A stretch of DNA of 64,000 nucleotides, taken from contig JACPGE010000070.1 in assembly GCA_016182605.1 (NCBI GenBank), forward strand, positions 1 to 64,000, in the 5' to 3' direction. Positions 1-64,000 of this stretch are shown here, one piece after another. The stretch's first letter is position 1, and the number at the start of each line of letters is the position of its first letter. The stretch comes from Candidatus Hydrogenedentota bacterium. GTDB lineage: Bacteria; Hydrogenedentota; Hydrogenedentia; Hydrogenedentales; JAEUWI01. Made by a program: the position numbers and the translations under genes. The notes beneath the pieces are model-generated. The model was not told where the DNA came from. It worked only from the letters and a program-made list of their open reading frames with translations, and ran no database searches.

Positions 1-51
1 GCGACGCCCTTCCAGGCACACGTCTTCGGATTGCTCGGACTCAAACCGTAG
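1..51 (+). CDS. Possible 3' end of a truncated gene
   Basis: Frame 1 is open from the window edge to a TAG at 49-51 and would end a protein in ...HVFGLLGLKP. Only 16 residues are visible, so no family can be named. The other two forward frames run only slightly further, so this may be chance. Confidence 0.25.
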   Translation, partial: ATPFQAHVFGLLGLKP

Positions 52-138
52 ACACACGTACCCAGTAACCACGCATTTGAAATTTGCCTAAGCGATTGCG
101 CCAGAAGTGGTTAGCCTTAAATTCGCGCTGGAACTTCG

Positions 139-210
139 GGTTAGCCCGCATATTTCACCACTTTGCGACCTCCGGATCGCATTCGGATTGGCAACGTGGT
201 GAAATATGCT
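139..210. repeat. Dispersed palindromic repeat, copy 1 (complete)
   Basis: A perfect 14-bp inverted repeat, GCATATTTCACCAC at 148-161 and GTGGTGAAATATGC at 196-209, encloses 34 bp. The left arm is preceded by GGGTTAGCCC. A related structure occurs at 6786-6861 and a single arm at 344-360, so this is a repeat family and not a chance palindrome. Confidence 0.7.
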
Positions 211-235
211 CAGCGTGACGGTTCACTGGGCAGGC

Positions 236-360
236 TAAATCACGGGCTGTCTGGCGATACCGCTGTGCATGTTGTGGCAATGTGGGTGTAAGAAGGAGTT
301 ACGGAACAAACTCATGGCACCCGTGATTTATCCGGGTTAACTCGCATATTTCACCACTTC
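236..360. repeat. Inverted repeat plus a single arm of the palindromic family
   Basis: TAAATCACGGG at 236-246 pairs perfectly with CCCGTGATTTA at 320-330. Right after it, GGGTTAACTCGCATATTTC begins another arm of the palindromic family at 344-360, with no matching right arm downstream. The layout suggests overlapping or partly deleted repeat copies. No coding function is apparent. Confidence 0.5.
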
Positions 361-887
361 AAGGCTCTCTGAAGGAGGGACAAACGGGGCCTCGTTGGAG
401 AAAAGACGCCAACGATGGCGTAAATTTCTTTTTCCGTGAGAAGTTGGGTGTCGGGTTTGGCTGGATTTTGTCTACAGAAAAAACAATAAATAACGTAAAT
501 TTGGATTAAAAAACGATTTTAATTCGTAAGATGATTCCTGTTTTGTGCTAAAAGCAGCTAGAAATGTCAAGGCGAGTTGCCCAAAAAAGTGATAGATTCC
601 GAACTTGCCCTCACATTTCTGGCCGTGAACGAGCTTGGAGTGCGGTCGGGCAAGGGAGAGCATTCGGGGTCGCGGCTCCGGGAAAGCACCACGCGTGAGA
701 AGGGAGGGTTGGGATTTACAGGGTCAGTTTTGCTGTGGCGGCAACACTGGCAGGGAGCAGGGAAGACGCAGATACCGCAGTTCCCCGGCCCAGGAGAGAA
801 GTAGCACATGCTCCGAGGCGTAGCAACATACGGTTCGCCGGGTTTTTGGAGTCATGTTTACATTACAAACCTCAAGAGGACATCATT

Positions 888-1673
888 ATGCAATCCAAGA
901 TGAAACTGATTGTTTTGCTGTGCGCCTGCTTCGTCATGGTATCGACGGGCGCTTTTGCGCAGGCCTATCCGGCATCCATGGCGACCATTGGGGACAGTAT
1001 TTCCCGGGGTGCGGTGGCGGACGATTCGCTGGACGACGACCAGCCGGAACGCGTTTGGAGCACGGGGGACGCAGCAGGCGACGCGTGCAACAGCCACCTG
1101 GAACGCATTCGTGTGGCCAGTCCCGGCACGGTGGCCTACAACAACGCGTGGAATGGCGCGCAATCCGACGATCTGCTGGCCCAATCCAACACGACGGTGA
1201 GCCAGGGCGTGCAGTATGTGACGATCCAGATGGGCGGTAACGACATCTGTGGCGACAGCACGGCCGAGATGACGAGCGTGGCGACCTGGGAGTTCCGCTG
1301 GAACGAAGCCATTGACATCCTTCAGGCGGGCCTGCCCGGCGCGGACATCCTGGTAACCGGCGTGGTCAACGTGCGCCGCGTTTACGATGTGGGCAAGAGC
1401 AACTTCGGCTGCCTGTTGAAGTGGAACACCTTGGCATTCTGCAAGAACATGCTGGTGAACGGAAGCACACAGCGCACCGAAGCCACCAATCGTTTGTTGG
1501 CATACAACAGCTCCCTGAGCACGCTCACCGCCGCACAAGGCGTGTGGTACGACGCGGATTCCTATGCGATCGCTTTCTCCCGCGACCAACTGAGCAGCTT
1601 CGACTGTTTCCACCCGGACATAAGCCTGAACGGCAACATGGCCAACGTGACCTACGACGCCAGCCGCTTCTAG
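888..1673 (+). CDS. Secreted SGNH/GDSL-type hydrolase, copy 1
   Basis: A 261-residue exported protein. Residues 1-25 form a signal peptide ending in GAFAQ. The SGNH blocks are visible: block I GDSIS with nucleophile Ser37, block II near NNAWNG (about 85-90), block III GGND at 116-119, and block V with Asp239 and His242 (DCFH). The family hydrolyses ester bonds in carbohydrates or lipids; the substrate here is unknown. I chose the ATG at 888 because AAGAGGA lies 7 bp upstream and the signal peptide begins there; an upstream in-frame extension would bury it. A second copy at 2472 is about 94% identical in the mature part. Confidence 0.85.
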   Translation: MQSKMKLIVLLCACFVMVSTGAFAQAYPASMATIGDSISRGAVADDSLDDDQPERVWSTGDAAGDACNSHLERIRVASPGTVAYNNAWNGAQSDDLLAQSNTTVSQGVQYVTIQMGGNDICGDSTAEMTSVATWEFRWNEAIDILQAGLPGADILVTGVVNVRRVYDVGKSNFGCLLKWNTLAFCKNMLVNGSTQRTEATNRLLAYNSSLSTLTAAQGVWYDADSYAIAFSRDQLSSFDCFHPDISLNGNMANVTYDASRF

Positions 1674-1708
1674 TCCATTTGCTTTCCTTGCGATGATTCG
1701 GTACGTGT

Positions 1709-1744
1709 GCCGGCCTGTGGCAATGCAACTTGCCGCAGGCCGGC
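1709..1744 (+). terminator. Stem-loop after hydrolase copy 1
   Basis: A 15-bp stem, GCCGGCCTGTGGCAA pairing with TTGCCGCAGGCCGGC (one G-T pair), with a short loop, 35 bp after the stop codon. It has no T-run, so it may protect an mRNA end or be a weak terminator. Confidence 0.45.
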
Positions 1745-1772
1745 CACGCTTCCAAGAAAGCGGCAAGGGCAT

Positions 1773-1938
1773 CTAGCAGCCCGTTGCAAAACTCGAACGC
1801 GGGCTGCGAACGGCCCTCTTGTCCGAACTCTGCGTTGCGAGACCTTGAAAACAGCCGTATTTCCGGCGGTCTCACGCCTTGATTTCGGCCAAGATTGCTC
1901 GTTCTCGCCGTCGCGCGACTTTTGCAACGGGCTGCTAG
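1773..1938. mobile_element. MITE-like element with 19-bp perfect terminal inverted repeats
   Basis: CTAGCAGCCCGTTGCAAAA at 1773-1791 is the exact reverse complement of 1920-1938. The 166-bp unit has no reading frame for a transposase, which fits a miniature inverted-repeat element mobilised in trans. The ends carry CTAG, so the target duplication may be CTAG or TA. It sits between the two hydrolase copies. Assignment to a parent insertion-sequence family would need a database search. Confidence 0.7.
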
Positions 1939-2471
1939 TGCATACCGTGCAGGCGCGGGATGCGGCGCACGAGTTGCCAGGAATGACAATTGAAGGTTCA
2001 TCGGTCGCATTGCCGCTACAAGATGCGATCTGGAATTACCGGAATTTCTGGCGTTGCGAGCCAATGATTTCCGCTGCTTGCGGAGAAAAACTGGAATAAC
2101 GATTTTTGAATGAGATCGGGCATGAGCGCTAATACAAAAAACACTAGGCAGATTGCGTTGGCGTCTGATATATTCATGATTCCCACTGTGGTAGCGGACG
2201 AAGGGCTGCTATCACGCGCTGCCCCAAGCGGCATTGGGTTGAATACGGGCCTGTGGACACGATCAAACGATGGGCTTCGTTTGAAGAAGGGAGGTGCCCC
2301 CGGCAAGGAGAGGAAACGTGTTGCGGGAGAAAGCACGGACCGATCCGCCTGCTTGGGCAAGGGTTGGGCCGTGCTCAGGGGGAACATACTCCACAATCTG
2401 GTGACCTTGTGGAACTGCCACACGGTCTTAAGGAAACGGATACTCTATAAAACCACGAAAAGGAACTTCTC
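1939..2471. other. Intergenic region before hydrolase copy 2
   Basis: About 530 bp with no supportable gene. It does not obviously resemble the region upstream of hydrolase copy 1, so the duplication seems confined to the coding sequence. No clear promoter was identified. Confidence 0.5.
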
Positions 2472-3260
2472 ATGCGATCCAATACGATTCTGTTGGCGAT
2501 GGTCCTTTGCATGTGTCTTCTGACGATATCTTCCGGCGCCCTCGCGCAAACCTATCCGGCCGCCATGGCGACCATTGGGGACAGCATTTCCCGTGGCGCG
2601 CTGGCGGACGATTCGCTGGATGACGATCAGCCCGAACGCGTTTGGAGCACGGGGTACGCAGCAGGCGATGCTTGCAACAGCCATCTGGAGCGTATCCGCG
2701 TGGCCAGCCCCAGCACGGCCGGCTACAACAATGCCTGGAATGGCGCGCAATCCGACGATTTGCTGGCCCAATCCAACACGACCGTAAGCCAGGGCGTGCA
2801 ATACGTCACCATCCAGATGGGAGGCAACGACATCTGCGGCGATAGCACGGCCGAGATGACGAGCGTTGCCACGTGGGAATTCCGCTGGAACGAAGCCATT
2901 GACGTGCTTCAGGCGGGCCTGCCCGGCGCGGACATCCTGGTAACCGGCGTCGTCAACGTGCGCCGCGTTTACGATGTGGGGCGCAGCAACTTCGGCTGCC
3001 TGCTCAAGTGGAACACCCTGGCATTCTGCAAGAACATGCTGGTGAACGGCAGCACGCAGCGCACCGAAGCCACCAATCGTTTGCTGGCCTACAACAGTTC
3101 CTTGACGACCCTCACCGCCGCACAAGGCGTGTGGTATGACGCGGATTCCTATGCAATTGCTTTCTCGCGCGGTCAGTTGAGCAGCATCGACTGTTTCCAC
3201 CCGGACATAAGCCTGAACGGCAACATGGCCGACGTGACCTACAGCGCGAGCCGCTTCTAA
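2472..3260 (+). CDS. Secreted SGNH/GDSL-type hydrolase, copy 2
   Basis: A 262-residue paralogue of the protein at 888. The mature parts differ at about 14 of some 237 positions, and the catalytic blocks are unchanged (GDSIS with Ser38, GGND, DCFH with His243). The signal peptide (residues 1-26, ending GALAQ) is largely different from that of copy 1. The start ATG has AAGGA 7 bp upstream. A terminator follows at 3296. Same predicted role: an exported esterase or carbohydrate esterase of unknown substrate. Confidence 0.85.
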   Translation: MRSNTILLAMVLCMCLLTISSGALAQTYPAAMATIGDSISRGALADDSLDDDQPERVWSTGYAAGDACNSHLERIRVASPSTAGYNNAWNGAQSDDLLAQSNTTVSQGVQYVTIQMGGNDICGDSTAEMTSVATWEFRWNEAIDVLQAGLPGADILVTGVVNVRRVYDVGRSNFGCLLKWNTLAFCKNMLVNGSTQRTEATNRLLAYNSSLTTLTAAQGVWYDADSYAIAFSRGQLSSIDCFHPDISLNGNMADVTYSASRF

Positions 3261-3295
3261 GTTAGAAGATGACGCATTTTAAGTGTTAACCTCTT

Positions 3296-3341
3296 GGACA
3301 GGCCTGTGAGCCTCCGTGGACTTGCAGGCCTGTCCTGTTTT
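3296..3341 (+). terminator. Rho-independent terminator after hydrolase copy 2
   Basis: GGACAGGCCTG at 3296-3306 pairs with CAGGCCTGTCC at 3325-3335 and is followed by TGTTTT. It separates the hydrolase from the DUF1573 gene. Confidence 0.75.
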
Positions 3342-3396
3342 CCGAACCGCCCGCAGCAGCCTGCAATGGCGGCAAAGCCAGAAGAAGGAATACACC

Positions 3397-4779
3397 GTGC
3401 CGTATCGAAACGTTTGGAAGCGTACCTGTGTTGCCGTGCTAAGCTTGCTTGCACTCAGTCCAATGCTCATGGGGGCGGCAGTGGCTGGTCCCAAGGCGGA
3501 ATTCAGCACCTACAAAATCGAGTATGGCACGCTCCGGCAGGGCACGATCACGGACAAAGTTGTAACCATCTCTAACACGGGTGATGCCCCGTTGGAGATT
3601 CACCGGGTTCAGTCTTCGTGCCCCTGCGCGACCACGGATTTTCCCGAGGACGGCACGATCAAAACCGTGGCGCCAGGCGCCTCATTCCCGTTGACCATCA
3701 ATTACGACACCGCAGAGGTGATTGGAGAGCGGTCGGGCGCTATCATCGTAAGCACCAACGACACGGAGCAGCCCTCCGCGGTGATCGAGATGCTGGCGAA
3801 CATTGAGGCCCTGGTGCTGACACGGCCGGAGGGTGCTTTTCTCTGGGGCATGGCACCCCGGGGCGATGAGATTGGCAAGGAACTGGTTATCATTCCGGGC
3901 GACGGCAGCAAGGATATCGAATTGATCGAGGCCCATATGGCCGAACCCACGATGACGGTGAATGCACAGCGCGAGCCGTCGGGGGACAGCTTCCGCATCA
4001 AGGTACTGTTTAGCGTGGCGCCGGATGTGCCGCTGGGGCCGTTGACAAACCTGTTGACTGCGCGGGTGCGCGTGAGCGGCGAAGAGGCGATCGTGTCGGT
4101 GCCGGTGCAGGGCGAGGTGGCGGGCGATGTGCTGGTGATGCCGCAATATATCGTGTGCGCGCCCCGATTGGTGTATGAGCAGAACCAGCCCCTCTCGGAA
4201 GAGGGCATCATTGTGCGCGCGAGCCGGGAGAACGAGCCGCTTCCCGAGGTTCTGGGCACGGTGGCCGTGGGCCCGCTTCAGTGCGTCATTCACCGGAACG
4301 TCAAACCCGAATGGGGCAACAAGGCCGATCGGCACATTATCGAAGTGCGCACGGCCCCCAATGCGCCGCCGGGCGCCCAGGGCGGCACGATCTACATTAT
4401 GACTTCGAGCAAGGATCAGCCCATTGTGACCGTACCCGTGTTTTTCCGCATGGGCAGCCGGGTGCTAGCCGAACCTGCGCAAGTGGTGCTGGAACCCGCG
4501 GGCGGAGTAGTGGCCACGCAACGCATCGTGTTGCGCGATGCCACGGGCGCCAATCTCACCATCAAAGACTTGAAGTACGAGCAGAGCCTGATGCAGGCCG
4601 CGATCGAAACGGCCACAACGGCAGGCAAGGAGCAGCCCGCTTCCATTGTGGTCAGCGCCAGCGCGGTGCCGCCCGTGGGCATGATGGCCACGGTGGTCTC
4701 CGTGGCGACGGACCAGCCCGGTGCGGAGCGTGTCCTGATACCGGTGCTCATTCGCACGCCCACAGTTCAGGCCCGGTAA
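3397..4779 (+). CDS. DUF1573-domain exported protein
   Basis: A 460-residue protein. A signal peptide of about 30 residues ends near GAAVAG. A DUF1573 Ig-like domain follows (about 35-130), with the typical cysteine patch SSCPC after a GTL...G...ISNTG strand pattern; the rest looks like further beta-sandwich modules. The family is common in Planctomycetes and Bacteroidetes and has no defined activity. I chose the GTG at 3397 because GAAGAAGGA lies 7 bp upstream and a signal peptide begins there. The next gene starts 56 bp downstream on the same strand and may be co-transcribed. Confidence 0.8.
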   Translation: MPYRNVWKRTCVAVLSLLALSPMLMGAAVAGPKAEFSTYKIEYGTLRQGTITDKVVTISNTGDAPLEIHRVQSSCPCATTDFPEDGTIKTVAPGASFPLTINYDTAEVIGERSGAIIVSTNDTEQPSAVIEMLANIEALVLTRPEGAFLWGMAPRGDEIGKELVIIPGDGSKDIELIEAHMAEPTMTVNAQREPSGDSFRIKVLFSVAPDVPLGPLTNLLTARVRVSGEEAIVSVPVQGEVAGDVLVMPQYIVCAPRLVYEQNQPLSEEGIIVRASRENEPLPEVLGTVAVGPLQCVIHRNVKPEWGNKADRHIIEVRTAPNAPPGAQGGTIYIMTSSKDQPIVTVPVFFRMGSRVLAEPAQVVLEPAGGVVATQRIVLRDATGANLTIKDLKYEQSLMQAAIETATTAGKEQPASIVVSASAVPPVGMMATVVSVATDQPGAERVLIPVLIRTPTVQAR

Positions 4780-4835
4780 TGGATTTCATTTGCCGGGCTA
4801 AAGCCATGTGGGCGGATGCTTGAAGTGAAGGCGCC

Positions 4836-6713
4836 ATGACTGGATTCAAGAAGACCGTACTCCTCATTGTTGCGCTGGCGATCGCCGGGTTGGGCGTGTG
4901 GCAAGGACTGCGAATACAGCCCGGCGCGCCCGCACCCCAAACAATGCCCGCCGTGCCGTCTGCCGCGCCTTCCATGGCGCCCGATTTGTCGGCACCGCCC
5001 CCCGGCATCCATATTGCCACGCCGGATCTTGCGCTGCCCTCGCGCGAGGTGCGTGAACCCGCGATTCGCGGTACCGTGGTGGACAGCGCGGGCGCGCCCA
5101 TCGAGGACGCCGCCGTGGCGGTTTACGAGCCGGAGACAGGCGCGCACAGGACCTTTAGCGATGCCTCGGGGGCGTTTGCCGTGGGCGATCTGGAAGCGCT
5201 GGAATACCGGGTCAGCGCCCAGAAAGCGCACTACAACGATGCCGTGCTTCCGGCGGTGCATACGGGTAGCGCACCCGTGGAATTGGTGCTGACGGACCGG
5301 AGTACCGCCGGCGGCCGCGTGACCGATGAAGCCGGAAGGCCAATTGCTGAATTTGAGGTGGCCTGCTTGCCGCAGCCGCCGGATGGAGACGCGTTGTGGA
5401 AAGAAATGGCCGCGAGCCGGCAGACGCAGTGGGAGACGTTCAGCGATCCGGAAGGACAATTTGAACTCAGTGACGTGCCAAGTGGGGCGCCCTTTGCTGT
5501 GGGCGCCCGTGCGGCCGGGTTTGAGCCGGGCTATGTCGTATCGCCTGCCGCGGAGCCTGGTGCGGCGGCACAGCCGGTGGAAATACGTCTTATGGCGGAA
5601 GCGCGTATCACGGGCCGGGTTCTCGCGCCCGACCAGAGTCCGGTCGCTGGCGCCATGGTACATCAGGGCAAAGATGCCGACGCGCCAGCCGCCGCGGAGA
5701 GCGATGTGGACGGCAATTTCGAGATTGCCGGTCTGGGCGATGGAGAGTACGTGTTAACGGCAAGCCACGAGAGCTACTTGGCAAGTACGGCACACGTATT
5801 GCTGCGGCGGGGCGCGGCCACTCCTGTAGACATTGTGTTGGGGCAGGGCGGGATCTTGGAAGGATCGGTGTTCAAGGGAGAGGAGCCTGCTGCGGGCCAG
5901 ACGGTGACGGCCATCCGGCTTGCGCCTCCGAGAGTGCGAAAAGAAGCCGTGACGGATGCTGAAGGCCGTTACCGCATTGCGGGTGTCGACAGTGGTTTGG
6001 TGGAGGTGTTGGCCAAGTGGAGGGAGGAAGGCAAGGAAAGCAGCCCACTGCGCCTGTCACAACAGGCAGAGATTGTGCCGGGTCAGGCGACCACCGTGGA
6101 TTTTCATTTCCCCGAGGCCTTTGCCACGCTCGAAGGAAGTATAACCGCAAACGGGCAGCCCGTGAAGTTCGCCGAGATAAAGGTCACTGTGAACAGTGCC
6201 GAGGGTCAGTCCCAATCGGGCGCCACTGCGGGGGAAGACGGCAATTTCCTGCTTGAAAATCTTTTTCCGGGCACGGCCTGGATGGAGGTGTCTGCCCGTG
6301 CAGGCCAGGCGGAACTTCGGAAGAATTTGGAGGTGGCGCTGGCCGCGGGCGAGACCGCTCACCAGGAAATCGCCTTTGAAACGTCGTCGGGCGTTTCCGG
6401 GACCGTCTCCAATCTTCAGGAGGGAGAAGTGGGGCAGGTGTCCGTATTTCCGGGGCATGTCGATGTGGACACCTCCACCTACGACTCCATTCTGGCTCTG
6501 GATGCGGTGAAAGCGGGCGAGAGCGATATCGATGCGGAGGGGGTATTCCTCATTGAAGGACTGGAGCCGGGACCCTACACGGCGGTGGCCTTGGTCTTCT
6601 CTGGCGAGTCCGACACCGGCGACCAGGCGTTGGACAGCATTCGCGTAGGGGCGCAGTTCATCGCGGTACCCGCATCGGGCTTGGCGCAGGTTTCCCTCAG
6701 TCTGGAGCCGTAG
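4836..6713 (+). CDS. Carboxypeptidase regulatory-like repeat protein
   Basis: 625 residues. An N-terminal hydrophobic segment (about 6-25) serves as an uncleaved signal or membrane anchor, followed by a Pro/Ala-rich linker. Then come about six repeats of the CarboxypepD_reg type (G-x-V-x-D...G-x-P...A-x-V, with FSDASG or SDVDG turns), starting near residues 67, 155, 252, 335, 427 and 512. Such beta-sandwich arrays occur in large surface or exported proteins; no enzyme domain is visible. The start has a GTGAAGG ribosome site. A role at the cell envelope is inferred. Confidence 0.75.
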   Translation: MTGFKKTVLLIVALAIAGLGVWQGLRIQPGAPAPQTMPAVPSAAPSMAPDLSAPPPGIHIATPDLALPSREVREPAIRGTVVDSAGAPIEDAAVAVYEPETGAHRTFSDASGAFAVGDLEALEYRVSAQKAHYNDAVLPAVHTGSAPVELVLTDRSTAGGRVTDEAGRPIAEFEVACLPQPPDGDALWKEMAASRQTQWETFSDPEGQFELSDVPSGAPFAVGARAAGFEPGYVVSPAAEPGAAAQPVEIRLMAEARITGRVLAPDQSPVAGAMVHQGKDADAPAAAESDVDGNFEIAGLGDGEYVLTASHESYLASTAHVLLRRGAATPVDIVLGQGGILEGSVFKGEEPAAGQTVTAIRLAPPRVRKEAVTDAEGRYRIAGVDSGLVEVLAKWREEGKESSPLRLSQQAEIVPGQATTVDFHFPEAFATLEGSITANGQPVKFAEIKVTVNSAEGQSQSGATAGEDGNFLLENLFPGTAWMEVSARAGQAELRKNLEVALAAGETAHQEIAFETSSGVSGTVSNLQEGEVGQVSVFPGHVDVDTSTYDSILALDAVKAGESDIDAEGVFLIEGLEPGPYTAVALVFSGESDTGDQALDSIRVGAQFIAVPASGLAQVSLSLEP

Positions 6714-6785
6714 TCACTCCATATGGAGTATGGCGCGCAGGCATGCCCATCGGATTGTTGTGCCGCGTCCAGAATTGGCGGCTTG

Positions 6786-6861
6786 TTAGCCCGCACATTT
6801 CACCACGTTCCAAGAGGAACTCGTTGCCAGAAAGCTTTGAAGTGGTGAAATATCCGGGTTA
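6786..6861. repeat. Dispersed palindromic repeat, copy 2
   Basis: TTAGCCCGCACATTTCACCAC (6786-6806) is the imperfect reverse complement of 6842-6861 (GTGGTGAAATATCCGGGTTA). Arm sequence and spacing match the copy at 139-210. It lies in a 425-bp gene-free gap (6714-7138) in which I see no gene or clear promoter. A separate 14-bp perfect palindrome, ACTCCATATGGAGT, is at 6716-6729. Confidence 0.65.
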
Positions 6862-7138
6862 GGCCTTCACTATCGTCCATCGCGAATTCTCTTGTCGTGT
6901 GCTTTGGCGGCTCACGAGAAAGAGATTCGCTGATGGGCTCCCTCAATTGTCAAACCTTACTGCCTCCCCGGCAGAGCCGGGAGCTCTCCCATTTCAGGTC
7001 AGAAGAAGTCTGCCGGGAATCCCAATCTGGCCGATTTCTGGCATTTTCAGGGGGATTTCGCGTATGGTATGGGGTGGATACTCCGCATGGCCGGCGGAGT
7101 GATTTTGGTGGTGCCTTCTTCACAGGTTGGGCAATTCC

Positions 7139-7987
7139 ATGACTGGCGCAACATACATTTTCTTTCTGTTCGGCGTGCTGCTGCATGTCTTCGGCGCAGC
7201 GCTGATTGCACGGTATCTGTGGGACACAAAGCTGACGGTGCTGAAGGTGGCGAATACCCTGGCCTGGGGGGCGACGGCCTGTCTCATCGTGGCGTTGGGG
7301 GTACGCTGGTTCCAGTGGCAGTTGTTGCCGCTCACCGGGGTGACGGATGCCGTGAGTCTGCTGATGATCTTCAGCATGGGCGCGGCGACGACGGTCGCCT
7401 GGGACACGGACCGCAAGGCGATGCTGTGTTTTTATTTGCCGCCCCTGGCCACGGTGGGGGCGCTCACCTTGCTCTTCTCGAGCCGCGGCCTGACATCACC
7501 GCCGCGGGAGCTGGCAGGGCCGCTGCTGGTGGCGCATGTGGGGATGGTGTTTCTCTCCATGGCGTTGCTCTTCGTGGCCAGTCTCACGAGCGTGGCCTAC
7601 ACCTTTCAGGCACGGCGGCTGAAATTGCGGCGCACGACGGGGCTCTTCCAGAAGCTGCCCTCACTGGAGGAGCTGGATCGCTCGCTGTATCAGCTTATCC
7701 GCATGGGCTACCCCATCTACGTCGTGACCTACCTTGTGGGTCTCTTCTGGGCTTTCTACGACAACCAGCTCCTGAGTGCGGCCTGGTGGTTCTCGCCCAA
7801 GATCGTAATCTCCGGGGGGATTCTCCTGTTTTACGCCTTCAGTTTCCATGCGCGCGCGCGCGGGCTGCTGCGCGGGCCAAAGCTCGCCTATTCGGTGATC
7901 TTTGGGGTGGGTCTGCTCCTGGGAACCTACCTGGTGCTGATGATGCTGGAGGTGGTCAATTACAACTTCTATGGTAAACCAGCATGA
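7139..7987 (+). CDS. hemX: HemX / CcsA-like membrane protein
   Basis: 282 residues, almost entirely membrane helices (about eight), related to the cytochrome c assembly protein family (CcsA/CcmC/HemX). Immediately before hemA, with which it shares an ATGA overlap, it corresponds to HemX of the Bacillus hemAXCDBL operon, where HemX influences glutamyl-tRNA reductase levels. A cytochrome-maturation role cannot be excluded. The ATG at 7139 was preferred over a TTG 12 bp upstream; a weak AGGTTGGG site precedes it. Confidence 0.75.
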   Translation: MTGATYIFFLFGVLLHVFGAALIARYLWDTKLTVLKVANTLAWGATACLIVALGVRWFQWQLLPLTGVTDAVSLLMIFSMGAATTVAWDTDRKAMLCFYLPPLATVGALTLLFSSRGLTSPPRELAGPLLVAHVGMVFLSMALLFVASLTSVAYTFQARRLKLRRTTGLFQKLPSLEELDRSLYQLIRMGYPIYVVTYLVGLFWAFYDNQLLSAAWWFSPKIVISGGILLFYAFSFHARARGLLRGPKLAYSVIFGVGLLLGTYLVLMMLEVVNYNFYGKPA

Positions 7988-9261
7988 CCGTGGCCGTCAC
8001 CGGCATAAGTCATCACACCAGTTCGCTGGATCTAAGGGAGCGCCTCGCCTTTGCGGAAGGGAGCATCCCCGCGGCGCTGCACAAGCTGAAGAAGCGCCTC
8101 TCCGACGGAGGCGTGGTGATCCTCAGCACGTGCAACCGGGTGGAGATCTATACGCGATCGGACGATGCGCCGCCGGTGGTCTTTGAGACGGTGCGGCGTT
8201 TTCTGGAGGAGTGGCACGGTGTGCCCGAGGCGGAGTTTGCCGACGCGCTGTACGAATACGCCGATCGAGAGGCCGTTGCGCATGTCTTCCGGGTGGCTTC
8301 AAGCCTGGACAGCCTGGTCATCGGCGAACAGCAGATCCTGGGCCAGGTGCACGATGCGTATCTTTTGGCGCACAGCGAGGCGGCGACGGAGAAGATCATC
8401 AGTGCGCTGTTTCAACGCGCGTTCAAGGTGGCGAAGGAGGTGCGCACCAAGAGCACGATCAGCCAGGGCAAGGTATCGGTGGCCTCGGTGGCGGTGGATC
8501 TCGCCGTGTCTATCTTCAGCGATCTTGCGGACAAGACGGTGATGATCATTGGCTCGGGGGAGACGGGCGAGCTGGCGCTGCGGAGCCTGATATCGCAGGG
8601 GGTGAAGCAGGTGTTGCTGGTGAACCGCACGGTGGAAAAGGCGCAGGAACTCGCGGCGAAATATCACGGCCGCGCCTACGCACTCGACAATCTCCACGAA
8701 ATACTTCCGCAGGCCGACATCATCATCACCTCCACCGCGTCGCCCGAGCCCATCCTGCGGCGCGAAGATTTCCACCGGGCCTTGAAGCACCGCAACCAAT
8801 CGCCCATGTTCATCATCGATATTGCGGTGCCTCGGGATGTGGATCGGGAAGCAAACCAGCTCGACAATATTTACCTCTACGATATTGACGATTTGCAGGA
8901 GGTGGCCGACTCCAACCTGCAGGCGCGGCGCGCGGAAATAGCGCAATGCATGGAGATCGTGGACAAGCAGGTGAGCCGCTTCATGCAGTGGCGGCAGCAA
9001 CTCTATGCGGAGCCCACCATTGTTTCCATGTCGCAGGAATGGCACCAGATCCGGGAGCGCGAACTGCAAAAGACCCTGCACACCCTGAACGATTTGACGG
9101 AGAAGCAGCGCGAGGAGGTCGAGTACCTGACCAAGCGCATCGTGAACAACATACTTCAGCGGCCCATGAGCCAGATTAAGCAGGAGGTGGTGCGGGAAGA
9201 TCCGCACCGCGTCATCCACCTGGTGAAACGGCTCTTTGGACTTGAGGAAAGCGCAGGATGA
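7984..9261 (+). CDS. hemA: Glutamyl-tRNA reductase
   Basis: 425 residues, normal length. It reduces glutamyl-tRNA(Glu) to glutamate-1-semialdehyde with NADPH, the first committed step of C5-pathway haem synthesis. Visible features: catalytic Cys50 in LSTCNRVE, His100 with the GEQQILGQ substrate motif (115-121), an NADPH fold beginning MIIGSGETG (187-195), and the C-terminal dimerisation helices. Its start overlaps the upstream stop by four bases and its stop overlaps the hemC start likewise, so the three genes are translationally coupled. HemL, the next enzyme, is at 33078. Confidence 0.97.
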   Translation: MTVAVTGISHHTSSLDLRERLAFAEGSIPAALHKLKKRLSDGGVVILSTCNRVEIYTRSDDAPPVVFETVRRFLEEWHGVPEAEFADALYEYADREAVAHVFRVASSLDSLVIGEQQILGQVHDAYLLAHSEAATEKIISALFQRAFKVAKEVRTKSTISQGKVSVASVAVDLAVSIFSDLADKTVMIIGSGETGELALRSLISQGVKQVLLVNRTVEKAQELAAKYHGRAYALDNLHEILPQADIIITSTASPEPILRREDFHRALKHRNQSPMFIIDIAVPRDVDREANQLDNIYLYDIDDLQEVADSNLQARRAEIAQCMEIVDKQVSRFMQWRQQLYAEPTIVSMSQEWHQIRERELQKTLHTLNDLTEKQREEVEYLTKRIVNNILQRPMSQIKQEVVREDPHRVIHLVKRLFGLEESAG

Positions 9262-10961
9262 GAAAGCTGGTGGCGGGCAGCCGGGGCAGTGACCTCGCGC
9301 TGACCCAGACAAAGTGGGTGGTGGCGCAGTTGCAGGCCGCGGCGCCGGGGCTGGAGGTGGAGCTGGAGATCATCAAGACCAAGGGCGACATCATCCGCGA
9401 TGTGCCGCTGGCGAAGATTGGCGGGAAGGGCCTGTTCACAAAGGAACTCGAAGTGGCCCTGCTGGAGAAGCGCATCGATTTCGCCGTGCACAGCCTCAAG
9501 GATCTGCCGACGGAACTGCCCGCAGGGCTGGCCATTGGCGCCATTCCACCGCGCGAGTGCCCGCAAGACGCGCTGCTGACGCGGGACGGCAAGGGCCTCG
9601 AAGAGCTGCCGCAGGGCGCCCGGGTGGGCACCTCAAGCATGCGGCGTCACCTGCAGTTGCAGTTGTTCCGGCCCGGCCTGACGATTGTGGATTTGCGTGG
9701 CAACGTGCCGACCCGCATCGAGAAACTCGATCGGGGGCACTACGATGCGATCGTGCTTGCCGCGGCAGGCCTGATCCGGCTCGGGCTGGCGCACCGTATC
9801 ACGCAACTGCTTGCGCCCGGCGTCATGCTCTCCGCCGTGGGACAGGGCGCGCTTGCGATTGAGATACGCGATGAGGATGACGAAATGCGCACCTTGCTTC
9901 GCGCGATTCACCACGAAGATACCGCCGTGGCCGTGGCGGCCGAACGCGCGCTGTTGCAGGGCCTCGGCGGTGGATGTCAGGTGCCGGTGGGCGCGCTCGC
10001 CACGGTGAAAGACCAACTGATCGTGCTGAACGCCTGCGTGTGCAGTCCGGACGGCGCCCAGATCATGCGCACTGAATTGACAGGGCACCGCTCCGACGCG
10101 AAGGCCCTCGGGCAATTGGGCGCGGAGGCGCTGGCCCGGGAAGGCGCGGTGGCGGCGATAGCGCAGGCCACGGCCCACGCGGCCGGCAAGGCACAGCCGC
10201 TAACGGGGAAGAAGATCGTGGTGACGCGATCCAGGACACAGGCGAGTGAGCTGGTGCGTCAACTCGCAAGCGAGGGCGCTGCGATTGTGGAGCTTCCTCT
10301 GATTGCATTTCAGCCCCGGCTGCTGCAGGAGCCCCTGGATGCCGCCAGCGCCTATGACTGGCTCATTTTCACCAGTTCCAACGGTGTGCACATGTTTGCC
10401 CATGCGCTGGAGAAAACAGGCCGATCGATTGCGGAATTCAATGCCTGTTCCATCTGCGCAGTGGGGCCGGCGACGGCGTCCGCCGTGGCCAAACTGGGCC
10501 TGCCCGCGGCGTTGACCCCGCCACAATATCTGGCCGAGAGCATCCTGGAGTTCTTGTTGGCGGCCGAGGACAACCTGGAGGGCAAGCGCTTTCTGTTGCC
10601 GCGCGGCAATTTGTCCCGGCCCGAATTGCCCGAGAGGTTGCGTGCCGCGGGCGCCGAGGTAATTCAGCCGGTGGTCTACGAGACCAGCGCGCCGCAGATT
10701 GCCGAGGCGGAAGCGGAAGAGATTGTAAACAGTGGCGCGGATTTGGTCACGTTCACGAGTTCTTCCACTGTGCGCAATTTCCACGAATGTCTCACGCCGG
10801 AACAGCGCGCACGCGTGAAGAAGAAAATGATCTTCGCCTCTATCGGGCCGGTGACGAGCGCCACATGCCGGGAGTTGGACTTCCCGGTTGCCATAGAGGC
10901 GGCGGAACACGATGTGCCGGGCCTTGTGCGCGCCATTGTTGCCCACGTGACCCGGGCATAG
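9258..10961 (+). CDS. hemCD: Fused porphobilinogen deaminase / uroporphyrinogen-III synthase
   Basis: 567 residues. Residues 1 to about 305 are HemC (hydroxymethylbilane synthase): an AGSRGSDLAL start, KGDI and FTKELE motifs, and Cys240 in GGGCQVP as the dipyrromethane cofactor attachment site. Residues about 315-565 are HemD, beginning KKIVVTRS and containing FTSSNGV and FTSSSTV. The fusion joins two successive steps and would pass unstable hydroxymethylbilane straight on. Such fusions are known in some bacteria. The 3' end lies 9 bp from the end of the convergent kinase gene. Confidence 0.96.
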   Translation: MRKLVAGSRGSDLALTQTKWVVAQLQAAAPGLEVELEIIKTKGDIIRDVPLAKIGGKGLFTKELEVALLEKRIDFAVHSLKDLPTELPAGLAIGAIPPRECPQDALLTRDGKGLEELPQGARVGTSSMRRHLQLQLFRPGLTIVDLRGNVPTRIEKLDRGHYDAIVLAAAGLIRLGLAHRITQLLAPGVMLSAVGQGALAIEIRDEDDEMRTLLRAIHHEDTAVAVAAERALLQGLGGGCQVPVGALATVKDQLIVLNACVCSPDGAQIMRTELTGHRSDAKALGQLGAEALAREGAVAAIAQATAHAAGKAQPLTGKKIVVTRSRTQASELVRQLASEGAAIVELPLIAFQPRLLQEPLDAASAYDWLIFTSSNGVHMFAHALEKTGRSIAEFNACSICAVGPATASAVAKLGLPAALTPPQYLAESILEFLLAAEDNLEGKRFLLPRGNLSRPELPERLRAAGAEVIQPVVYETSAPQIAEAEAEEIVNSGADLVTFTSSSTVRNFHECLTPEQRARVKKKMIFASIGPVTSATCRELDFPVAIEAAEHDVPGLVRAIVAHVTRA

Positions 10962-10970
10962 CTGCTGCGA

Positions 10971-13900
10971 TCAGGTCAGGCTGCCGCCTCCGCGGCCACC
11001 ACGGCGCGTTTTGCGATCGGCGTCCAGCATTTCACGAACGGTCTCCAGAAGCGTGGTCCGGGTGAACGGTTTCTTGACCAGCCGCGCGTCGGGATCGGGC
11101 AGGAACTGGGGACCGAGCACATCGAAGCTGTAGCCACTGGCGAAAAGGACGGGAATGTCTGAATTCTTGCTCCGAATCGCATCGTGCACGGCGCGCCCGC
11201 TGTGCTTCGGCATCATGACGTCGAGCAAGGCAATGTCCAATTCCCCGTTGTGTTCTGCGAAGCGATCCAGCGCTTGCTGCCCGTCTGCCGCCTCTATCAC
11301 GCGATACCCGGCCCGCGAGAGAATCCGAACCCCCAACTGCCGTACTTGCGGATCGTCCTCTGCATAGAGAATGGTCTCCGTTCCGCCACGCACGTCCGGT
11401 TGCAGCGCCGCCGGTATTCCGCCCGCGAGGATTGCACCCTCGGAAGACTCGTCTGCCGGCAGGTAGACGTGAAATGCCGAGCCTTGATCCACCTCGCTGT
11501 AGACATTGAGGAATCCGCCGTTCCGTTTTGCGATGGCATACACGGTGGCAAGTCCCAGCCCCGTCCCCTGCCCCACGTCTTTCGTGGTGAAGAAGGGTTC
11601 AAAAATGCGATCGAGTATGTCCTTGGGTATGCCTGTGCCCGTGTCTGAAACGCAAATCAGCACATAGCTGCCCTCCTTCGCATCCGGGCACGATTGACAA
11701 TAGGCGGTGTCGACGGTGACATTCGTGGTCTCGATAAGTATCTTGCCGCCGTTGGGCATGGCATCGCGCGCATTCACACACAGGTTCATCAAGATCTGCT
11801 CCATCTCCCCCGGATCCGCCATCACCGGGTAAAGCCCCTCATTTTGCTTGATGAACAGTTCGACATGCTCTCCGATCACCCGGCGAAGCATTTTCATGAG
11901 CCCGGCGACCACATCGTTCAAATCGAGCTGCCGGGTTTCGGCCGTGCCGCGCCGGCTGAAGGTGAGCAATTGCCGGACAAGCCCCGCCGCGCGGTCCGCG
12001 GCCTTTGCCGATTCTTCCAGGCAATCCCGCGCCGGATTGGCCTGGGGGATATCGTCAAAGGCAATCTCAAGGCCGCCCTGAATGACCTGGAGCAGGTTGT
12101 TGAAATCGTGGGCGATGCCCCCCGCCAGCGTGCCGATGGCCTCCATTTTTTGTGCCTGGCGCAACTGCGATTCCAGCTCCACGTGTTTCTCCTCCGCGCG
12201 CTTGCGCTCGGAAATGTCACGCACGAACGCCTGAATAAAGGTGCCTTCATGCAGCGTGACCGCATTGAGGCTGACTTCCGCCTCAAACGGCGTGCCATCC
12301 AGCCGCATGTGCATCCACTCGAACAATTGAGGCGTGCCATGCAACGCAGCCAGCATCTTCTCGACGGCCTTTTCCCTCGACTCCCGCCCATCGGGTTGAG
12401 TCGCCGGCGAGAAGTTGTAGGGCGGCTGCCCGAGAAGCTCTTCCCGGGCGCATCCAAACATCTCCGGCGCACGATTGTTGCAATCCACGAAGGTTTCATC
12501 CTTCAGGATTAGTATGGCGTCGCCGGCGGATTCGAAAAGGATGCGGTACCGCTCTTCGCTCTCCTTGAAGGCTTTCTGCGCGCGGCGCACCTCCGTTATG
12601 TCGCGCCCCTCGGGAAGCAGAAAATCGATGGCGCCGGTCTCGCCCGTAATGGGTTTGAGTGAAAAGTCAACGATATGCGGCTCGCCCGTCCAATCGATGT
12701 GCACCGTCTCAAAGCGCACGAATGCGCCTTGCGCCACCCGGGCGATATCGTCGCGCAGCCTCGCCTGCAATGCCGTGTCGTGGCTCCACCAGGGTGTGTC
12801 CCAGAAGGGTTTCCCAATGACGTCGGACTCTTCCAGCCTCACGAAACGCAAAGCCGTCTCATTGGCGGCAAGGATGGCGCCGGAGGGAGAAAGCAGGCCA
12901 ATGAACTGAAAGGTCTGATTGAAGATCGCCTTGAAGCGGCGGTCACTCTCCCGCGATGCTTGCAGAGCCAGTTCCATGGCCGCGGTGCGCCGCGCCACTT
13001 CATGGGCGAGGTAACGGTTCCAGAACAGGATGAAAAGGATGAGCAAGAGAATGGCGCCCCCGCTTTTCCACAAGAGGGAATAGTCAAAGGGCTCCTCCAA
13101 TCTCACCGAGACCCATCTTCGATCGATCGCCTCCCGTTCCTCCAGGGGCATGATGTCGAGCGCCTTTTGCAAGATGCCGGCCAAAATGGCCCGATCCTTT
13201 GGAACGGCCATCTGAATGGAGACTTCGTAGGGCGTCGTTCCCGCGACCTTGATATCCGCGTAGTCAAACTGGGACATCGCCTGTCCCGCAGTGAGCATAC
13301 CCGTGAGACAGGCATCCACCTCGCCGCGCCGCACCATATCCAGTGCGTCCACGGCCGTACCGGCGGGCACCCAAATCACAGTGGGCTGATCGCTGCGCAG
13401 CCGATCGGCCAGTCCATAGCCCGAAATATGAGCCACTTTCTTGCCGGAAAGCTCGCCCAGATTGCTTATGAAAGCTTCGTTTTTCCGGCTGAGCACGACC
13501 ATGGATACGGTGCGCCAAGCCTGGGTAAAAATGAAATCCGCAGCATTGGCACGGGTCTCTGTCAGCGCGGGTATCACATCCAACTGCCCCGATCGGGCGC
13601 GTTCCATCAATGAGTGCCACGGTTCGTCCACCGGCCGGAATTCATTGCCGAGCAAGCCCCCGAGATAATTGAGATAATCTACGGCGATTCCCTCAAACTT
13701 GTGGTCCGCCGTGCTCGATGAAATGGGGGCCCAGCCGGGGTGGAAGCCAACAGAAAGTTCGGGATGCTCCTTGAGCCACGCGCGTTCCTCCGTGTTGAGC
13801 TCCATGCTTACCAGCCGGTAAAGGGGATCGTTCAGGTAGGCATTCCACTTCTTCAGCAGTTGAATCCGTTCGTTCTTCGAGATGCTCTGGAGCGCCTTGT

Positions 13901-15581
13901 CGAGGGCGCTGTGCAGTTCGGGCCAGTCGTTGCGCACGAAGAACGCCGCCGGGTAGCCCTCGTTGTAGGCACGATGCAATACCAGGTCTTCGATGGAGTG
14001 TTTCTCCAGCAGGTAACGGATCTCCGACTGCACGTCGAACATGCCGTCGGCTTCGCCGCGTATAACCATGTTGATGCATTCGAGCATGGACGCCCCGAAG
14101 ACGAAACGGCAGCCTTCCAGCACCTTGAGCGCGGGATGTTTGACGTCCCAGCCTTCGCACAGCGCGATGGTCTTGCCCTGCAGCCCGCCGGGGGCGCCCG
14201 ATCCGGAAGACAAACCCCTGCTCAGGAAGAGCGCGAAGGGAAGGAAGAAACAATCTTGGGTCCGGAGGTAGCGAGCCGCATAATCCGCATCAAGGGGGTC
14301 GTTGAGGGTGCTCAGGTCCGCAGTGCCCGCGGCCACGCGATCCACGAGTTCACCATATTCAACGGGATTGAATGTGAGCTGTATGCCGAGCAGTGTTTCC
14401 AGGCGCCCGGTCAAATCAGGAACTACGCCCACATAGTTTCCGCTCTCGTCTACAAAGCCATAGGGCGCCGCTTCGTGATAGGTGGACACGGTTATCCGCG
14501 GGTGTTCGCGAAGAAAGTCTTGCTCCTCCGGCGTGAGGGTCTCCAGCATCCCGCCCTGTACAGGGCGTTGATAAACGAATGCCTGCGGAATCGTGTCGTC
14601 CGCAAACACCCCGAGTTCTACTTGATGCCGGGCGAAGTTGCGGTAGCGGCCGCGATCGACCGAACCCACTGGAACGATGTCCGGCATGATGAGGGAGGCC
14701 GTGGTCCGGGCTTCGAAAGCGAGCCATTCGGGATCGGCGCCGGGCGCCCAGTGGTTGCGCAGGAGCGCGATAATCTCTTCGGGATGCTCCAGGGCGTAGT
14801 GCCACCCCTTGAGCGTGGCGCGCAAGACCCGCTCGACCCTATCGGGATGCTGTTCAATCTCGGCCTGCGTGGTGAAGAGATTGTCGCCGTACATGTCGAC
14901 GCCATAGTTCGACGGATCGATAATGTTGAAGCCGACGCCCATTCGAAGCAGTTGAAAAGGCTGATCGCTAAGGTAGGCGGAGATAACGTCCACCTTGCCA
15001 TCCAGGAGATCTTGAAGGGCGATCGACTGTTTGAGGATCTCGACCTTGGCGTTGCCGCCGAGAGTATTCTTCAGCATGCTATCCAGTGGACCATTGGTCT
15101 GGGCGAGGGTTTCTATGCTGACGCGCTTGCCAGCCATGTCGAAGGGATTCTGAATTCCACTCTCTTTCAACGCAAGGAAGACCAAGGGCGATCTCTGGAA
15201 AATCTGCGCGAGCACTACCACGGGTTTCCCCGCTTTGGCCAGGTTGAGCAGCGCGGCGTCTCCGGTGCCGTATTCCGCGTCTCCGTTCAGCACAGTCTGC
15301 GCGTAATCAAAAACGGGGCCACGCTCCAAGAGTTCTACATTCAACCCTTCTTCGGCATAGAAGCCCTTCTCGATGGCCGCGTAATAGCCCGCAAACTGGA
15401 ACTGGTGGCTCCATTTGAGTTGAATGCGGATCGTTTCCAGGGCGTCCCCGGGGGCGGACTGCGCGGCGGCACTGAGCCCCAAGACGGAAGCCAAGAAGCA
15501 AAGCAGCGCCACAAGCCTCCACCCATGCAGGGCGCCAAGTACGACAGGCGCTTCGCTCGCCGGCAATCTCCGCAAGCTCAC
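10971..15581 (-). CDS. Hybrid sensor histidine kinase with three solute-binding domains
   Basis: 1536 residues. Order: signal peptide (1-40); NMT1/THI5-like binding domain (about 50-290, [17 protein letters not shown]); two SBP_bac_3 domains (about 362-590 and 605-830); one membrane helix (about 836-855, LLLILFILF); two PAS domains (about 880-1120); HisKA with phospho-acceptor His1158 (AHDFNN); HATPase; receiver domain (1403-1525) with Asp1454 in LLDVMMP. It should sense periplasmic ligands and relay phosphate internally; no output regulator is adjacent. The GTG start has AAAGGA 8 bp upstream. NMT1 domains bind pyrimidine- or aromatic-type ligands, but the signal here is unknown. Confidence 0.88.
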
Positions 15582-15781
15582 GGACCAAATCCTTTCCGGG
15601 CAACGTTACGATCCAGGCGCTCCCCCGGCAACCCGGCAGGGGCGTGGAAGCGCACGGGGCAAATCGCTCGCGCACAGGTTACGGGGGGAATTCCAAGTAA
15701 CCCCATCATAATGAACGACACGCCGAAAACTTGCAAGCCTTCCAAAGGGCAGTTGTGCTTGAAAGAACGGCGCCATAAAGG

Positions 15782-15808
15782 AAGGAGCCGGGCAATACCC
15801 GGCTCCTT
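15782..15808 (-). terminator. Terminator of the sugar dehydrogenase gene
   Basis: AAGGAGCCGGG and CCCGGCTCCTT form an 11-bp perfect stem with a 5-nt loop, 25 bp beyond the stop codon at 15833 on the minus strand. A short pyrimidine-rich tail follows. Confidence 0.65.
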
Positions 15809-15832
15809 GGGGTTCACTGAGGATAAAGGGGG

Positions 15833-16954
15833 TTACTTCGCCGCATAGGCAATACGGTAGACGACGCCGTTCTGGTCGTCGGAAACGAGGAGCGCGCCAT
15901 CTTCCGCCACGATGACATCCACGGGACGGCCCCAGGCCTTGGTCCGCTGGAGCCAGCCCGTGGCGAACGATTCGACCCCCGCGGAATTGCCCGCGCCGTC
16001 CAGTTTCACCCGGGCCACTTCATAGCCGCTGGGAATGCTCCGGTTCCAGGAGCCGTGCTTGGCAACGAAAATGTTGTTCTTGTATTCTTCCGGGAATTGA
16101 CTGCCCGTATAAAACTTCATGCCAAGCGGGGCGTTGTGCGGGCCCATCTTCGCCACGGGCGGCACAAACTCACTGGGCGTGTGGCCTGCGCCGTGGTCGG
16201 GATCGGGCACATCGCCGCAGTGAATGTAGGGGAAGCCGAAGTGCTGGCCCGGAGCCGTGGCGCGGTTCAATTCGCACTCTGGCGTGTCGTCCCCCAGCAT
16301 GTCGCGGCCATTGTCGGTGAAATACAGTTCCTTCGAGACGGGGTGCCACGAGAAACCGACGCTATTGCGCACGCCGCGCGCGAATATCTCTGGATTGGCG
16401 CCGTCCGCGCCGACGCGCATGATCGTGGCATAGCGCTCATCGTCGCCGCTGGGATCGCAGCTATTGCAGGGCGCGCCCACATTGAGGTACAGCTTGCCGT
16501 CAGGGCCGAAGGCGATATACTTCCATCCATGCATTTCGGCGGTGGGAAAGCCGTCGTTCACGACGACAGGCGCCGGGGGCTTCTCGAGGCTGCTTTCAAT
16601 GCCATCGAAGCGCAGAATGCGGTTGATCTCGGCGACATAGAGCGCGCCGTCCTTAAAGGCCACGCCATTGGGGGTGTGGAGATCGCCCGCGATTTCATAG
16701 GTCTTGTCGGCTTTGAAATCGCCGTCCGTGTCCACCACGGCATAGACTTTGCCTGCCCTCATGGTGCTCACGAAGAGGGCGCCATTGTCGCCCCACGCGA
16801 GCGCGCGCGCGTTCTCCAGGTTCTCCGCATAAACGCTGATGGAGAATCCCTCCGGGAGCGTGATCGTGTCCAGGGGCAGATCCGCGGCTCCGGCGGTTCC
16901 AGGCGCCGTCAAAATGGCGGCCAGCCCAATCAGAATTCCAACACGTGATACCAT
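15833..16954 (-). CDS. PQQ-dependent sugar dehydrogenase-like exported protein
   Basis: 373 residues. A signal peptide ends near GTAGA (about residue 24), followed by a six-bladed propeller of the glucose/sorbosone dehydrogenase family (LPEGFSISVYA, HGWKYIAFGPDGKLY, GVRNSVGFSWHP, DNGRDMLGDD, KHGSWNR). These proteins oxidise sugars using PQQ in the periplasm, although many homologues are uncharacterised. The start ATG at 16954 has AGGAG upstream; a longer frame exists but lacks a ribosome site. Divergence from nagB is not seen: both are on the minus strand. Confidence 0.85.
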   Translation of the reverse strand: MVSRVGILIGLAAILTAPGTAGAADLPLDTITLPEGFSISVYAENLENARALAWGDNGALFVSTMRAGKVYAVVDTDGDFKADKTYEIAGDLHTPNGVAFKDGALYVAEINRILRFDGIESSLEKPPAPVVVNDGFPTAEMHGWKYIAFGPDGKLYLNVGAPCNSCDPSGDDERYATIMRVGADGANPEIFARGVRNSVGFSWHPVSKELYFTDNGRDMLGDDTPECELNRATAPGQHFGFPYIHCGDVPDPDHGAGHTPSEFVPPVAKMGPHNAPLGMKFYTGSQFPEEYKNNIFVAKHGSWNRSIPSGYEVARVKLDGAGNSAGVESFATGWLQRTKAWGRPVDVIVAEDGALLVSDDQNGVVYRIAYAAK

Positions 16955-17037
16955 GACTGTCTCCTGTGTGTTTCCACGGATACCGTGAAATGACTTGCCT
17001 GCACATTTTATGGAAGAGCCCTGCCCTTTGAAACGGA

Positions 17038-17823
17038 CTACCGGTAGGGTTCCCACTCGGGCTCGTTCTGGAAGATCCAGCGGTAGTAATCCTGCTGGGT
17101 CAGCTTCGCCGCCGCGTCTTCATCCACGATCACGGTGCACCGCTCATGCAGTTGCAGCGCGGTCGCGCTGATCATGGAGGTGATGGGGCCCTCCACCGCC
17201 TTCGCCACGATGTCGGCCTTGGATTCGCCGGTCACGAGCATGATGCAGCGCCGGCTGTCCAGAATCGTGCCCACGCCCATCGTAATGGCGCGCTTGGGCA
17301 TGTCTTCCGGCTTTTCGAACTGGGGCGCATTCTGCGCGATGGTGCCGGGAGTCAGCGCCTTGCACCGCGTGCGCGATCGCATGGCCGACAGCGGTTCGTT
17401 AAACCCGATATGGCCCGTGACGCCAATCCCCAGCAATTGCAGATCGATGCCGCCATGATCCCGGATCGTTTCCTCGTAGTCCCGGCATCCCGCGTCCAAG
17501 TCGTGCGCAGTGCCATTGGGCAGGTGGGTGTTCCGGGGATCGATGTTGATGTTGTTGAAGAGGTAGTGGTTCATGTAGGAACGGTAGGAATTCGGGTCCG
17601 CTGCCGGCAGCCCGATGTATTCGTCCAGATTGAAGGTCACTGCGAGGGAAAAATCGAGTCCTTCGCGCTGGTGTTTCTCCGCCAGGATGCCGTAGAGGCG
17701 TTCCATCGTGCGGCCTGTGGCCAGGCCCAGTACCAGATTCGGCTTCAGGCGCAAGGCATCGCCAATCAGAGCCGCCGTGAGTTGCGCGGCTGCCTCGGCA
17801 TTCTTCTGAATAATTACTTCCAT
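17038..17823 (-). CDS. nagB: Glucosamine-6-phosphate deaminase
   Basis: 261 residues, typical for NagB. It converts glucosamine-6-phosphate to fructose-6-phosphate and ammonia. Motifs: LGLATGRT phosphate loop, NLDEYIGL, GIGVTGHIGFNEP with the catalytic histidine, and AEGPITS-like VEGPITS. The ATG at 17823 begins the conserved protein and follows AGGATATAGCG; a long upstream frame is not part of it. It lies 163 bp downstream of the MetE-like gene on the same strand, possibly in the same transcript. Confidence 0.93.
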   Translation of the reverse strand: MEVIIQKNAEAAAQLTAALIGDALRLKPNLVLGLATGRTMERLYGILAEKHQREGLDFSLAVTFNLDEYIGLPAADPNSYRSYMNHYLFNNINIDPRNTHLPNGTAHDLDAGCRDYEETIRDHGGIDLQLLGIGVTGHIGFNEPLSAMRSRTRCKALTPGTIAQNAPQFEKPEDMPKRAITMGVGTILDSRRCIMLVTGESKADIVAKAVEGPITSMISATALQLHERCTVIVDEDAAAKLTQQDYYRWIFQNEPEWEPYR

Positions 17824-17986
17824 CGCTATATCCTGTACTTTTTGGGCGCCGGTAACGGCGCCACGCGCGCAAAAATGTGAGCTGGGCACACCCCGTCTAA
17901 TGCGGGGGAAGCCCGCAAGGGCCGCCTCCGGTAGAGGGCACCAGCATAACTTCTGCCGGGGAAGTTCCGCAAGGCAGGCCCCGGCT

Positions 17987-19054
17987 TCAGGCGTATTTTT
18001 CGCGCAGGCGCCGTGCGGCTTCCACCTCGTTCTTGAGCTTGAGATAGACCTCGTCGATGTCCACCACGGCGGCCGATCCCGGCGCGAAGCCACAGTCGGG
18101 GTTGAGGGTGATGCGCGCCGGCGCGAGATACTTCAACGCCATCTCGACCCGCGCCACGATGGTCTCGGGCGAATCGATTTGGCCGGGCTGAGAACTGACG
18201 CACCCGAGCCCCACTTCCATGTGTTCGGGCAATTCCTTGAAGACCGACATGTCGCCCGCGCCCGGTGTGGTGAATTCCATGGTCACGTGGTTTACTTTCA
18301 GCCGTCCCAATTGACGCAGGATGGGATCGTAGCCGCCCTGGTGATCGGCCTCGCCGCGTGCGCGCGCGCCTGCCCGCCGGCAGAGATGCACCGCCGTCCG
18401 TATATTCGGAATGCCATCTACCACACTGTTGTCCATGTCCACGGCGAAATCGGAGGCCTTCGCCGGATCGTCGTACTGGGAACGCACGCCGGCATCCACA
18501 AAGAGACACAGGTGCGGGTCGTCGATCTGGATAATGGACACGCCCTCGTCCCGGAGCAATTCCACTTCCCGCCGCAGGATGGGCACACAATCGCGGATAA
18601 ATGCCTCGCGCGTGGGGTAGGCCTTCGCCGGGCGCACGGGATCCCACATGCGCTCGCCGAGCAGCGCGGGCGCGGGCAGCGTCGCCTTGACGGGCTTTTT
18701 GGTGAACTGTTTCAGGAATTTCACTTCATTTGCGATAAAGCCCGGCGTCTTCGGCGAGAGCTTGTCCACCACGATGGTCCAGGGGCGTCCATCCACGGGA
18801 TTGAGGCTCAGTTCAAAGCCGTGGGCCAGTTCCGCGATGACGCCAATGTAGGATCTCCGCCACCACTCGCCATCGGTGATGACATCCAGGCCGGCGGCTT
18901 CCTGGAGGGCGACGGCATAGCGGATCGCGTCGCCCATGAGGCGCCGGTATTCCGCACCCGAATAGGGCGCGCCGTCGGCGATGAGATCCTTGACGAAAGC
19001 GGGACGGGGCATGGAGCCGATGACGGAAGTGGGGAATAGGGGCGTTGTGTTCAT
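17987..19054 (-). CDS. MetE C-terminal-like methyltransferase (cobalamin-independent methionine synthase family)
   Basis: 355 residues covering only the C-terminal catalytic barrel of MetE (UROD/MetE-like fold): FPTSVIGSMPRP at the start, DGEWWRRSY, VSIIQIDDPHL, and LNPDCGF near the C-terminus, where MetE has a zinc-ligand cysteine. The first HxC zinc pair of MetE appears as NHVTMEF, lacking the cysteine, so the methyl acceptor or chemistry may differ from methionine synthesis. It starts 3 bp after the nucleotidyltransferase gene, so the two are co-transcribed. Confidence 0.8.
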   Translation of the reverse strand: MNTTPLFPTSVIGSMPRPAFVKDLIADGAPYSGAEYRRLMGDAIRYAVALQEAAGLDVITDGEWWRRSYIGVIAELAHGFELSLNPVDGRPWTIVVDKLSPKTPGFIANEVKFLKQFTKKPVKATLPAPALLGERMWDPVRPAKAYPTREAFIRDCVPILRREVELLRDEGVSIIQIDDPHLCLFVDAGVRSQYDDPAKASDFAVDMDNSVVDGIPNIRTAVHLCRRAGARARGEADHQGGYDPILRQLGRLKVNHVTMEFTTPGAGDMSVFKELPEHMEVGLGCVSSQPGQIDSPETIVARVEMALKYLAPARITLNPDCGFAPGSAAVVDIDEVYLKLKNEVEAARRLREKYA

Positions 19055-19057
19055 TGC

Positions 19058-19825
19058 TCAGTTCTGCAGGTGGTTGGAGACCCAGTTCTCACGGGCGTAA
19101 TCGAGGTCCTGTTGCGTGTCGATTTCAATATACCCCCCTGGCGTATCGACATGGGCCATGGAGACGCCATTTTCGAGCATCTCCTGGAGGAGGTGAATGA
19201 AATAGGCCTTCTCAAAGACGGGCGCTTCGCGAAAGGGCTTGCCACTGTGCCGTTTCCGGCAGTCGTGATAGGCCGCCTTCAGCCGCGCCGCGCCGGCCGC
19301 CGAAAACTTGGCCACGCCAATAAATTCGCCGTGCGCATGGCCATCGTGGAGATCGCGGTGAATCTGGGTCACGCAACCGTTCTCCACACAGACCTTCTCT
19401 GCGTCGCCGGTGGGGTGTTCCGACCGGTGTTCGTAGCGGTCCATCCACGCCGTGTCCACGCCCAGCGCAATATCCGCGTCCGATGCCATCAGGCTGCGCA
19501 CGACATTTGCATTGAAGAGGATATCGGAGTAACAGCAGATGAATGGGCCGTCCATGCGGTCTTCGGCGTAAAACAGCGACGCGAGAATGTTATTGTCCGG
19601 CCATCGGTCGTTGTGCCGGAACTCGAAGTGGGGGTAATGCGCCCGCACCTTTTCGATGCGGTAGCCGCCGATAAAGCAGATCTTGTCCAACCCGTTCTCG
19701 CCGAGGGCCGCCGAGGTCCAATCCAGTATCCGCCGATCGGCCACCTCTGCGAAGCACTTGGGCGCGTCCTCCGTCGCCGGCATGAGCCGCGCCCCCCGTC
19801 CCGCACCAATGATAATCACTTGCAT
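19058..19825 (-). CDS. Sugar/choline-phosphate nucleotidyltransferase-like protein
   Basis: 255 residues of the NTP_transferase fold. The nucleotide-binding N-terminus IIIGAGRGARLMP is followed by APKCFAEV, CYSDILF (metal-binding aspartate) and GGYIEIDT near the end. The family makes CDP- or UDP-activated alcohols and sugars such as CDP-choline (LicC type). The ATG at 19825 is preceded by AAAAGGAACGG. It sits between an MFS transporter (13 bp upstream) and the MetE-like gene, which suggests activation of an imported phosphorylated or aminated compound; this is inference. Confidence 0.8.
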   Translation of the reverse strand: MQVIIIGAGRGARLMPATEDAPKCFAEVADRRILDWTSAALGENGLDKICFIGGYRIEKVRAHYPHFEFRHNDRWPDNNILASLFYAEDRMDGPFICCYSDILFNANVVRSLMASDADIALGVDTAWMDRYEHRSEHPTGDAEKVCVENGCVTQIHRDLHDGHAHGEFIGVAKFSAAGAARLKAAYHDCRKRHSGKPFREAPVFEKAYFIHLLQEMLENGVSMAHVDTPGGYIEIDTQQDLDYARENWVSNHLQN

Positions 19826-19838
19826 ATTCCGTTCCTTT

Positions 19839-21152
19839 TCAATCCTTCGGCACGGGCCGCACATTCCACAGCACTGCAACCAGCGCGGCCGCGGCGAAGG
19901 CCCAAGCCGCCCAGACATAAATCGCCATTTGCCATCCGCCGTGTTCCTGCGCCTTGAAATACCCGGTTGCGTAGTCGCCCGCCGCGGCGCCCATGTAACC
20001 GAGAAAGTTTACGAATCCCGCGGCGGCCGCGGCCGTGCCCTGGCGCGCCATATCGACGGGTGCCGTACCCACGAGCAGTACCTGTGGCCCGTAGATGCAA
20101 AACCCGATGAGCACCAGCAGCACCAGCGTGACGAAGACATTTTGGCGGGCGGCGTATTCATACGCAAGCGTCAGGAAGCCGAGGCATACGAGGAAAATGC
20201 AGACGACCGGCGCACGGCGGCTGCCGAAGAAGCGGTCCGTGATCCAGCCCGCCCAGAACGAACCCGCCACGGCGCCGATGGGCAGTACGACGTATTTCAA
20301 CGCGGCCGGGCCCACGCCCGTGTTCTGCACTTCGATGAGGTGGGCGACGCCCCAATCCACGAAGCCGTAGCGATTGGCATTCAGCAGGCCCAGCGAAAGC
20401 CCCATGAGCCACAGCGCGGGGTTCAGGAGCGTCAATTGCGCCACTTTCACCACGCCGGGCTGGATGCGCGGAGCGGCAGCGCTGGCGCCGGCTTCCGCAT
20501 GTCCCCGTTTTGCTTCCGCGGCAGCTTCAGGCGATTCCTTCAGGCACACGAACATGAAGATTGCAGCCGCGGTCAACAGCGCGGCGGGGACATACAGGGC
20601 GCCCCGCCAGCCGAAGACTTCCGCCGATTGCCCGGCAACGAAATACGTGAGCCCGAGTGTGATCTGGTAGCCGGTGCCGATGAGGCCGATGGCCTTGCCG
20701 CGCTTGTGAAAGGGGATCCAGTCGCTGGTGATCCGCATGGCGGGGGTCCAGCCCAGCGCCTGGCAATAACCATTGCTTGCCCAGATGAAGAGGAGGAAAT
20801 AGAAGCCGGTGCCGAAACCGAAGAGCACATTCAACGCTGCCGACCCGAGCATGCCGATGGCAAGCATCAGGCGCGGCGAAATCCGCTCGGCAAGCTGGCC
20901 ATTCAGCAGTTGGCCCACACCGTAGGTCAGCTTCAGTGAAGCCAGAATGTATCCTATTTCCTCACTTGAAAGGCCCAGGCCGCCCTCCGCCACCGGCGCG
21001 CCCATGCCCGGTACCGCCGAGGATATGTTCGTGCGGCAAAAATAAAATGCGCCGTAGATCAGCCAGATGGTCCAGACCAGACTCTGTTCACCGCCGGAAA
21101 ACTTTAGGGGATTGCCCTGGGTTGTTCTCGTTCTTGCTAATTCCGTTGGCAC
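19839..21152 (-). CDS. MFS transporter, organophosphate:phosphate antiporter (GlpT/UhpT) type
   Basis: About 437 residues with some 12 hydrophobic helices. Motifs resemble the OPA group: IYGAFYFCRTNISSAVP near the start, LKLTYGVGQLLNG, and GWTPAMRITSDW. GlpT-type members exchange glycerol-phosphate or hexose-phosphate for phosphate. The start is uncertain: the GTG at 21152 has CAGGGG 6 bp upstream; an ATG at 21185 lies in the same frame with a poorer site. First gene of the MFS, nucleotidyltransferase and MetE-like cluster. Confidence 0.8.
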   Translation of the reverse strand: MPTELARTRTTQGNPLKFSGGEQSLVWTIWLIYGAFYFCRTNISSAVPGMGAPVAEGGLGLSSEEIGYILASLKLTYGVGQLLNGQLAERISPRLMLAIGMLGSAALNVLFGFGTGFYFLLFIWASNGYCQALGWTPAMRITSDWIPFHKRGKAIGLIGTGYQITLGLTYFVAGQSAEVFGWRGALYVPAALLTAAAIFMFVCLKESPEAAAEAKRGHAEAGASAAAPRIQPGVVKVAQLTLLNPALWLMGLSLGLLNANRYGFVDWGVAHLIEVQNTGVGPAALKYVVLPIGAVAGSFWAGWITDRFFGSRRAPVVCIFLVCLGFLTLAYEYAARQNVFVTLVLLVLIGFCIYGPQVLLVGTAPVDMARQGTAAAAAGFVNFLGYMGAAAGDYATGYFKAQEHGGWQMAIYVWAAWAFAAAALVAVLWNVRPVPKD

Positions 21153-21536
21153 GAATAGCCCCTGTCTTTCCCGGCGCACGGCCATACATCCAATTGTTGC
21201 GCGGGGAAACACATCCCATATCCATCGTGCTGCCCAACACAACGCGCAGTATATAGGCCGCTGCGCAGAGCCGGCAACTGTGAAACGGGGCGCGCAACGC
21301 ATCCGTTCCCGAAGCGGCGTCAGGCGGCCATGCTCACCCAGGCCGCACAATGCGCAATCTGGCGGGCGGCGGAAAATCGATGGGCGTACCTTATCTCCCT
21401 TATTTCTGGGCTTTCAGTGCAAGTTGAGGCGCGAGTCATGATAGACTCTCCCCACGAATGAAACGGTTGCGCCGGAGTGTGGCCAGTGCAGGGCCCCCCT
21501 GTCATCCGCCGCCGTTTCTGAAACTCTCACCTGCGG
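21153..21536. other. Divergent intergenic region
   Basis: 384 bp between the leftward MFS cluster and the rightward TPR gene. It should contain both promoters, but I see no good -35/-10 pair, palindrome or RNA structure in it. Confidence 0.4.
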
Positions 21537-22373
21537 ATGCTTTTTGACGTGATGCGTTCTCAAATCTGGATGTGGATGACTGCGTTGGCCATACTTGCCG
21601 GCGCCTGGGCCTTTAGCGCATACCGCAGCCAGGCGGTCGCCGTGCCGCCACGGGATTCCGAGGCCCTGGTGCGGCACGCCCTGGATCTCGTCACAAACGA
21701 TCAGGTCTTGCTCAACCGGGACACCCAGCAGGCCATACGCGCTGTGAGTGTGCTGGTGGAGGAGGCTGCCGTGCAGTCCGCGGAAGGGGTTTTTCTGCTG
21801 GGTCTGCAATACAAGCGGGAGCGCAATATCGAGGGGGCAGAGGCGGAATTCCGGCGCGCCATTGAGATGAAACCGGATTGGAGCTGGCCCTACCACGGGC
21901 TGGGGTACCTCTTGGGCCAGTACACCCATGGCCGGATTGATGAGGCGATCGACATGTTGAAGCTGGCCATCGCGCGGGATCCGGAATGGGGCCGCCCACA
22001 CAATAGCCTGGCGGTGCTGTACCGGGTCCAGGGGCGCTTTGAGGAGGCCGAAGTGGAGGCGGAGCTGGCCTTGAAGCTGGAGCCCGAAGACTTCGCCTCG
22101 CTGAACAATTACGCCAACCTGCTCAAGGCGCAACAGCGGTTTGAAGAAGCCGAGATCTATTACCACATGGCCATTGCCAACATGCCGGATCATCCCAAGC
22201 CGCATTACAATCTCGCGTGCCTCTACAGCCAGTTGGGCAACGCGGACGCGGCCCTGAAGGAACTCCAAGAGGCGTTCAACCGGGCGGATGTGCTGCGCCT
22301 GGAGGCCGCCACCGACCCCGATCTGGATCCGTTGCGCGGCAATGCGCGCTTCGAGGCGATGCTCCGGCCATAG
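21537..22373 (+). CDS. Membrane-anchored TPR protein
   Basis: 278 residues with an N-terminal membrane helix (about 9-27) and at least four tetratricopeptide repeats (about 95-240; for example WSWPYHGLGYLLGQY, AHNSLAVLYRVQGRFEEAE, SLNNYANLLKAQQRFEEAE, PHYNLACLYSQLGN). TPR arrays bind partner proteins; the partner is unknown. Both ATG 21537 and ATG 21552 are possible starts; neither has a strong ribosome site. The gene converges with the Hsp70 gene 34 bp downstream. Confidence 0.75.
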   Translation: MLFDVMRSQIWMWMTALAILAGAWAFSAYRSQAVAVPPRDSEALVRHALDLVTNDQVLLNRDTQQAIRAVSVLVEEAAVQSAEGVFLLGLQYKRERNIEGAEAEFRRAIEMKPDWSWPYHGLGYLLGQYTHGRIDEAIDMLKLAIARDPEWGRPHNSLAVLYRVQGRFEEAEVEAELALKLEPEDFASLNNYANLLKAQQRFEEAEIYYHMAIANMPDHPKPHYNLACLYSQLGNADAALKELQEAFNRADVLRLEAATDPDLDPLRGNARFEAMLRP

Positions 22374-22407
22374 GCATGCGATCCGATGCCCAATGGCGGG
22401 ATGGGTC

Positions 22408-23820
22408 TCAGGCCTGCTGCGCCACCAACGCCAGCCCCGTGGCAACCGACGTGAAGGTGTCGCGCTGCTTAAGGCGGTGTGCGCCGTAGCGCTGTTCCAG
22501 CATCTCGCGTATCGCCGGGATAAGGCTGGTCCCCCCCGTGGTCAGCACCAGATCGATGTCGCTGCTCTTGATCCCGGCCAGCCTTTCGGCCTCTTCAATG
22601 CTCGACAGCATGCGATCCAGCGTGACTTCGATAATGTGGGAGAACTCGCTGCGTTCCAGCCGCACGTCCAGTTCTATGTTCTCGCGCGCGATCTGAATCT
22701 GCGTTTCCAGGTCTGTCGAGAGGCGCCGCTTCGCCGATTCCACTTCACGCACCACCGGGTAGCCAAAATTGCGCTGAATCAGGCACCGCAGCCGGCGCAG
22801 GGCCTCGGGTTGGTCGGAGGCCGATTCTGCCGCCGTGAGCCAGTTGATGGTCTCTTCATTGTTGAGCTTGTAAAGGTTTTGCCAGTCCAAAATCTGATTG
22901 AAGAGGTACTGGGGCATGGGCAGGCGGTTCGGGCCGTAGCGCGCTTTGCTCCCAAAAACGGGGAACAGCTTGCTCCGAATGATCTCTTTGTCTATGGCAT
23001 CGCCCGCAACAGGCACGCCGCTCACACTGAGGATCCGGCTCTCTTCCAGGCGCGCCTTCACACCATGCGCGGCGCCAAACTCCATGACGCACACATCGCA
23101 CGTGCCGCCGCCGATGTCCACCACCATCAGGCGCTCGCGTTGCTGTGCCTCCATGGCAAATTCCACGCACGCGCCCACGGGCTCGTAAAAAAAGGTGACT
23201 TCCTTGAAGCCCGCCAAACGCGCTGCCGTCTGCAAGCGGCGCTCCGCCACCTCGTTCTCGTCGTCGCGATCCGAGAAGCGCACCGGGCGGCCAAACACGG
23301 CCCGCTCCACATCACGCCCGGCGGCGCGGTCTACCGCCTCCTTCATGGGGCGGATAACCATGGCGACCAATTCTTCAATCTGGTATTGGGTGCCGAAGAC
23401 TTCCGTGCTCGTGAATCCGCGGTGACGCATAAGCGTCTTCAACGACTGGAATAGCCGTCCGGGCGAATTCACCTCCACCATCGCCTTCGCACGCACGGCT
23501 TCCCGGGCGGTGCCATCGGTGGCGCCGGGCCGGTAGCCTTCGCTCTTGTCCGGCTCGGAAGCCACATAGGCCTCGATACTGACGCCCAAGTCCACCTGCT
23601 TCAACAGCACTTCCCGGTCCACGTTGCGCTCGATGAAGGCATTGGCCGCGGCGCGCCCGACAATAGATTGGCCTTCGCGCGTGATGTAGACAAGGGAAGG
23701 CAGCGAGGCCGGGCTATCGTTATGCTCGTCCAGATCAAGGACTTGCACGTGGGCGCCGTCGCTGATGGCCACGCTGGAGTTGGATGTGCCGAAGTCCACA
23801 CCACAGTAGATGTCACTCAA
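22408..23820 (-). CDS. Hsp70-family chaperone-like ATPase (YegD type)
   Basis: 470 residues: the actin/Hsp70 nucleotide-binding fold without DnaK's substrate-binding domain (DnaK is about 640). Motifs: phosphate-1 VDFGTSNSSVAI (8-19), phosphate-2 [11 protein letters not shown], and adenosine loop LTTGGTSLIP. YegD-like members have no settled function. The start is a TTG with GAGGG 8 bp upstream; the Hsp70 motif begins right after it, which supports the choice. Confidence 0.85.
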   Translation of the reverse strand: MSDIYCGVDFGTSNSSVAISDGAHVQVLDLDEHNDSPASLPSLVYITREGQSIVGRAAANAFIERNVDREVLLKQVDLGVSIEAYVASEPDKSEGYRPGATDGTAREAVRAKAMVEVNSPGRLFQSLKTLMRHRGFTSTEVFGTQYQIEELVAMVIRPMKEAVDRAAGRDVERAVFGRPVRFSDRDDENEVAERRLQTAARLAGFKEVTFFYEPVGACVEFAMEAQQRERLMVVDIGGGTCDVCVMEFGAAHGVKARLEESRILSVSGVPVAGDAIDKEIIRSKLFPVFGSKARYGPNRLPMPQYLFNQILDWQNLYKLNNEETINWLTAAESASDQPEALRRLRCLIQRNFGYPVVREVESAKRRLSTDLETQIQIARENIELDVRLERSEFSHIIEVTLDRMLSSIEEAERLAGIKSSDIDLVLTTGGTSLIPAIREMLEQRYGAHRLKQRDTFTSVATGLALVAQQA

Positions 23821-23975
23821 TATGCTACCCTCGGCAAGAGTGTTTTGCGCATTTTTCTTAGTTTAATGCGGTGCCTTACCGCAGAATCGCAGAGTATAAC
23901 GGCACCCGCCCCGCCAGTGCAACTCCTTTTGCTTGCCGACACCCCAAGGCTGGGGCAAAAAATTGAAATAGATAC

Positions 23976-24005
23976 TTGACAAAAAAACCGTTCTCTCCCT
24001 ACAAT
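23976..24005 (+). promoter_or_regulatory. Near-consensus sigma70 promoter of the HTH gene
   Basis: TTGACA at 23976-23981, an 18-bp spacer, and TACAAT at 24000-24005. The expected start of transcription, about 7 bp after the -10 box, falls at or next to the A of the ATG at 24012, which implies a leaderless or almost leaderless mRNA. Confidence 0.8.
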
Positions 24006-24011
24006 GGATGT

Positions 24012-24332
24012 ATGAGTGAACTCGTGTTAAAGAATCGCGTAAAGGAATTGCGGGCACGGCTGAACCTGCGTCAAGCCGATTTAGCCCGTGAAGTAAACGT
24101 TACACGGCAGACGATCCTGGCCATCGAGAAGGGCCGCCTGAATCCCTCGATTCTGGTCAGCCTGAAGATTGCCCGCATTCTTCGAGAACCGGTGGGCTAT
24201 GTCTTCTACCTCGATCACGAGTCCGCCACCCGCACGGCCACAGAGGCCGCGACGGTTGCGCGCGAGCCCCAAGCGGCTGCAGCCACCAAAGAGAAACTGG
24301 CCATGGCCGAGCGCCTGCTCGACCTGAGTTGA
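24012..24332 (+). CDS. Xre-family HTH transcriptional regulator
   Basis: 106 residues. Residues about 7-62 form a Cro/C1-type helix-turn-helix (KNRVKELRARLNLRQADLA, VTRQTILAIEKG, NPSILVSLKIA), close to short regulators found in Firmicutes and elsewhere. A C-terminal tail of about 35 residues is Ala/Glu-rich. I chose ATG 24012 because the domain starts there; an in-frame extension to 23976 would overlap the -35 box. No Shine-Dalgarno precedes it. It may control the divergent Hsp70 gene or itself. Confidence 0.85.
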   Translation: MSELVLKNRVKELRARLNLRQADLAREVNVTRQTILAIEKGRLNPSILVSLKIARILREPVGYVFYLDHESATRTATEAATVAREPQAAAATKEKLAMAERLLDLS

Positions 24333-24346
24333 GGTTCCGCCCGGAC

Positions 24347-25600
24347 TTATACCCGTTCCCACGCTTGCATCAGGAGTTCTTCTGCCTCGGCGAGGTTCTT
24401 CTTCTTGAGCACGAGCGGCGGGCTCACCCGCAGTACCTTGCCGTGGAGCGGCCCGAGGAAGTGCACGCCCGTCTCTGCGCTGGCGCGGTAGGCTTCCAGT
24501 ACACAACGGTTGGCAATGGCGCCGTCCACCATCTCCACGCCATAGACCATCCCTTCGCCGCGAACGGCCGTAATGAACGGAAACTGCTGCTGAAGGCGCG
24601 CAAGGACTTCTCCCAGGCGCTTGCCCGTCTTGCGCGCCTGTTCCACGACACCTTCCTCCTCCATAATGTCCAGTGTGGCGCACACGGCGGCACAGGCACG
24701 GGGATTGCCGCTAAAGGTGTCTGAAGCGCCGCCATAACCGAGCGCATCGATCAGGTCGCCGCGTCCGACAACGGCCGAAGCGGGCTCCCCATTGGCCAGT
24801 CCCTTGCCCAGCACCACCATGTCGGGTTGCACACCATAGGTCTGGAAAGCATACATCTCCCCGGTACGGCCAAAGCATGCCTGCACTTCGTCGAAGATAA
24901 AGGGGATGTCGTGGCGGCGGCACCAATCCTGAAGCAGGGGGTGATACCATTTGGGCGGATGAAAGGAGCCGCGCGCACCCAAATAAGGCTCCGTGATGAG
25001 CAGGGCAATCTTGTTGGCGTGCGTATGCCACAGGGCGTCAAGTTCGCCACGGAACTGTTCGGGGTCTGCGCTGGCGTCTAGCGGAAAGGAGAGCCACCGC
25101 ACGTCTGGATTGGCGCTGGCCTCGCCGGTTACGTCGTTTGCGAGACCCTTCTTGCCGTGGAAGCCCGCGCGGGTCGCCACCATAATGTTGCGCTCGGGAT
25201 AGCGCGCCAGGCACGCCCACATGGCCTTCTGGATGCCTTCAGAGCCGCTGGCCGCCCAGAGGACCCTGTCTGCCTGGGGCAGGCCGATGCTTTCGCGCAA
25301 CCGGCGCGAGGCCGTGACCTGTATTTCGGCGATCATGTTGTACGCGTTGCGGGGCAGGCCCTTGCTATAGGCCTTTACACGCTTCTCGAAACCCTTGTGG
25401 TTGTAACCGAGATTGCAGACCAGTACTCCAGACGTAAAATCGATGAGACGGCGTCCGTCCGCGGTCCATAGATGCACGCCCTTGGCCTTGGAGATAACCA
25501 CCCGCGTCGGAGTGAAGGTATCTTGCCCTTTGCCCACAATTTCGTTGAACGCGTTCCGCAGGGCATTGCCTTGGGTTTCGTCCTGATGTTCAATCTTCAC
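24347..25600 (-). CDS. Class III PLP aminotransferase
   Basis: 417 residues of the 4-aminobutyrate/ornithine aminotransferase family. Features: LWTADGRRLIDFTSGVLV, the SGSEGIQKAMW cofactor loop, FIFDEVQACFGRTG, and the PLP lysine in LGKGLANG. The amino donor cannot be read from sequence; omega-amino acids such as 4-aminobutyrate are typical. The GTG start has AGGAG 9 bp upstream. The gene lies 9 bp after the Rrf2 regulator, which probably controls it. Confidence 0.88.
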   Translation of the reverse strand: MKIEHQDETQGNALRNAFNEIVGKGQDTFTPTRVVISKAKGVHLWTADGRRLIDFTSGVLVCNLGYNHKGFEKRVKAYSKGLPRNAYNMIAEIQVTASRRLRESIGLPQADRVLWAASGSEGIQKAMWACLARYPERNIMVATRAGFHGKKGLANDVTGEASANPDVRWLSFPLDASADPEQFRGELDALWHTHANKIALLITEPYLGARGSFHPPKWYHPLLQDWCRRHDIPFIFDEVQACFGRTGEMYAFQTYGVQPDMVVLGKGLANGEPASAVVGRGDLIDALGYGGASDTFSGNPRACAAVCATLDIMEEEGVVEQARKTGKRLGEVLARLQQQFPFITAVRGEGMVYGVEMVDGAIANRCVLEAYRASAETGVHFLGPLHGKVLRVSPPLVLKKKNLAEAEELLMQAWERV

Positions 25601-25609
25601 GCGCTGCTC

Positions 25610-26023
25610 CTAAATGTAATACATGTCCGTGTTGGAGAGGCTGTCCATAATCTGTTGCAGGGTGATCTCGCCCAGCACCCCGGAAATACCGGCGCCCGCG
25701 GTCTGCCAGATCACGCCGAGTTCCTTGCGGCCCCGCTCTTCCGCCGGCAACGGTTCCAGGATGGGCCCGTCTATCGCGATGACAATGTCCAGCAAGGTGA
25801 TGGACTCCGCCTGCCGCTCCAGCACGTAACCACCCTGTGAGCCGCGCAGGCTGCGCACAAGACCATTCCGCTTCAATTGCAGCAGAATATGCACCAGGTA
25901 CTTCTCTGGAATGTTGCCTTGTGCCGCGATGTGGCTCGCATTGATGGGCTCGTCACCGTCGGGCCGCTGGGCCAATTCGACCATGGCCCGAAGTGCGTAC
26001 TCGCATCGCGCGGATATGTTCAT
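25610..26023 (-). CDS. Rrf2-family transcriptional regulator
   Basis: 137 residues. A winged-helix N-terminus (SARCEYALRAMVELAQ, ASHIAAQGNIPEKYL, LRGSQGGYVL) is typical of Rrf2. The three cysteines that hold the Fe-S cluster in IscR/NsrR are absent (only one cysteine, near residue 7), so it should sense something else, as CymR does through a protein partner. The ATG at 26023 is chosen because the domain starts there. Co-transcribed with the aminotransferase. Confidence 0.85.
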   Translation of the reverse strand: MNISARCEYALRAMVELAQRPDGDEPINASHIAAQGNIPEKYLVHILLQLKRNGLVRSLRGSQGGYVLERQAESITLLDIVIAIDGPILEPLPAEERGRKELGVIWQTAGAGISGVLGEITLQQIMDSLSNTDMYYI

Positions 26024-26150
26024 GCTCTGCACACCCCTGGCGCCGTGAAGTTGAAAACCCCCCGGTTTGGCATTCGAAAAGGCCAGCCGGAACCCGCCAC
26101 AGTGTAACGGTTCAGACCGGCGCACTGCCAATCCGCGGCTACGTGCGCGC

Positions 26151-27380
26151 TCAGAAGAGTGCGCGCACCTTGATGGTCTCGGGCATATTCTTCAGGTCGC
26201 GGATAATCTTCTGGGTGGCGTTCTTGTTCGCATCCATGATGAGGTAGCCCACGTCTTCATAGGTGCGCAAGAACTGTCCCGTGACGTTGATGCCCGCCTC
26301 GCCAAACAGGGTGTTGACCTTTTGGAGCACGCCGGGCACGTTCTGGTGGATGTGCAGGATACGGTGCTGATCGGCCATCTCCGGCAGCACTTCGTTGGGA
26401 AAGTTGACCGCGCCCTCGGTGCTGCCGTTGTTCACAAAGCGAATGAGCTTCATAGCGACTTCGAGCCCGATGTTGCGCTGGGCCTCTTCCGTGGATCCGC
26501 CGATATGGGGCGTCAGCAGCACGTTGGGCAGGCCTTGAAGGGGGCTGCTGAAACGGTCCCCCACCGACTTGGGCTCTTCGGGGAAGACGTCGATGGCGGC
26601 CCCGGCCAGCCGGCCGGACTTCAGGCGGGCCGCCAAGGCGTCGATATCCACCACGGTGCCCCGGCTCGCGTTGATGAGGCAGGCCCCGGATTTCATCCAG
26701 TCCAGTTGCTTGGCGCCGATCATGCCTTGGGTATCGCGCGTTCCCGGTACGTGAAGCGTGACATAGTCCGAGCGCTCCATCAGGTCGCGAAGATCGGGAA
26801 CCCGTGTGGCGTTGCCCATGGTGAGCTTGTCCACCACATCGTAGAAAAGCACGCGCATGCCGAGGGCTTCGGCGAGCACGGAGACCTGCTGGCCAATGTG
26901 GCCATAGCCGATGATGCCTAGCGTCTTTCCCCGCACTTCCATACTGCCCGCGGCCGACTTGTTCCACTCGCCCGCGTGCGCGCTGCTGATCTTGCCGAAA
27001 AGCTGGCGCGCCAGCATGATCACCTCCGCAATGACGAGTTCCGCCACCGAGCGGGTATTCGAATAGGGCGCGTTGAAGACGGGGACCCCCTGTATCTTGG
27101 CCGCGCGCAGATCGATCTGATTGGTGCCGATGCAAAACGCGCCGATGGAAAGGAGCCGCTTCGCCTTCGCCATCGCCTTTGCGGAGACGTAGGTCTTGGA
27201 ACGAATGCCCAGAACATGGATTTCGGGAATGATCTCCAGCAATTCCGCCTCGTCGTAGGCGCGCTTCTCCGAGATGACGTGGAAACCCTCCGCTTCGATG
27301 CGCCGGACGCTTTCTTTGTGCAGGCCTTCGAGCAGCAGCACCTTAATCTGATTTTTCGGAAACGATGTGGTCTGGGTCAT
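26151..27380 (-). CDS. serA: D-3-phosphoglycerate dehydrogenase
   Basis: 409 residues, the length of the E. coli-type SerA. It oxidises 3-phosphoglycerate in the first step of serine synthesis. Domains: substrate domain, NAD domain with IGYGHIGQQV, catalytic RGTVVD and PHIGGST, and a C-terminal ACT domain (about 335-409) that binds serine for feedback inhibition in E. coli. Its ATG overlaps the stop of the upstream gene (ATGA), so it is translationally coupled to the glycosidase-like gene. Confidence 0.95.
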   Translation of the reverse strand: MTQTTSFPKNQIKVLLLEGLHKESVRRIEAEGFHVISEKRAYDEAELLEIIPEIHVLGIRSKTYVSAKAMAKAKRLLSIGAFCIGTNQIDLRAAKIQGVPVFNAPYSNTRSVAELVIAEVIMLARQLFGKISSAHAGEWNKSAAGSMEVRGKTLGIIGYGHIGQQVSVLAEALGMRVLFYDVVDKLTMGNATRVPDLRDLMERSDYVTLHVPGTRDTQGMIGAKQLDWMKSGACLINASRGTVVDIDALAARLKSGRLAGAAIDVFPEEPKSVGDRFSSPLQGLPNVLLTPHIGGSTEEAQRNIGLEVAMKLIRFVNNGSTEGAVNFPNEVLPEMADQHRILHIHQNVPGVLQKVNTLFGEAGINVTGQFLRTYEDVGYLIMDANKNATQKIIRDLKNMPETIKVRALF

Positions 27381-29572
27381 CCTGGTACTCCGGCCGGTAG
27401 TTCGATGCGTTCTTTCAGTTCCATCTCGCGCGTGGTCCCGTCTTCAAACACAATGCGTATCGTACGTGGCCTGGCCGCCCGATCGGTTATTGCGAACCTG
27501 TTTCTCTCGCGGGTAACCTGCACCGCGTCCACGCCAAAGCCCTGTCCCCGGACCCGGTCCAGGTAGACGTCGCCATAGTGATCGTGGATCCGGTTTCTGG
27601 CCTCCGCCGCGGCGCCATTGCCCCAATCGAAAATGGTGAACGGCCCAATGCCGATGCCTTCCGCGGAGGTGACACCGTCATGGCCGTAATTCTCCATGGT
27701 GAAACCGTAGTCCTCGGGACCGAAAAAGGTCCACACGCGCTCCCAGAGTCCTTTTACGTTGGGATTCTCCGGGCAATACATCATAACAAATGCGGCCTTG
27801 AGTGCGCTCGCTCCGCGTTCAAAATAGGGCGTGTGGCCGGTTTCCCGGTAGTATTCCAGGAACAGTTCGGCGAAAAGGCTCTGCCGGGAGTCGTTCCACT
27901 CGGCGTCGTAGTTCATCACGCCGAAGCCCCCCAGCGCGGGTATGTAAATATAGGGCGGCTGCCAGACCTGTTGGCACATCGCGAGTTCGTCGAGGCAGCG
28001 GCGGCCATAGTGCAGGTAGCGGTCCAGCCGGGTGGCGCGATAGGCCGCCAGCAGGGCTTCTGCGGTCCAGAATATGGAGAGGTTGTTCTGTTTGTAGATG
28101 CCGTTGCGCTCTACGCGTTTTCCCAGCAACTCCATCTGGCCATACGGGCAGCACGACCAATACGTTTCGTAATCTTCCCACCGGCCCGCAGGCACGATCT
28201 CGCGCAGCACCGCCTCTACCGTCCGCAGCGCCGCATCGCGATAGATTGTCTCGCCGGTGTGCTCTGCCAGCTTGAAAAGCAGGGTTGCGCTCATGCTGCT
28301 TTCCGGGGTTTGATTCATGACCGGTCCGGGGGACTGCGCCTCCGGGTGCAGCCAGCCTGGAAAGAATCCATCTTGATCCTGCAGAGTCAGCAAACGCTTT
28401 CCATAGGCCGTGGCATAATCGAGCAAGGCGGGATCGGGTTCCAGATCTTCGTGCCAGCGCAGCATCAGCAGGGCGGTCCAGCTCATGTCGAGTACATGGT
28501 ACCAGTCTGGCGTCACGCCGAAGTTGCGGGGACACCGGTCGGAATTGGTCCAGTAGCCCGTCTCCCATCCCTTGCTTTTCATAATCCGTTCGCCGTCCTT
28601 TTCGACGGTCTCCATCTCGGTGCGGTAAACGGCGGGGAAAAGCCCCTTCTTCATGGGCGCGGCAAGGGCAAAGGCTTTGGTCAGCCGCGCCCGCTCCAGC
28701 AGTGCGGTGTTGCCTGTGCGCCGCGCGTAGCGGAAGGCGCCCGAGGCGCTGCGCAGGGAACTGAACCAGGCTTGGTTCCAAATGGAGAGGGGTTCCCGGT
28801 GCGAGGGCTCCCCCGGATAGTTCGGCGATTGGGTGACCGTGACAATGAAGCACGGCGCGCCCACCCGGACGCCGTTGAGATCGAATTCCTGCCAGACGGC
28901 CTCCTTCCAGGTCTCAAATGCCCAGCGGTAGGTGTGTTCAACATAGCGATCCATGGGCACCGTGTGCGGCTGACCCTGAGCCAGCAAAGGCCGGGCGTAA
29001 CGCTCCCAGAGGAAGCCGCCCAATTTGCGCCAGGGGTTCAGGAGGCCCTCCTGCGAGGTGTCGATCACGATGAAGAAGGCCAGTTCGAGGGGGCCTGCGG
29101 GGATTTGCATGCCGGGTGACTTGCGGTACCCCACGTGGTTCACCACTTCGGTGCGGCTCATGCCCAGGGTAATGGTACGGCGCGGCGCATCCACATCGAG
29201 ATACCAGGGGGCTTCCTGCCGTGTGCCACAAAGACCCAGATCGGGGACCAACGCACATACGAGATCGCCGCGCACGGCAATCACGGCAGGTGAACGGAAG
29301 ACATGCTGGGCGATACAATGGCCCGGTTCGGGCGCGAGATGCGGCGCCCACCAGAAACCGGGAATGAAGTTAAGAACGCAGTTTAGTGCGATGTCGTCGA
29401 CGGCCGTGTCCGCGTCTAGCCGCCAGATAAGCGAGACCCGGTTAATCTCCGGCTCGATCGCGTCGATCTGAATCACCGGCGCCTGCCCTGCGATGGCAGG
29501 CGGTACCGCCTCAAAGACCGGGGTGCTTGAATGACTCAAATGCAACAATTCAGGGGTCGAAGTCCACTCCAT
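27377..29572 (-). CDS. Six-hairpin glycosidase-like protein
   Basis: 731 residues, no signal peptide. The middle and C-terminal parts look like an (alpha/alpha)6 barrel: repeated helical motifs such as TALLMLRWHEDL, LLTLQDQDGFFPGWL, CCPYGQMELLGKR, FAELFLEYYRETG. This fold covers beta-L-arabinofuranosidase (GH127-like) and related sugar hydrolases; no specific family or catalytic residues can be assigned confidently. The ATG 29572 has GAGGAAG upstream. Coupled to serA, an unusual pairing. Confidence 0.6.
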   Translation of the reverse strand: MEWTSTPELLHLSHSSTPVFEAVPPAIAGQAPVIQIDAIEPEINRVSLIWRLDADTAVDDIALNCVLNFIPGFWWAPHLAPEPGHCIAQHVFRSPAVIAVRGDLVCALVPDLGLCGTRQEAPWYLDVDAPRRTITLGMSRTEVVNHVGYRKSPGMQIPAGPLELAFFIVIDTSQEGLLNPWRKLGGFLWERYARPLLAQGQPHTVPMDRYVEHTYRWAFETWKEAVWQEFDLNGVRVGAPCFIVTVTQSPNYPGEPSHREPLSIWNQAWFSSLRSASGAFRYARRTGNTALLERARLTKAFALAAPMKKGLFPAVYRTEMETVEKDGERIMKSKGWETGYWTNSDRCPRNFGVTPDWYHVLDMSWTALLMLRWHEDLEPDPALLDYATAYGKRLLTLQDQDGFFPGWLHPEAQSPGPVMNQTPESSMSATLLFKLAEHTGETIYRDAALRTVEAVLREIVPAGRWEDYETYWSCCPYGQMELLGKRVERNGIYKQNNLSIFWTAEALLAAYRATRLDRYLHYGRRCLDELAMCQQVWQPPYIYIPALGGFGVMNYDAEWNDSRQSLFAELFLEYYRETGHTPYFERGASALKAAFVMMYCPENPNVKGLWERVWTFFGPEDYGFTMENYGHDGVTSAEGIGIGPFTIFDWGNGAAAEARNRIHDHYGDVYLDRVRGQGFGVDAVQVTRERNRFAITDRAARPRTIRIVFEDGTTREMELKERIELPAGVPG

Positions 29573-29708
29573 GGCGCTTCCTCGATTCCGGTTGGGGACA
29601 CGAACCAGAACCTGTACGAACAACCCGGCCAGCAGCCCCCTAGTGTAGGGCCTGAAGCGGCGCACTCACAAGTGCGCGGCAGGATGAACCCGTGAAGGCA
29701 GAGAACTC

Positions 29709-32700
29709 TTGGGCATAAATCACGCCGCCATACGGCGATTCATTGCCGGGCTGGCGATGCTCTTGTTTGCATGGCCCGCCGGGGCGCAACGGCTTCTGGT
29801 CGTGACCAACGCCCTCTCCACCGTGCGCGAATCGGGCGCCCTCTACCTGCAAAGCGCGCGCTTGCACGATAAGGCCATACTGCCGGGACCGGTGCTGCTG
29901 GCGGGAGACCAGCTAGATACCGCGCCGGTGCCCTTCAGCCGCGACAAGGGCTACTTCATCAGCACCCGTGCACCCAGCGGACTCAGCACCCTCACGCGCA
30001 TCTGTGGCGTGCCCTTCAATGCCTACCGGCAGCAGGTCCCCCTCGCTTCCCCGGGTGCGGAGAACAGCCTGCTGCGTGTGCTGACCCATACGGCGAACGG
30101 AGACCCCATGCCCGTGCTGCTGGAAAAGTCTCCCGGCGGCGGCAGCTTGGTGGCGGGCCGTTTCGAAGGAACCGAAGCATGGCGCGGCGTTTTTCACGAG
30201 GAAGTCCGGTGGCCACTCGGCACGGGACTGCTCGACAGCGCCTTCCAAGGCAACAGCAATCTGACGCTCTTCCTGATGCAGGGGCAGGGCGGGGGCTACG
30301 AGGTCTTTGGCGGGGACGTATACTGGGACCAGGAACCCCGGCTCATGCTTGAGATTACCCCGGAGTTGGCCTCCATCCAGGGTGGCCGGGGCCAGTTCGC
30401 CTCCACCGAAAATGGCGTCTACGTCTATGTGCTGATCAGCGGCTTCGATGTGGAAGCCAACTTACCGGAGGCGGTCACGGACGTATATTGCATCGACACG
30501 CGCATCTGGGAATTGCAGGGCGGCAAGCTCCGCGTGCGCGGGCATCCGGCAGAGACCGGGGGCATTGCCTTCGACAGCGAGGGCAATTGCTGGCTGGCGA
30601 CCCGCCAATTGGGCACCGGCTTCGGACTGGCGGCACAAATAGCGCTCGCGGCCGGCGAAGATGGCGCCCGCGCGTTGTACAAGATCCGCGAGTATGTGGT
30701 GCCAGGCATCCTGGAGCATTTCATCATCGCGCCCGATCCTGTGTCGTCCACTGTGGCGGTGGCCGCGGGCAGCCGGGTCGAGATCTGGCCGGAAGGCAGC
30801 CGCGAGAATGTGGAGGCGCGTTTCACCGGCGAAGTGGAACTCCTCCAATGGGTGGAGGGACTGCCCGTGGCCGCGGTCGAAAACACCCTCCACGTACTGT
30901 CTCCTGCCGACGCGCAACCATTGAACAGCCTGAGTTTCCAGACCGGATGGGTGCGCAGCGTTGCGGTGATTCCCGCGGAGAAAGCGCCGGGAGACGACAG
31001 CGACGGCGACGGGCTGGGCGCGCAGGCAGAACGGAGCGCCGGAACCCGGCCAGATTCCATGGATAGCGACGGAGACGGTATCCACGATGGCATCGATCCG
31101 GAACCGCTTCAAGCTTCGCCGCGGCTGGAACTGCCATCGGAGATTTGCTTCCGCCCGGAGGCCCTGGGCAAGGAACTGCGGGCCATCGGCATCGATAGCC
31201 ATGGAGACACGGCTACGCGATGGAGTATCGACTACGATCGCGAGGCGATGCCGTGGCTCATTACTCATCCCCGCGCGGGCGCTGGCAGTGGCTACACCTA
31301 TCTGGGCATCGACCCCAGCTATTACGAAGGCCGCGCAACCCTCGCCGGAACGGTCACGGTCAGCATGATTAAGCATACTGGCGAACGTATCCGGCAGGCG
31401 CCCTGCTTTGGAAGTCCCAGCCCGATCGCCGTCTGGATCCCACCCGCCTCCCAGTATCCCGGGTCGATTCTGTGGCTGTGGCCCGAGCGGGACCGTCAGG
31501 GCGCGAACGGCCTGACGCAGATGCTCCCCCAGTTGCAAGCGCGGCTGGCACGGGCGCCCCAGGCCTTCAATCACACGAACGAAACCGGCCCCGCGCGCGA
31601 AGCGCTGGCCAACTACCGCGTGGTGGTGCTCACGGCAGAGGCGGCCGCCTCCGGCGCAGTGCTTCAGCAGGATCTGATCGCCTATCTGAGGAAAGGCGGC
31701 GGGGTCTTGTTTCTGGGTGGCGAGGTTAAAGCCCCGTTCGCGCCATTGGTATCCCAGTTTTTCAGCAGCCTCTTCATTGCATTCGATGGCGCCGCCGGCT
31801 TGTCTGGCGCTTTTCCCGCACCGGAAGGAGCGGACACCTTGTTGCGAAACTGGCCCGCACAAAAGATCCGGGAGGGCGCCGCCATACTGCACGAGGGCCC
31901 CGCTGTGACGGTTCCCGCGGATGGGCCCGGCCGTCATGTCTTCCTGGCGCGGGAATTCGGATACGGGCGGCTGGCCCTGCTTGCCACACCGGCCCTGGTG
32001 GACCCGGCGCAACCCGGAAAAGCCCGATGGATCGAAGACCTCTTCTATTGGCTCTCCAATGCAGGGAGCCAGGCGGTGGATATGGATGGGGACGGTTTGC
32101 CGAACGCCGTGGAAGACCCCAATCGCAATGGATCGGTGGATCTAACCGGTTCCGGCGTGGTGGATCTGAAAGGCCATGTCGATCCGGGCGAGACCAACTG
32201 GCTGCAGCCCGACACCGACCGGGACGGCCTGCCCGACGGTCTCGAAGATCGCAACCAGAACGGCCGGGTGGACGAAGGTGAAACCGATCCGCGCAATGTG
32301 GATACGGATGGGGATGGGACCTTTGACGGGGCAGACAGCACCGCGTTTGCCGCCTTTGGATCGCCCCATATTGACGGTGTGTCTCCCGCGGAATGCCCGC
32401 TGGAAGGCGGGCTGGACCTTACGATCAGCGGCCGCAATCTCGGCGCGGTGCAGTCCCTCGCGATCAACGGATTCATGGTGAACATCGCAGCCCGTTTCAG
32501 CACCGCACAAATTACCGTAACGAGCCCGGCCTTGCCCGACGGGGCGGAGGGCCCGGCAGACATCGAAGCGCTGGACGTGCAGGGCGAGCGGATCGGGCGC
32601 TTCCCCGGGCTGTTCGCCTACCGCCCGCGTTCCACGGTTGCCTTGCGCGCCGTGCGCGCCGGTTGGCCCGTGCGCGTCACTACATACTTCGAAGGTCTCA

Positions 32701-33062
32701 TCGATGTTTACTTGGATGTGCCCGATGGGGTAAAACTGGGACCGGTGGCGATTCAATTGCATCCATCGCTGCCAGACGCGCAATGGCGTGAGCCCCAGGC
32801 GGGCGCGGCGCTGCGGGGCGATCCTGCCAATCTAGACTGGGAAGCGCAGCCCGGCGGCGATCTCGTGCTTCGCTTCAGCGGCGCATCTTTGGCAGAACGT
32901 GGAGGCCAGGTGGCCCAGCTTTACTGGCACCTGCCGCGCGGCAGCAGCCCCCATAAGGAATTGACGTTCACATTTGAAGACTCAAACGTGCTTGCGCCGC
33001 ACCGCCAGCCCCTGGCCATCAAAAGCGCGCCCTACACCGTTATCCTCGAAGCCACCCCATAA
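29709..33062 (+). CDS. Exported protein with calcium-binding thrombospondin type 3-like repeats and an IPT/TIG domain
   Basis: 1117 residues. A signal peptide ends at PAGAQ (about 27). Blocks of DxDGDG calcium loops occur near residues 434-465 (DSDGDGLG, DSDGDGIHDGIDP) and 785-880 (MDGDGLPNAVEDPNRNG, DRDGLPDGLEDRNQNG, DTDGDGTFDG). An IPT/TIG Ig-like domain follows (about 890-970). The first half has no recognised family. The TTG start is inferred from the signal peptide; an AAGG site lies upstream. Likely a surface or periplasmic structural protein. 15 bp before hemL. Confidence 0.7.
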   Translation: MGINHAAIRRFIAGLAMLLFAWPAGAQRLLVVTNALSTVRESGALYLQSARLHDKAILPGPVLLAGDQLDTAPVPFSRDKGYFISTRAPSGLSTLTRICGVPFNAYRQQVPLASPGAENSLLRVLTHTANGDPMPVLLEKSPGGGSLVAGRFEGTEAWRGVFHEEVRWPLGTGLLDSAFQGNSNLTLFLMQGQGGGYEVFGGDVYWDQEPRLMLEITPELASIQGGRGQFASTENGVYVYVLISGFDVEANLPEAVTDVYCIDTRIWELQGGKLRVRGHPAETGGIAFDSEGNCWLATRQLGTGFGLAAQIALAAGEDGARALYKIREYVVPGILEHFIIAPDPVSSTVAVAAGSRVEIWPEGSRENVEARFTGEVELLQWVEGLPVAAVENTLHVLSPADAQPLNSLSFQTGWVRSVAVIPAEKAPGDDSDGDGLGAQAERSAGTRPDSMDSDGDGIHDGIDPEPLQASPRLELPSEICFRPEALGKELRAIGIDSHGDTATRWSIDYDREAMPWLITHPRAGAGSGYTYLGIDPSYYEGRATLAGTVTVSMIKHTGERIRQAPCFGSPSPIAVWIPPASQYPGSILWLWPERDRQGANGLTQMLPQLQARLARAPQAFNHTNETGPAREALANYRVVVLTAEAAASGAVLQQDLIAYLRKGGGVLFLGGEVKAPFAPLVSQFFSSLFIAFDGAAGLSGAFPAPEGADTLLRNWPAQKIREGAAILHEGPAVTVPADGPGRHVFLAREFGYGRLALLATPALVDPAQPGKARWIEDLFYWLSNAGSQAVDMDGDGLPNAVEDPNRNGSVDLTGSGVVDLKGHVDPGETNWLQPDTDRDGLPDGLEDRNQNGRVDEGETDPRNVDTDGDGTFDGADSTAFAAFGSPHIDGVSPAECPLEGGLDLTISGRNLGAVQSLAINGFMVNIAARFSTAQITVTSPALPDGAEGPADIEALDVQGERIGRFPGLFAYRPRSTVALRAVRAGWPVRVTTYFEGLIDVYLDVPDGVKLGPVAIQLHPSLPDAQWREPQAGAALRGDPANLDWEAQPGGDLVLRFSGASLAERGGQVAQLYWHLPRGSSPHKELTFTFEDSNVLAPHRQPLAIKSAPYTVILEATP

Positions 33063-33077
33063 CACAAGGGACACACC

Positions 33078-34361
33078 ATGCAGTTCGATAACTCGAAGAA
33101 GCTCTTTCACACCGCCAAGCAACGGCTGGTTGGCGGCGTAAACAGCCCCGTCCGCGCCTTCAACGGGGTCGGCGGCGAACCCTTCTTCGCACGCTCCGGC
33201 GCCGGGCCCTGCGTGACCGACGCCGACGGCAATGAATTCATCGACTACGTCCTTTCCTGGGGGCCGCTGGTCCTCGGCCACGCGGCGCCGGGCGTGGTGA
33301 AAGCAGTCGAGGGCGCATTACGCAAGGGATCGAGCTTTGGCATTCCCACCGAGGCGGAATACCTGCTTGCCGAAAAGCTCGCGCACCACGTCCCCTCCAT
33401 GGAGAAAGTGCGCCTGGTAAACAGCGGCACCGAAGCCACCATGAGCGCCATCCGCCTGGCCCGCGGCTATACCGGCCGCGACATCATCATCAAGATCGAA
33501 GGGTGTTATCACGGCCACGTGGACAGCCTGCTGGTCAAGGCGGGCAGTGGTCTCACCACACTGGGCGTGCCCACCAGCCCGGGGATTCCCGCCGCCTACG
33601 CGGCCTGCACCGTCACCATGCCCTTCAACGACCTCGCCGCGGCAGAAGCCATTTTCCAGGAACATGGAAGCAACATCGCCGGACTCATCATCGAGCCGGT
33701 TGCCGGAAACATGGGGGTGATCTTGCCGGAGCCGGGCTATCTCGAAGGGCTGCGCACATTGACGCAGGATCACGGCGCGCTCCTGATCTTCGACGAAGTG
33801 ATGACCGGCTTCCGAGTGGCCATGGGCGGCGCCCAGGCGCGCTACAAGATCCGGCCCGACCTGTCGGCCTTCGGCAAGGTCATCGGGGGCGGCCTGCCCT
33901 GCGCGGCCTACGGCGGCCCCGCGGAAATCATGGATCACCTCTCCCCCGTCGGCCCGGTTTACCAGGCGGGAACGCTCTCGGGAAACCCCCTCGCCACTGC
34001 GGCCGGTATCGCCACGCTGGAAGGACTGGAGGCGCCCGGCGCATGGGAACTCACGGAACAACGCCTGACCGCGCTTTCCGAAGGCTTTGCGGCGATCGCG
34101 AAGGAAGCCGGAATTCCGGTCTACCAGACGCAGGCAGGATCGATGGGTTGCATGTTTTTCCATGACGGGCCCATCCGCAATTACGCGGAGGCCACCACCT
34201 CGAACACGGCGCGCTATGCGAAGTTCTTCTGGGGTATGCTGGAGCGCGGCGTCTACTTCGCCCCCAGTCAGTATGAGGCCTGCTTCACCAGCACCGCCCA
34301 CACCGGCGAGCATATCGATCGCACGCTGAGTGCGGCGCGCGAAGTCTTCAAGACGCTCTGA
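33078..34361 (+). CDS. hemL: Glutamate-1-semialdehyde 2,1-aminomutase
   Basis: 427 residues, normal length. It converts glutamate-1-semialdehyde to 5-aminolevulinate with PLP, following HemA. Motifs: LVGGVNSPVRAF, VNSGTEATMSAIR, GCYHGH, FDEVMTGFR, and PLP Lys267 in FGKVIGGG. AAGGGA stands upstream of the ATG. It is about 22 kb from hemA-hemCD, so this pathway is split between loci. Confidence 0.96.
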   Translation: MQFDNSKKLFHTAKQRLVGGVNSPVRAFNGVGGEPFFARSGAGPCVTDADGNEFIDYVLSWGPLVLGHAAPGVVKAVEGALRKGSSFGIPTEAEYLLAEKLAHHVPSMEKVRLVNSGTEATMSAIRLARGYTGRDIIIKIEGCYHGHVDSLLVKAGSGLTTLGVPTSPGIPAAYAACTVTMPFNDLAAAEAIFQEHGSNIAGLIIEPVAGNMGVILPEPGYLEGLRTLTQDHGALLIFDEVMTGFRVAMGGAQARYKIRPDLSAFGKVIGGGLPCAAYGGPAEIMDHLSPVGPVYQAGTLSGNPLATAAGIATLEGLEAPGAWELTEQRLTALSEGFAAIAKEAGIPVYQTQAGSMGCMFFHDGPIRNYAEATTSNTARYAKFFWGMLERGVYFAPSQYEACFTSTAHTGEHIDRTLSAAREVFKTL

Positions 34362-34458
34362 AAACCGTTTCGTAAATCACATACTGTGGCATGCGCCCAT
34401 TACAACAAGCGCCTGTACAAAATGCCGCGCGCTTCCCCGAATCCTGGAGTATCCCACC

Positions 34459-34821
34459 ATGACTTCCGGCCAACGTGTGAACACCTACCTCTGCATGACC
34501 AAGGACGTGGGCCTGGGCGGCAATCTTTTTGGCGGCGTGATGATGGGCTGGATCGACGAGTCCGCCGCCATCTTCGCCTACAAGTACACCGGCGCCACCC
34601 GCCTGGTTACCCTGAAATTTGCCGAGATGGTCTTCCGGCTTCCTGTGCGCGTGGGCGATTTCGTCGACGTCTACGCTGCGAATATCCGCACGGGCCGCAC
34701 CAGCATCACGCTGGATGTCGAATGCCGCGTGGGGGATAAGGTGGTGGTGGAAACCACCGCCACTTTTGTGTCGCTCGATGAGGCCGGCCGCCCTACGCCG
34801 ATTGTGCCGAAGCCAGATTAA
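34459..34821 (+). CDS. Hotdog-fold acyl-CoA thioesterase
   Basis: 120 residues of the YciA/BFIT-type hotdog family: GNLFGGVMMGWIDESAA (active-site Asp/Glu region), LKFAEMVFRLPVRVGD, and TATFVSLDE. It hydrolyses acyl-CoA thioesters; chain length is unknown. The ATG 34459 has GGAG upstream and starts the conserved domain. Its TAA overlaps the stop of the convergent phosphatase gene. Confidence 0.85.
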   Translation: MTSGQRVNTYLCMTKDVGLGGNLFGGVMMGWIDESAAIFAYKYTGATRLVTLKFAEMVFRLPVRVGDFVDVYAANIRTGRTSITLDVECRVGDKVVVETTATFVSLDEAGRPTPIVPKPD

Positions 34822-36248
34822 CTTTCCGGCAGCATCTCGAAAGACAAGAGCGACAGATCGTCGTCGAAGCGGGAACTGCCGTTCCAGGCGGTCACTTCGG
34901 CGATGAGTTGCTCGTGCGATTCTTCGAGCGGCACGCTGCGCAAGGCGGCAAGGCGTTTTCGCATGCGTTTACGGGTGTACAGTTCCCGCTGGGTGTTCAT
35001 CGCCTCCGGTATGCCATCCGAGTAGAGATAGACCCGCTCCCCTGGCAACAGATCGATCACGTGCTCGGAGTAGGGACCGGGACTCAGCCCGATCGGCAGA
35101 TCCTTGCCTTTCACCACCGTGGCCGTGCCCTCCACATGCACATGCACCGGCCCGGGATGACCCGCGCTGATGAAGCGGAAGCGGTTCGCCGCCGTGTCCA
35201 GCACGCCGTAGATCATGGTGAAAAACTGGGCCGTGTCCGGATCCCACTTGAAATACTTGTTCAGCGCGCCGGCCACTTCCGCGGGCGGCACAATGCGGTA
35301 CTCCGACGCGGCATCGTCGTGCTCGCGCACCATGGAAGAGGACAGGGCCTTCGGCGAGAGCAGGTGGTTCACCGATACGGCAAGCAGCGCCGCGGCGGTG
35401 CCATGGCCCGACACATCGAGCAGATAGATCCCCACGTTGGTCTTGTTCAGCCGGAAAATATTGAACGTGTCACCGGCGAGTTCTTCACAGGGGCGGTAGG
35501 TCCAGGCAAAGCGAATATGACCGACATTGGGGGGCTTTTCCGGAAGCAGCGCGCGCTGCACCGTGGCCGCGGCGCGCAGGTTGGCCTTCATGCGCTTGTT
35601 TGCCCGCGTGAGCTGCATGTTGGTGCGCTCCAGCAGTTCGAGCGCTTCTTGCACCTCGGCGTTGGATTGCATGCGCGAACTCACGTCCGACTGAACCGCG
35701 ACACAATGCGTCACTTCGCCCTTCTCGTTGCGCAGCGGCGTGAGTGAAATGCGGTTCCAGAAGGGCGCGCCCCCCTTGCGGTAACTCAAGACTTCCGTGG
35801 TGTATTCGCGGCCTTCCTTGAGCGCCTTGCGCAGCGCGGCCACTTCCATCTCGTCGGTGTCCGGGCCGTGAATGAAGCGCGCGCTCTGATACAGCACCTC
35901 CTCGCGCGAATAGCCGGTTTGCCGCTCGAATCCCGCGTTGACATAGATCAGCGGAAAACCGGGATCCTTCACGTCGAGTATGGCGATGCCTTCGGTGCAG
36001 GCTTCCATGGCGTTTTCGCGAATGCGCAGGGCCTTGTTCAGCGCCTCCAGTTCGTCCAGATGGCTTTTCAGGGCGCCATCGGGATTCTGGAGGTGGCTCT
36101 CCAGCCCCTCCACGATGGACTTCAGTTTGTCGCTCTCGGTTGGCACGCTAAGAAATGTCGCTTCCTGTTTTTCGAACGCTTTGTTGCGCTCATCCCATTG
36201 ACTGAAATCCACTGGGTAACACCAAAAATACCGGCGCCATTCCTGCAC
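34818..36248 (-). CDS. PAS-domain SpoIIE/RsbU-type protein phosphatase
   Basis: About 476 residues. A PAS-PAC domain (about 60-200; ILDVKDPGFPLIYVNAGFERQTGYSR split over the PAS core) is followed by a coiled-coil linker and a PP2C-like SpoIIE domain (about 230-470; VQRALLPEKPP, LLDVSGHGTAAALLA, YSDGIPEAMN, DDDLSLL). These metal-dependent phosphatases usually dephosphorylate anti-sigma-factor antagonists. The start is unclear: GTG 36248 or GTG 36212, neither with a good ribosome site. Third gene after pilT-side genes, 11 bp behind the small Cys-rich gene. Confidence 0.8.
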   Translation of the reverse strand: MQEWRRYFWCYPVDFSQWDERNKAFEKQEATFLSVPTESDKLKSIVEGLESHLQNPDGALKSHLDELEALNKALRIRENAMEACTEGIAILDVKDPGFPLIYVNAGFERQTGYSREEVLYQSARFIHGPDTDEMEVAALRKALKEGREYTTEVLSYRKGGAPFWNRISLTPLRNEKGEVTHCVAVQSDVSSRMQSNAEVQEALELLERTNMQLTRANKRMKANLRAAATVQRALLPEKPPNVGHIRFAWTYRPCEELAGDTFNIFRLNKTNVGIYLLDVSGHGTAAALLAVSVNHLLSPKALSSSMVREHDDAASEYRIVPPAEVAGALNKYFKWDPDTAQFFTMIYGVLDTAANRFRFISAGHPGPVHVHVEGTATVVKGKDLPIGLSPGPYSEHVIDLLPGERVYLYSDGIPEAMNTQRELYTRKRMRKRLAALRSVPLEESHEQLIAEVTAWNGSSRFDDDLSLLSFEMLPES

Positions 36249-36259
36249 CCGGGGTGGAA

Positions 36260-36475
36260 CTATCCGGCTTGCCAGAATTTCTTGTCCGGGCTCCACTCCT
36301 CCACCGGTATGCGCACGGGACGGGTGCACCGGGGGCAATGGCCCGCGAAAGCGGTTCCCGCCCGGTTCAGATAGACCCGCACATAGACGTTGCAGCACAC
36401 GAAGTGAATGCCCACGAAGCGCCTGCCGGTTCCCGGCGGGGGCAAATCGGAATCACTTGGCGTTCTCGCCTTCAT
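36260..36475 (-). CDS. Small cysteine-rich conserved protein (CCNVYVR / CPRC motif)
   Basis: 71 residues: a basic N-terminus, then FVCCNVYVRVYLNRAG and GHCPRC, a likely four-cysteine zinc site. I recall similar short proteins with a CC-V-Y-R...NKAGT...GRCP-C pattern in Planctomycetes-type genomes, without known function. The ATG 36475 has GGAGG 9 bp upstream, and the gene overlaps the stop of the preceding membrane-protein gene by about 23 bp. It is too often missed because it is nested between larger genes. Confidence 0.65.
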   Translation of the reverse strand: MKARTPSDSDLPPPGTGRRFVGIHFVCCNVYVRVYLNRAGTAFAGHCPRCTRPVRIPVEEWSPDKKFWQAG

Positions 36476-36644
36476 TCGCCTGCGCCTCCAGCGCTTTCGC
36501 CTGTTTCGCCAAGGCACGTTTGTGCTGCCATTCCCGGACATGCGCCCCGATCTTGGGAACCAAGTCCATCGTGAGCCACAACAGCCCGGCCACGATCAGG
36601 CCCGCGAGCAGGGAAATCAAAATCATCAAGACCCATTGCGTCAC
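36453..36644 (-). CDS. Small single-pass membrane protein
   Basis: 63 residues. One long hydrophobic helix (about 4-27, LMILISLLAGLIVAGLLWL), then a basic, helical, Ala/Lys/Glu-rich cytoplasmic tail. GTG start with GGAG 9 bp upstream, overlapping the preceding stop (GTGA), so it is translationally coupled to it. Function unknown. Confidence 0.7.
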   Translation of the reverse strand: MTQWVLMILISLLAGLIVAGLLWLTMDLVPKIGAHVREWQHKRALAKQAKALEAQANEGENAK

Positions 36645-37570
36645 TCGAGGGTTCTCCAGTCCATCCCATGCGGCACGATGGGCGGCGCCTTGCCGGCCAG
36701 AGCGGCCGGCGTGGTTCCTGCCTCCGCACTGTTCGAGGCCTGCCGCACCTTGGCCAGTTCTGCCTGCACCTCATCCAGTTCCGCGAGCAGGGCCGCGTTG
36801 TCTTCGCGCACCTGCTGCAGCGCCTCGGCCATGATCAGGTTCGCCTCGCGCATCCGCGCAATCTCCGCCTCCAGACCGTGAAACAACGCTGTCGCATCGG
36901 CGCCCGTATCCTGGGCTTTTGTCTGCGCCGGTTCCAACAGCCCTTCGCCCTCCACCTCGGGCGCCTCCTGCTCCAAGACCTGAACCTCAATATCGTCGAA
37001 CCAGGCCGTGCCTGTGCCGAGCAGCACACACCGCAACGTGAGAAAATCGGTTCCCTCGGGGATTTCCGCCGTCATGCGGATCGCCTCCCACTCCCGGTTG
37101 CCGTACATGGGCGTTTCCGCGCTGGTCGTATGCGTCTTCAGCACGCCCCACGGCGCGCGCCGCCAGCATTGGAGCCACAATGCGGCCTCCGTGGCGCCCT
37201 CGGTCTTTATCCAGCCTGAAACCTGCAGCGTCTGCCCGGCCATTTCCGCCACGATGTTCTGGCTCCAGTTGTTTACCGGCTCCTTCGCGTAGGGCGTGGG
37301 CGTGTGCAGCATAACACTGAACTGGCCGCCATGGGCGGTTGAAGAGTAGGTACCCGAAGCGCCCTGGGCAGGGGAGACAAAAACTTTCCACTGATCCGGT
37401 TGATCGACCGTGAGCGACTCGAAATCTCCGTTGACCACCAAGTTGTCTTCCGCGTACGCGGCGCCCGCAAGCACAAGAGCGAGGCACAACACGGCCCGGA
37501 CGCAGCGAATGCCTGCCTGGAGCCCGGCGCTACCGGCTGCCCAGCGAGTTGTGAAGCCCGGAAAACTCAC
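36641..37570 (-). CDS. Exported carbohydrate-binding-like protein with coiled coil
   Basis: 309 residues. A signal peptide ends at AAYA (about 40). A beta-sandwich domain (about 42-200) begins NLVVNGDFES and includes GTAWFDDIEV, a pattern of CBM4/9-like or related carbohydrate-binding modules. A coiled coil of about 50 residues follows (about 230-285). The GTG start follows the pilT stop by a few bases. A role in surface binding or with a pilus is conceivable from position but not shown. Confidence 0.65.
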   Translation of the reverse strand: MSFPGFTTRWAAGSAGLQAGIRCVRAVLCLALVLAGAAYAEDNLVVNGDFESLTVDQPDQWKVFVSPAQGASGTYSSTAHGGQFSVMLHTPTPYAKEPVNNWSQNIVAEMAGQTLQVSGWIKTEGATEAALWLQCWRRAPWGVLKTHTTSAETPMYGNREWEAIRMTAEIPEGTDFLTLRCVLLGTGTAWFDDIEVQVLEQEAPEVEGEGLLEPAQTKAQDTGADATALFHGLEAEIARMREANLIMAEALQQVREDNAALLAELDEVQAELAKVRQASNSAEAGTTPAALAGKAPPIVPHGMDWRTLE

Positions 37571-37574
37571 CCAA

Positions 37575-38663
37575 TCAGGCGCCTCCCTTGCCCATGCCTT
37601 GCATGCGCAGCTTCAAGTCCTTGGCGCTTGTGGCATATCCCAGCGCGATTTCCGCGGTGATCGTGCCCGCCTTCCAATGATCGAAAAGCGCCATATCGAA
37701 GGTCTGCATGCCCCACTGATCCTTGCCCTCTTCGATCAAGCTCACAATGTCTTTGAAGGCCTTGCCCTTTTCGATGAACTCGCGCACCGTGCGCGTCCCC
37801 ATGAGAATCTCCGCCGCCACGGTCCGGCCCGTGCCGGCGGCCAGGGGTACGATGCGTTGCGAGATGACCCCGCGCAGCACGCTCGCCAATTGCTTGCGGA
37901 TCTGGATCTGCTGGTGCGGCTCGAAGAAGTCCAGGATACGGTTCAGGGTTTCCACGGCGTCCACCGTGTGCAGGGTCGAGAATACGAGGTGGCCCGTTTC
38001 CGCCGAGGCCAGCGCCGTCCGCACGGTCTCCGCGTCGCGCATTTCCCCGATGAGAATCACGTCCGGGTCCTGGCGCAATGCCCCGCGCAACGCGTTCGCA
38101 AAAGAGAGGGTGTCGTGCCCGACTTCGCGCTGCGTCACAATGCCCATCTTGTCGGAGTGCGCAAATTCCAAAGGGTCTTCCACCGTCACGATATGCACCG
38201 GGCGGTAGGTGTTGATGGCGTCGATCAGCGCGGCGAGCGAGGTGGATTTGCCGCTCCCCGTAGGCCCCGTCACCAGCACCAGACCGTTTTTGAGCACGCA
38301 AAGCTTTTTCAACACGCCGGGAAGCTGCAGCTCGTCGATGGTCTTGATCACCAGCGGGATGAGACGCAGCACGATGCGCGTGTCCCCATCGTCGCGGCAT
38401 ACGTTGACGCGGAACCGGGCTATGTCTTCAAACATGAAGGAATTGTCGAGTTCCATCACTTTTTGAAATTTCGTGATATCCTGCGCATCCGCCAGATCGC
38501 GAAGGTAGGTTTGCATGTCCTCCTCCTGCAGCGCCGGCTGGCCCTCGATGCGCCTCAGATCGCCGTCGATCCGCAGGATCGGCGGATTGTCCACCTTCAG
38601 GTGAATGTCGGAAGCGTTCTTGTCCCGCGCTTCGAGCATCAAGTCGTGCATGGTCATCGCCAT
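37575..38663 (-). CDS. pilT: Type IV pilus retraction ATPase (PilT family)
   Basis: 362 residues, typical for PilT/PilU. Motifs: N-terminal ASDIHLKV, Walker A GPTGSGKST (133-141), Asp box VTVEDPLEF, Walker B ILIGEMRD, His box STLHTVDA. It powers pilus retraction in twitching motility; PilU-like function is also possible. No other pilus genes are in the window. ATG start with AAGGAG 10 bp upstream. Confidence 0.93.
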   Translation of the reverse strand: MAMTMHDLMLEARDKNASDIHLKVDNPPILRIDGDLRRIEGQPALQEEDMQTYLRDLADAQDITKFQKVMELDNSFMFEDIARFRVNVCRDDGDTRIVLRLIPLVIKTIDELQLPGVLKKLCVLKNGLVLVTGPTGSGKSTSLAALIDAINTYRPVHIVTVEDPLEFAHSDKMGIVTQREVGHDTLSFANALRGALRQDPDVILIGEMRDAETVRTALASAETGHLVFSTLHTVDAVETLNRILDFFEPHQQIQIRKQLASVLRGVISQRIVPLAAGTGRTVAAEILMGTRTVREFIEKGKAFKDIVSLIEEGKDQWGMQTFDMALFDHWKAGTITAEIALGYATSAKDLKLRMQGMGKGGA

Positions 38664-38753
38664 GATCCGCGTTCTCCTTCTTCAGCACATCCCTTCAACC
38701 CGGGCACATATCCCGCCCCGCCAGCATACTCCGCCCCGCCGCCCGCCGCAAAC

Positions 38754-39587
38754 TCACTCCGTGCCGCCTGCACGCGGGTAGGGGCTGATCCCCTCATCCA
38801 AGGATTTTTCATAGTCTTCCGACATCAGTGCCCGGCTGCCAAGCAGTTGCAGCATCGGGTTGGACTGTTTCCCGCAAAATCCAAGTGAATTGTGGCGCCG
38901 CCAGCCTTCCGCGTTCTTGAACGCAAAGGACCAGCGCCCCACCTCCCGCGACATCTCCTCCATCGTGTCCAGGTAACTGTCGATGCCCTGGGTCTTGTCG
39001 AGCCACTGCTTCTGGCTCTTGTGGCTCGCCAGCGCCTTCTTCTTCTCTTCCACCACCGCCGAAATGTCCACAAACATCTCCGGCTGTACCGCCCGCCCAA
39101 GACCATCCCGCAGCCCGTACGGCAGCGCGTGGTAGAGCGTCACATCTTCATAATAGGGGTTGCGCGGCGGCACCGTGATGTAGTTCGGCATGGCCCGCAC
39201 AAAGGCCGCCGTAACGGAAATGCGGCAGGCAATCATGTGATCTTCCATGTAGTCTTCCGGGGAATGGATCAGCAGGATGCTGGGCCGCACCTGGCGCACC
39301 ACGCTCGCCACCTTCTCGATATACTCCGGACGGTAAACCAGCTCGACATCGTTGCAGATGGGCGGGTGCAGTTCCGCATGCAGGCGGCGCGCGGCTTCCT
39401 GCGCCTCGTCCTGCCGCCGCTGGGCGATCATCTTCGGGCTTTCCGTCTGCGATCCCAGGCAGCCGTTGCACAGGTTCATCATATGCAGATCGCAGCCCAG
39501 TTGATGGAGCAGAACCATCGTGCCTGCCATCATGAACTCAATATCATCGGGATGCGCGGCAATGGCCAAAACTATGGGTTTACTCAT
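38754..39587 (-). CDS. PIG-L family (LmbE-like) deacetylase
   Basis: 277 residues. The zinc motif AAHPDDIE (9-16) and the downstream HSPEDYMEDH match the GlcNAc-PI / bacillithiol deacetylase fold, which removes acetyl from N-acetylglucosamine-type substrates. The substrate here is unknown. ATG 39587 starts the conserved region; GGAG lies 12 bp upstream. A second PIG-L protein is at 59675. Confidence 0.88.
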   Translation of the reverse strand: MSKPIVLAIAAHPDDIEFMMAGTMVLLHQLGCDLHMMNLCNGCLGSQTESPKMIAQRRQDEAQEAARRLHAELHPPICNDVELVYRPEYIEKVASVVRQVRPSILLIHSPEDYMEDHMIACRISVTAAFVRAMPNYITVPPRNPYYEDVTLYHALPYGLRDGLGRAVQPEMFVDISAVVEEKKKALASHKSQKQWLDKTQGIDSYLDTMEEMSREVGRWSFAFKNAEGWRRHNSLGFCGKQSNPMLQLLGSRALMSEDYEKSLDEGISPYPRAGGTE

Positions 39588-39826
39588 GGGGATATCGTGC
39601 TCCTCTCCACACGCCCGCATGACTACCCGGGGCGCGGGATACCCCTATGTGTACCACGCGAGCCCCCGGCACAGTCAATGTTTGGCTGAAGATCGGGCAA
39701 AATGGGTGAAATGGAAGCTAAACATGCCGTAAAACCAGATACGAATGCTAAGGAGACCCTTGTCACACGGCCAGCGGCTGGCAGCGCTTGGCGCCAGCTT
39801 GTAAATCTACTACACCAGGGTCCGCA

Positions 39827-39856
39827 TTGACTGGCGCGGGAGTGGTTCGCTACGCT
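39827..39856 (+). promoter_or_regulatory. Candidate sigma70 promoter of the lipoprotein-sulfatase pair
   Basis: TTGACT at 39827-39832, 18 bp, TACGCT at 39851-39856, about 85 bp before the lipoprotein start. The rest of the gap from 39588 holds nothing else I can support. Confidence 0.5.
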
Positions 39857-39940
39857 AGAGCGGAATGATTGCGGCGCCTGTAACCCTCCTTGGGGCGGGC
39901 ACGTTATCTCATAGCCGGAACTGCTGGAGAATCCCATCTT

Positions 39941-40378
39941 ATGAAAAGCTTGGCGCCATATTTGGCCCTGCTCAGCGTGACCCTGATACTTGGCGGCTGC
40001 AACACCCTGGCCAGTGCCCCCGAATTCCGGGGCGCCAAGATCAGTCCAGACCAACTGTACCCCGGTGATTCGGCCCTGATTACCGTGGAGGTGAAGGATC
40101 GCGAGGCCATTATCCAGCGTATCGAGGGTGTGGTGAAGGAGGATCCGCGGATTACGTTCAAACTGCGCGACGATGGCGTGGATCCCGATGAGAAGGCCGG
40201 GGATGGCATCTGGACCTTGCGGGTAGACGTGCCGCCCGTGGCGCCCTCCGGGGAGTTTCTCCTGGAGTTCACGGCCTATTCCTCCGGCGGCTACCCCGTG
40301 GAAGTGCACGACGCGAACAAGAACGTCGTGCCCCTGAAGGATTCGCTTCCGATCGTCATCCAATACAAAGAGCAGTGA
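39941..40378 (+). CDS. Small lipoprotein
   Basis: 145 residues. The signal peptide ends in a lipobox, LGGC with Cys20. The mature part is one predicted beta-sandwich (KISPDQLYPGDSALITVEV, DDGVDPDEKAGDGIWTL), resembling a CHRD- or Ig-like extracellular domain; the GDGxW motif is common in such modules. ATG with GGAG upstream. Three bases separate its stop from the ATG of the sulfatase-like gene, so they are probably co-translated. Confidence 0.75.
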   Translation: MKSLAPYLALLSVTLILGGCNTLASAPEFRGAKISPDQLYPGDSALITVEVKDREAIIQRIEGVVKEDPRITFKLRDDGVDPDEKAGDGIWTLRVDVPPVAPSGEFLLEFTAYSSGGYPVEVHDANKNVVPLKDSLPIVIQYKEQ

Positions 40379-40380
40379 CC

Positions 40381-41679
40381 ATGCGTTGTTTCTGGATTTT
40401 TCTGGCCGTGGCCCTCGCCGCGGCCTTTTCCACTTGGGCACAGCCAGACGCGCCGCACCCCAATGTGTTGCTGCTCAGCGTGGACACCCTGCGCGCGGAT
40501 CGCCTGGGCTGTTATGGCCACCCCCTGCCCACAAGCCCAAATCTCGACCGGCTCGCGAGCGAGGGAATACGGTTTGAAAACATGATCTGTGAGATTCCCC
40601 TCACCAACCCGTCATTCGGCGCCATGCTCTCGTCCCGCTACCCGCGCGCCACGGGGACCACGCGCAACGGCCTGCCCATGCCCGGGGCCCTGCCCCTGGC
40701 GACGGAGCGCTTTCAGGCCGCGGGTTACGCCACCTTTAGTGTGCAGAGCAACTGGACATTGAAGAAGAAATTGTCGGGTCTGGATCGGGGCTTCGATACC
40801 TATGATGATGGTTTTCACGAGAAACGCTGGGGCTTCCTCAAGCCGGAGCGCGGCGGCAAACAGGTGACCGACCGGGCATTGGCTTTGCTGGCGGAACAAC
40901 GCCCGGATCGCCCTTTTTTTGCTTGGGTCCACTACTCCGATCCCCATGCGCCCTACGAGCTGCACAAAGACTTCAATGTGCACCAGAAGAAGACATGGCG
41001 CCTGAACAAGGAGGAGAAGGTACGCGCCCGCTACGACTCGGAGGTGGCCTTCACCGATGCCCAGATCGGCCGCCTGCTTCAGGCGCTGCCGGAGAACACC
41101 TACGTGGTCTTTGTGGGCGATCATGGCGAAAGCCTCTATGAACACGACTATCTCGGCCACGGCCGCCGCGTTCACCAGACCAACCTGCACGTGCCCCTCA
41201 TTCTCCACGGACCGGGGATCGAAGCCGCACGCAGCAGCCTGCCGGTGCGCGGTGTGGACGTGGGGCCGACGCTGCTGGCCCTGGCAGGGCTGGAGCCCCT
41301 CCCGGACGCCTCCGGCCTGCCGGTCTTGTCGGGCGCCATCGCACCCGATCGTGTGCGCGTGGTGGAGACCTACGGCGGCGCCGTGCCGAATCTGCCGGGG
41401 GCGAAGGCGCTTATGGCGGGAGCCGGGGCCATGCGGCAAGCAGTACTATCGAACGGCTGGAAATTGATCGCCGACGGCCGCAAGGAACAGCTTTTTCACC
41501 TGCCGCAAGACCCGGGGGAATTGACGGACCTGCACGTACAGGAAGCCGCCCAGACAGAACGGTTGCGGGGCTTGCTGACCGCCTGGGACCAGGCCGTGGT
41601 TCCGGTGAAGGGGGGCGATGGCGCCGCACTCACCCAGGATGACGTGGATGCCCTGCGCAGTCTGGGATACGTCGAGTAG
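40381..41679 (+). CDS. Sulfatase-fold hydrolase lacking the formylglycine motif
   Basis: 432 residues, signal peptide ending at STWAQ. The alkaline-phosphatase/sulfatase metal site is clear: VDTLRADRLGCYG (Asp35 region), FAWVHYSDPHAPYE, and VGDHGESLYEHDYLGHG. Where sulfatases have C/S-x-P-x-R, this protein has LTNPSF with Thr75, so it cannot form formylglycine at that site. It may be a phosphodiesterase or phosphotransferase of the same fold. A GTG six bases upstream is an alternative start. Confidence 0.8.
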   Translation: MRCFWIFLAVALAAAFSTWAQPDAPHPNVLLLSVDTLRADRLGCYGHPLPTSPNLDRLASEGIRFENMICEIPLTNPSFGAMLSSRYPRATGTTRNGLPMPGALPLATERFQAAGYATFSVQSNWTLKKKLSGLDRGFDTYDDGFHEKRWGFLKPERGGKQVTDRALALLAEQRPDRPFFAWVHYSDPHAPYELHKDFNVHQKKTWRLNKEEKVRARYDSEVAFTDAQIGRLLQALPENTYVVFVGDHGESLYEHDYLGHGRRVHQTNLHVPLILHGPGIEAARSSLPVRGVDVGPTLLALAGLEPLPDASGLPVLSGAIAPDRVRVVETYGGAVPNLPGAKALMAGAGAMRQAVLSNGWKLIADGRKEQLFHLPQDPGELTDLHVQEAAQTERLRGLLTAWDQAVVPVKGGDGAALTQDDVDALRSLGYVE

Positions 41680-41685
41680 CCCCGC

Positions 41686-42693
41686 CTACTTCTTGGCCTT
41701 GGCGCCGCCCATCATGGTGACGAAGAGGCGCAAGAGCCGCGGATCGAGTTCGTGGCGCATTTCACCATTCATGATTTTCAGCGCGTCAAAGGTGTTGCGC
41801 GCCTTCTGGTGGTGCCGGTCCGTGGTCAGCGCGTCGAAAACATCTGCGATGGTGACCATGCGCACGAAGACCGATATCTGATCGCCTTCCAGATGATCGG
41901 GATACCCCGTGCCATCGAGTTTCTCATGGTGGTGGTTGATGATGTCGAGCGCGATTTCACCAAGCGATCCCGATTTTTGCACCAGCACCAGGCCCTTTTT
42001 CGCGTGCTCCTGCACCTGGCGCCACTCGTCGGCGTTCAACGAATCCCGCTTGTTCACCAGTTCCGGATCCAGGGCGCTTTTCCCCACGTCGTGCAGCAGC
42101 GCGCCGTTGGCGATCTCCCGCAGCGTCGCCTTGTCGCGATGCCCCGCCTCCATGGCCAGCGCCACACTGTAGGCCACCACGTTCACACTGTGCGTGTAGA
42201 GATAATAGTCGCAGGAGATGGTTCGGAGCAGATGCTCCAGGAGAAAGTCGTCCCGCGACATGAAGTCCACCGTGTGGCCCACGATTTTTTTTCCGTGCTC
42301 GATATGCTCCCGCGATGAGGGATTGCCCAGCACATCCTCCACCACGGCCTGCGCGGAGTCGTAGAGGATGACCGATTTGTCGCGCACCGTGAGGTGCTTG
42401 TCGTCCAGAATCTGGTACAGGTGCTCCGCCAGATAGCGGCTGTAGGCCGAACGCTCTTCGTCTCGAATGAAGAGCTGGCGCACCCGGTTCTCGCGAAGCC
42501 TGTCCAGCGCCGCCTGGCCAAAGGTCACGTTCTTTTCACAGTAGAGCACGAAGGGCTGATCGATGCTCGGCCGGAAATACAGGCTGAAGCGGGGCACACT
42601 GTCAATGCGCAACGACGCCAACTGGATCGGAAAGAAGCGTTTCCCGCCCTGGAGTATGGGCTCCTGGCTCACAGGCGATTGGGGTGAAGCCAC
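41686..42693 (-). CDS. HD-GYP domain protein (probable c-di-GMP phosphodiesterase)
   Basis: 335 residues. An N-terminal region of about 140 residues is followed by an HD-GYP domain: LLHDVGKS (HD pair) and HHHEKLDGTGYP (GYP motif). HD-GYP enzymes hydrolyse cyclic di-GMP. No receiver or membrane part is visible. GTG start with GAAGGA 8 bp upstream. Convergent with the sulfatase-like gene. Confidence 0.88.
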   Translation of the reverse strand: MASPQSPVSQEPILQGGKRFFPIQLASLRIDSVPRFSLYFRPSIDQPFVLYCEKNVTFGQAALDRLRENRVRQLFIRDEERSAYSRYLAEHLYQILDDKHLTVRDKSVILYDSAQAVVEDVLGNPSSREHIEHGKKIVGHTVDFMSRDDFLLEHLLRTISCDYYLYTHSVNVVAYSVALAMEAGHRDKATLREIANGALLHDVGKSALDPELVNKRDSLNADEWRQVQEHAKKGLVLVQKSGSLGEIALDIINHHHEKLDGTGYPDHLEGDQISVFVRMVTIADVFDALTTDRHHQKARNTFDALKIMNGEMRHELDPRLLRLFVTMMGGAKAKK

Positions 42694-42744
42694 CGTTTCA
42701 GTCCTTCGTTCCGTTGGCGGACGCCACAGTTCCGGCGAAAGCGA

Positions 42745-44265
42745 TCATGAGGTGATCTCTTTGCGGGTGCGTACGCGAAGCATCTTGATGTCATGAATGT
42801 GAAAATCCGAGACCGACTCAATGAGAATCTCGCGCTCGAACTTCTGGGCAATATCATCGAGCAGGGCTTTGTTTTCCATGCGCAGGCGGCGTGCCACGTC
42901 GGGGTGCACTTGTAGAATGATCTGCTTCTCCTTGGAAATGCAGAACAGGCTCTGGAGCTGCCGCAGCGTGTCGAAGGTCACCGTGGTCACCGAGCGCACC
43001 ACGCCGCTGCCTTCGCAATAGGGGCAGGGCTGGGAGAGGGCCTTCACTATATTGTGTTTCACGCGCTTGCGCGTCATCTCGATAAGACCCAGCTCGCTCA
43101 CTTCGGAAATGGATGTCCTCGCGCGGTCGTGCCTGAGGCTCTCTTCAAGACGCTGAATCAGCTTGCGCTTGTTCCGCTCCACCTGCATGTCGATAAAGTC
43201 GCACACGATGATGCCGCCCATGTCGCGCAGCCGCACCTGCCGCGCAATCTCTTCGGCCGCCTCCATGTTCGTGTGAAAGACCGTGTCTTCAAGCTGTTTC
43301 TTGCCCGTGAACTTCCCCGTGTTCACGTCGATCGCGATGAGCGCCTCGGTCTGATCGATGCAGATATAACCGCCGCTCTTCAGGTTCACCTTGCGGCGGA
43401 GCGCCTTCGTGATCTCGTTCTCAATGCCCATCTTGTCGTATATGGGGCGCTTGAGCTTGTACAGGCGCACCTTCTTCTCGAGCCCAGGCTCGAAGGTCTC
43501 CAGAAAACTGACGATCCGGCCGTAACTCGTTTCGTCGTCCACCACCAGCTTGTCGATGTCCGAGGTAAACTGATCGCGCACACAGCGCAGCACGGGCCCC
43601 ATGTCTTCGCGCAGCAGTCCGGGCCGGGTCAATGTCTCGTACTTGTCCTTCACCTTGTCCCACACGCGGGAGAGGTAGCGCGCATCGGCCTGGAAGTCCG
43701 CCTTCTTGCAGCCTTCTCCCGCGGTACGGGTGATGAGGCCCACGCCCTTCGGGCGCACGCTGCGCAGTATCTTCTTGAGCCGGTCGCGTTCTTCTTCGGA
43801 TTCAATCTTCCGCGACACGCCCAGGGAACTTGTGGTGGGCATGAGCACGGTATAGCGCCCGGGAATGGTGATAAAGTTGGTGAGCCGCGGCCCCTTCGTG
43901 CCCAACTGGTCTTTCACCACCTGCACCATGATGTACTGATTCACCTTGAGCATGGTTTCGATGGGTTGCTGGCGCGCGCGCTGTGCGCGGGTGCGGGCGC
44001 GCGGGGCGCCGTCTTCCAGCGTGATGTCGCCCGTGCCTTCCGCGCCGGCAATATCGGAAACGTAAAGAAACCCGTTCTTTTCAAAACCAATATCGACAAA
44101 TGCGGCCTGGATGCCGGGAATCACCGAGTCGACGCGGCCTTTGTAGATATTGCCTACAATACTGCGATCTTCTTCGCGCTCGATGATGAGTTCCGCGAGC
44201 CGCTTGTCCTCCAGGAGGGCAATGCGGGTTTCCTGCGGATTGACGTTTATGACAAATTCTTTCAT
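42745..44265 (-). CDS. rng: Ribonuclease G / E family endoribonuclease
   Basis: 506 residues, RNase G length. Parts: S1 domain (YKGRVDSVIPGIQAAFVDIG, about 40-75), DNase I-like catalytic part with two metal aspartates (LIAIDVNTGKF and IIVCDFIDM), and zinc-link CPYCEGSG. RNase G matures 16S rRNA and degrades mRNA. ATG 44265 with AAGGAT upstream. It closes the rod-shape operon, as in E. coli, where rng lies near mreBCD. Confidence 0.94.
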   Translation of the reverse strand: MKEFVINVNPQETRIALLEDKRLAELIIEREEDRSIVGNIYKGRVDSVIPGIQAAFVDIGFEKNGFLYVSDIAGAEGTGDITLEDGAPRARTRAQRARQQPIETMLKVNQYIMVQVVKDQLGTKGPRLTNFITIPGRYTVLMPTTSSLGVSRKIESEEERDRLKKILRSVRPKGVGLITRTAGEGCKKADFQADARYLSRVWDKVKDKYETLTRPGLLREDMGPVLRCVRDQFTSDIDKLVVDDETSYGRIVSFLETFEPGLEKKVRLYKLKRPIYDKMGIENEITKALRRKVNLKSGGYICIDQTEALIAIDVNTGKFTGKKQLEDTVFHTNMEAAEEIARQVRLRDMGGIIVCDFIDMQVERNKRKLIQRLEESLRHDRARTSISEVSELGLIEMTRKRVKHNIVKALSQPCPYCEGSGVVRSVTTVTFDTLRQLQSLFCISKEKQIILQVHPDVARRLRMENKALLDDIAQKFEREILIESVSDFHIHDIKMLRVRTRKEITS

Positions 44266-44287
44266 GGTATCCTTGGTGTACAGGTGC

Positions 44288-45523
44288 TTATCGCACGAGA
44301 ATTCTGCGCCGCATGGGCACACTGAGGAGAATCCCCACACAGGCCATCGTGGTCATGTAGAAGGATCCCCCGTAACTTAGAAAGGGCAGCGGTATGCCGG
44401 TGACCGGCATCAGCCCAACGGTAATGGCAATGTTGACGAAGACGTGGAAACACAATATGGTCACAATCCCCGCGGCCAGGAGGGTGCCCATCATATCCGG
44501 ACAATCCCGGGCGAACATGAGCCCGCGCAGCAGAAAGGCCGCAAACAGCCCGATTACGATGGCCCCACCGAGGAATCCCCGTTCTTCCGCCAGATGCGAA
44601 AAAATGAAATCGGTGTGGTACTCCGGAAGGTAGTTTAACCGGGTCTGCGTTCCTTTTAAATAGCCTTTTCCGGAGAGGCCCCCGCTGCCCACGGCAACCT
44701 TGCTCTGAATCGTTTGCCAGGCCCCGCCCTTCGGATCCGCTTCCGGGTTCAAGAAGGTGTAGATACGCATCTTCTGATGGTAGTACAACTCGTAGAACGG
44801 CTTTGGCGGCGGCATCTCCTCCGGATGCGCCTCATAGTAGGTGGCAGACTTCGGCTTGTCTTCCACCGGATCGAAGCCGTGCAATTGATACCACGCAAAC
44901 GGCACCACGCACAGCCCCGCCAGGATCACCAGCGACAGGTGCCAGAGGCGGCAGCCGGCCACAAAGAGCATGACCAGCGTCAATGGCCCGAGGCACGCCG
45001 CCGTACCCAGATTGGGCTGCTTCAGAATCAGCAGCATGGGCACCGCCATGATCAGGAACGTGGCCGCGAACCAGTGAAAACGGCGGATGCGCATGCCCAG
45101 CTTGGTGAGGTACCACGCAAGCACGTAGACCATCACCACCTTGGTCACTTCCGATGGCTGGATGCGGATTGGCCCCAGGACCAGCCAGCGCTCACTGCCG
45201 TTGACCACGCTGGCAAAGAACAACACGGCCACCAGCATCCCCACGGCCACCACGAACATGGCTGGCGCCAAACTCACCAGCACCCGGTAGTCCATCGAGA
45301 TGATGGCCGCGGCAATGGCGGCACCCGCGAAGAAGAACATGATCTGCTTGTAGAAATGCGCGTAGGTGTCGGAGGGCTCCGCACTGTACATGGTGACCCA
45401 GCCAATGCTTACCAACATCATTACGAAGACCGGCATCAAAAAGTCGATGCTCAGTACATTGCGTGGATTGATAATCCGTACCGACGCATTCTGTACGGTC
45501 ATGTCCCGCGCTGAAATCGCCAT
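44288..45523 (-). CDS. rodA: RodA peptidoglycan glycosyltransferase
   Basis: 411 residues with about ten hydrophobic helices; SEDS family. It polymerises lipid II in the elongasome with PBP2. The C-terminal signature GIPLPFLSYGGS is visible. Start at MAISARD has GGAGGGGAG upstream; the frame extends further but overlaps the upstream gene. Directly follows mrdA. Confidence 0.92.
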   Translation of the reverse strand: MAISARDMTVQNASVRIINPRNVLSIDFLMPVFVMMLVSIGWVTMYSAEPSDTYAHFYKQIMFFFAGAAIAAAIISMDYRVLVSLAPAMFVVAVGMLVAVLFFASVVNGSERWLVLGPIRIQPSEVTKVVMVYVLAWYLTKLGMRIRRFHWFAATFLIMAVPMLLILKQPNLGTAACLGPLTLVMLFVAGCRLWHLSLVILAGLCVVPFAWYQLHGFDPVEDKPKSATYYEAHPEEMPPPKPFYELYYHQKMRIYTFLNPEADPKGGAWQTIQSKVAVGSGGLSGKGYLKGTQTRLNYLPEYHTDFIFSHLAEERGFLGGAIVIGLFAAFLLRGLMFARDCPDMMGTLLAAGIVTILCFHVFVNIAITVGLMPVTGIPLPFLSYGGSFYMTTMACVGILLSVPMRRRILVR

Positions 45524-45527
45524 GGTC

Positions 45528-47474
45528 CTACTCCCCTCCGGCCAGGGCAACGTGCTGCCCCTTCAATTTGTCAGCGTACACATACTCCATAACATCCTTG
45601 GCATAGGGCGACGCCACGTCGCTGCCCTTCTCGCCGTGCAGAATCAATACGCTTACGGCAATGCGGAGATCTTCTTCGATCACCCCCGCCACGAACCACG
45701 CATGGTGGCGCAACGCCCAGGGTACGACTCCGTTGTTCTTCCGGGCCGCTTCATCGCGCACAGCCAGCCGGACCACCTGCGCCGTGCCCGTCTTGCCCAA
45801 GACACGCAATCCCTTGACCTTTGCCTGCTGGCCGGTGCCACGCGGATAGTCGTCCTTTTCCACGCAACGCAACAATCCTTCCTTCACGATCTCGACTGTC
45901 TCGTCCTTCAGAATCTTTTCCCGCTCCGGTTTCATGCCTTGATTCAGGTGCGGGCGCACGCGGTACCCGCCATTGACGAAGGTCGAGATCATGGCGGCCG
46001 CCTGTAGAGGCGTCATCTGCGTGCTGCCCTGCCCAATGGCCATGATGGAGGTTTCAACCGGATACCACCGGCCAATGGAAGGATCCTTGTCATTCTTGTG
46101 CACCTCGGCTTTCCAGGCGGGGTTGGGCACAAGGCCGGGGGCCTCTTCCGGCAAATCGATTCCCGTCCGCTCGCCCAGGCCAAACTTGTGTGACCACGCC
46201 GAGATCCGGTCTATCCCGAGCTTCTGGGCGATCGTATAGTAAAACACGTCACACGAGTAGGCCAGCGAATTCACCAAGTTCGTTCCGCCATGGCCATGCC
46301 GCTGCCAGCAATGGAGCACCGCACCCATCTGAAAGGAGCCGCCACACGATACCGTCGAGGTAGGGGTGATCACGCCTTCTTCAATGGCCGCCGCGGCCAC
46401 CACCATCTTGTAAATGGATCCCGGGTAAGTCTGCTCTTTGAATGCGAGGGATTTCAGCGGATCGAGACGCTCCCGGGGTGTCGCCCCCTTGGGCCCCTGC
46501 AACAGAACGTTTTTTTCGGTGCGCAGGTTCTGCGTCACGAAGACGTTGGGATCGTAGGCCGGGTTGCTCGCCATGGCCAGCACCTCGCCTGTATCCGCAT
46601 TCAGCACTACGATGGCGCCCGCCTCACCCCCCAGCAAGTTTTCGCAATGTTCCTGAAGGTCCAGATCCAGCGTCAGGTGAAGGTCCCCGCCGCGCGATGG
46701 GTCGTGCCGGATCCCCATCGAATCGAGCAGATTGCCCGCCGTGTCGCGCGTGGCAATGTAGGGCTTGCCCCCGGTATCCGTAAGCAACTGGGGTGACCCG
46801 TCGGCGTAGCGCGTGTAACGCTCGAAGCCGTCGCGGCCATGGAGCAACTGTTCATACTGCTGCTCGATGCCCGCATAACCAATCAGGTCGCCCTGCCGGT
46901 AGCCGTCTTCGCGCCAGGTTTCGAGTTGATTCGGCCCGATCTCCGCCAGATACCCCAGCAACTGCCCCGCCGTCTTTCCGTGAAGATAACGGCGCTGGGG
47001 GTGCACCTTCGTGAAAACCCCCGGCAATTTGTAGGCGTTTTCCTCGATGCGCGTGCGCTCCGCCTTCGTCACGTCTTGCTGCACGAGAATCTGAATGAAG
47101 GGCGCCCCGCGCTTGCTCTCGATCTCGTCATACAATTCGCTTGCCGAAATCCCCAGTATGTTCGCCAGACTGTGGCACACTTCGCTGTGCCGCTCTTTGG
47201 GGCATTCGCCAGGCACAAACACGATATCCGCCGAGGGCCGGTTGTCCGCCAGCACGGCGTTGTCCCGGGCAAAGATGATGCCGCGATCCGACTTCAGGCG
47301 CTGCTCCCCCACGATCTGGCCCATGGACTTCTCGCGGAAATAGTTCAGGTTCAGAATCTGGAGACGCCACAATTGCACGCCCAGCACCGCCAGGGCCACC
47401 GTCATGGCCACAGCGAAGAACTGCACCCGGTTTTCCACGCCTGGATAGCGCTCGGCATCATGGCTTGATGGCAT
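45528..47474 (-). CDS. mrdA: Penicillin-binding protein 2
   Basis: 648 residues. One N-terminal membrane helix, a PBP dimerisation domain, and a transpeptidase domain with SIYK (SxxK), SCD (SxN position) and KTG (LGKTGTAQV). It cross-links peptidoglycan during cell elongation, with RodA. Its ATG shares one base with the mreD stop (TGATG) and follows GGGAG. Confidence 0.95.
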   Translation of the reverse strand: MPSSHDAERYPGVENRVQFFAVAMTVALAVLGVQLWRLQILNLNYFREKSMGQIVGEQRLKSDRGIIFARDNAVLADNRPSADIVFVPGECPKERHSEVCHSLANILGISASELYDEIESKRGAPFIQILVQQDVTKAERTRIEENAYKLPGVFTKVHPQRRYLHGKTAGQLLGYLAEIGPNQLETWREDGYRQGDLIGYAGIEQQYEQLLHGRDGFERYTRYADGSPQLLTDTGGKPYIATRDTAGNLLDSMGIRHDPSRGGDLHLTLDLDLQEHCENLLGGEAGAIVVLNADTGEVLAMASNPAYDPNVFVTQNLRTEKNVLLQGPKGATPRERLDPLKSLAFKEQTYPGSIYKMVVAAAAIEEGVITPTSTVSCGGSFQMGAVLHCWQRHGHGGTNLVNSLAYSCDVFYYTIAQKLGIDRISAWSHKFGLGERTGIDLPEEAPGLVPNPAWKAEVHKNDKDPSIGRWYPVETSIMAIGQGSTQMTPLQAAAMISTFVNGGYRVRPHLNQGMKPEREKILKDETVEIVKEGLLRCVEKDDYPRGTGQQAKVKGLRVLGKTGTAQVVRLAVRDEAARKNNGVVPWALRHHAWFVAGVIEEDLRIAVSVLILHGEKGSDVASPYAKDVMEYVYADKLKGQHVALAGGE

Positions 47475-47989
47475 CAGGTCACTCCCGATGACAGGCCCCG
47501 GGGACGCTGAAAGGTCCACATCAGGCCCATGATCACGAATGGACTAATGAGACAGGTGTAAAATGCGGCAGGGACTACGGACGCCACCAGGGTTGTCGCC
47601 ACGGAGACCGAAGGTTCCTGCACGTATTGAATCGCCGTGTAGAGCGCGCCGTGGATCACGCCGGCGCAAAAGACCAGCCCCATCTTGATGGCGGGATGCT
47701 CCGTCACCAGCCGCGTGGCAAAACGGCCCGTCACGTAACCCACGATCACCAGGCAAAAAACGTGGTGCCCGAGCACATCGTGGCTGGACACGTCCTGGTA
47801 GATCCCGCCGAGCAAGCCGGTAAACATGGCCCGTTCCACGCCCTGGGTAATGGCAAAGTAGACCACGAGAATAAGCGTGAGATCAGGCAGCACGCTCTGC
47901 AGCTTCAGCGCGTCCGGCCAGGTGGATTGCACGATCGCGGTCACCACGATAATCACCAGCCAGATTATGTTCTTGCCAATATCGGCCAT
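47474..47989 (-). CDS. mreD: Rod-shape membrane protein MreD
   Basis: 171 residues with about five membrane helices. Sequence is weakly conserved in this family; placement between mreC and mrdA supports the call. ATG 47989; a longer frame extends into mreC and is rejected. Stop overlaps mrdA. Confidence 0.88.
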   Translation of the reverse strand: MADIGKNIIWLVIIVVTAIVQSTWPDALKLQSVLPDLTLILVVYFAITQGVERAMFTGLLGGIYQDVSSHDVLGHHVFCLVIVGYVTGRFATRLVTEHPAIKMGLVFCAGVIHGALYTAIQYVQEPSVSVATTLVASVVPAAFYTCLISPFVIMGLMWTFQRPRGLSSGVT

Positions 47990-47999
47990 GCGCAATCTC

Positions 48000-48932
48000 T
48001 CAGGGTGCGTATTTTTCTTGCAGCGTGCGGCGATCGGGAAGCTGCGTGGCAAAGGCCACCGGCGCCTCCACGTCCTGCGTGAGACCCGCAAGATCGTCCA
48101 CCGATTTTACCGCGCGCTCCACCACAAAGACCTCGTCCAGACTGTAGGGGTCCACATAGGGCTGCACTTCCGCCGATTGCCACAGGGTGCCGCTCTTGCT
48201 CACCCGGCTCACCCGGCCTATCGGAAGCCCCGCGGGGAACAGGCTCTCCGGACTCGTCACCACGGGATCCCCAATCTGCACTTCGTCCTTCATATCGATA
48301 AAGGCCATGGTGCAGATACTGGAAAGATCGGAACTCGTCGAGCGCACAATGCCGTCAAAGGCGCGCAGCCGGCTGCGCTTCACCATGGCGCCCACGCGGC
48401 ACAGGGGATGATGCAGCGTCGCCACGGTCGCCGTATAGGGCTGCACGGCAATGATCATGCCCACCACGCCCTCCGGCCCCACCACGGCCATGCCCTCTTC
48501 CACGCCATGCTGGCGCCCGCGATCGATGGTCAGCGTGCCCTTGTAACTCTCCAGAATCTCCACGGGCGTGAAGGAAAAGCGCGGATTCGCCCGCTTGAAC
48601 TCCAGAAGATCGCGGAGCCGCTGGTTCTCCTGGTTCAGTTCCGAGGTCTTCGCCAGCGCCTCGCTCAGCCGCGGCAGATTCTGATAGAGCAAGGCGTTCT
48701 CGTCGCGCAGACTGCCATAGCCGTACACGAAGCCAAACGCGAAATCCGCCATGTTCTCCATCGACGCACGGGCCTTCAAAAAGGGGTAGGCCGTCATGGT
48801 GACAAGATAACTGATGCCCCGCTGGATGCCCGTCGCCTCGGTGCCGCTGACCAGGGAGGCCAGCGACAGCGACACCAACACAATCAGAATTACGACAGGA
48901 CGGTTTTCACGCAACAGCCGGGAGAAGTTCAC
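48000..48932 (-). CDS. mreC: Rod-shape protein MreC
   Basis: 310 residues. N-terminal membrane helix (about 12-32), coiled coil (about 75-110), then the two beta-barrel periplasmic domains (VVGPEGVVGMI, GDPVVTSPES, FPAGLPIGRV). MreC links MreB to PBP2 in the periplasm. GTG start with GGGGG 7 bp upstream. Confidence 0.93.
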   Translation of the reverse strand: MNFSRLLRENRPVVILIVLVSLSLASLVSGTEATGIQRGISYLVTMTAYPFLKARASMENMADFAFGFVYGYGSLRDENALLYQNLPRLSEALAKTSELNQENQRLRDLLEFKRANPRFSFTPVEILESYKGTLTIDRGRQHGVEEGMAVVGPEGVVGMIIAVQPYTATVATLHHPLCRVGAMVKRSRLRAFDGIVRSTSSDLSSICTMAFIDMKDEVQIGDPVVTSPESLFPAGLPIGRVSRVSKSGTLWQSAEVQPYVDPYSLDEVFVVERAVKSVDDLAGLTQDVEAPVAFATQLPDRRTLQEKYAP

Positions 48933-49017
48933 AGGCAGGCCCCCCGATCAGGCCGTGGCTGTCCCCCGGAGGCGCGGTTGCCGAGCAATCTTTCCGGTGC
49001 AGCAGACATACCGGGCG

Positions 49018-50076
<1,059 letters not shown>

Positions 50077-50159
50077 TTACTCTCCGAGACAGCCCGGCGG
50101 CACACTTCCTAAATTGCTACACTTAAACGATTTATGATTCGGACAGTTCTAGCCCGCGC

Positions 50160-50188
50160 ATTATAGCAGAACCACCCGGGATTTCCAA
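50160..50188 (-). promoter_or_regulatory. sigma70 promoter of the mreB operon
   Basis: On the minus strand TTGGAA (50188-50183), a 17-bp spacer and TATAAT (50165-50160). It gives a leader of about 105 nt before mreB. The gap 50047-50513 also holds the island promoter at 50341 but no gene. Confidence 0.75.
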
Positions 50189-50340
50189 TGCCCACGAACC
50201 GCAGATCCCGCGAATGGAGGCCGAAGAACCCCTCCTTAACGCACGGCTCAAGGTGCCAACAACAAGATTGCTCTTGAAACTCTTCCGTGCCCCTTCGCGT
50301 AAAGTGACTTAAGGAGCAGCACTGGACCGCTGACCACGAA

Positions 50341-50369
50341 TTGACGTAGCCCATGCTGCTATATACACT
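50341..50369 (+). promoter_or_regulatory. Promoter of the HepT-MntA pair
   Basis: TTGACG at 50341-50346, 17 bp, TACACT at 50364-50369, within GCTATATACACTTGG. The same arrangement recurs at 51279-51307. The start of translation is at 50514, so the leader would be about 135 nt. Confidence 0.6.
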
Positions 50370-50513
50370 TGGCAGTGTTCGTTCAGAAAATTTCGTCGGG
50401 GATTTTGGTTGAAGGCAGCGTACCGCAGTTCCTGGACGCCGGAAAGGCGAATACAGCGAAAATTGGTTGCTTTTGGCGAGACTGACGTAGGTGCCGTACC
50501 GTGGAGAACTGGG

Positions 50514-50936
50514 ATGATCGACCATGACAGGCTTCACAAGTCCGTCAAGCGGCTGGCACTTCAGTTGGAGAATCATCAAGGGGCGACTGGCCGCGCCGAA
50601 CTCACGACCCTGGACCGGGAAGCGCTCGCCGAGTCTGTGATGCAACGCTTCAAAAAGTGCTACGACACCCTCTGGAAGCACCTGAAGCGATACCTCGCGG
50701 AAGAACAGGGCCTCACCGATATCCCCAACAGCCCCAAGCAGGTATTTCGTCTGGCCAACGAAAATTATCTCTTGTCGGGTCGAATCGAGCAATGGCTCCA
50801 CTACGCGAATACGCGTACCGCCACCGCCCACGACTACAGCGGCGAAAAAGCGGAGGAATCTCTGGCCATCATACCGCACTTCCTGACTGACGCTATCGGT
50901 CTCTACGAGATTATGACCAGGACCTGCTGGAAATGA
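50514..50936 (+). CDS. HepT-like HEPN toxin (HI0074 family)
   Basis: 140 residues, all helical. It has the HEPN RNase motif R-X4-H-X-Y: Arg101, His106 and Tyr108 (RTATAHDY). In HEPN/MNT systems the toxin cleaves RNA and is blocked when the partner adenylylates the tyrosine. It is often annotated as a nucleotidyltransferase substrate-binding protein. ATG 50514 follows GGAG; its stop overlaps the next start (ATGA). Confidence 0.88.
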   Translation: MIDHDRLHKSVKRLALQLENHQGATGRAELTTLDREALAESVMQRFKKCYDTLWKHLKRYLAEEQGLTDIPNSPKQVFRLANENYLLSGRIEQWLHYANTRTATAHDYSGEKAEESLAIIPHFLTDAIGLYEIMTRTCWK

Positions 50937-51241
50937 ACCCTTCGCTGGATTTGACCGCCGCGCAGCACGAACAAATCACCGCCCTGCTGACACATCATCT
51001 GCCCGGCGTGGAAGTCTGGGCCTTCGGTTCACGCGTCAAACACACCGCACGCCCAAACTCCGATCTCGATCTGGTCGCCTTTGCCGAAGCGGATCATGCG
51101 TCCCGCGTCGCGGACCTCAGAGAGGCCTTCGAAGACAGCGCCCTCCCCTTTCGCGTCGACCTGCACGTCTGGAGGGACTTGCCGGAGAGTTTTCAGAGAA
51201 ATATCGCCGCAGAATACACGGTGCTCCAGCATGGCCGGTAG
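50933..51241 (+). CDS. MntA-like minimal nucleotidyltransferase antitoxin
   Basis: 102 residues. The motif G-S-X10-D-X-D is exact: Gly32-Ser33 and Asp44, Asp46 (FGSRVK...NSDLDL). MNT antitoxins add AMP to the HEPN toxin's tyrosine. Coupled to the upstream toxin gene by a four-base overlap. Confidence 0.9.
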   Translation: MNPSLDLTAAQHEQITALLTHHLPGVEVWAFGSRVKHTARPNSDLDLVAFAEADHASRVADLREAFEDSALPFRVDLHVWRDLPESFQRNIAAEYTVLQHGR

Positions 51242-51278
51242 ATGGAAGAAGTCCGGTAATTTGCCTTTCCGCTCCCCA

Positions 51279-51307
51279 TTGACGCAGACCCTTCTGTGCT
51301 ATACACT
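51279..51307 (+). promoter_or_regulatory. Second copy of the island promoter
   Basis: TTGACG at 51279-51284, 17 bp, TACACT at 51302-51307. The surrounding bases (GTGCTATACACTTGG) repeat those at 50353-50372. It lies about 37 bp before the hsdM remnant and could now drive the NYN-STAND operon. Confidence 0.6.
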
Positions 51308-51344
51308 TGGTCACTATTACGCAGTACCCAGCGGAAGAGGATCC

Positions 51345-51770
51345 ATGTCGCCAAAGAAAACTGCGGAAAATGGCAGGAGCGCCAATGTCGGCTACGAGGC
51401 CGAGATCTGGAAGTTGGAAGACGCGCTGAAAGGCAGCACTTGTGCGCCGTACTATGCCGCAGTTTGCCCGATTCTATCACTGTTGACGGATTTCGACAGC
51501 CGGATCGCGAGAAGGGCTAGATTTGAAGACCTAAGCATACAGACCATGCCTGACACTGCCAGTCGCAAGCGCGTCCCCGCCGAGTCCCTTTCGCGCTTCC
51601 ACTCTCTACCGCTGTCCATCCAATTCGCCGAGTCATTTGGCGGACAGGTTTGGTCCCCTTTCGCTCGCGCTCGCGCGACCAGCTCCGAAAATAGGTCCTT
51701 GATCTTCGAGCGAAAAGTACTATTTCGAAATACCATCAGGCCAACTCGTACCAAGCTTATCGATCATTGA
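51345..51770 (+). pseudogene. hsdM: Remnant of a type I methyltransferase gene (hsdM 5' end)
   Basis: The first 31 codons (to about 51437) read like the start of HsdM: SANVGYEAEIWKLEDALKGS, where intact proteins continue into MDAAEYKHVV...FLKYISD. From there the similarity stops, and the frame runs to 51770 without recognisable domains. GAGGATCC precedes the ATG, so a 141-residue product might still be made. No catalytic methyltransferase motifs remain. Confidence 0.65.
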
Positions 51771-51779
51771 AGGCACAAC

Positions 51780-52493
51780 ATGCTAACTCTACTTATTGAC
51801 TATGACAATTTCAAAGGGACTAGACTGTACGGCTCACCTATCGACATTGTGCAGGCGACTTGTCTATGCTTGGAGAACGCTCAAGGAGACCTTCCTCGAA
51901 ATATTAACGCGAGGTTTTACGGCGGATGGTATGAGTCGCAGAGCCTATCCCGAATGGCTCAGGACATAGTTCAAAAAATAAGCGCCGCGTTTCCATTTCC
52001 ACGGAAATCCTCTACGGGAAAGTCCAGTACAATAACCGCAGAACTTGCCCATTCATCACTAGTGCAACCGAGGATTCCATGGCATAACACTTTTCGAAGG
52101 AGGCAACTCCAAAATAATATCCGTTGCGCCACCAAAGCAGATTGGCCCTGCAATATGTCCGCGTGCCTACTAACTCCATTGGAACAATTCTTTGCATCCA
52201 ACAAGTGCCCAGAATTGCATTGCAAAGTTACAACACATGATATCTTCTATCGCAACGAGCAGAAGCTGGTAGATTCAATGTTGCTTATTGACCTGATGTT
52301 TTCTGCTTTCCACGATAAGCAAATTGTCATCGTTTCCTCCGATGAGGATTTCACACCGGGTATAGTATTCGCAACACAACTGGGCACTATGGTTTACCAT
52401 GTCAAACCTAAGACGCCTTCAAATTATTCGCCGCGCTACATGGCGCATTTACAAAGTAATTACACAGAATTACATATTTGGAGACAGCCATGA
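51780..52493 (+). CDS. NYN-domain (PIN-like) nuclease
   Basis: 237 residues. Acidic residues typical of NYN/LabA ribonucleases are present: LLIDYDN (Asp7, Asp9), VDSMLLIDL (Asp165, Asp171) and VIVSSDEDF (Asp188, Asp190). Between them lies an insertion with several cysteines (116, 124, 129, 143, 148) that could bind zinc. ATG with AAGG upstream. Base composition is much more AT-rich than in neighbouring genes. Its stop overlaps the start of the NTPase gene, so the two are made together. Confidence 0.75.
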   Translation: MLTLLIDYDNFKGTRLYGSPIDIVQATCLCLENAQGDLPRNINARFYGGWYESQSLSRMAQDIVQKISAAFPFPRKSSTGKSSTITAELAHSSLVQPRIPWHNTFRRRQLQNNIRCATKADWPCNMSACLLTPLEQFFASNKCPELHCKVTTHDIFYRNEQKLVDSMLLIDLMFSAFHDKQIVIVSSDEDFTPGIVFATQLGTMVYHVKPKTPSNYSPRYMAHLQSNYTELHIWRQP

Positions 52494-54781
52494 ACTTTGC
52501 AACATTTCGCCGTGTAGTCAGCACCTTTGTCGACAACCCGAAGAATATAAGTTGGGACAGAGGCACCTTGCTTATGCAGGCGTCGGGCAATGAAATTATG
52601 GTGACGTATCGTCAACAGGGAGAGAATTTAATCGTATCAGAGCACGGCAAGGACTCGGACGCTTTGACTTGGATTGCCAGGAGGTTGGCGCGACTCGATG
52701 TGCTATCCGAGCAACTTATCGCTACTCTTCCACAGGTAACTACTTACATTCCACCTTCGGGCGCATTTTCTGATCATCTCGAAAGGGCAACGAAGGAAGG
52801 TCTAATTCCGTGCGATGACGCCAAGTCTACTCTCTCGAATTGTCTGCTTGAAAAAATCCCAGGCGTTTGCGAAGTCTATTACTTGACCTCCGACGCTGGT
52901 GACGGAAAGTCAACACTAATAAACCAAATGGCTCTAGAGCGCGCTCAGCATTACCGCCGAGCCGAAGCTTCTAGTCTTATAGTTCCAGTTCCACTCGGAG
53001 GACGTCCATTTCTTTCCTTTGGCGATATTATAAGTGCAACACTATTGAACCAATACCGATTTCAGAATCTTTATTTCGATTCATTTATGGAATTTGTAAA
53101 GCTCGGGCTGATAATTCCGGCTCTTGACGGATTCGAGGAGGTTTTTGTTGAGGGGCGTCATGATGAAGCAATTAGTGCTCTCGGACAACTATTGTCAGCA
53201 CTTCGAGATGATGGAGAAAGCACTGGCCAGGTAGTAATTGCGGCACGGCAAGCTTACTTCGATTTCAAAAGTTTTTCAACACAGGCAAAACTTTGGGATT
53301 CGTTGCCAGATTCGGTCTTGACATTCGCTCAGGTGCGACTGGATCGCTGGAGTAAAATGCACTGTATTAAATATTTTAAGTTGAGTGGCTTGCTGGACGC
53401 CGAGAACCTCTACAATGCGTTTGCAGAGCGTCTGGGAACAGAACAGCATCCACTCTTGACACGTCCAGTTCTCGTTAGGCAGCTTGTTATGATTATCATG
53501 AAGTCGGACGCCCCGTTCTCCGTCGTAAACGCTATACAGCCGGGCACTGCGAACTATTTCTACAAATTTGTAAACACCATAGTCGAACGAGAGGCACAAG
53601 ATAAGTGGATAAGCAAGTCTGGCCCTGCTCCGAATCCTCCACTCCTTACAGTTGAGCAACATCACGAATTACTTGGTCATGTCGCCAACGAGATGTGGAC
53701 ATCGAAGACGACGAGTCTGCCTGCTGATATCCTTGACGTAATTGCGGAGAGCTACAGTGAGACTGTCGGACTTCCAGTACAGGTGTCGAGACAGATCAAG
53801 GAGCGACTCAAGCAACATGCATTAATTGTCACTGAAAGTGGATATAAGAAAACCTATCGTTTCGACCACGAAGAATTCTATCACTTTTTCTTGGGGCACT
53901 CGCTTGGAGATGTCTTGGTGAAACGTGATCAGTCCGGTGTCTTGCGAATTATTCGTCTAGATGTGCTTCCACCTGTTGCATGTCAGATAACGATATCTAT
54001 CGCTTTACAAAGCTGCAACGATGTGCGCGAAATAGCTGATTTTATACGCGCCTTGTCTGACCTTGAAGGTCCCTCATCGTACGTTAAGGAGAATGCAACT
54101 CTTCTCCTACTCGAACTTGCAGATGGTCGAACGGATATTAGGCCTGATTTTTCCAACTACTTTTTCAACGCGGAACTCTTGAGAGAGCGGCGGCTGCAAA
54201 ACTGCACATTTGTGAACTGTATATTTCTCGAGCTAGATCTCGAGTCGAGCAGGCTCAGTGACTGTGTTTTTCGGCGATGTGTTATCGAGAGACTACTATT
54301 ATCTAGAGAGATTCTGAACGGCCTAGTATTCGACGTCGACTGTGTCGTTCGTGCCGTCGTGTGCGCGAGCACGTCTGATGAGCCTGTTTTCGCTCCGATT
54401 TTGATTCGTGAGCACGTGAAACAAGCTGGTATAGATTGGCACGGAGGATTGACGGCGGAAATTAACCAATCCAACGAGGCAGACCCAGATATTGGGTTAT
54501 TCACTCGTCTTCTGCGCGGATTTCTTCGTACGACGCAGATGAACGAAAATGTCATTTTACAAAGGCTTGGCGTCCACGCTCCTGCCATCATAGCTACGAT
54601 GATTCCGAAGTTGCAGGATGCCGGAATCGTTGAAGAGGTGCAATGGCAAGGACACGGTGTACAGCATAGGTATCGTTTGTCAGCATCAATGGAAGATATT
54701 CAATCTGCATTGGAGGAGTGCCAAGGGTCTTTCGAAAGATTTCTTCAGATATCCAAAGTTAAAATGCCGAGAATCCAATAG
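52490..54781 (+). CDS. STAND/NACHT-like NTPase
   Basis: 763 residues. An N-terminal domain of about 100 residues that I do not recognise is followed by a P-loop NTPase: Walker A SDAGDGKST (134-142), Walker B LIIPALDGFEE (Asp213), sensor Arg253 (AARQ), and a helical arm with FDHEEFYHFFLG. Then come a pentapeptide-like stretch (LQNCTFVNCIFLEL, about 600-630) and a C-terminal winged helix (about 690-745). STAND NTPases act as sensor switches in bacterial defence. ATG 52490 has GGAG upstream. AT-rich composition marks it as acquired DNA. Confidence 0.8.
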   Translation: MNFATFRRVVSTFVDNPKNISWDRGTLLMQASGNEIMVTYRQQGENLIVSEHGKDSDALTWIARRLARLDVLSEQLIATLPQVTTYIPPSGAFSDHLERATKEGLIPCDDAKSTLSNCLLEKIPGVCEVYYLTSDAGDGKSTLINQMALERAQHYRRAEASSLIVPVPLGGRPFLSFGDIISATLLNQYRFQNLYFDSFMEFVKLGLIIPALDGFEEVFVEGRHDEAISALGQLLSALRDDGESTGQVVIAARQAYFDFKSFSTQAKLWDSLPDSVLTFAQVRLDRWSKMHCIKYFKLSGLLDAENLYNAFAERLGTEQHPLLTRPVLVRQLVMIIMKSDAPFSVVNAIQPGTANYFYKFVNTIVEREAQDKWISKSGPAPNPPLLTVEQHHELLGHVANEMWTSKTTSLPADILDVIAESYSETVGLPVQVSRQIKERLKQHALIVTESGYKKTYRFDHEEFYHFFLGHSLGDVLVKRDQSGVLRIIRLDVLPPVACQITISIALQSCNDVREIADFIRALSDLEGPSSYVKENATLLLLELADGRTDIRPDFSNYFFNAELLRERRLQNCTFVNCIFLELDLESSRLSDCVFRRCVIERLLLSREILNGLVFDVDCVVRAVVCASTSDEPVFAPILIREHVKQAGIDWHGGLTAEINQSNEADPDIGLFTRLLRGFLRTTQMNENVILQRLGVHAPAIIATMIPKLQDAGIVEEVQWQGHGVQHRYRLSASMEDIQSALEECQGSFERFLQISKVKMPRIQ

Positions 54782-54813
54782 CACACTTTTGTCTGCAGGA
54801 GAAACTGATTCGG

Positions 54814-54890
54814 TTAGATAGTTTCGTCGAAGACGCCGCGATAGCTTGGCTGGATGCCGACGGGTGGTTGGTATGGCACGACCCCGATGG
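54814..54890 (+). pseudogene. hsdR: Remnant of a type I restriction subunit gene (hsdR 5' end)
   Basis: The frame starting at 54814 reads LDSFVEDAAIAWLDADGW, matching the start of many HsdR proteins (S-x-VEDAALAWLE-x-LGW). Only about 25 codons are recognisable. No start codon or ribosome site remains. Together with the hsdM remnant it brackets the NYN-STAND module. Confidence 0.55.
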
Positions 54891-55141
54891 CTGGACTACG
54901 GCCTGGAAGTTATACTCCGCCACAGCGTGTGGCGCACGACCTGACCGAACGTCAACAGCGAATACTGGCGCTGATAGAAGCGAGTCGTTGGGGACTGGCA
55001 CTTCGTGATATTCGAAGTTCATTGGAACCTGGAGCGCCCGGATGGGAAGTCAAGAACGATTTGGCCACCCTGAAGCACCTGAATCTGATAAGAACCACCG
55101 GCCATGGAAGCGGGGCCAGGTGGGAATTCGTAAGATATTGA
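54854..55141 (+). pseudogene. Winged-helix fragment, probably the 3' end of a truncated gene
   Basis: 95 codons. Only residues from about 30 are convincing: LTERQQRILALIEASRWGL, then KNDLATLKHLNLIRTTGHG, the winged-helix tail found at the C-terminus of RecG-like/AlbA ATP-binding regulators that accompany type I restriction loci. Its first part overlaps the hsdR remnant in another frame, so the visible start is not native; the gene's 5' part seems deleted. Confidence 0.45.
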
Positions 55142-55163
55142 TTGGACTGGTGTTACGAGGCGG

Positions 55164-55210
55164 AACTCCAATTCCACTCCAATTCCACTCCAATTCCACT
55201 CCAATTCCTC
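55164..55210. repeat. Short tandem repeat, 11-bp unit
   Basis: ATTCCACTCCA is repeated three times exactly at 55171-55203, with partial copies on both sides. It lies in the 216-bp gap between the island and the wecA-like gene. No gene or promoter is seen in the rest of the gap. Confidence 0.8.
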
Positions 55211-55357
55211 AATTCATCCTCAAGACCAACTCCGACCCGCCCCAAGACCATCCCCAGATCGTCCCCAAACCCAACATCAAGAAGGAAGAAATCGTTGGGT
55301 GACGGGCCGGGTGGGCAGGTGCCCATACAATGCGGATAGTCCGCCGGAAACGCATCT

Positions 55358-56542
55358 TCACCCCGCCTTGCGCGCACTCGCTGCTGCAGTCTCGGTGGCC
55401 TCGTCGGTGGCCGTTGCCGCGTCGGCCCGTTCCTCGTCGCGGCGGGCAAAGTCCCGCAGGTGGGTGCGGAGGGTTTCCTCGTGGCGCCGGGCGGCGATGA
55501 CCATGAGGATAATCACAATCGACACGATGGCAAGGCCCTGGAAAAGGGCCAACTGGCTGTCGATGAGGCTGGTGGTGTTGCGCAGCAGGATCCCCGTCAC
55601 GCCAAGTGCCAGGCAAATGAGGTAGATAAAGAGCACGGCCTGCCGCTGCGTGAAGCCGAACCACACCAGCCGGTGGGATAGGTGGTCGGGCGCGCAATGG
55701 TCGATCACCTGGCGCAGGGTCCGGGTCTCGCCGCGCAGGATGCGCGCTATGATGATGTAGGTGAAGTCGAAGAGGGGCACGCCGAGGATCAGCACCGGGA
55801 TGGTGCAGGCAATGATGCGGTTCTCGGTCCATTCACCCATAACCCCGAGGGCCGCGAGGGTAAAGCCGAGAAAGAAGCTGCCGCTGTCGCCCATGAAAAT
55901 CAGGGCCGGTTTGAAGTTGTAGATCAAGAAGCCCAGATTCGCGCCGACGAGCGCAATGGCCATCATGCCGAACCAGGAGAGGTTGTTCTCCGTGTTCGCG
56001 TAGAGATAGGCCTGCAACGCAATGATGAAGAACATGCCGCTCACAATGGCGGCAATGCCCGAAGCGAGCCCGTCCATGTTGTCCGTGCCGTTGAAGGCGC
56101 TGGTTACCCCCACAATCCACAGCATGGTAAAGGCGATGTCGAGCCAAACGATCTTGAAGAGGTTCAGCCGCACTTCGAAATACGAGAGCACAAGCGTCAC
56201 CAGGAAGAGGGTCAACAGTTTCCAGAAGCCCGCGATGCCCCCGGCGTAGTCGTCGATGGCGCCAACCACCATGCAGATGAAGCCGCCCACCAGTATCCCG
56301 TTCATCCCGTGGCTGCGGTAGCCCGGCAGCAGAACGGCCACGGCAAAGGCAATAAAGAGAACGATGCCCCCGCCCCGGGGGATGGGCCGCGTGTGAATCT
56401 TGTTCTCCGCCACCGCGTCCATCACCCCAAAGCGCTTCAACACGTAGATGGCCAACGGCATGAGCAGCGCGGCCAGGACAAACGCCGTGCAGCCCACCAG
56501 CAGATAGGTGCGCGGCCAGTAATCTGGTAAACGGAAAAACAT
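55358..56542 (-). CDS. Undecaprenyl-phosphate sugar-1-phosphate transferase (WecA/TagO/MraY family)
   Basis: 394 residues with about eleven membrane helices. Motifs: GAIDDYAGG, FNGTDNMDGLASG, MGDSGSFFLG, and DHLSHRLVWFG. It transfers a sugar phosphate (usually GlcNAc-1-P) to the lipid carrier, starting polysaccharide or O-antigen synthesis. The Ala/Arg-rich C-terminal tail is unusual. ATG with AAGGGA upstream. Nearby DegT and WbqC genes support a surface-glycan locus. Confidence 0.9.
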   Translation of the reverse strand: MFFRLPDYWPRTYLLVGCTAFVLAALLMPLAIYVLKRFGVMDAVAENKIHTRPIPRGGGIVLFIAFAVAVLLPGYRSHGMNGILVGGFICMVVGAIDDYAGGIAGFWKLLTLFLVTLVLSYFEVRLNLFKIVWLDIAFTMLWIVGVTSAFNGTDNMDGLASGIAAIVSGMFFIIALQAYLYANTENNLSWFGMMAIALVGANLGFLIYNFKPALIFMGDSGSFFLGFTLAALGVMGEWTENRIIACTIPVLILGVPLFDFTYIIIARILRGETRTLRQVIDHCAPDHLSHRLVWFGFTQRQAVLFIYLICLALGVTGILLRNTTSLIDSQLALFQGLAIVSIVIILMVIAARRHEETLRTHLRDFARRDEERADAATATDEATETAAASARKAG

Positions 56543-56584
56543 CCTTGTTCGTTTCCCTTCTTCCGGCCATCCTTGAGCCGCTGC

Positions 56585-57592
56585 TTAAATCGCAGGTACC
56601 TGACGAACGCTTTCAAAGTACCGCTGGACGCATTCTATCACAAATCCCAGATTATGGGAACTCAATGCGGGGTATACCGGCAGAGAAAGGCTTTCCATGT
56701 GGGCTTTCTCTGATTTAGGACATTTGTCAAGAGTATAGTGATGCAGAGGACGGTGAATCGGACGCTTGGCTTCCACCCCTTCGTTCTCCAGGTATGCGGC
56801 CAATGCCTCCCGTTCCGGCGTCGCTACCACATACCGAAAGCATACCCGGCTCTCTAGGTTGGGCAGTTTCACGGGCAACCCGGCCAGAGCGCGGCTGTAT
56901 TCCCCGGCAATCCGTTGCCGTTCTGCCAAGAACGCCGGCAGTCGCTGAAGTTGCACCCGGCCCATGGCCGCCTGCATTTCCGTCATTTTATAGGCAAATC
57001 GCGGCTTGAAGTCGTCCCGGTTGTCATAGTCCCGTCGATCGCGAATCTCCTCCGCCAGACCGGCATCGTCGGTGAGCACCATCCCCCCTTCGCCGGTGGT
57101 GAGCAGCTTTGTGGCGTAAAAGGAGAGGATCGCGGCATGCCCAGCGCGCCCTGTGGCGCCCCCAATGGACTGGGCCAGGTCTTCGATCACGAAGGGAGCC
57201 TCCGGGATGTGCGACGTGGCGCCAAAGAGATGCACGGCTATGGCCGCGTCGGCCCCGGTGGGCAGCTCCGATGGGTCGATGGTGTAGTCATCGCCACAGT
57301 CAACGAGGCAGGGCGTGGCGCTGGTCCAGGTCACTGCCTGCAACAGCGCCGCGCAAGAGTAGGCGGGTAGGATCACCCGTTTCCCGGGGCCCAGGCCGCC
57401 GCATAGCAGGCTCAGGTGGAGTGCTGCGGTTCCGCTGTTCACCGCAACCCCAAATTGGCGCCCCACAAAGGCGGCGCATTCCTCTTCGAAGGCCGCCACT
57501 TCCCGGCCCTGGGCGAGCAGGCCAGAGGCCAGCACCCGGGCGACCGCAGCCAGTTCTTCTTGACCCACCGTGGGTTGGCTGTGGGGAATCAA
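56585..57592 (-). CDS. DegT/DnrJ/EryC1/StrS aminotransferase
   Basis: 335 residues of the sugar aminotransferase family, which aminates keto-sugars with PLP. Motifs: VNSGTAALHLSLL, EDLAQSIGG, PLP lysine in SFYATKLLTTGEGGM. The TTG at 57592 overlaps the stop of the upstream gene (TTGA) and has GGGAG 7-8 bp upstream, so it is a better start than upstream codons lying inside that gene. Likely makes an amino sugar for a surface glycan. Confidence 0.88.
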   Translation of the reverse strand: MIPHSQPTVGQEELAAVARVLASGLLAQGREVAAFEEECAAFVGRQFGVAVNSGTAALHLSLLCGGLGPGKRVILPAYSCAALLQAVTWTSATPCLVDCGDDYTIDPSELPTGADAAIAVHLFGATSHIPEAPFVIEDLAQSIGGATGRAGHAAILSFYATKLLTTGEGGMVLTDDAGLAEEIRDRRDYDNRDDFKPRFAYKMTEMQAAMGRVQLQRLPAFLAERQRIAGEYSRALAGLPVKLPNLESRVCFRYVVATPEREALAAYLENEGVEAKRPIHRPLHHYTLDKCPKSEKAHMESLSLPVYPALSSHNLGFVIECVQRYFESVRQVPAI

Positions 57593-58275
57593 GGGTGCTC
57601 TCCCAGAATAACCCGCATCGTTTCGGGCCCGCAATGCAAGAGGCAATCGACAATCGAAAGGTCAGGGACAAACTCTCCGTAAGACTGAGGATAGGTGGGC
57701 GCCTTCCATTGTTGGGGGGTTACGGCAAGGCCTGCCGCGTTCATCGCCTCCAGGTTCAGGTAGGTGTCCACCGCATGGGCGCCGCTGTAGTACGTGCTGC
57801 CGCCCACAGCCTGCATGAGGTGGATCAACCTCGTGGTGGCCTCACCAGGCACGTTAAGCTCCGAGGCGTATTCAACCCGCGTGGTGATACCGAGTGCCTT
57901 GATAAAGTAGCCGAGTATTTCCCGGTTCAGGCTGTTCAGGGACTCCCATTCACGCGAATAAACCGCCTCGAAAAAGGGCGCATGTGCGGCATAGTACGGC
58001 GCCTTGCGGTAGTACTGCTGGAGCGAGCGCAGGTGCTTCTTCCGCCAGGCGGTCCGGTTGTTGATCTGCACGGCGTCCAGGGGCTGTGCAAACTTGTCCA
58101 GGACCGGCACCGTCAACAGGACGCCGCCCTCTGGCCCCTTAATCCGGTTCCGGTTCTGATAGCCGTTCTTGTTGTACTGAATGTTGTCCAGCACGATGAA
58201 CACATCCGAGCGGGCGATCTTCTCGAAATAGCGCAGCCAGGGCAGATAATGAAGTTGATGTATACCCACCAGCAT
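57589..58275 (-). CDS. WbqC-family protein
   Basis: 228 residues. The start IHQLHYLPWLRYFEKI and the middle NKNGYQNRNRIKGPEG match the WbqC family, found in O-antigen and glycan loci, often beside DegT aminotransferases, and possibly an acyl- or formyltransferase. Function is not established. ATG 58275 begins the conserved region. Confidence 0.85.
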   Translation of the reverse strand: MLVGIHQLHYLPWLRYFEKIARSDVFIVLDNIQYNKNGYQNRNRIKGPEGGVLLTVPVLDKFAQPLDAVQINNRTAWRKKHLRSLQQYYRKAPYYAAHAPFFEAVYSREWESLNSLNREILGYFIKALGITTRVEYASELNVPGEATTRLIHLMQAVGGSTYYSGAHAVDTYLNLEAMNAAGLAVTPQQWKAPTYPQSYGEFVPDLSIVDCLLHCGPETMRVILGEHP

Positions 58276-58406
58276 GAATGCAATAAGATCTCCACGGGGA
58301 TTGTTACGCCACACGTAGTATTATCGTCTGGACAGGCCTTTGTCTACAGCCACATCACGCGCCGTGCATAGCGGCACAAAAGCATCATCCCACAGGAGAA
58401 CCGCAC

Positions 58407-58988
58407 ATGCCATCACCTCCCCGGATTCTTGCCCTTGCCGGCAGCACCCGCAGCAAGTCGTACAACAAAGCTCTGGCCCGGGTGGCGGCGCACGCTGCGG
58501 AGGCCGCCGGCGCCACCGTTACCCTCATCGATCTGCGGGACTACCCCCTGCCGCTCTATGATGAGGATCTGGAGCGCGCGGAAGGACTGCCCGAAGCCGC
58601 GAAGCGACTGCGTGAGGTCTTCTTTGCGCACGATGGCCTCATTCTCGCCTCTCCGGAATACAACGGTGGCTACTCTGCCGTGCTGAAGAACACCATCGAC
58701 TGGCTATCGCGCCGCCAGGGGGACGAGGGTCCGCTCAAAGCCTTCGCGGGCAAGACGGTGCTCCTGCTGGCGGCTTCACCGGGCGCACTCGGCGGCATCC
58801 GCGTGCTCGCCCAGTTGCGCGCCTTGCTGGGCGGCATTCAGATGATCGTCCTCCCCGAGCAGAAGGCCATTCCCAAGGCCAACGAAGTTTTTGATCAGGA
58901 GGGCAATATGACAGATGAGGCAATCCGCAAGAGCATCGAAGGCCTGGTGAAACGCCTGGTGGATGTGACTGCGAGGCTCAAGGATTAG
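58407..58988 (+). CDS. NAD(P)H-dependent FMN reductase (flavodoxin fold)
   Basis: 193 residues. FMN-binding loop GSTRSKSYNKAL (12-23) and PEYNGGYSAVLKNTIDW (about 83-99), as in ChrR/AzoR-like reductases. It reduces flavins, quinones or azo compounds. AGGAG lies 9 bp upstream of the ATG. Confidence 0.9.
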   Translation: MPSPPRILALAGSTRSKSYNKALARVAAHAAEAAGATVTLIDLRDYPLPLYDEDLERAEGLPEAAKRLREVFFAHDGLILASPEYNGGYSAVLKNTIDWLSRRQGDEGPLKAFAGKTVLLLAASPGALGGIRVLAQLRALLGGIQMIVLPEQKAIPKANEVFDQEGNMTDEAIRKSIEGLVKRLVDVTARLKD

Positions 58989-59020
58989 GGCCTGAACCCC
59001 TTGGCGGGCTTATTCCGTAC

Positions 59021-59047
59021 TAAAGAAATCGGGCATCCTGCCGATAG
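59021..59047 (+). promoter_or_regulatory. sigma28 (FliA-type) promoter A
   Basis: TAAAGAAA at 59021-59028, exactly 11 bp, GCCGATAG at 59040-59047. The consensus is TAAAGTTT-N11-GCCGATAA. Three such promoters follow each other in 512 bp. Confidence 0.8.
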
Positions 59048-59054
59048 ACATAGC

Positions 59055-59236
59055 ACGAGGCTGAGACACGGAGGTCGAGGCGACAAAGGACACGGAGGTC
59101 CAGGCGGCGACGGGGTCCTTAAGACTAGATGAAACATCGGGGTGTCAATCCCACACCAACGCGACCGGTGATTCGTCCCAAAGTCTTTCTTTCCATGAGA
59201 AGCGCCATAACAACCTCTGTTGTGGCGTTTTCTTAT
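59055..59236 (+). ncRNA. Candidate small RNA A, CsrA-sponge-like
   Basis: Predicted transcript of about 180 nt from promoter A to the terminator at 59203. It has two ACACGGAGGT sites (59066-59075, 59090-59099), exact matches to the CsrA/RsmE target A-C-A-N-G-G-A-N-G-U. Each GGA lies in a hexaloop ACGGAG closed by GAC/GTC or GGAC/GTCC. The 3' half has GGGGTGTCAATCCC with a short ACACC partner. No reading frame fits. The TSS is estimated from the promoter. Confidence 0.65.
59203..59236 (+). terminator. Terminator of small RNA A
   Basis: A 9-bp stem (CGCCATAAC with GTTGTGGCG, one G-T pair), 7-nt loop, then TTTTCTTATTTT. Confidence 0.75.
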
Positions 59237-59258
59237 TTTAAATCCCCCGCACACCCAT

Positions 59259-59285
59259 TAAAGTTCTCTGGCGCGTTGCCGATAG
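59259..59285 (+). promoter_or_regulatory. sigma28 (FliA-type) promoter B
   Basis: TAAAGTTC at 59259-59266, 11 bp, GCCGATAG at 59278-59285. Confidence 0.85.
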
Positions 59286-59292
59286 ATCACAT

Positions 59293-59456
59293 GACGGCGC
59301 CAAGACATGGAGGTCGCGGCGATAAATCAGACACGGATGTCGACCATCGAATACCTGGATAGCTCACGGGGCGGCAGGATGCTGGACCAGCAGTGCGCGG
59401 CAGCCAGGAGACGTACTTATGGAAATGCACCATACACGGATTGTATGGTGCATTTT
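59293..59456 (+). ncRNA. Candidate small RNA B, CsrA-sponge-like
   Basis: Predicted transcript of about 165 nt. Two CsrA-type sites: ACATGGAGGT at 59305-59314 and ACACGGATGT at 59331-59340, each with GGA in an ANGGAN hexaloop closed by GAC/GTC. The spacing of 26 nt is close to that in small RNA A (24 nt), but the rest of the sequence differs, so the sites seem selected. Ends at a 13-bp perfect stem at 59423. Confidence 0.65.
59423..59456 (+). terminator. Terminator-like hairpin of small RNA B
   Basis: AAATGCACCATAC and GTATGGTGCATTT form a perfect 13-bp stem with a 7-nt loop. The T-run (TTTT) is inside the end of the stem, so termination may be incomplete. Confidence 0.65.
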
Positions 59457-59505
59457 CATGTTGTGCGCCGGCCAATGACGTGCCACGTTAATTTTTTGCG
59501 CCCAC

Positions 59506-59532
59506 TAAAGTTTCCCGGACATCTGCCGATAC
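59506..59532 (+). promoter_or_regulatory. sigma28 (FliA-type) promoter C
   Basis: TAAAGTTT at 59506-59513 is a perfect -35, followed by 11 bp and GCCGATAC at 59525-59532 (7 of 8 of the -10). Confidence 0.88.
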
Positions 59533-59539
59533 TACAGAG

Positions 59540-59667
59540 CATAAGGTAGAGACTAACCCCTGAAAAAGGGCGCTGGGGTGTAAATCCCAACACCGCTAAC
59601 CGGCGCGTGTCTCAGAATCTTACCTCCTTGAAGCGTCATAACCCGTTGGTTATGGCGCCCTTTTTTT
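59540..59667 (+). ncRNA. Candidate structured small RNA C
   Basis: Predicted transcript of about 130 nt. AGGTAGAGAC near the 5' end can pair with GTCTC and TACCT further on, enclosing GGGGTGTAAATCCC and its ACACC partner, a block shared with small RNA A (GGGGTGTnAATCCC). It has no GGA loop, so it is unlikely to bind CsrA. Ends at a strong terminator at 59633. Confidence 0.6.
59633..59667 (+). terminator. Terminator of small RNA C
   Basis: GCGTCATAACC pairs over 11 bp with GGTTATGGCGC, followed by CC and seven Ts. It ends 7 bp from the stop codon of the convergent PIG-L gene. Confidence 0.88.
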
Positions 59668-59674
59668 ATCCGTC

Positions 59675-60472
59675 TCACGCACCCTCAACCGCTGCGCTGA
59701 TCGACATCAGAAATTCTTCCAGGGCGCCCAGGCGCTCCACCCGAAACCGCTCCACATGCCGCCCCTCGTCATCGCAGGTGCTCGCCGTCACCCAGCCTGT
59801 TATCAGCGGCCGGGGATCGTTCTCGATAGCATCATTGACGATCTCCGAGCGGCGCCCCAGCGTTTCCAACTGCAATCGCATCTGGTGAAGGATGTGGCGC
59901 ACCATGGTGCCGTGCGCGCACACGGCGTCGATCTTCGATTGCAGGTACGGGGAAATCACTTCGGCGTGATTCGCATCTTCCTGCTGCCGGCTGAAATACC
60001 ATCGCTCGCCCACACTGAACGGGGCCAACCCCGCTTCCAGGTGCTCAGGATGATGCAAGTGAAAGCACGCAACCCAGAAGGCCTCTTGTGCGGCCCGCGC
60101 GCAAACAACGTGATCCTGGTTTTCTTCATAACGCGCGAAAGGGTCGAACGTGAAAACGGCAAGTGGCCGGTACTTGCGATAGAGGTAGACAAATCGCTCG
60201 CGCAACGCGATGCGATCACTGTCGCAAAGACAGTCCGTCTCGAAGCCCAGATCCTCAATGGTGGTGATACCGAGATGCTGTGCGGCGTCGCGCAACTGCG
60301 CGTGATTTTGCGCCTGCACCTCTGCGCGCGATCCCCGCATACCGTCTTTGCAGTCGTCCGTTACGTGCACCAGGATGGTCTCCCACCCTTCCGCATGGCG
60401 CTTGGCCAGGGTGCCGCCACAGAAAAACGCCGCGTCGTCCGCGTGCGGGCTGATTACCAAAGCGGTGGGCAT
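59675..60472 (-). CDS. PIG-L family (LmbE-like) deacetylase
   Basis: 265 residues with the zinc motif SPHADDAAFFCGG near the N-terminus and a later His in NQDHVVCARAA. It removes N-acetyl groups from amino-sugar compounds; the substrate is unknown. ATG 60472 with GGGGAG upstream. It is only distantly similar to the PIG-L protein at 38754. Confidence 0.85.
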   Translation of the reverse strand: MPTALVISPHADDAAFFCGGTLAKRHAEGWETILVHVTDDCKDGMRGSRAEVQAQNHAQLRDAAQHLGITTIEDLGFETDCLCDSDRIALRERFVYLYRKYRPLAVFTFDPFARYEENQDHVVCARAAQEAFWVACFHLHHPEHLEAGLAPFSVGERWYFSRQQEDANHAEVISPYLQSKIDAVCAHGTMVRHILHQMRLQLETLGRRSEIVNDAIENDPRPLITGWVTASTCDDEGRHVERFRVERLGALEEFLMSISAAVEGA

Positions 60473-60492
60473 GGAAGTTCTCCCCAAGGCAA

Positions 60493-60522
60493 AACGCCCG
60501 CGGGCCAGGGCTCACGGGCGTT
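60493..60522 (-). terminator. Terminator of the aminotransferase gene
   Basis: On the minus strand AACGCCCG pairs with CGGGCGTT, followed by TTG, about 20 bp after the stop at 60544. Confidence 0.7.
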
Positions 60523-60543
60523 CACAAGTTCGTTGCAACTGGA

Positions 60544-61734
60544 TTACAGCACTGCGGCAATCGCCGTGCAGAGTTTGTCCATGTTGTGCCGGGTCATCCC
60601 CGCCACACTGATGCGGCCGGATCCCACGATATAGATCGCATACTCCTTGCGCAGCCGCGCCACCTGTTCTCCGGTGAGCCCGCTGAACGAGAACATGCCA
60701 ATCTGATCGGCTATGAAAGAAAAGTCCTGCGTTACGCCCTTCGCCTTCAGGGTCTCCACGAAGAGCGTGCGCATGGCCGCTATACGCACGCGCATGGCCC
60801 GCAGTTCTTCTTCCCACTCCGCGCGCAATGCAGGATCGGTCAAGATCGACGTCACGATGGCGCCGCCATGGGAGGGCGGGTTGCTGTAGTTCGCGCGGAT
60901 GCTCCGCTGCACCTGGCTGAATGCCTTCGCCGCGGCCTCGGCCGTTTCGGCGAGCACGGTGATAGCGCCCACCCGTTCATTGTAGAGGCCAAAGTTCTTG
61001 GAGAAGGAGCTGCACACGATGAGTTCCGGCACCACCGCGCAGAAGGCGCGCAGTCCCGCCGCGTCTTCTTCAAGACCCTGCGCGAATCCCTGGTACGCGA
61101 AGTCGAAGAAGGGCAGGAACCCGCGCTCCTTCGCCAGTGCAGCAAGAGCCTGCCATTGCGCTGGCAATGGGTCCAACCCGGTTGGGTTGTGGCAACAGCC
61201 ATGGAACAACACCACGTCGCCTGCAGGCACCTGTTTGAGCGCGTCCATCATGGCGTCGAAGGCCAGTGCCTTGTTTGGCGCATCGTAGTAGGGGTACGCC
61301 GACACTTCCAGCCCGGCCGCCTGAAAAATGGCTGGGTGATTCGCCCAGGTGGGGTCGCTTACCCAAATGCGCTTGCTTGGCAATTGCTGGAAAATAAAAT
61401 CGGCGGCCACGCGCAGCCCGCCGGTGCCGCCGGGAGTGTGCGCCGAGACGGCGCGCTTTTCGGTGATGATCGCGCTTCCTGCGCCGAAGAGCAGATCCTG
61501 CACACACGCGGCATACTGCGGGCTCCCCGGAATCCCAAGATAGCTCTTGGTCGATTCCGTATCCAGCAGTTTCGCTTCGGCCTTCTTCACTGAAGACAGC
61601 ACCGGCGTCTGGCCGGCATCGTCCTTGTAAATGCCCACCCCGAGATTGATCTTCTGCGGATTCGGATCCGACTTGAAGGCTTCGGTCAGTCCGAGAATGG
61701 CATCCGGTGGCGCCATCTCCAGTGTGTTAAACAT
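60544..61734 (-). CDS. Aromatic/aspartate aminotransferase
   Basis: 396 residues of the AspC/TyrB family (class I). Motifs: [45 protein letters not shown] lysine in [22 protein letters not shown]. It transfers amino groups between aspartate or aromatic amino acids and 2-oxoglutarate. ATG with AAAGGA upstream; one gene per transcript judging by the terminator downstream. Confidence 0.93.
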
Positions 61735-61905
61735 GTAATGTCCTTTCGCTTGGCTCGCCCGCCGGCACGGCCTCTACCCGTGTTATCACAACCCCATGCG
61801 CAGGCACACCGGTGATCCGGGGTGCACAGGGTAGGAGCCGCAGAGGTTATCTGACCGGCTGGGGAAAAGTATAGCATGGGGAATGTGCCCGATGCCGTAT
61901 TCGTC

Positions 61906-62895
61906 TCAGCCGCTTTCCGGAACGTAATTCAGGTGGATGGCCACATACCCGTCTGCGACGTCGGCGCGGGCGGAGTCCCCCGTTAACAACGCCGGAAAGT
62001 CCTTTTCTTCCGGGTCCAGGTGCATCTTGAACCAGGCCACCATATATTTGGACGCCAGCGCACGCACCACGACCTCATCTGCCGTCCCGGCCGGGCAAAA
62101 GAAGCGCCCCTCTTCCGAGAGCGGGTCATAATCCATATGATCCGCCCCCTTCAGCACCACTTCTGCCATGGGTGTCTGGACCACGTTGAACAGCGTAATC
62201 ACTTGATCGCCAAACGGGGGAAAGGTGCAATAGCCCCCCAGTTCGGCCACCAAATGCATGGTCGGAGGAGAGTGGGCGAGAATCGGCTCCAAATGCGGGG
62301 AATTCGTCCGCTCGAAAACCGCATCCATCGAAACCACGGCGGCTACTCGGGGCTCTTCGGTCGCTCCCACAATGGAAATGGACCCCCCCAAAGAGTGTCC
62401 GGCAAGACCTATCGCATTCAAATTCAAGGACTTAAACAACGGGGAACTGGGGTCGAGCTGGGCTTCTTCCGCCCAAGCAAGAACATCTCGCACGTGCTGG
62501 CGGTTTTCATTGAACAGATCCGAACCGATGTTGAGCAGCCCCAGGCTGGGAGAGGCGCGCAACACGCACACAAAGCCCCATTGCGCAAGATTCTTCGCAA
62601 ATACGTTGTACGACAACGCCTCCTGGTTCCAGCCTCCACTGAATATTATCAGGGGATATCCGTCCTCCGGTGGGGCGCCGTACGGGAAGTAGACCCGAAT
62701 ATCATCAAAGATGGGATCGAGAATCGAGACGTCTCCCGGGAAGGGAATGTGAACATTGAATATCCGTGCCAGCTTCGGGCCGGGAAAACCCGCCTCTTCC
62801 GGGTCGAACGGGATACCGTCACACCCGGTAAACAGCACCGCTCCCGCCGTCACGATGAGTAGCGTGCGCCAAGCAGTTCTCTGGATAAACCCCAT
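61906..62895 (-). CDS. Lipoprotein alpha/beta hydrolase
   Basis: 329 residues. A lipoprotein signal peptide with lipobox LFTGC (Cys25). The hydrolase part has nucleophile motif GHSLGG, IIFSGGWNQEA near the oxyanion hole, and HMDYD as likely catalytic His region. It resembles PAF-acetylhydrolase/cutinase-like plastic-degrading folds, with no substrate evident. ATG 62895 starts the lipoprotein signal; a longer frame is not needed. Confidence 0.8.
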   Translation of the reverse strand: MGFIQRTAWRTLLIVTAGAVLFTGCDGIPFDPEEAGFPGPKLARIFNVHIPFPGDVSILDPIFDDIRVYFPYGAPPEDGYPLIIFSGGWNQEALSYNVFAKNLAQWGFVCVLRASPSLGLLNIGSDLFNENRQHVRDVLAWAEEAQLDPSSPLFKSLNLNAIGLAGHSLGGSISIVGATEEPRVAAVVSMDAVFERTNSPHLEPILAHSPPTMHLVAELGGYCTFPPFGDQVITLFNVVQTPMAEVVLKGADHMDYDPLSEEGRFFCPAGTADEVVVRALASKYMVAWFKMHLDPEEKDFPALLTGDSARADVADGYVAIHLNYVPESG

Positions 62896-62991
62896 GAACG
62901 TAAAATCCTCACCATTCGGCTGCGTCTGACAGGCGGGTAGTATAGCTGAGACCGTAAAGAAAATCACCCGGCAGAGTAAGAATACAAACTG

Positions 62992-63019
62992 TTGCAATTC
63001 TAACAATTCCGGCTATACT
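62992..63019 (+). promoter_or_regulatory. Candidate sigma70 promoter of the DUF2339 gene
   Basis: TTGCAA at 62992-62997, 16 bp, TATACT at 63014-63019, about 42 bp before the ATG at 63062. Confidence 0.55.
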
Positions 63020-63061
63020 TATTGGGGTGGGCTGTGAGATAGTCAGCCTGGGGAGTGCATT

Positions 63062-64000
63062 ATGCCCGATAACAACGAAATCCGCGTATTGCGCAGTGAA
63101 GTGAACCGGCTGCGCACGGCCCTGGAACAGGTAGAACAACGATTGGGCCGTCTGGAGATGGGCGCGGCCACAGAGACGGCCCCAATAGCTGCCAAGGTGG
63201 CTGAAGCACCCGTTGCGCCACTCGCTCCACCCCCGCTTCCCTCGCGGGTGGAGCTTGCAAGGCCCGAAGCAGAACCGGTCGAAACTCCCCGCCCGCCAGT
63301 TGCGTCACCCATTGCAGAAGTCCCGGCTCCGTTGCCATTGCGGGAGCCCCTGCCCAGTTTGGCGGACCGGGCCACTTCCCTGCTGCGGCGTCTGGGACCC
63401 AAAGAAGAAATGAGCTGGGAAATGGCGCTGGGCACCTACTGGATGCCGCGCGTCGCCGTGATCATCATTGCGCTGGGCCTGGTCTCGCTCGCGACCTACG
63501 TATCCAGCACTTACGCGAACGCCCCGTGGATGCCCTATGCCCGGCTTGCCGGAGGCTTTGCCTTGAGCTTGGGCATGCTTGGCGCGGGCCGCTGGCTGGA
63601 ACCGCGCTACCGCGGCTACGCCCGGGTGCTCATGGGCGGCGGCATGGGCATGCTCTATTTCATGACTTTCTGCATGCATTACGTGCCCTACACGCGGGTG
63701 ATTCAGAGCCCGGAGCCCGTATTGCTGCTGCTCGGGGCACAAGTTCTGTGGTGGGCCGCCATCGCCCACCGGCGCCGCTCGCCGATGCTGGCCTGCGTGA
63801 TGATTCTCGGCGGACAACTCACCATCGGCCTCTCCACCTTCACGCTGGATCATCCCAGCCGTTTCGCCGCGGCCGGCATTGTTGCGCTGGCGCTGCTCGG
63901 TGCGGGATCGCTGCTGCTTCACCGGTGGTATGCCGTTGCCGCGCTGGCCATGGTCAGCAGTTACGCAAACCACTTCATCTGGCTTGCCCACAGCGACGGC
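63062..64000 (+). CDS. DUF2339 membrane protein (N-terminal part, cut by window end)
   Basis: 313 codons visible. An N-terminal coiled coil (about 5-33, RVLRSEVNRLRTALEQVEQRL) and a Pro/Ala-rich linker precede a run of membrane helices from about residue 128 (WMPRVAVIIIALGLVSLATY). DUF2339 proteins are large polytopic membrane proteins of unknown function. GGGGAG lies 6 bp upstream of the ATG. Confidence 0.85.
   Translation, partial: MPDNNEIRVLRSEVNRLRTALEQVEQRLGRLEMGAATETAPIAAKVAEAPVAPLAPPPLPSRVELARPEAEPVETPRPPVASPIAEVPAPLPLREPLPSLADRATSLLRRLGPKEEMSWEMALGTYWMPRVAVIIIALGLVSLATYVSSTYANAPWMPYARLAGGFALSLGMLGAGRWLEPRYRGYARVLMGGGMGMLYFMTFCMHYVPYTRVIQSPEPVLLLLGAQVLWWAAIAHRRRSPMLACVMILGGQLTIGLSTFTLDHPSRFAAAGIVALALLGAGSLLLHRWYAVAALAMVSSYANHFIWLAHSDG

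Follow-up and report, generated by a model that had tools for sequence, protein, structure and literature searches.

A sigma28-type promoter array with predicted CsrA-binding small RNAs conserved in the Hydrogenedentales

Can a short intergenic region connect the flagellar sigma factor to the RNA-binding protein CsrA by way of small RNAs? The question is raised by a locus of a Candidatus Hydrogenedentota bacterium (order Hydrogenedentales), located between an FMN-reductase gene (58407-58988, plus strand) and a PIG-L-type deacetylase gene (59675-60487, minus strand) in the window, a stretch of 64,000 nucleotides of contig JACPGE010000070.1. An earlier note, made from the sequence alone, had read it as two tandem sigma28-driven RNAs forming a sponge for CsrA. 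In the literature, sRNA antagonists and FliW are viewed as alternative means of controlling CsrA, and the occurrence of BarA-UvrY shows a strong negative correlation with that of FliW (PMC4682653); a passage in PMC7652899 states that it 'remains to be determined' if any species uses FliW and sRNAs jointly. Here, a lineage with csrA and fliW also carries conserved, sigma28-driven RNAs with paired hairpins.

The exact pattern TAAAG-N14-GCCGATA occurs three times in the window. Both promoters of the earlier note are exact, but their number was too low, as a third exact copy, with a terminator hairpin of its own, lies downstream (Table 1). The 6.76-Mb genome contains nine exact copies in all, three of which fall within 511 bp at the array. 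Another stands upstream of a four-gene flagellin cluster in the same genome, the first gene of which matches Pfam Flagellin_N and Flagellin_C; since the pattern precedes this cluster, we regard it as the sigma28 promoter of the organism. The array and the flagellin genes thus have a promoter in common, and FliA is encoded in the genome, as expected of members of one sigma28 (FliA) regulon. Each promoter heads a non-coding unit closed by a hairpin and T-run; the terminator-like hairpins claimed after the first two RNAs were found, together with the one that ends the third. No same-strand gene follows the units, each of which would be released as a free non-coding transcript. A protein-coding reading was judged unlikely, as indels among the relatives are not multiples of three.

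Table 1. Features of the array (window coordinates; R1 and R2 are models of the two-hairpin module and of the 3' module, respectively)
Feature	Position	Strand	Description and basis
sRNA1 sigma28 promoter	59021..59046	+	-35 TAAAG 59021-59025, -10 GCCGATA 59040-59046; exact pattern
sRNA1	59053..59236	+	Start placed about 7 nt past the -10, end at terminator T-run; architecture common to relatives
sRNA1 CsrA hairpin 1 (predicted)	59060..59081	+	GCU-GA-GAC-[ACGGAG]-GUC-GA-GGC; alignment, pair counts; R1 E 1.1e-10 (training member)
sRNA1 CsrA hairpin 2 (predicted)	59089..59100	+	GAC-[ACGGAG]-GUC; motif, alignment, pair counts
sRNA1 3' module	59135..59170	+	Outer stem CAUCGG/CCGGUG, inner stem GGUGU/ACACC, UCCC loop, AACGCGA bulge; R2 E 2.8e-19 (training member), UCCC-hairpin enrichment
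sRNA1 intrinsic terminator	59200..59236	+	Hairpin and T-run in sequence
sRNA2 sigma28 promoter	59259..59284	+	Exact pattern match
sRNA2	59291..59458	+	Predicted ends; 3' module diverged, without UCCC loop
sRNA2 CsrA hairpin 1 (predicted)	59299..59320	+	GCC-AA-GAC-[AUGGAG]-GUC-GC-GGC; R1 E 2.6e-10 (training member)
sRNA2 CsrA hairpin 2 (predicted)	59330..59341	+	GAC-[ACGGAU]-GUC; motif, alignment, pair counts
sRNA2 terminator hairpin	59421..59458	+	Sequence and fold; loop holds a fifth GGA, ACGGAU 59436-59441
sRNA3 sigma28 promoter (third)	59506..59531	+	Exact pattern match
sRNA3, type 2	59538..59668	+	Without GGA hairpins; 3' module in common with sRNA1; R2 E 2.6e-13 (training member)
sRNA3 UCCC-loop double stem	59571..59605	+	Inner stem 59577-59594
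sRNA3 SD-complementary stretch	59619..59629	+	CUUACCUCCUU; precedes terminator, recurs before relatives' terminators
sRNA3 intrinsic terminator	59633..59668	+	Hairpin plus T-run

The four CsrA-type sites in ANGGAN loops that had been described are all present. The motif ACANGGANGT lies at 59066, 59090, 59305 and 59331; with six occurrences in the window against 1.2 expected, it reaches a count attained by none of 100 shuffles. In sRNA1 and sRNA2 alike, two ANGGAN-hexaloop hairpins stand approximately 24-26 nt apart. Minimum-energy folding is by itself insufficient to reveal these hairpins, and the single-sequence folds of both RNAs omit some of the 3-bp stems, which we accept because of the comparative evidence. 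The terminator hairpins may, judging from their loop sequences, provide additional CsrA sites; the terminator loop of one relative carries AGGGAU, much as that of sRNA2 carries ACGGAU. A further CsrA-type sRNA gene, with a TCAAG-N14-GCCGATA promoter and its own terminator, was noticed elsewhere in the same genome (G000:C103:22187-22272).

A search of 195 relatives with the promoter plus ANGGAN pattern yielded a recurring GGCCGAGACANGGA about 20 nt past the -10, in genomes of the same order only. Forty-two units align readily, with the first hairpin taking the form GCC-GA-GAC-[ANGGAN]-GUC-GA-GGC and the second GAC-[ANGGAN]-GUC. Two-sided changes are seen in six of the nine base pairs (1.4 expected in shuffles) and 98.4% of the cells pair, whereas slid partners do so in only 15-42%; the GGA triplets thus lie in hairpin loops maintained by compensatory changes, as in CsrA-binding sRNAs. 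The covariance model R1, trained only on sRNA copies chosen by promoter, has matches in 42 of the 68 genomes of the order, at one to four places each, so that promoter and GGA hairpins are kept together in related genomes, the conservation on which the earlier note had made its proposal depend. Outside the order it matched none of 318 genomes (386 searched in all, none of the outside genomes being of the same phylum). Because the training copies had been chosen by their promoters, the promoter test was limited to two-hairpin copies found later by R1 alone: in all 30, a sigma28 promoter with at most two mismatches stands where expected, against about 0.8% of random positions. The relatives are not fully independent, and the copies cover at least nine families. 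Some weaker R1 matches (E about 0.006; L223, L224) lie inside coding sequence and appear chance-like. Viral contigs contained no exact two-hairpin match and thus gave no indication that phages carry copies. In families f1 and f5, a gene with a truA-like C-terminus is often convergent with the array (L133, L137, L140, L148, L150, L152, L154), confirmed in L150 by Pfam PseudoU_synth_1; the array in the window is located elsewhere.

The assertion that the two RNAs otherwise differ is correct for sRNA1 and sRNA2, but sRNA1 and sRNA3 have a 3' domain in common. Behind the CsrA hairpins, 53 of 77 units have its UCCC-loop hairpin, where shuffles give 3.9, and ten other tetramers display no such excess. 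In a clean subset of the double stem, the selection of which for the motif favours the result, two-sided changes affect seven of 11 pairs (25 cells versus 7.8 expected). Directly before the terminator stands a pyrimidine stretch, often CUUACCUCC, complementary to a Shine-Dalgarno sequence. Pairing between this stretch and the GGAGGU loop of the same RNA was weighed and rejected, as copies with a GGAUGU loop keep the stretch in several relatives and no covariation is seen. R2 matches 42 genomes, the weakest matches probably being due to chance, and the loci checked have a sigma28-like promoter upstream, except L244, a place for which L203 displays a one-base variant (TAAAG...ACCGATA). Since R2 also picks up RNAs without GGA hairpins, such as sRNA3 and similar type 2 RNAs in other genomes of the order, these are molecules of two modules, one class of which lacks the CsrA module. 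The sRNA3 fold has z = -3.4. Given that the 3' module is present in sRNA1 and also in sRNA3, where CsrA hairpins are absent, the family probably base-pairs with mRNA ribosome-binding sites as well, and CsrA sponging may not be its sole task.

The flagellin leaders of the order resemble the RNAs of the array. CANGGA is located at the Shine-Dalgarno sequence of all 22 flagellin starts examined but of only 10 of 258 control starts; 18 of the 22, against two of the 258, are preceded by a hairpin of 3 bp or more with an ANGGAN hexaloop. Flagellin leaders are among the next-best matches of R1 (G034:C80, G027:C226 and, from the organism's own genome, G000:C12); the own-genome leader, GGCC-AA-UGC-[ACGGAU]-GCA-GA-GGCC, has the layout of the first sRNA hairpin. 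At least five flagellin genes are encoded in this genome. Across the order, the leaders display a double CsrA-like site composed of the upstream ANGGAN hairpin and CANGGAGG at the Shine-Dalgarno sequence (L218 3511-7277; L215; L255-L260).

Neither csrA nor fliA is located in the window, and the earlier note had called for a search of the genome for csrA, fliW and fliA; all are present, with csrA, in single copy, directly downstream of fliW. FliA scores 264 bits against an NCBI cut-off of 189.6, and CsrA scores 89 bits. Leu4 and Arg44 (L4, R44) belong to the RNA-binding surface of CsrA. Both are kept in an alignment to solved CsrA proteins, so that, judged from its sequence, the CsrA of this genome is competent to bind RNA. 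N55 and the C-terminal extension, features linked to FliW binding (PMC13407953), are present as well. Among the 38 good-quality genomes, csrA is present in 28 of the 29 that carry the RNA, and fliA likewise in 28, while eight of the nine without the RNA lack both genes (Fisher p = 1.6e-6 for each co-occurrence); over the full set of 68 genomes in the order, FliW is distributed likewise. One exception, G034, has the RNA and no detected csrA, and another, G044, has no fliA above the cut-off; incomplete assembly is perhaps the cause. Most genomes of family f11 are without csrA, fliW, fliA and the RNA together, although its genus g21 (G027, G034) retains fliA and the RNA, with csrA and fliW kept in G027 too; the pattern looks like the loss of an entire motility module.

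The array is not a multi-site sponge of the CsrB/RsmZ type, the RNAs with which the earlier note had compared it. At gathering and relaxed thresholds, no Rfam family scored above its cut-off; the best match from the Csr clan was RsmW, with 14.5 bits where 52 are required (E 6.7). Moreover, CsrB/RsmZ RNAs are characterized by more than four GGA hairpins, and the RNAs described here have two canonical sites each, the terminator loop of sRNA2 adding a third GGA. On both counts we therefore do not assign them to these families, although they may function similarly. Like CsrB/CsrC and RsmX/Y/Z of the gamma-proteobacteria, they are non-coding and expose GGA in the loops of hairpins to which CsrA is predicted to bind; unlike those, they have two sites rather than many and a sigma28 promoter in place of BarA-UvrY/GacA control, and FliW is present. 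A similar layout is that of the Campylobacter jejuni flaA leader, a sigma28-driven CsrA target and titrator whose two GGA hexaloops are separated by 21 nt, in an organism with FliW (PMC4894983), but that leader is part of an mRNA, whereas the array comprises separate, terminator-ended non-coding RNAs. CjNC1/CjNC4 (CJnc10/CJnc170) of Campylobacter are sigma28-dependent sRNA paralogs with complementarity to ribosome-binding sites (PMC4626219), yet they are shorter than 50 nt, described as base-pairing rather than CsrA-binding, different in sequence and structure, and from another phylum. The sigma28-dependent sRNAs UhpU, MotR, FliX and FlgO of Escherichia coli act on flagella (PMC10578931); unlike the array they are UTR-derived, and CsrA is unmentioned in the main text of that paper. 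McaS, a base-pairing sRNA of E. coli, is reported in a passage of PMC7652899 to bind and antagonise CsrA; no sequence or structure in common with the array was seen, the passage does not mention control of McaS by sigma28, and FliW is absent from the gamma-proteobacteria. In the open-access literature searched we found no sigma28-dependent sRNAs with CsrA hairpins and no description of a CsrA-binding sRNA in bacteria containing FliW.

Taken together, these results make it probable that the array is transcribed by sigma28, that its GGA RNAs, built like flagellin leaders, titrate CsrA beside FliW, and that the 3' module probably base-pairs. The binding of CsrA by the GGA hairpins is very likely; transcription, the decoy function and base-pairing are steps we infer. 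Upon completion of the hook, sigma28 would become active and the sRNAs would be made alongside flagellin mRNA. The paired hairpins of sRNA1 and of sRNA2 would together hold one CsrA dimer per RNA, so that CsrA would be titrated off flagellin and other GGA-bearing mRNAs and repression relieved, in addition to the action of FliW, while the UCCC loop and the CUUACCUCC-like stretch would base-pair with the ribosome-binding sites of mRNAs. The sigma28-to-CsrA circuit imagined in the earlier note gains support from the presence of csrA, fliW and fliA and from the conservation of promoter and hairpins, although the circuit itself would follow only by inference. A decoy with two canonical sites per RNA would require high RNA abundance, which counts against titration, and type 2 RNAs without GGA sites count against a role in CsrA binding alone and indicate that the family does something besides. 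A bolder version is a new two-module RNA class: one end, a mimic of the flagellin leader, catches the CsrA dimer and the opposite end base-pairs with Shine-Dalgarno sequences, so that sigma28 activation upon hook completion frees flagellin translation, silences other mRNAs and places CsrA under the joint control of FliW and sRNA. It is put forward tentatively, as a possibility that we rather doubt.

The strong enrichment and covariation of the UCCC-loop hairpin, its retention in type 2 RNAs and the example of CjNC1/CjNC4 (PMC4626219) could also be taken to mean that these are base-pairing sRNAs with CsrA as a partner, in which the UCCC loop and CUUACCUCC pair with Shine-Dalgarno regions and the GGA hairpins recruit CsrA for stability or delivery rather than to empty the pool. 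We consider this unlikely, as conservation of the GGA hairpins exceeds that of the 3' module, which sRNA2 and several relatives have lost, and the resemblance of these hairpins to flagellin leaders fits a decoy best. CsrA sites are common in leaders, including the flagellin leaders here, but the notion that each unit is a 5' leader of a downstream gene, an attenuator with CsrA acting at its terminator, appears very improbable in view of the terminator possessed by each unit and the lack of a conserved downstream gene in the same direction: the next gene in the window has the opposite orientation, and many relatives have a truA-like gene that runs towards the array. As for accidental GGA motifs and promoter-like words in GC-rich intergenic DNA, the single motifs are indeed short, and sRNA1 does not stand out by its minimum-energy fold (z = -1.4), but we give chance practically no credence, refuted as it is by lineage-wide conservation, covariation, fixed spacing and the absence of matches outside the order.

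If CsrA titration by the array is correct, passage of the flagellar checkpoint would be wired directly to the CsrA pool, a link from flagellar assembly so far undescribed in the literature searched. The likeness to flagellin leaders suggests how decoy RNAs may evolve from the leaders of their targets, and the small set of parts makes the question of FliW plus sRNA control testable in a laboratory host.

A sigma28 promoter also precedes the gene for a cysteine-rich protein of about 60 amino acids (MTVQCCVC...; L132, L144, L159, L161), a 61-amino acid stretch of which had no Pfam match; the Shine-Dalgarno sequence of this gene is inside GGACAAGGAGGUCC, a CsrA-type hairpin. In the organism's own genome, another sigma28 promoter (L222 2221-2320; G000:C34:46721) is followed by a leader with two GCC-AAGGAC-GGY hairpins before an ATG, and this gene is likely a further sigma28 gene under CsrA control.
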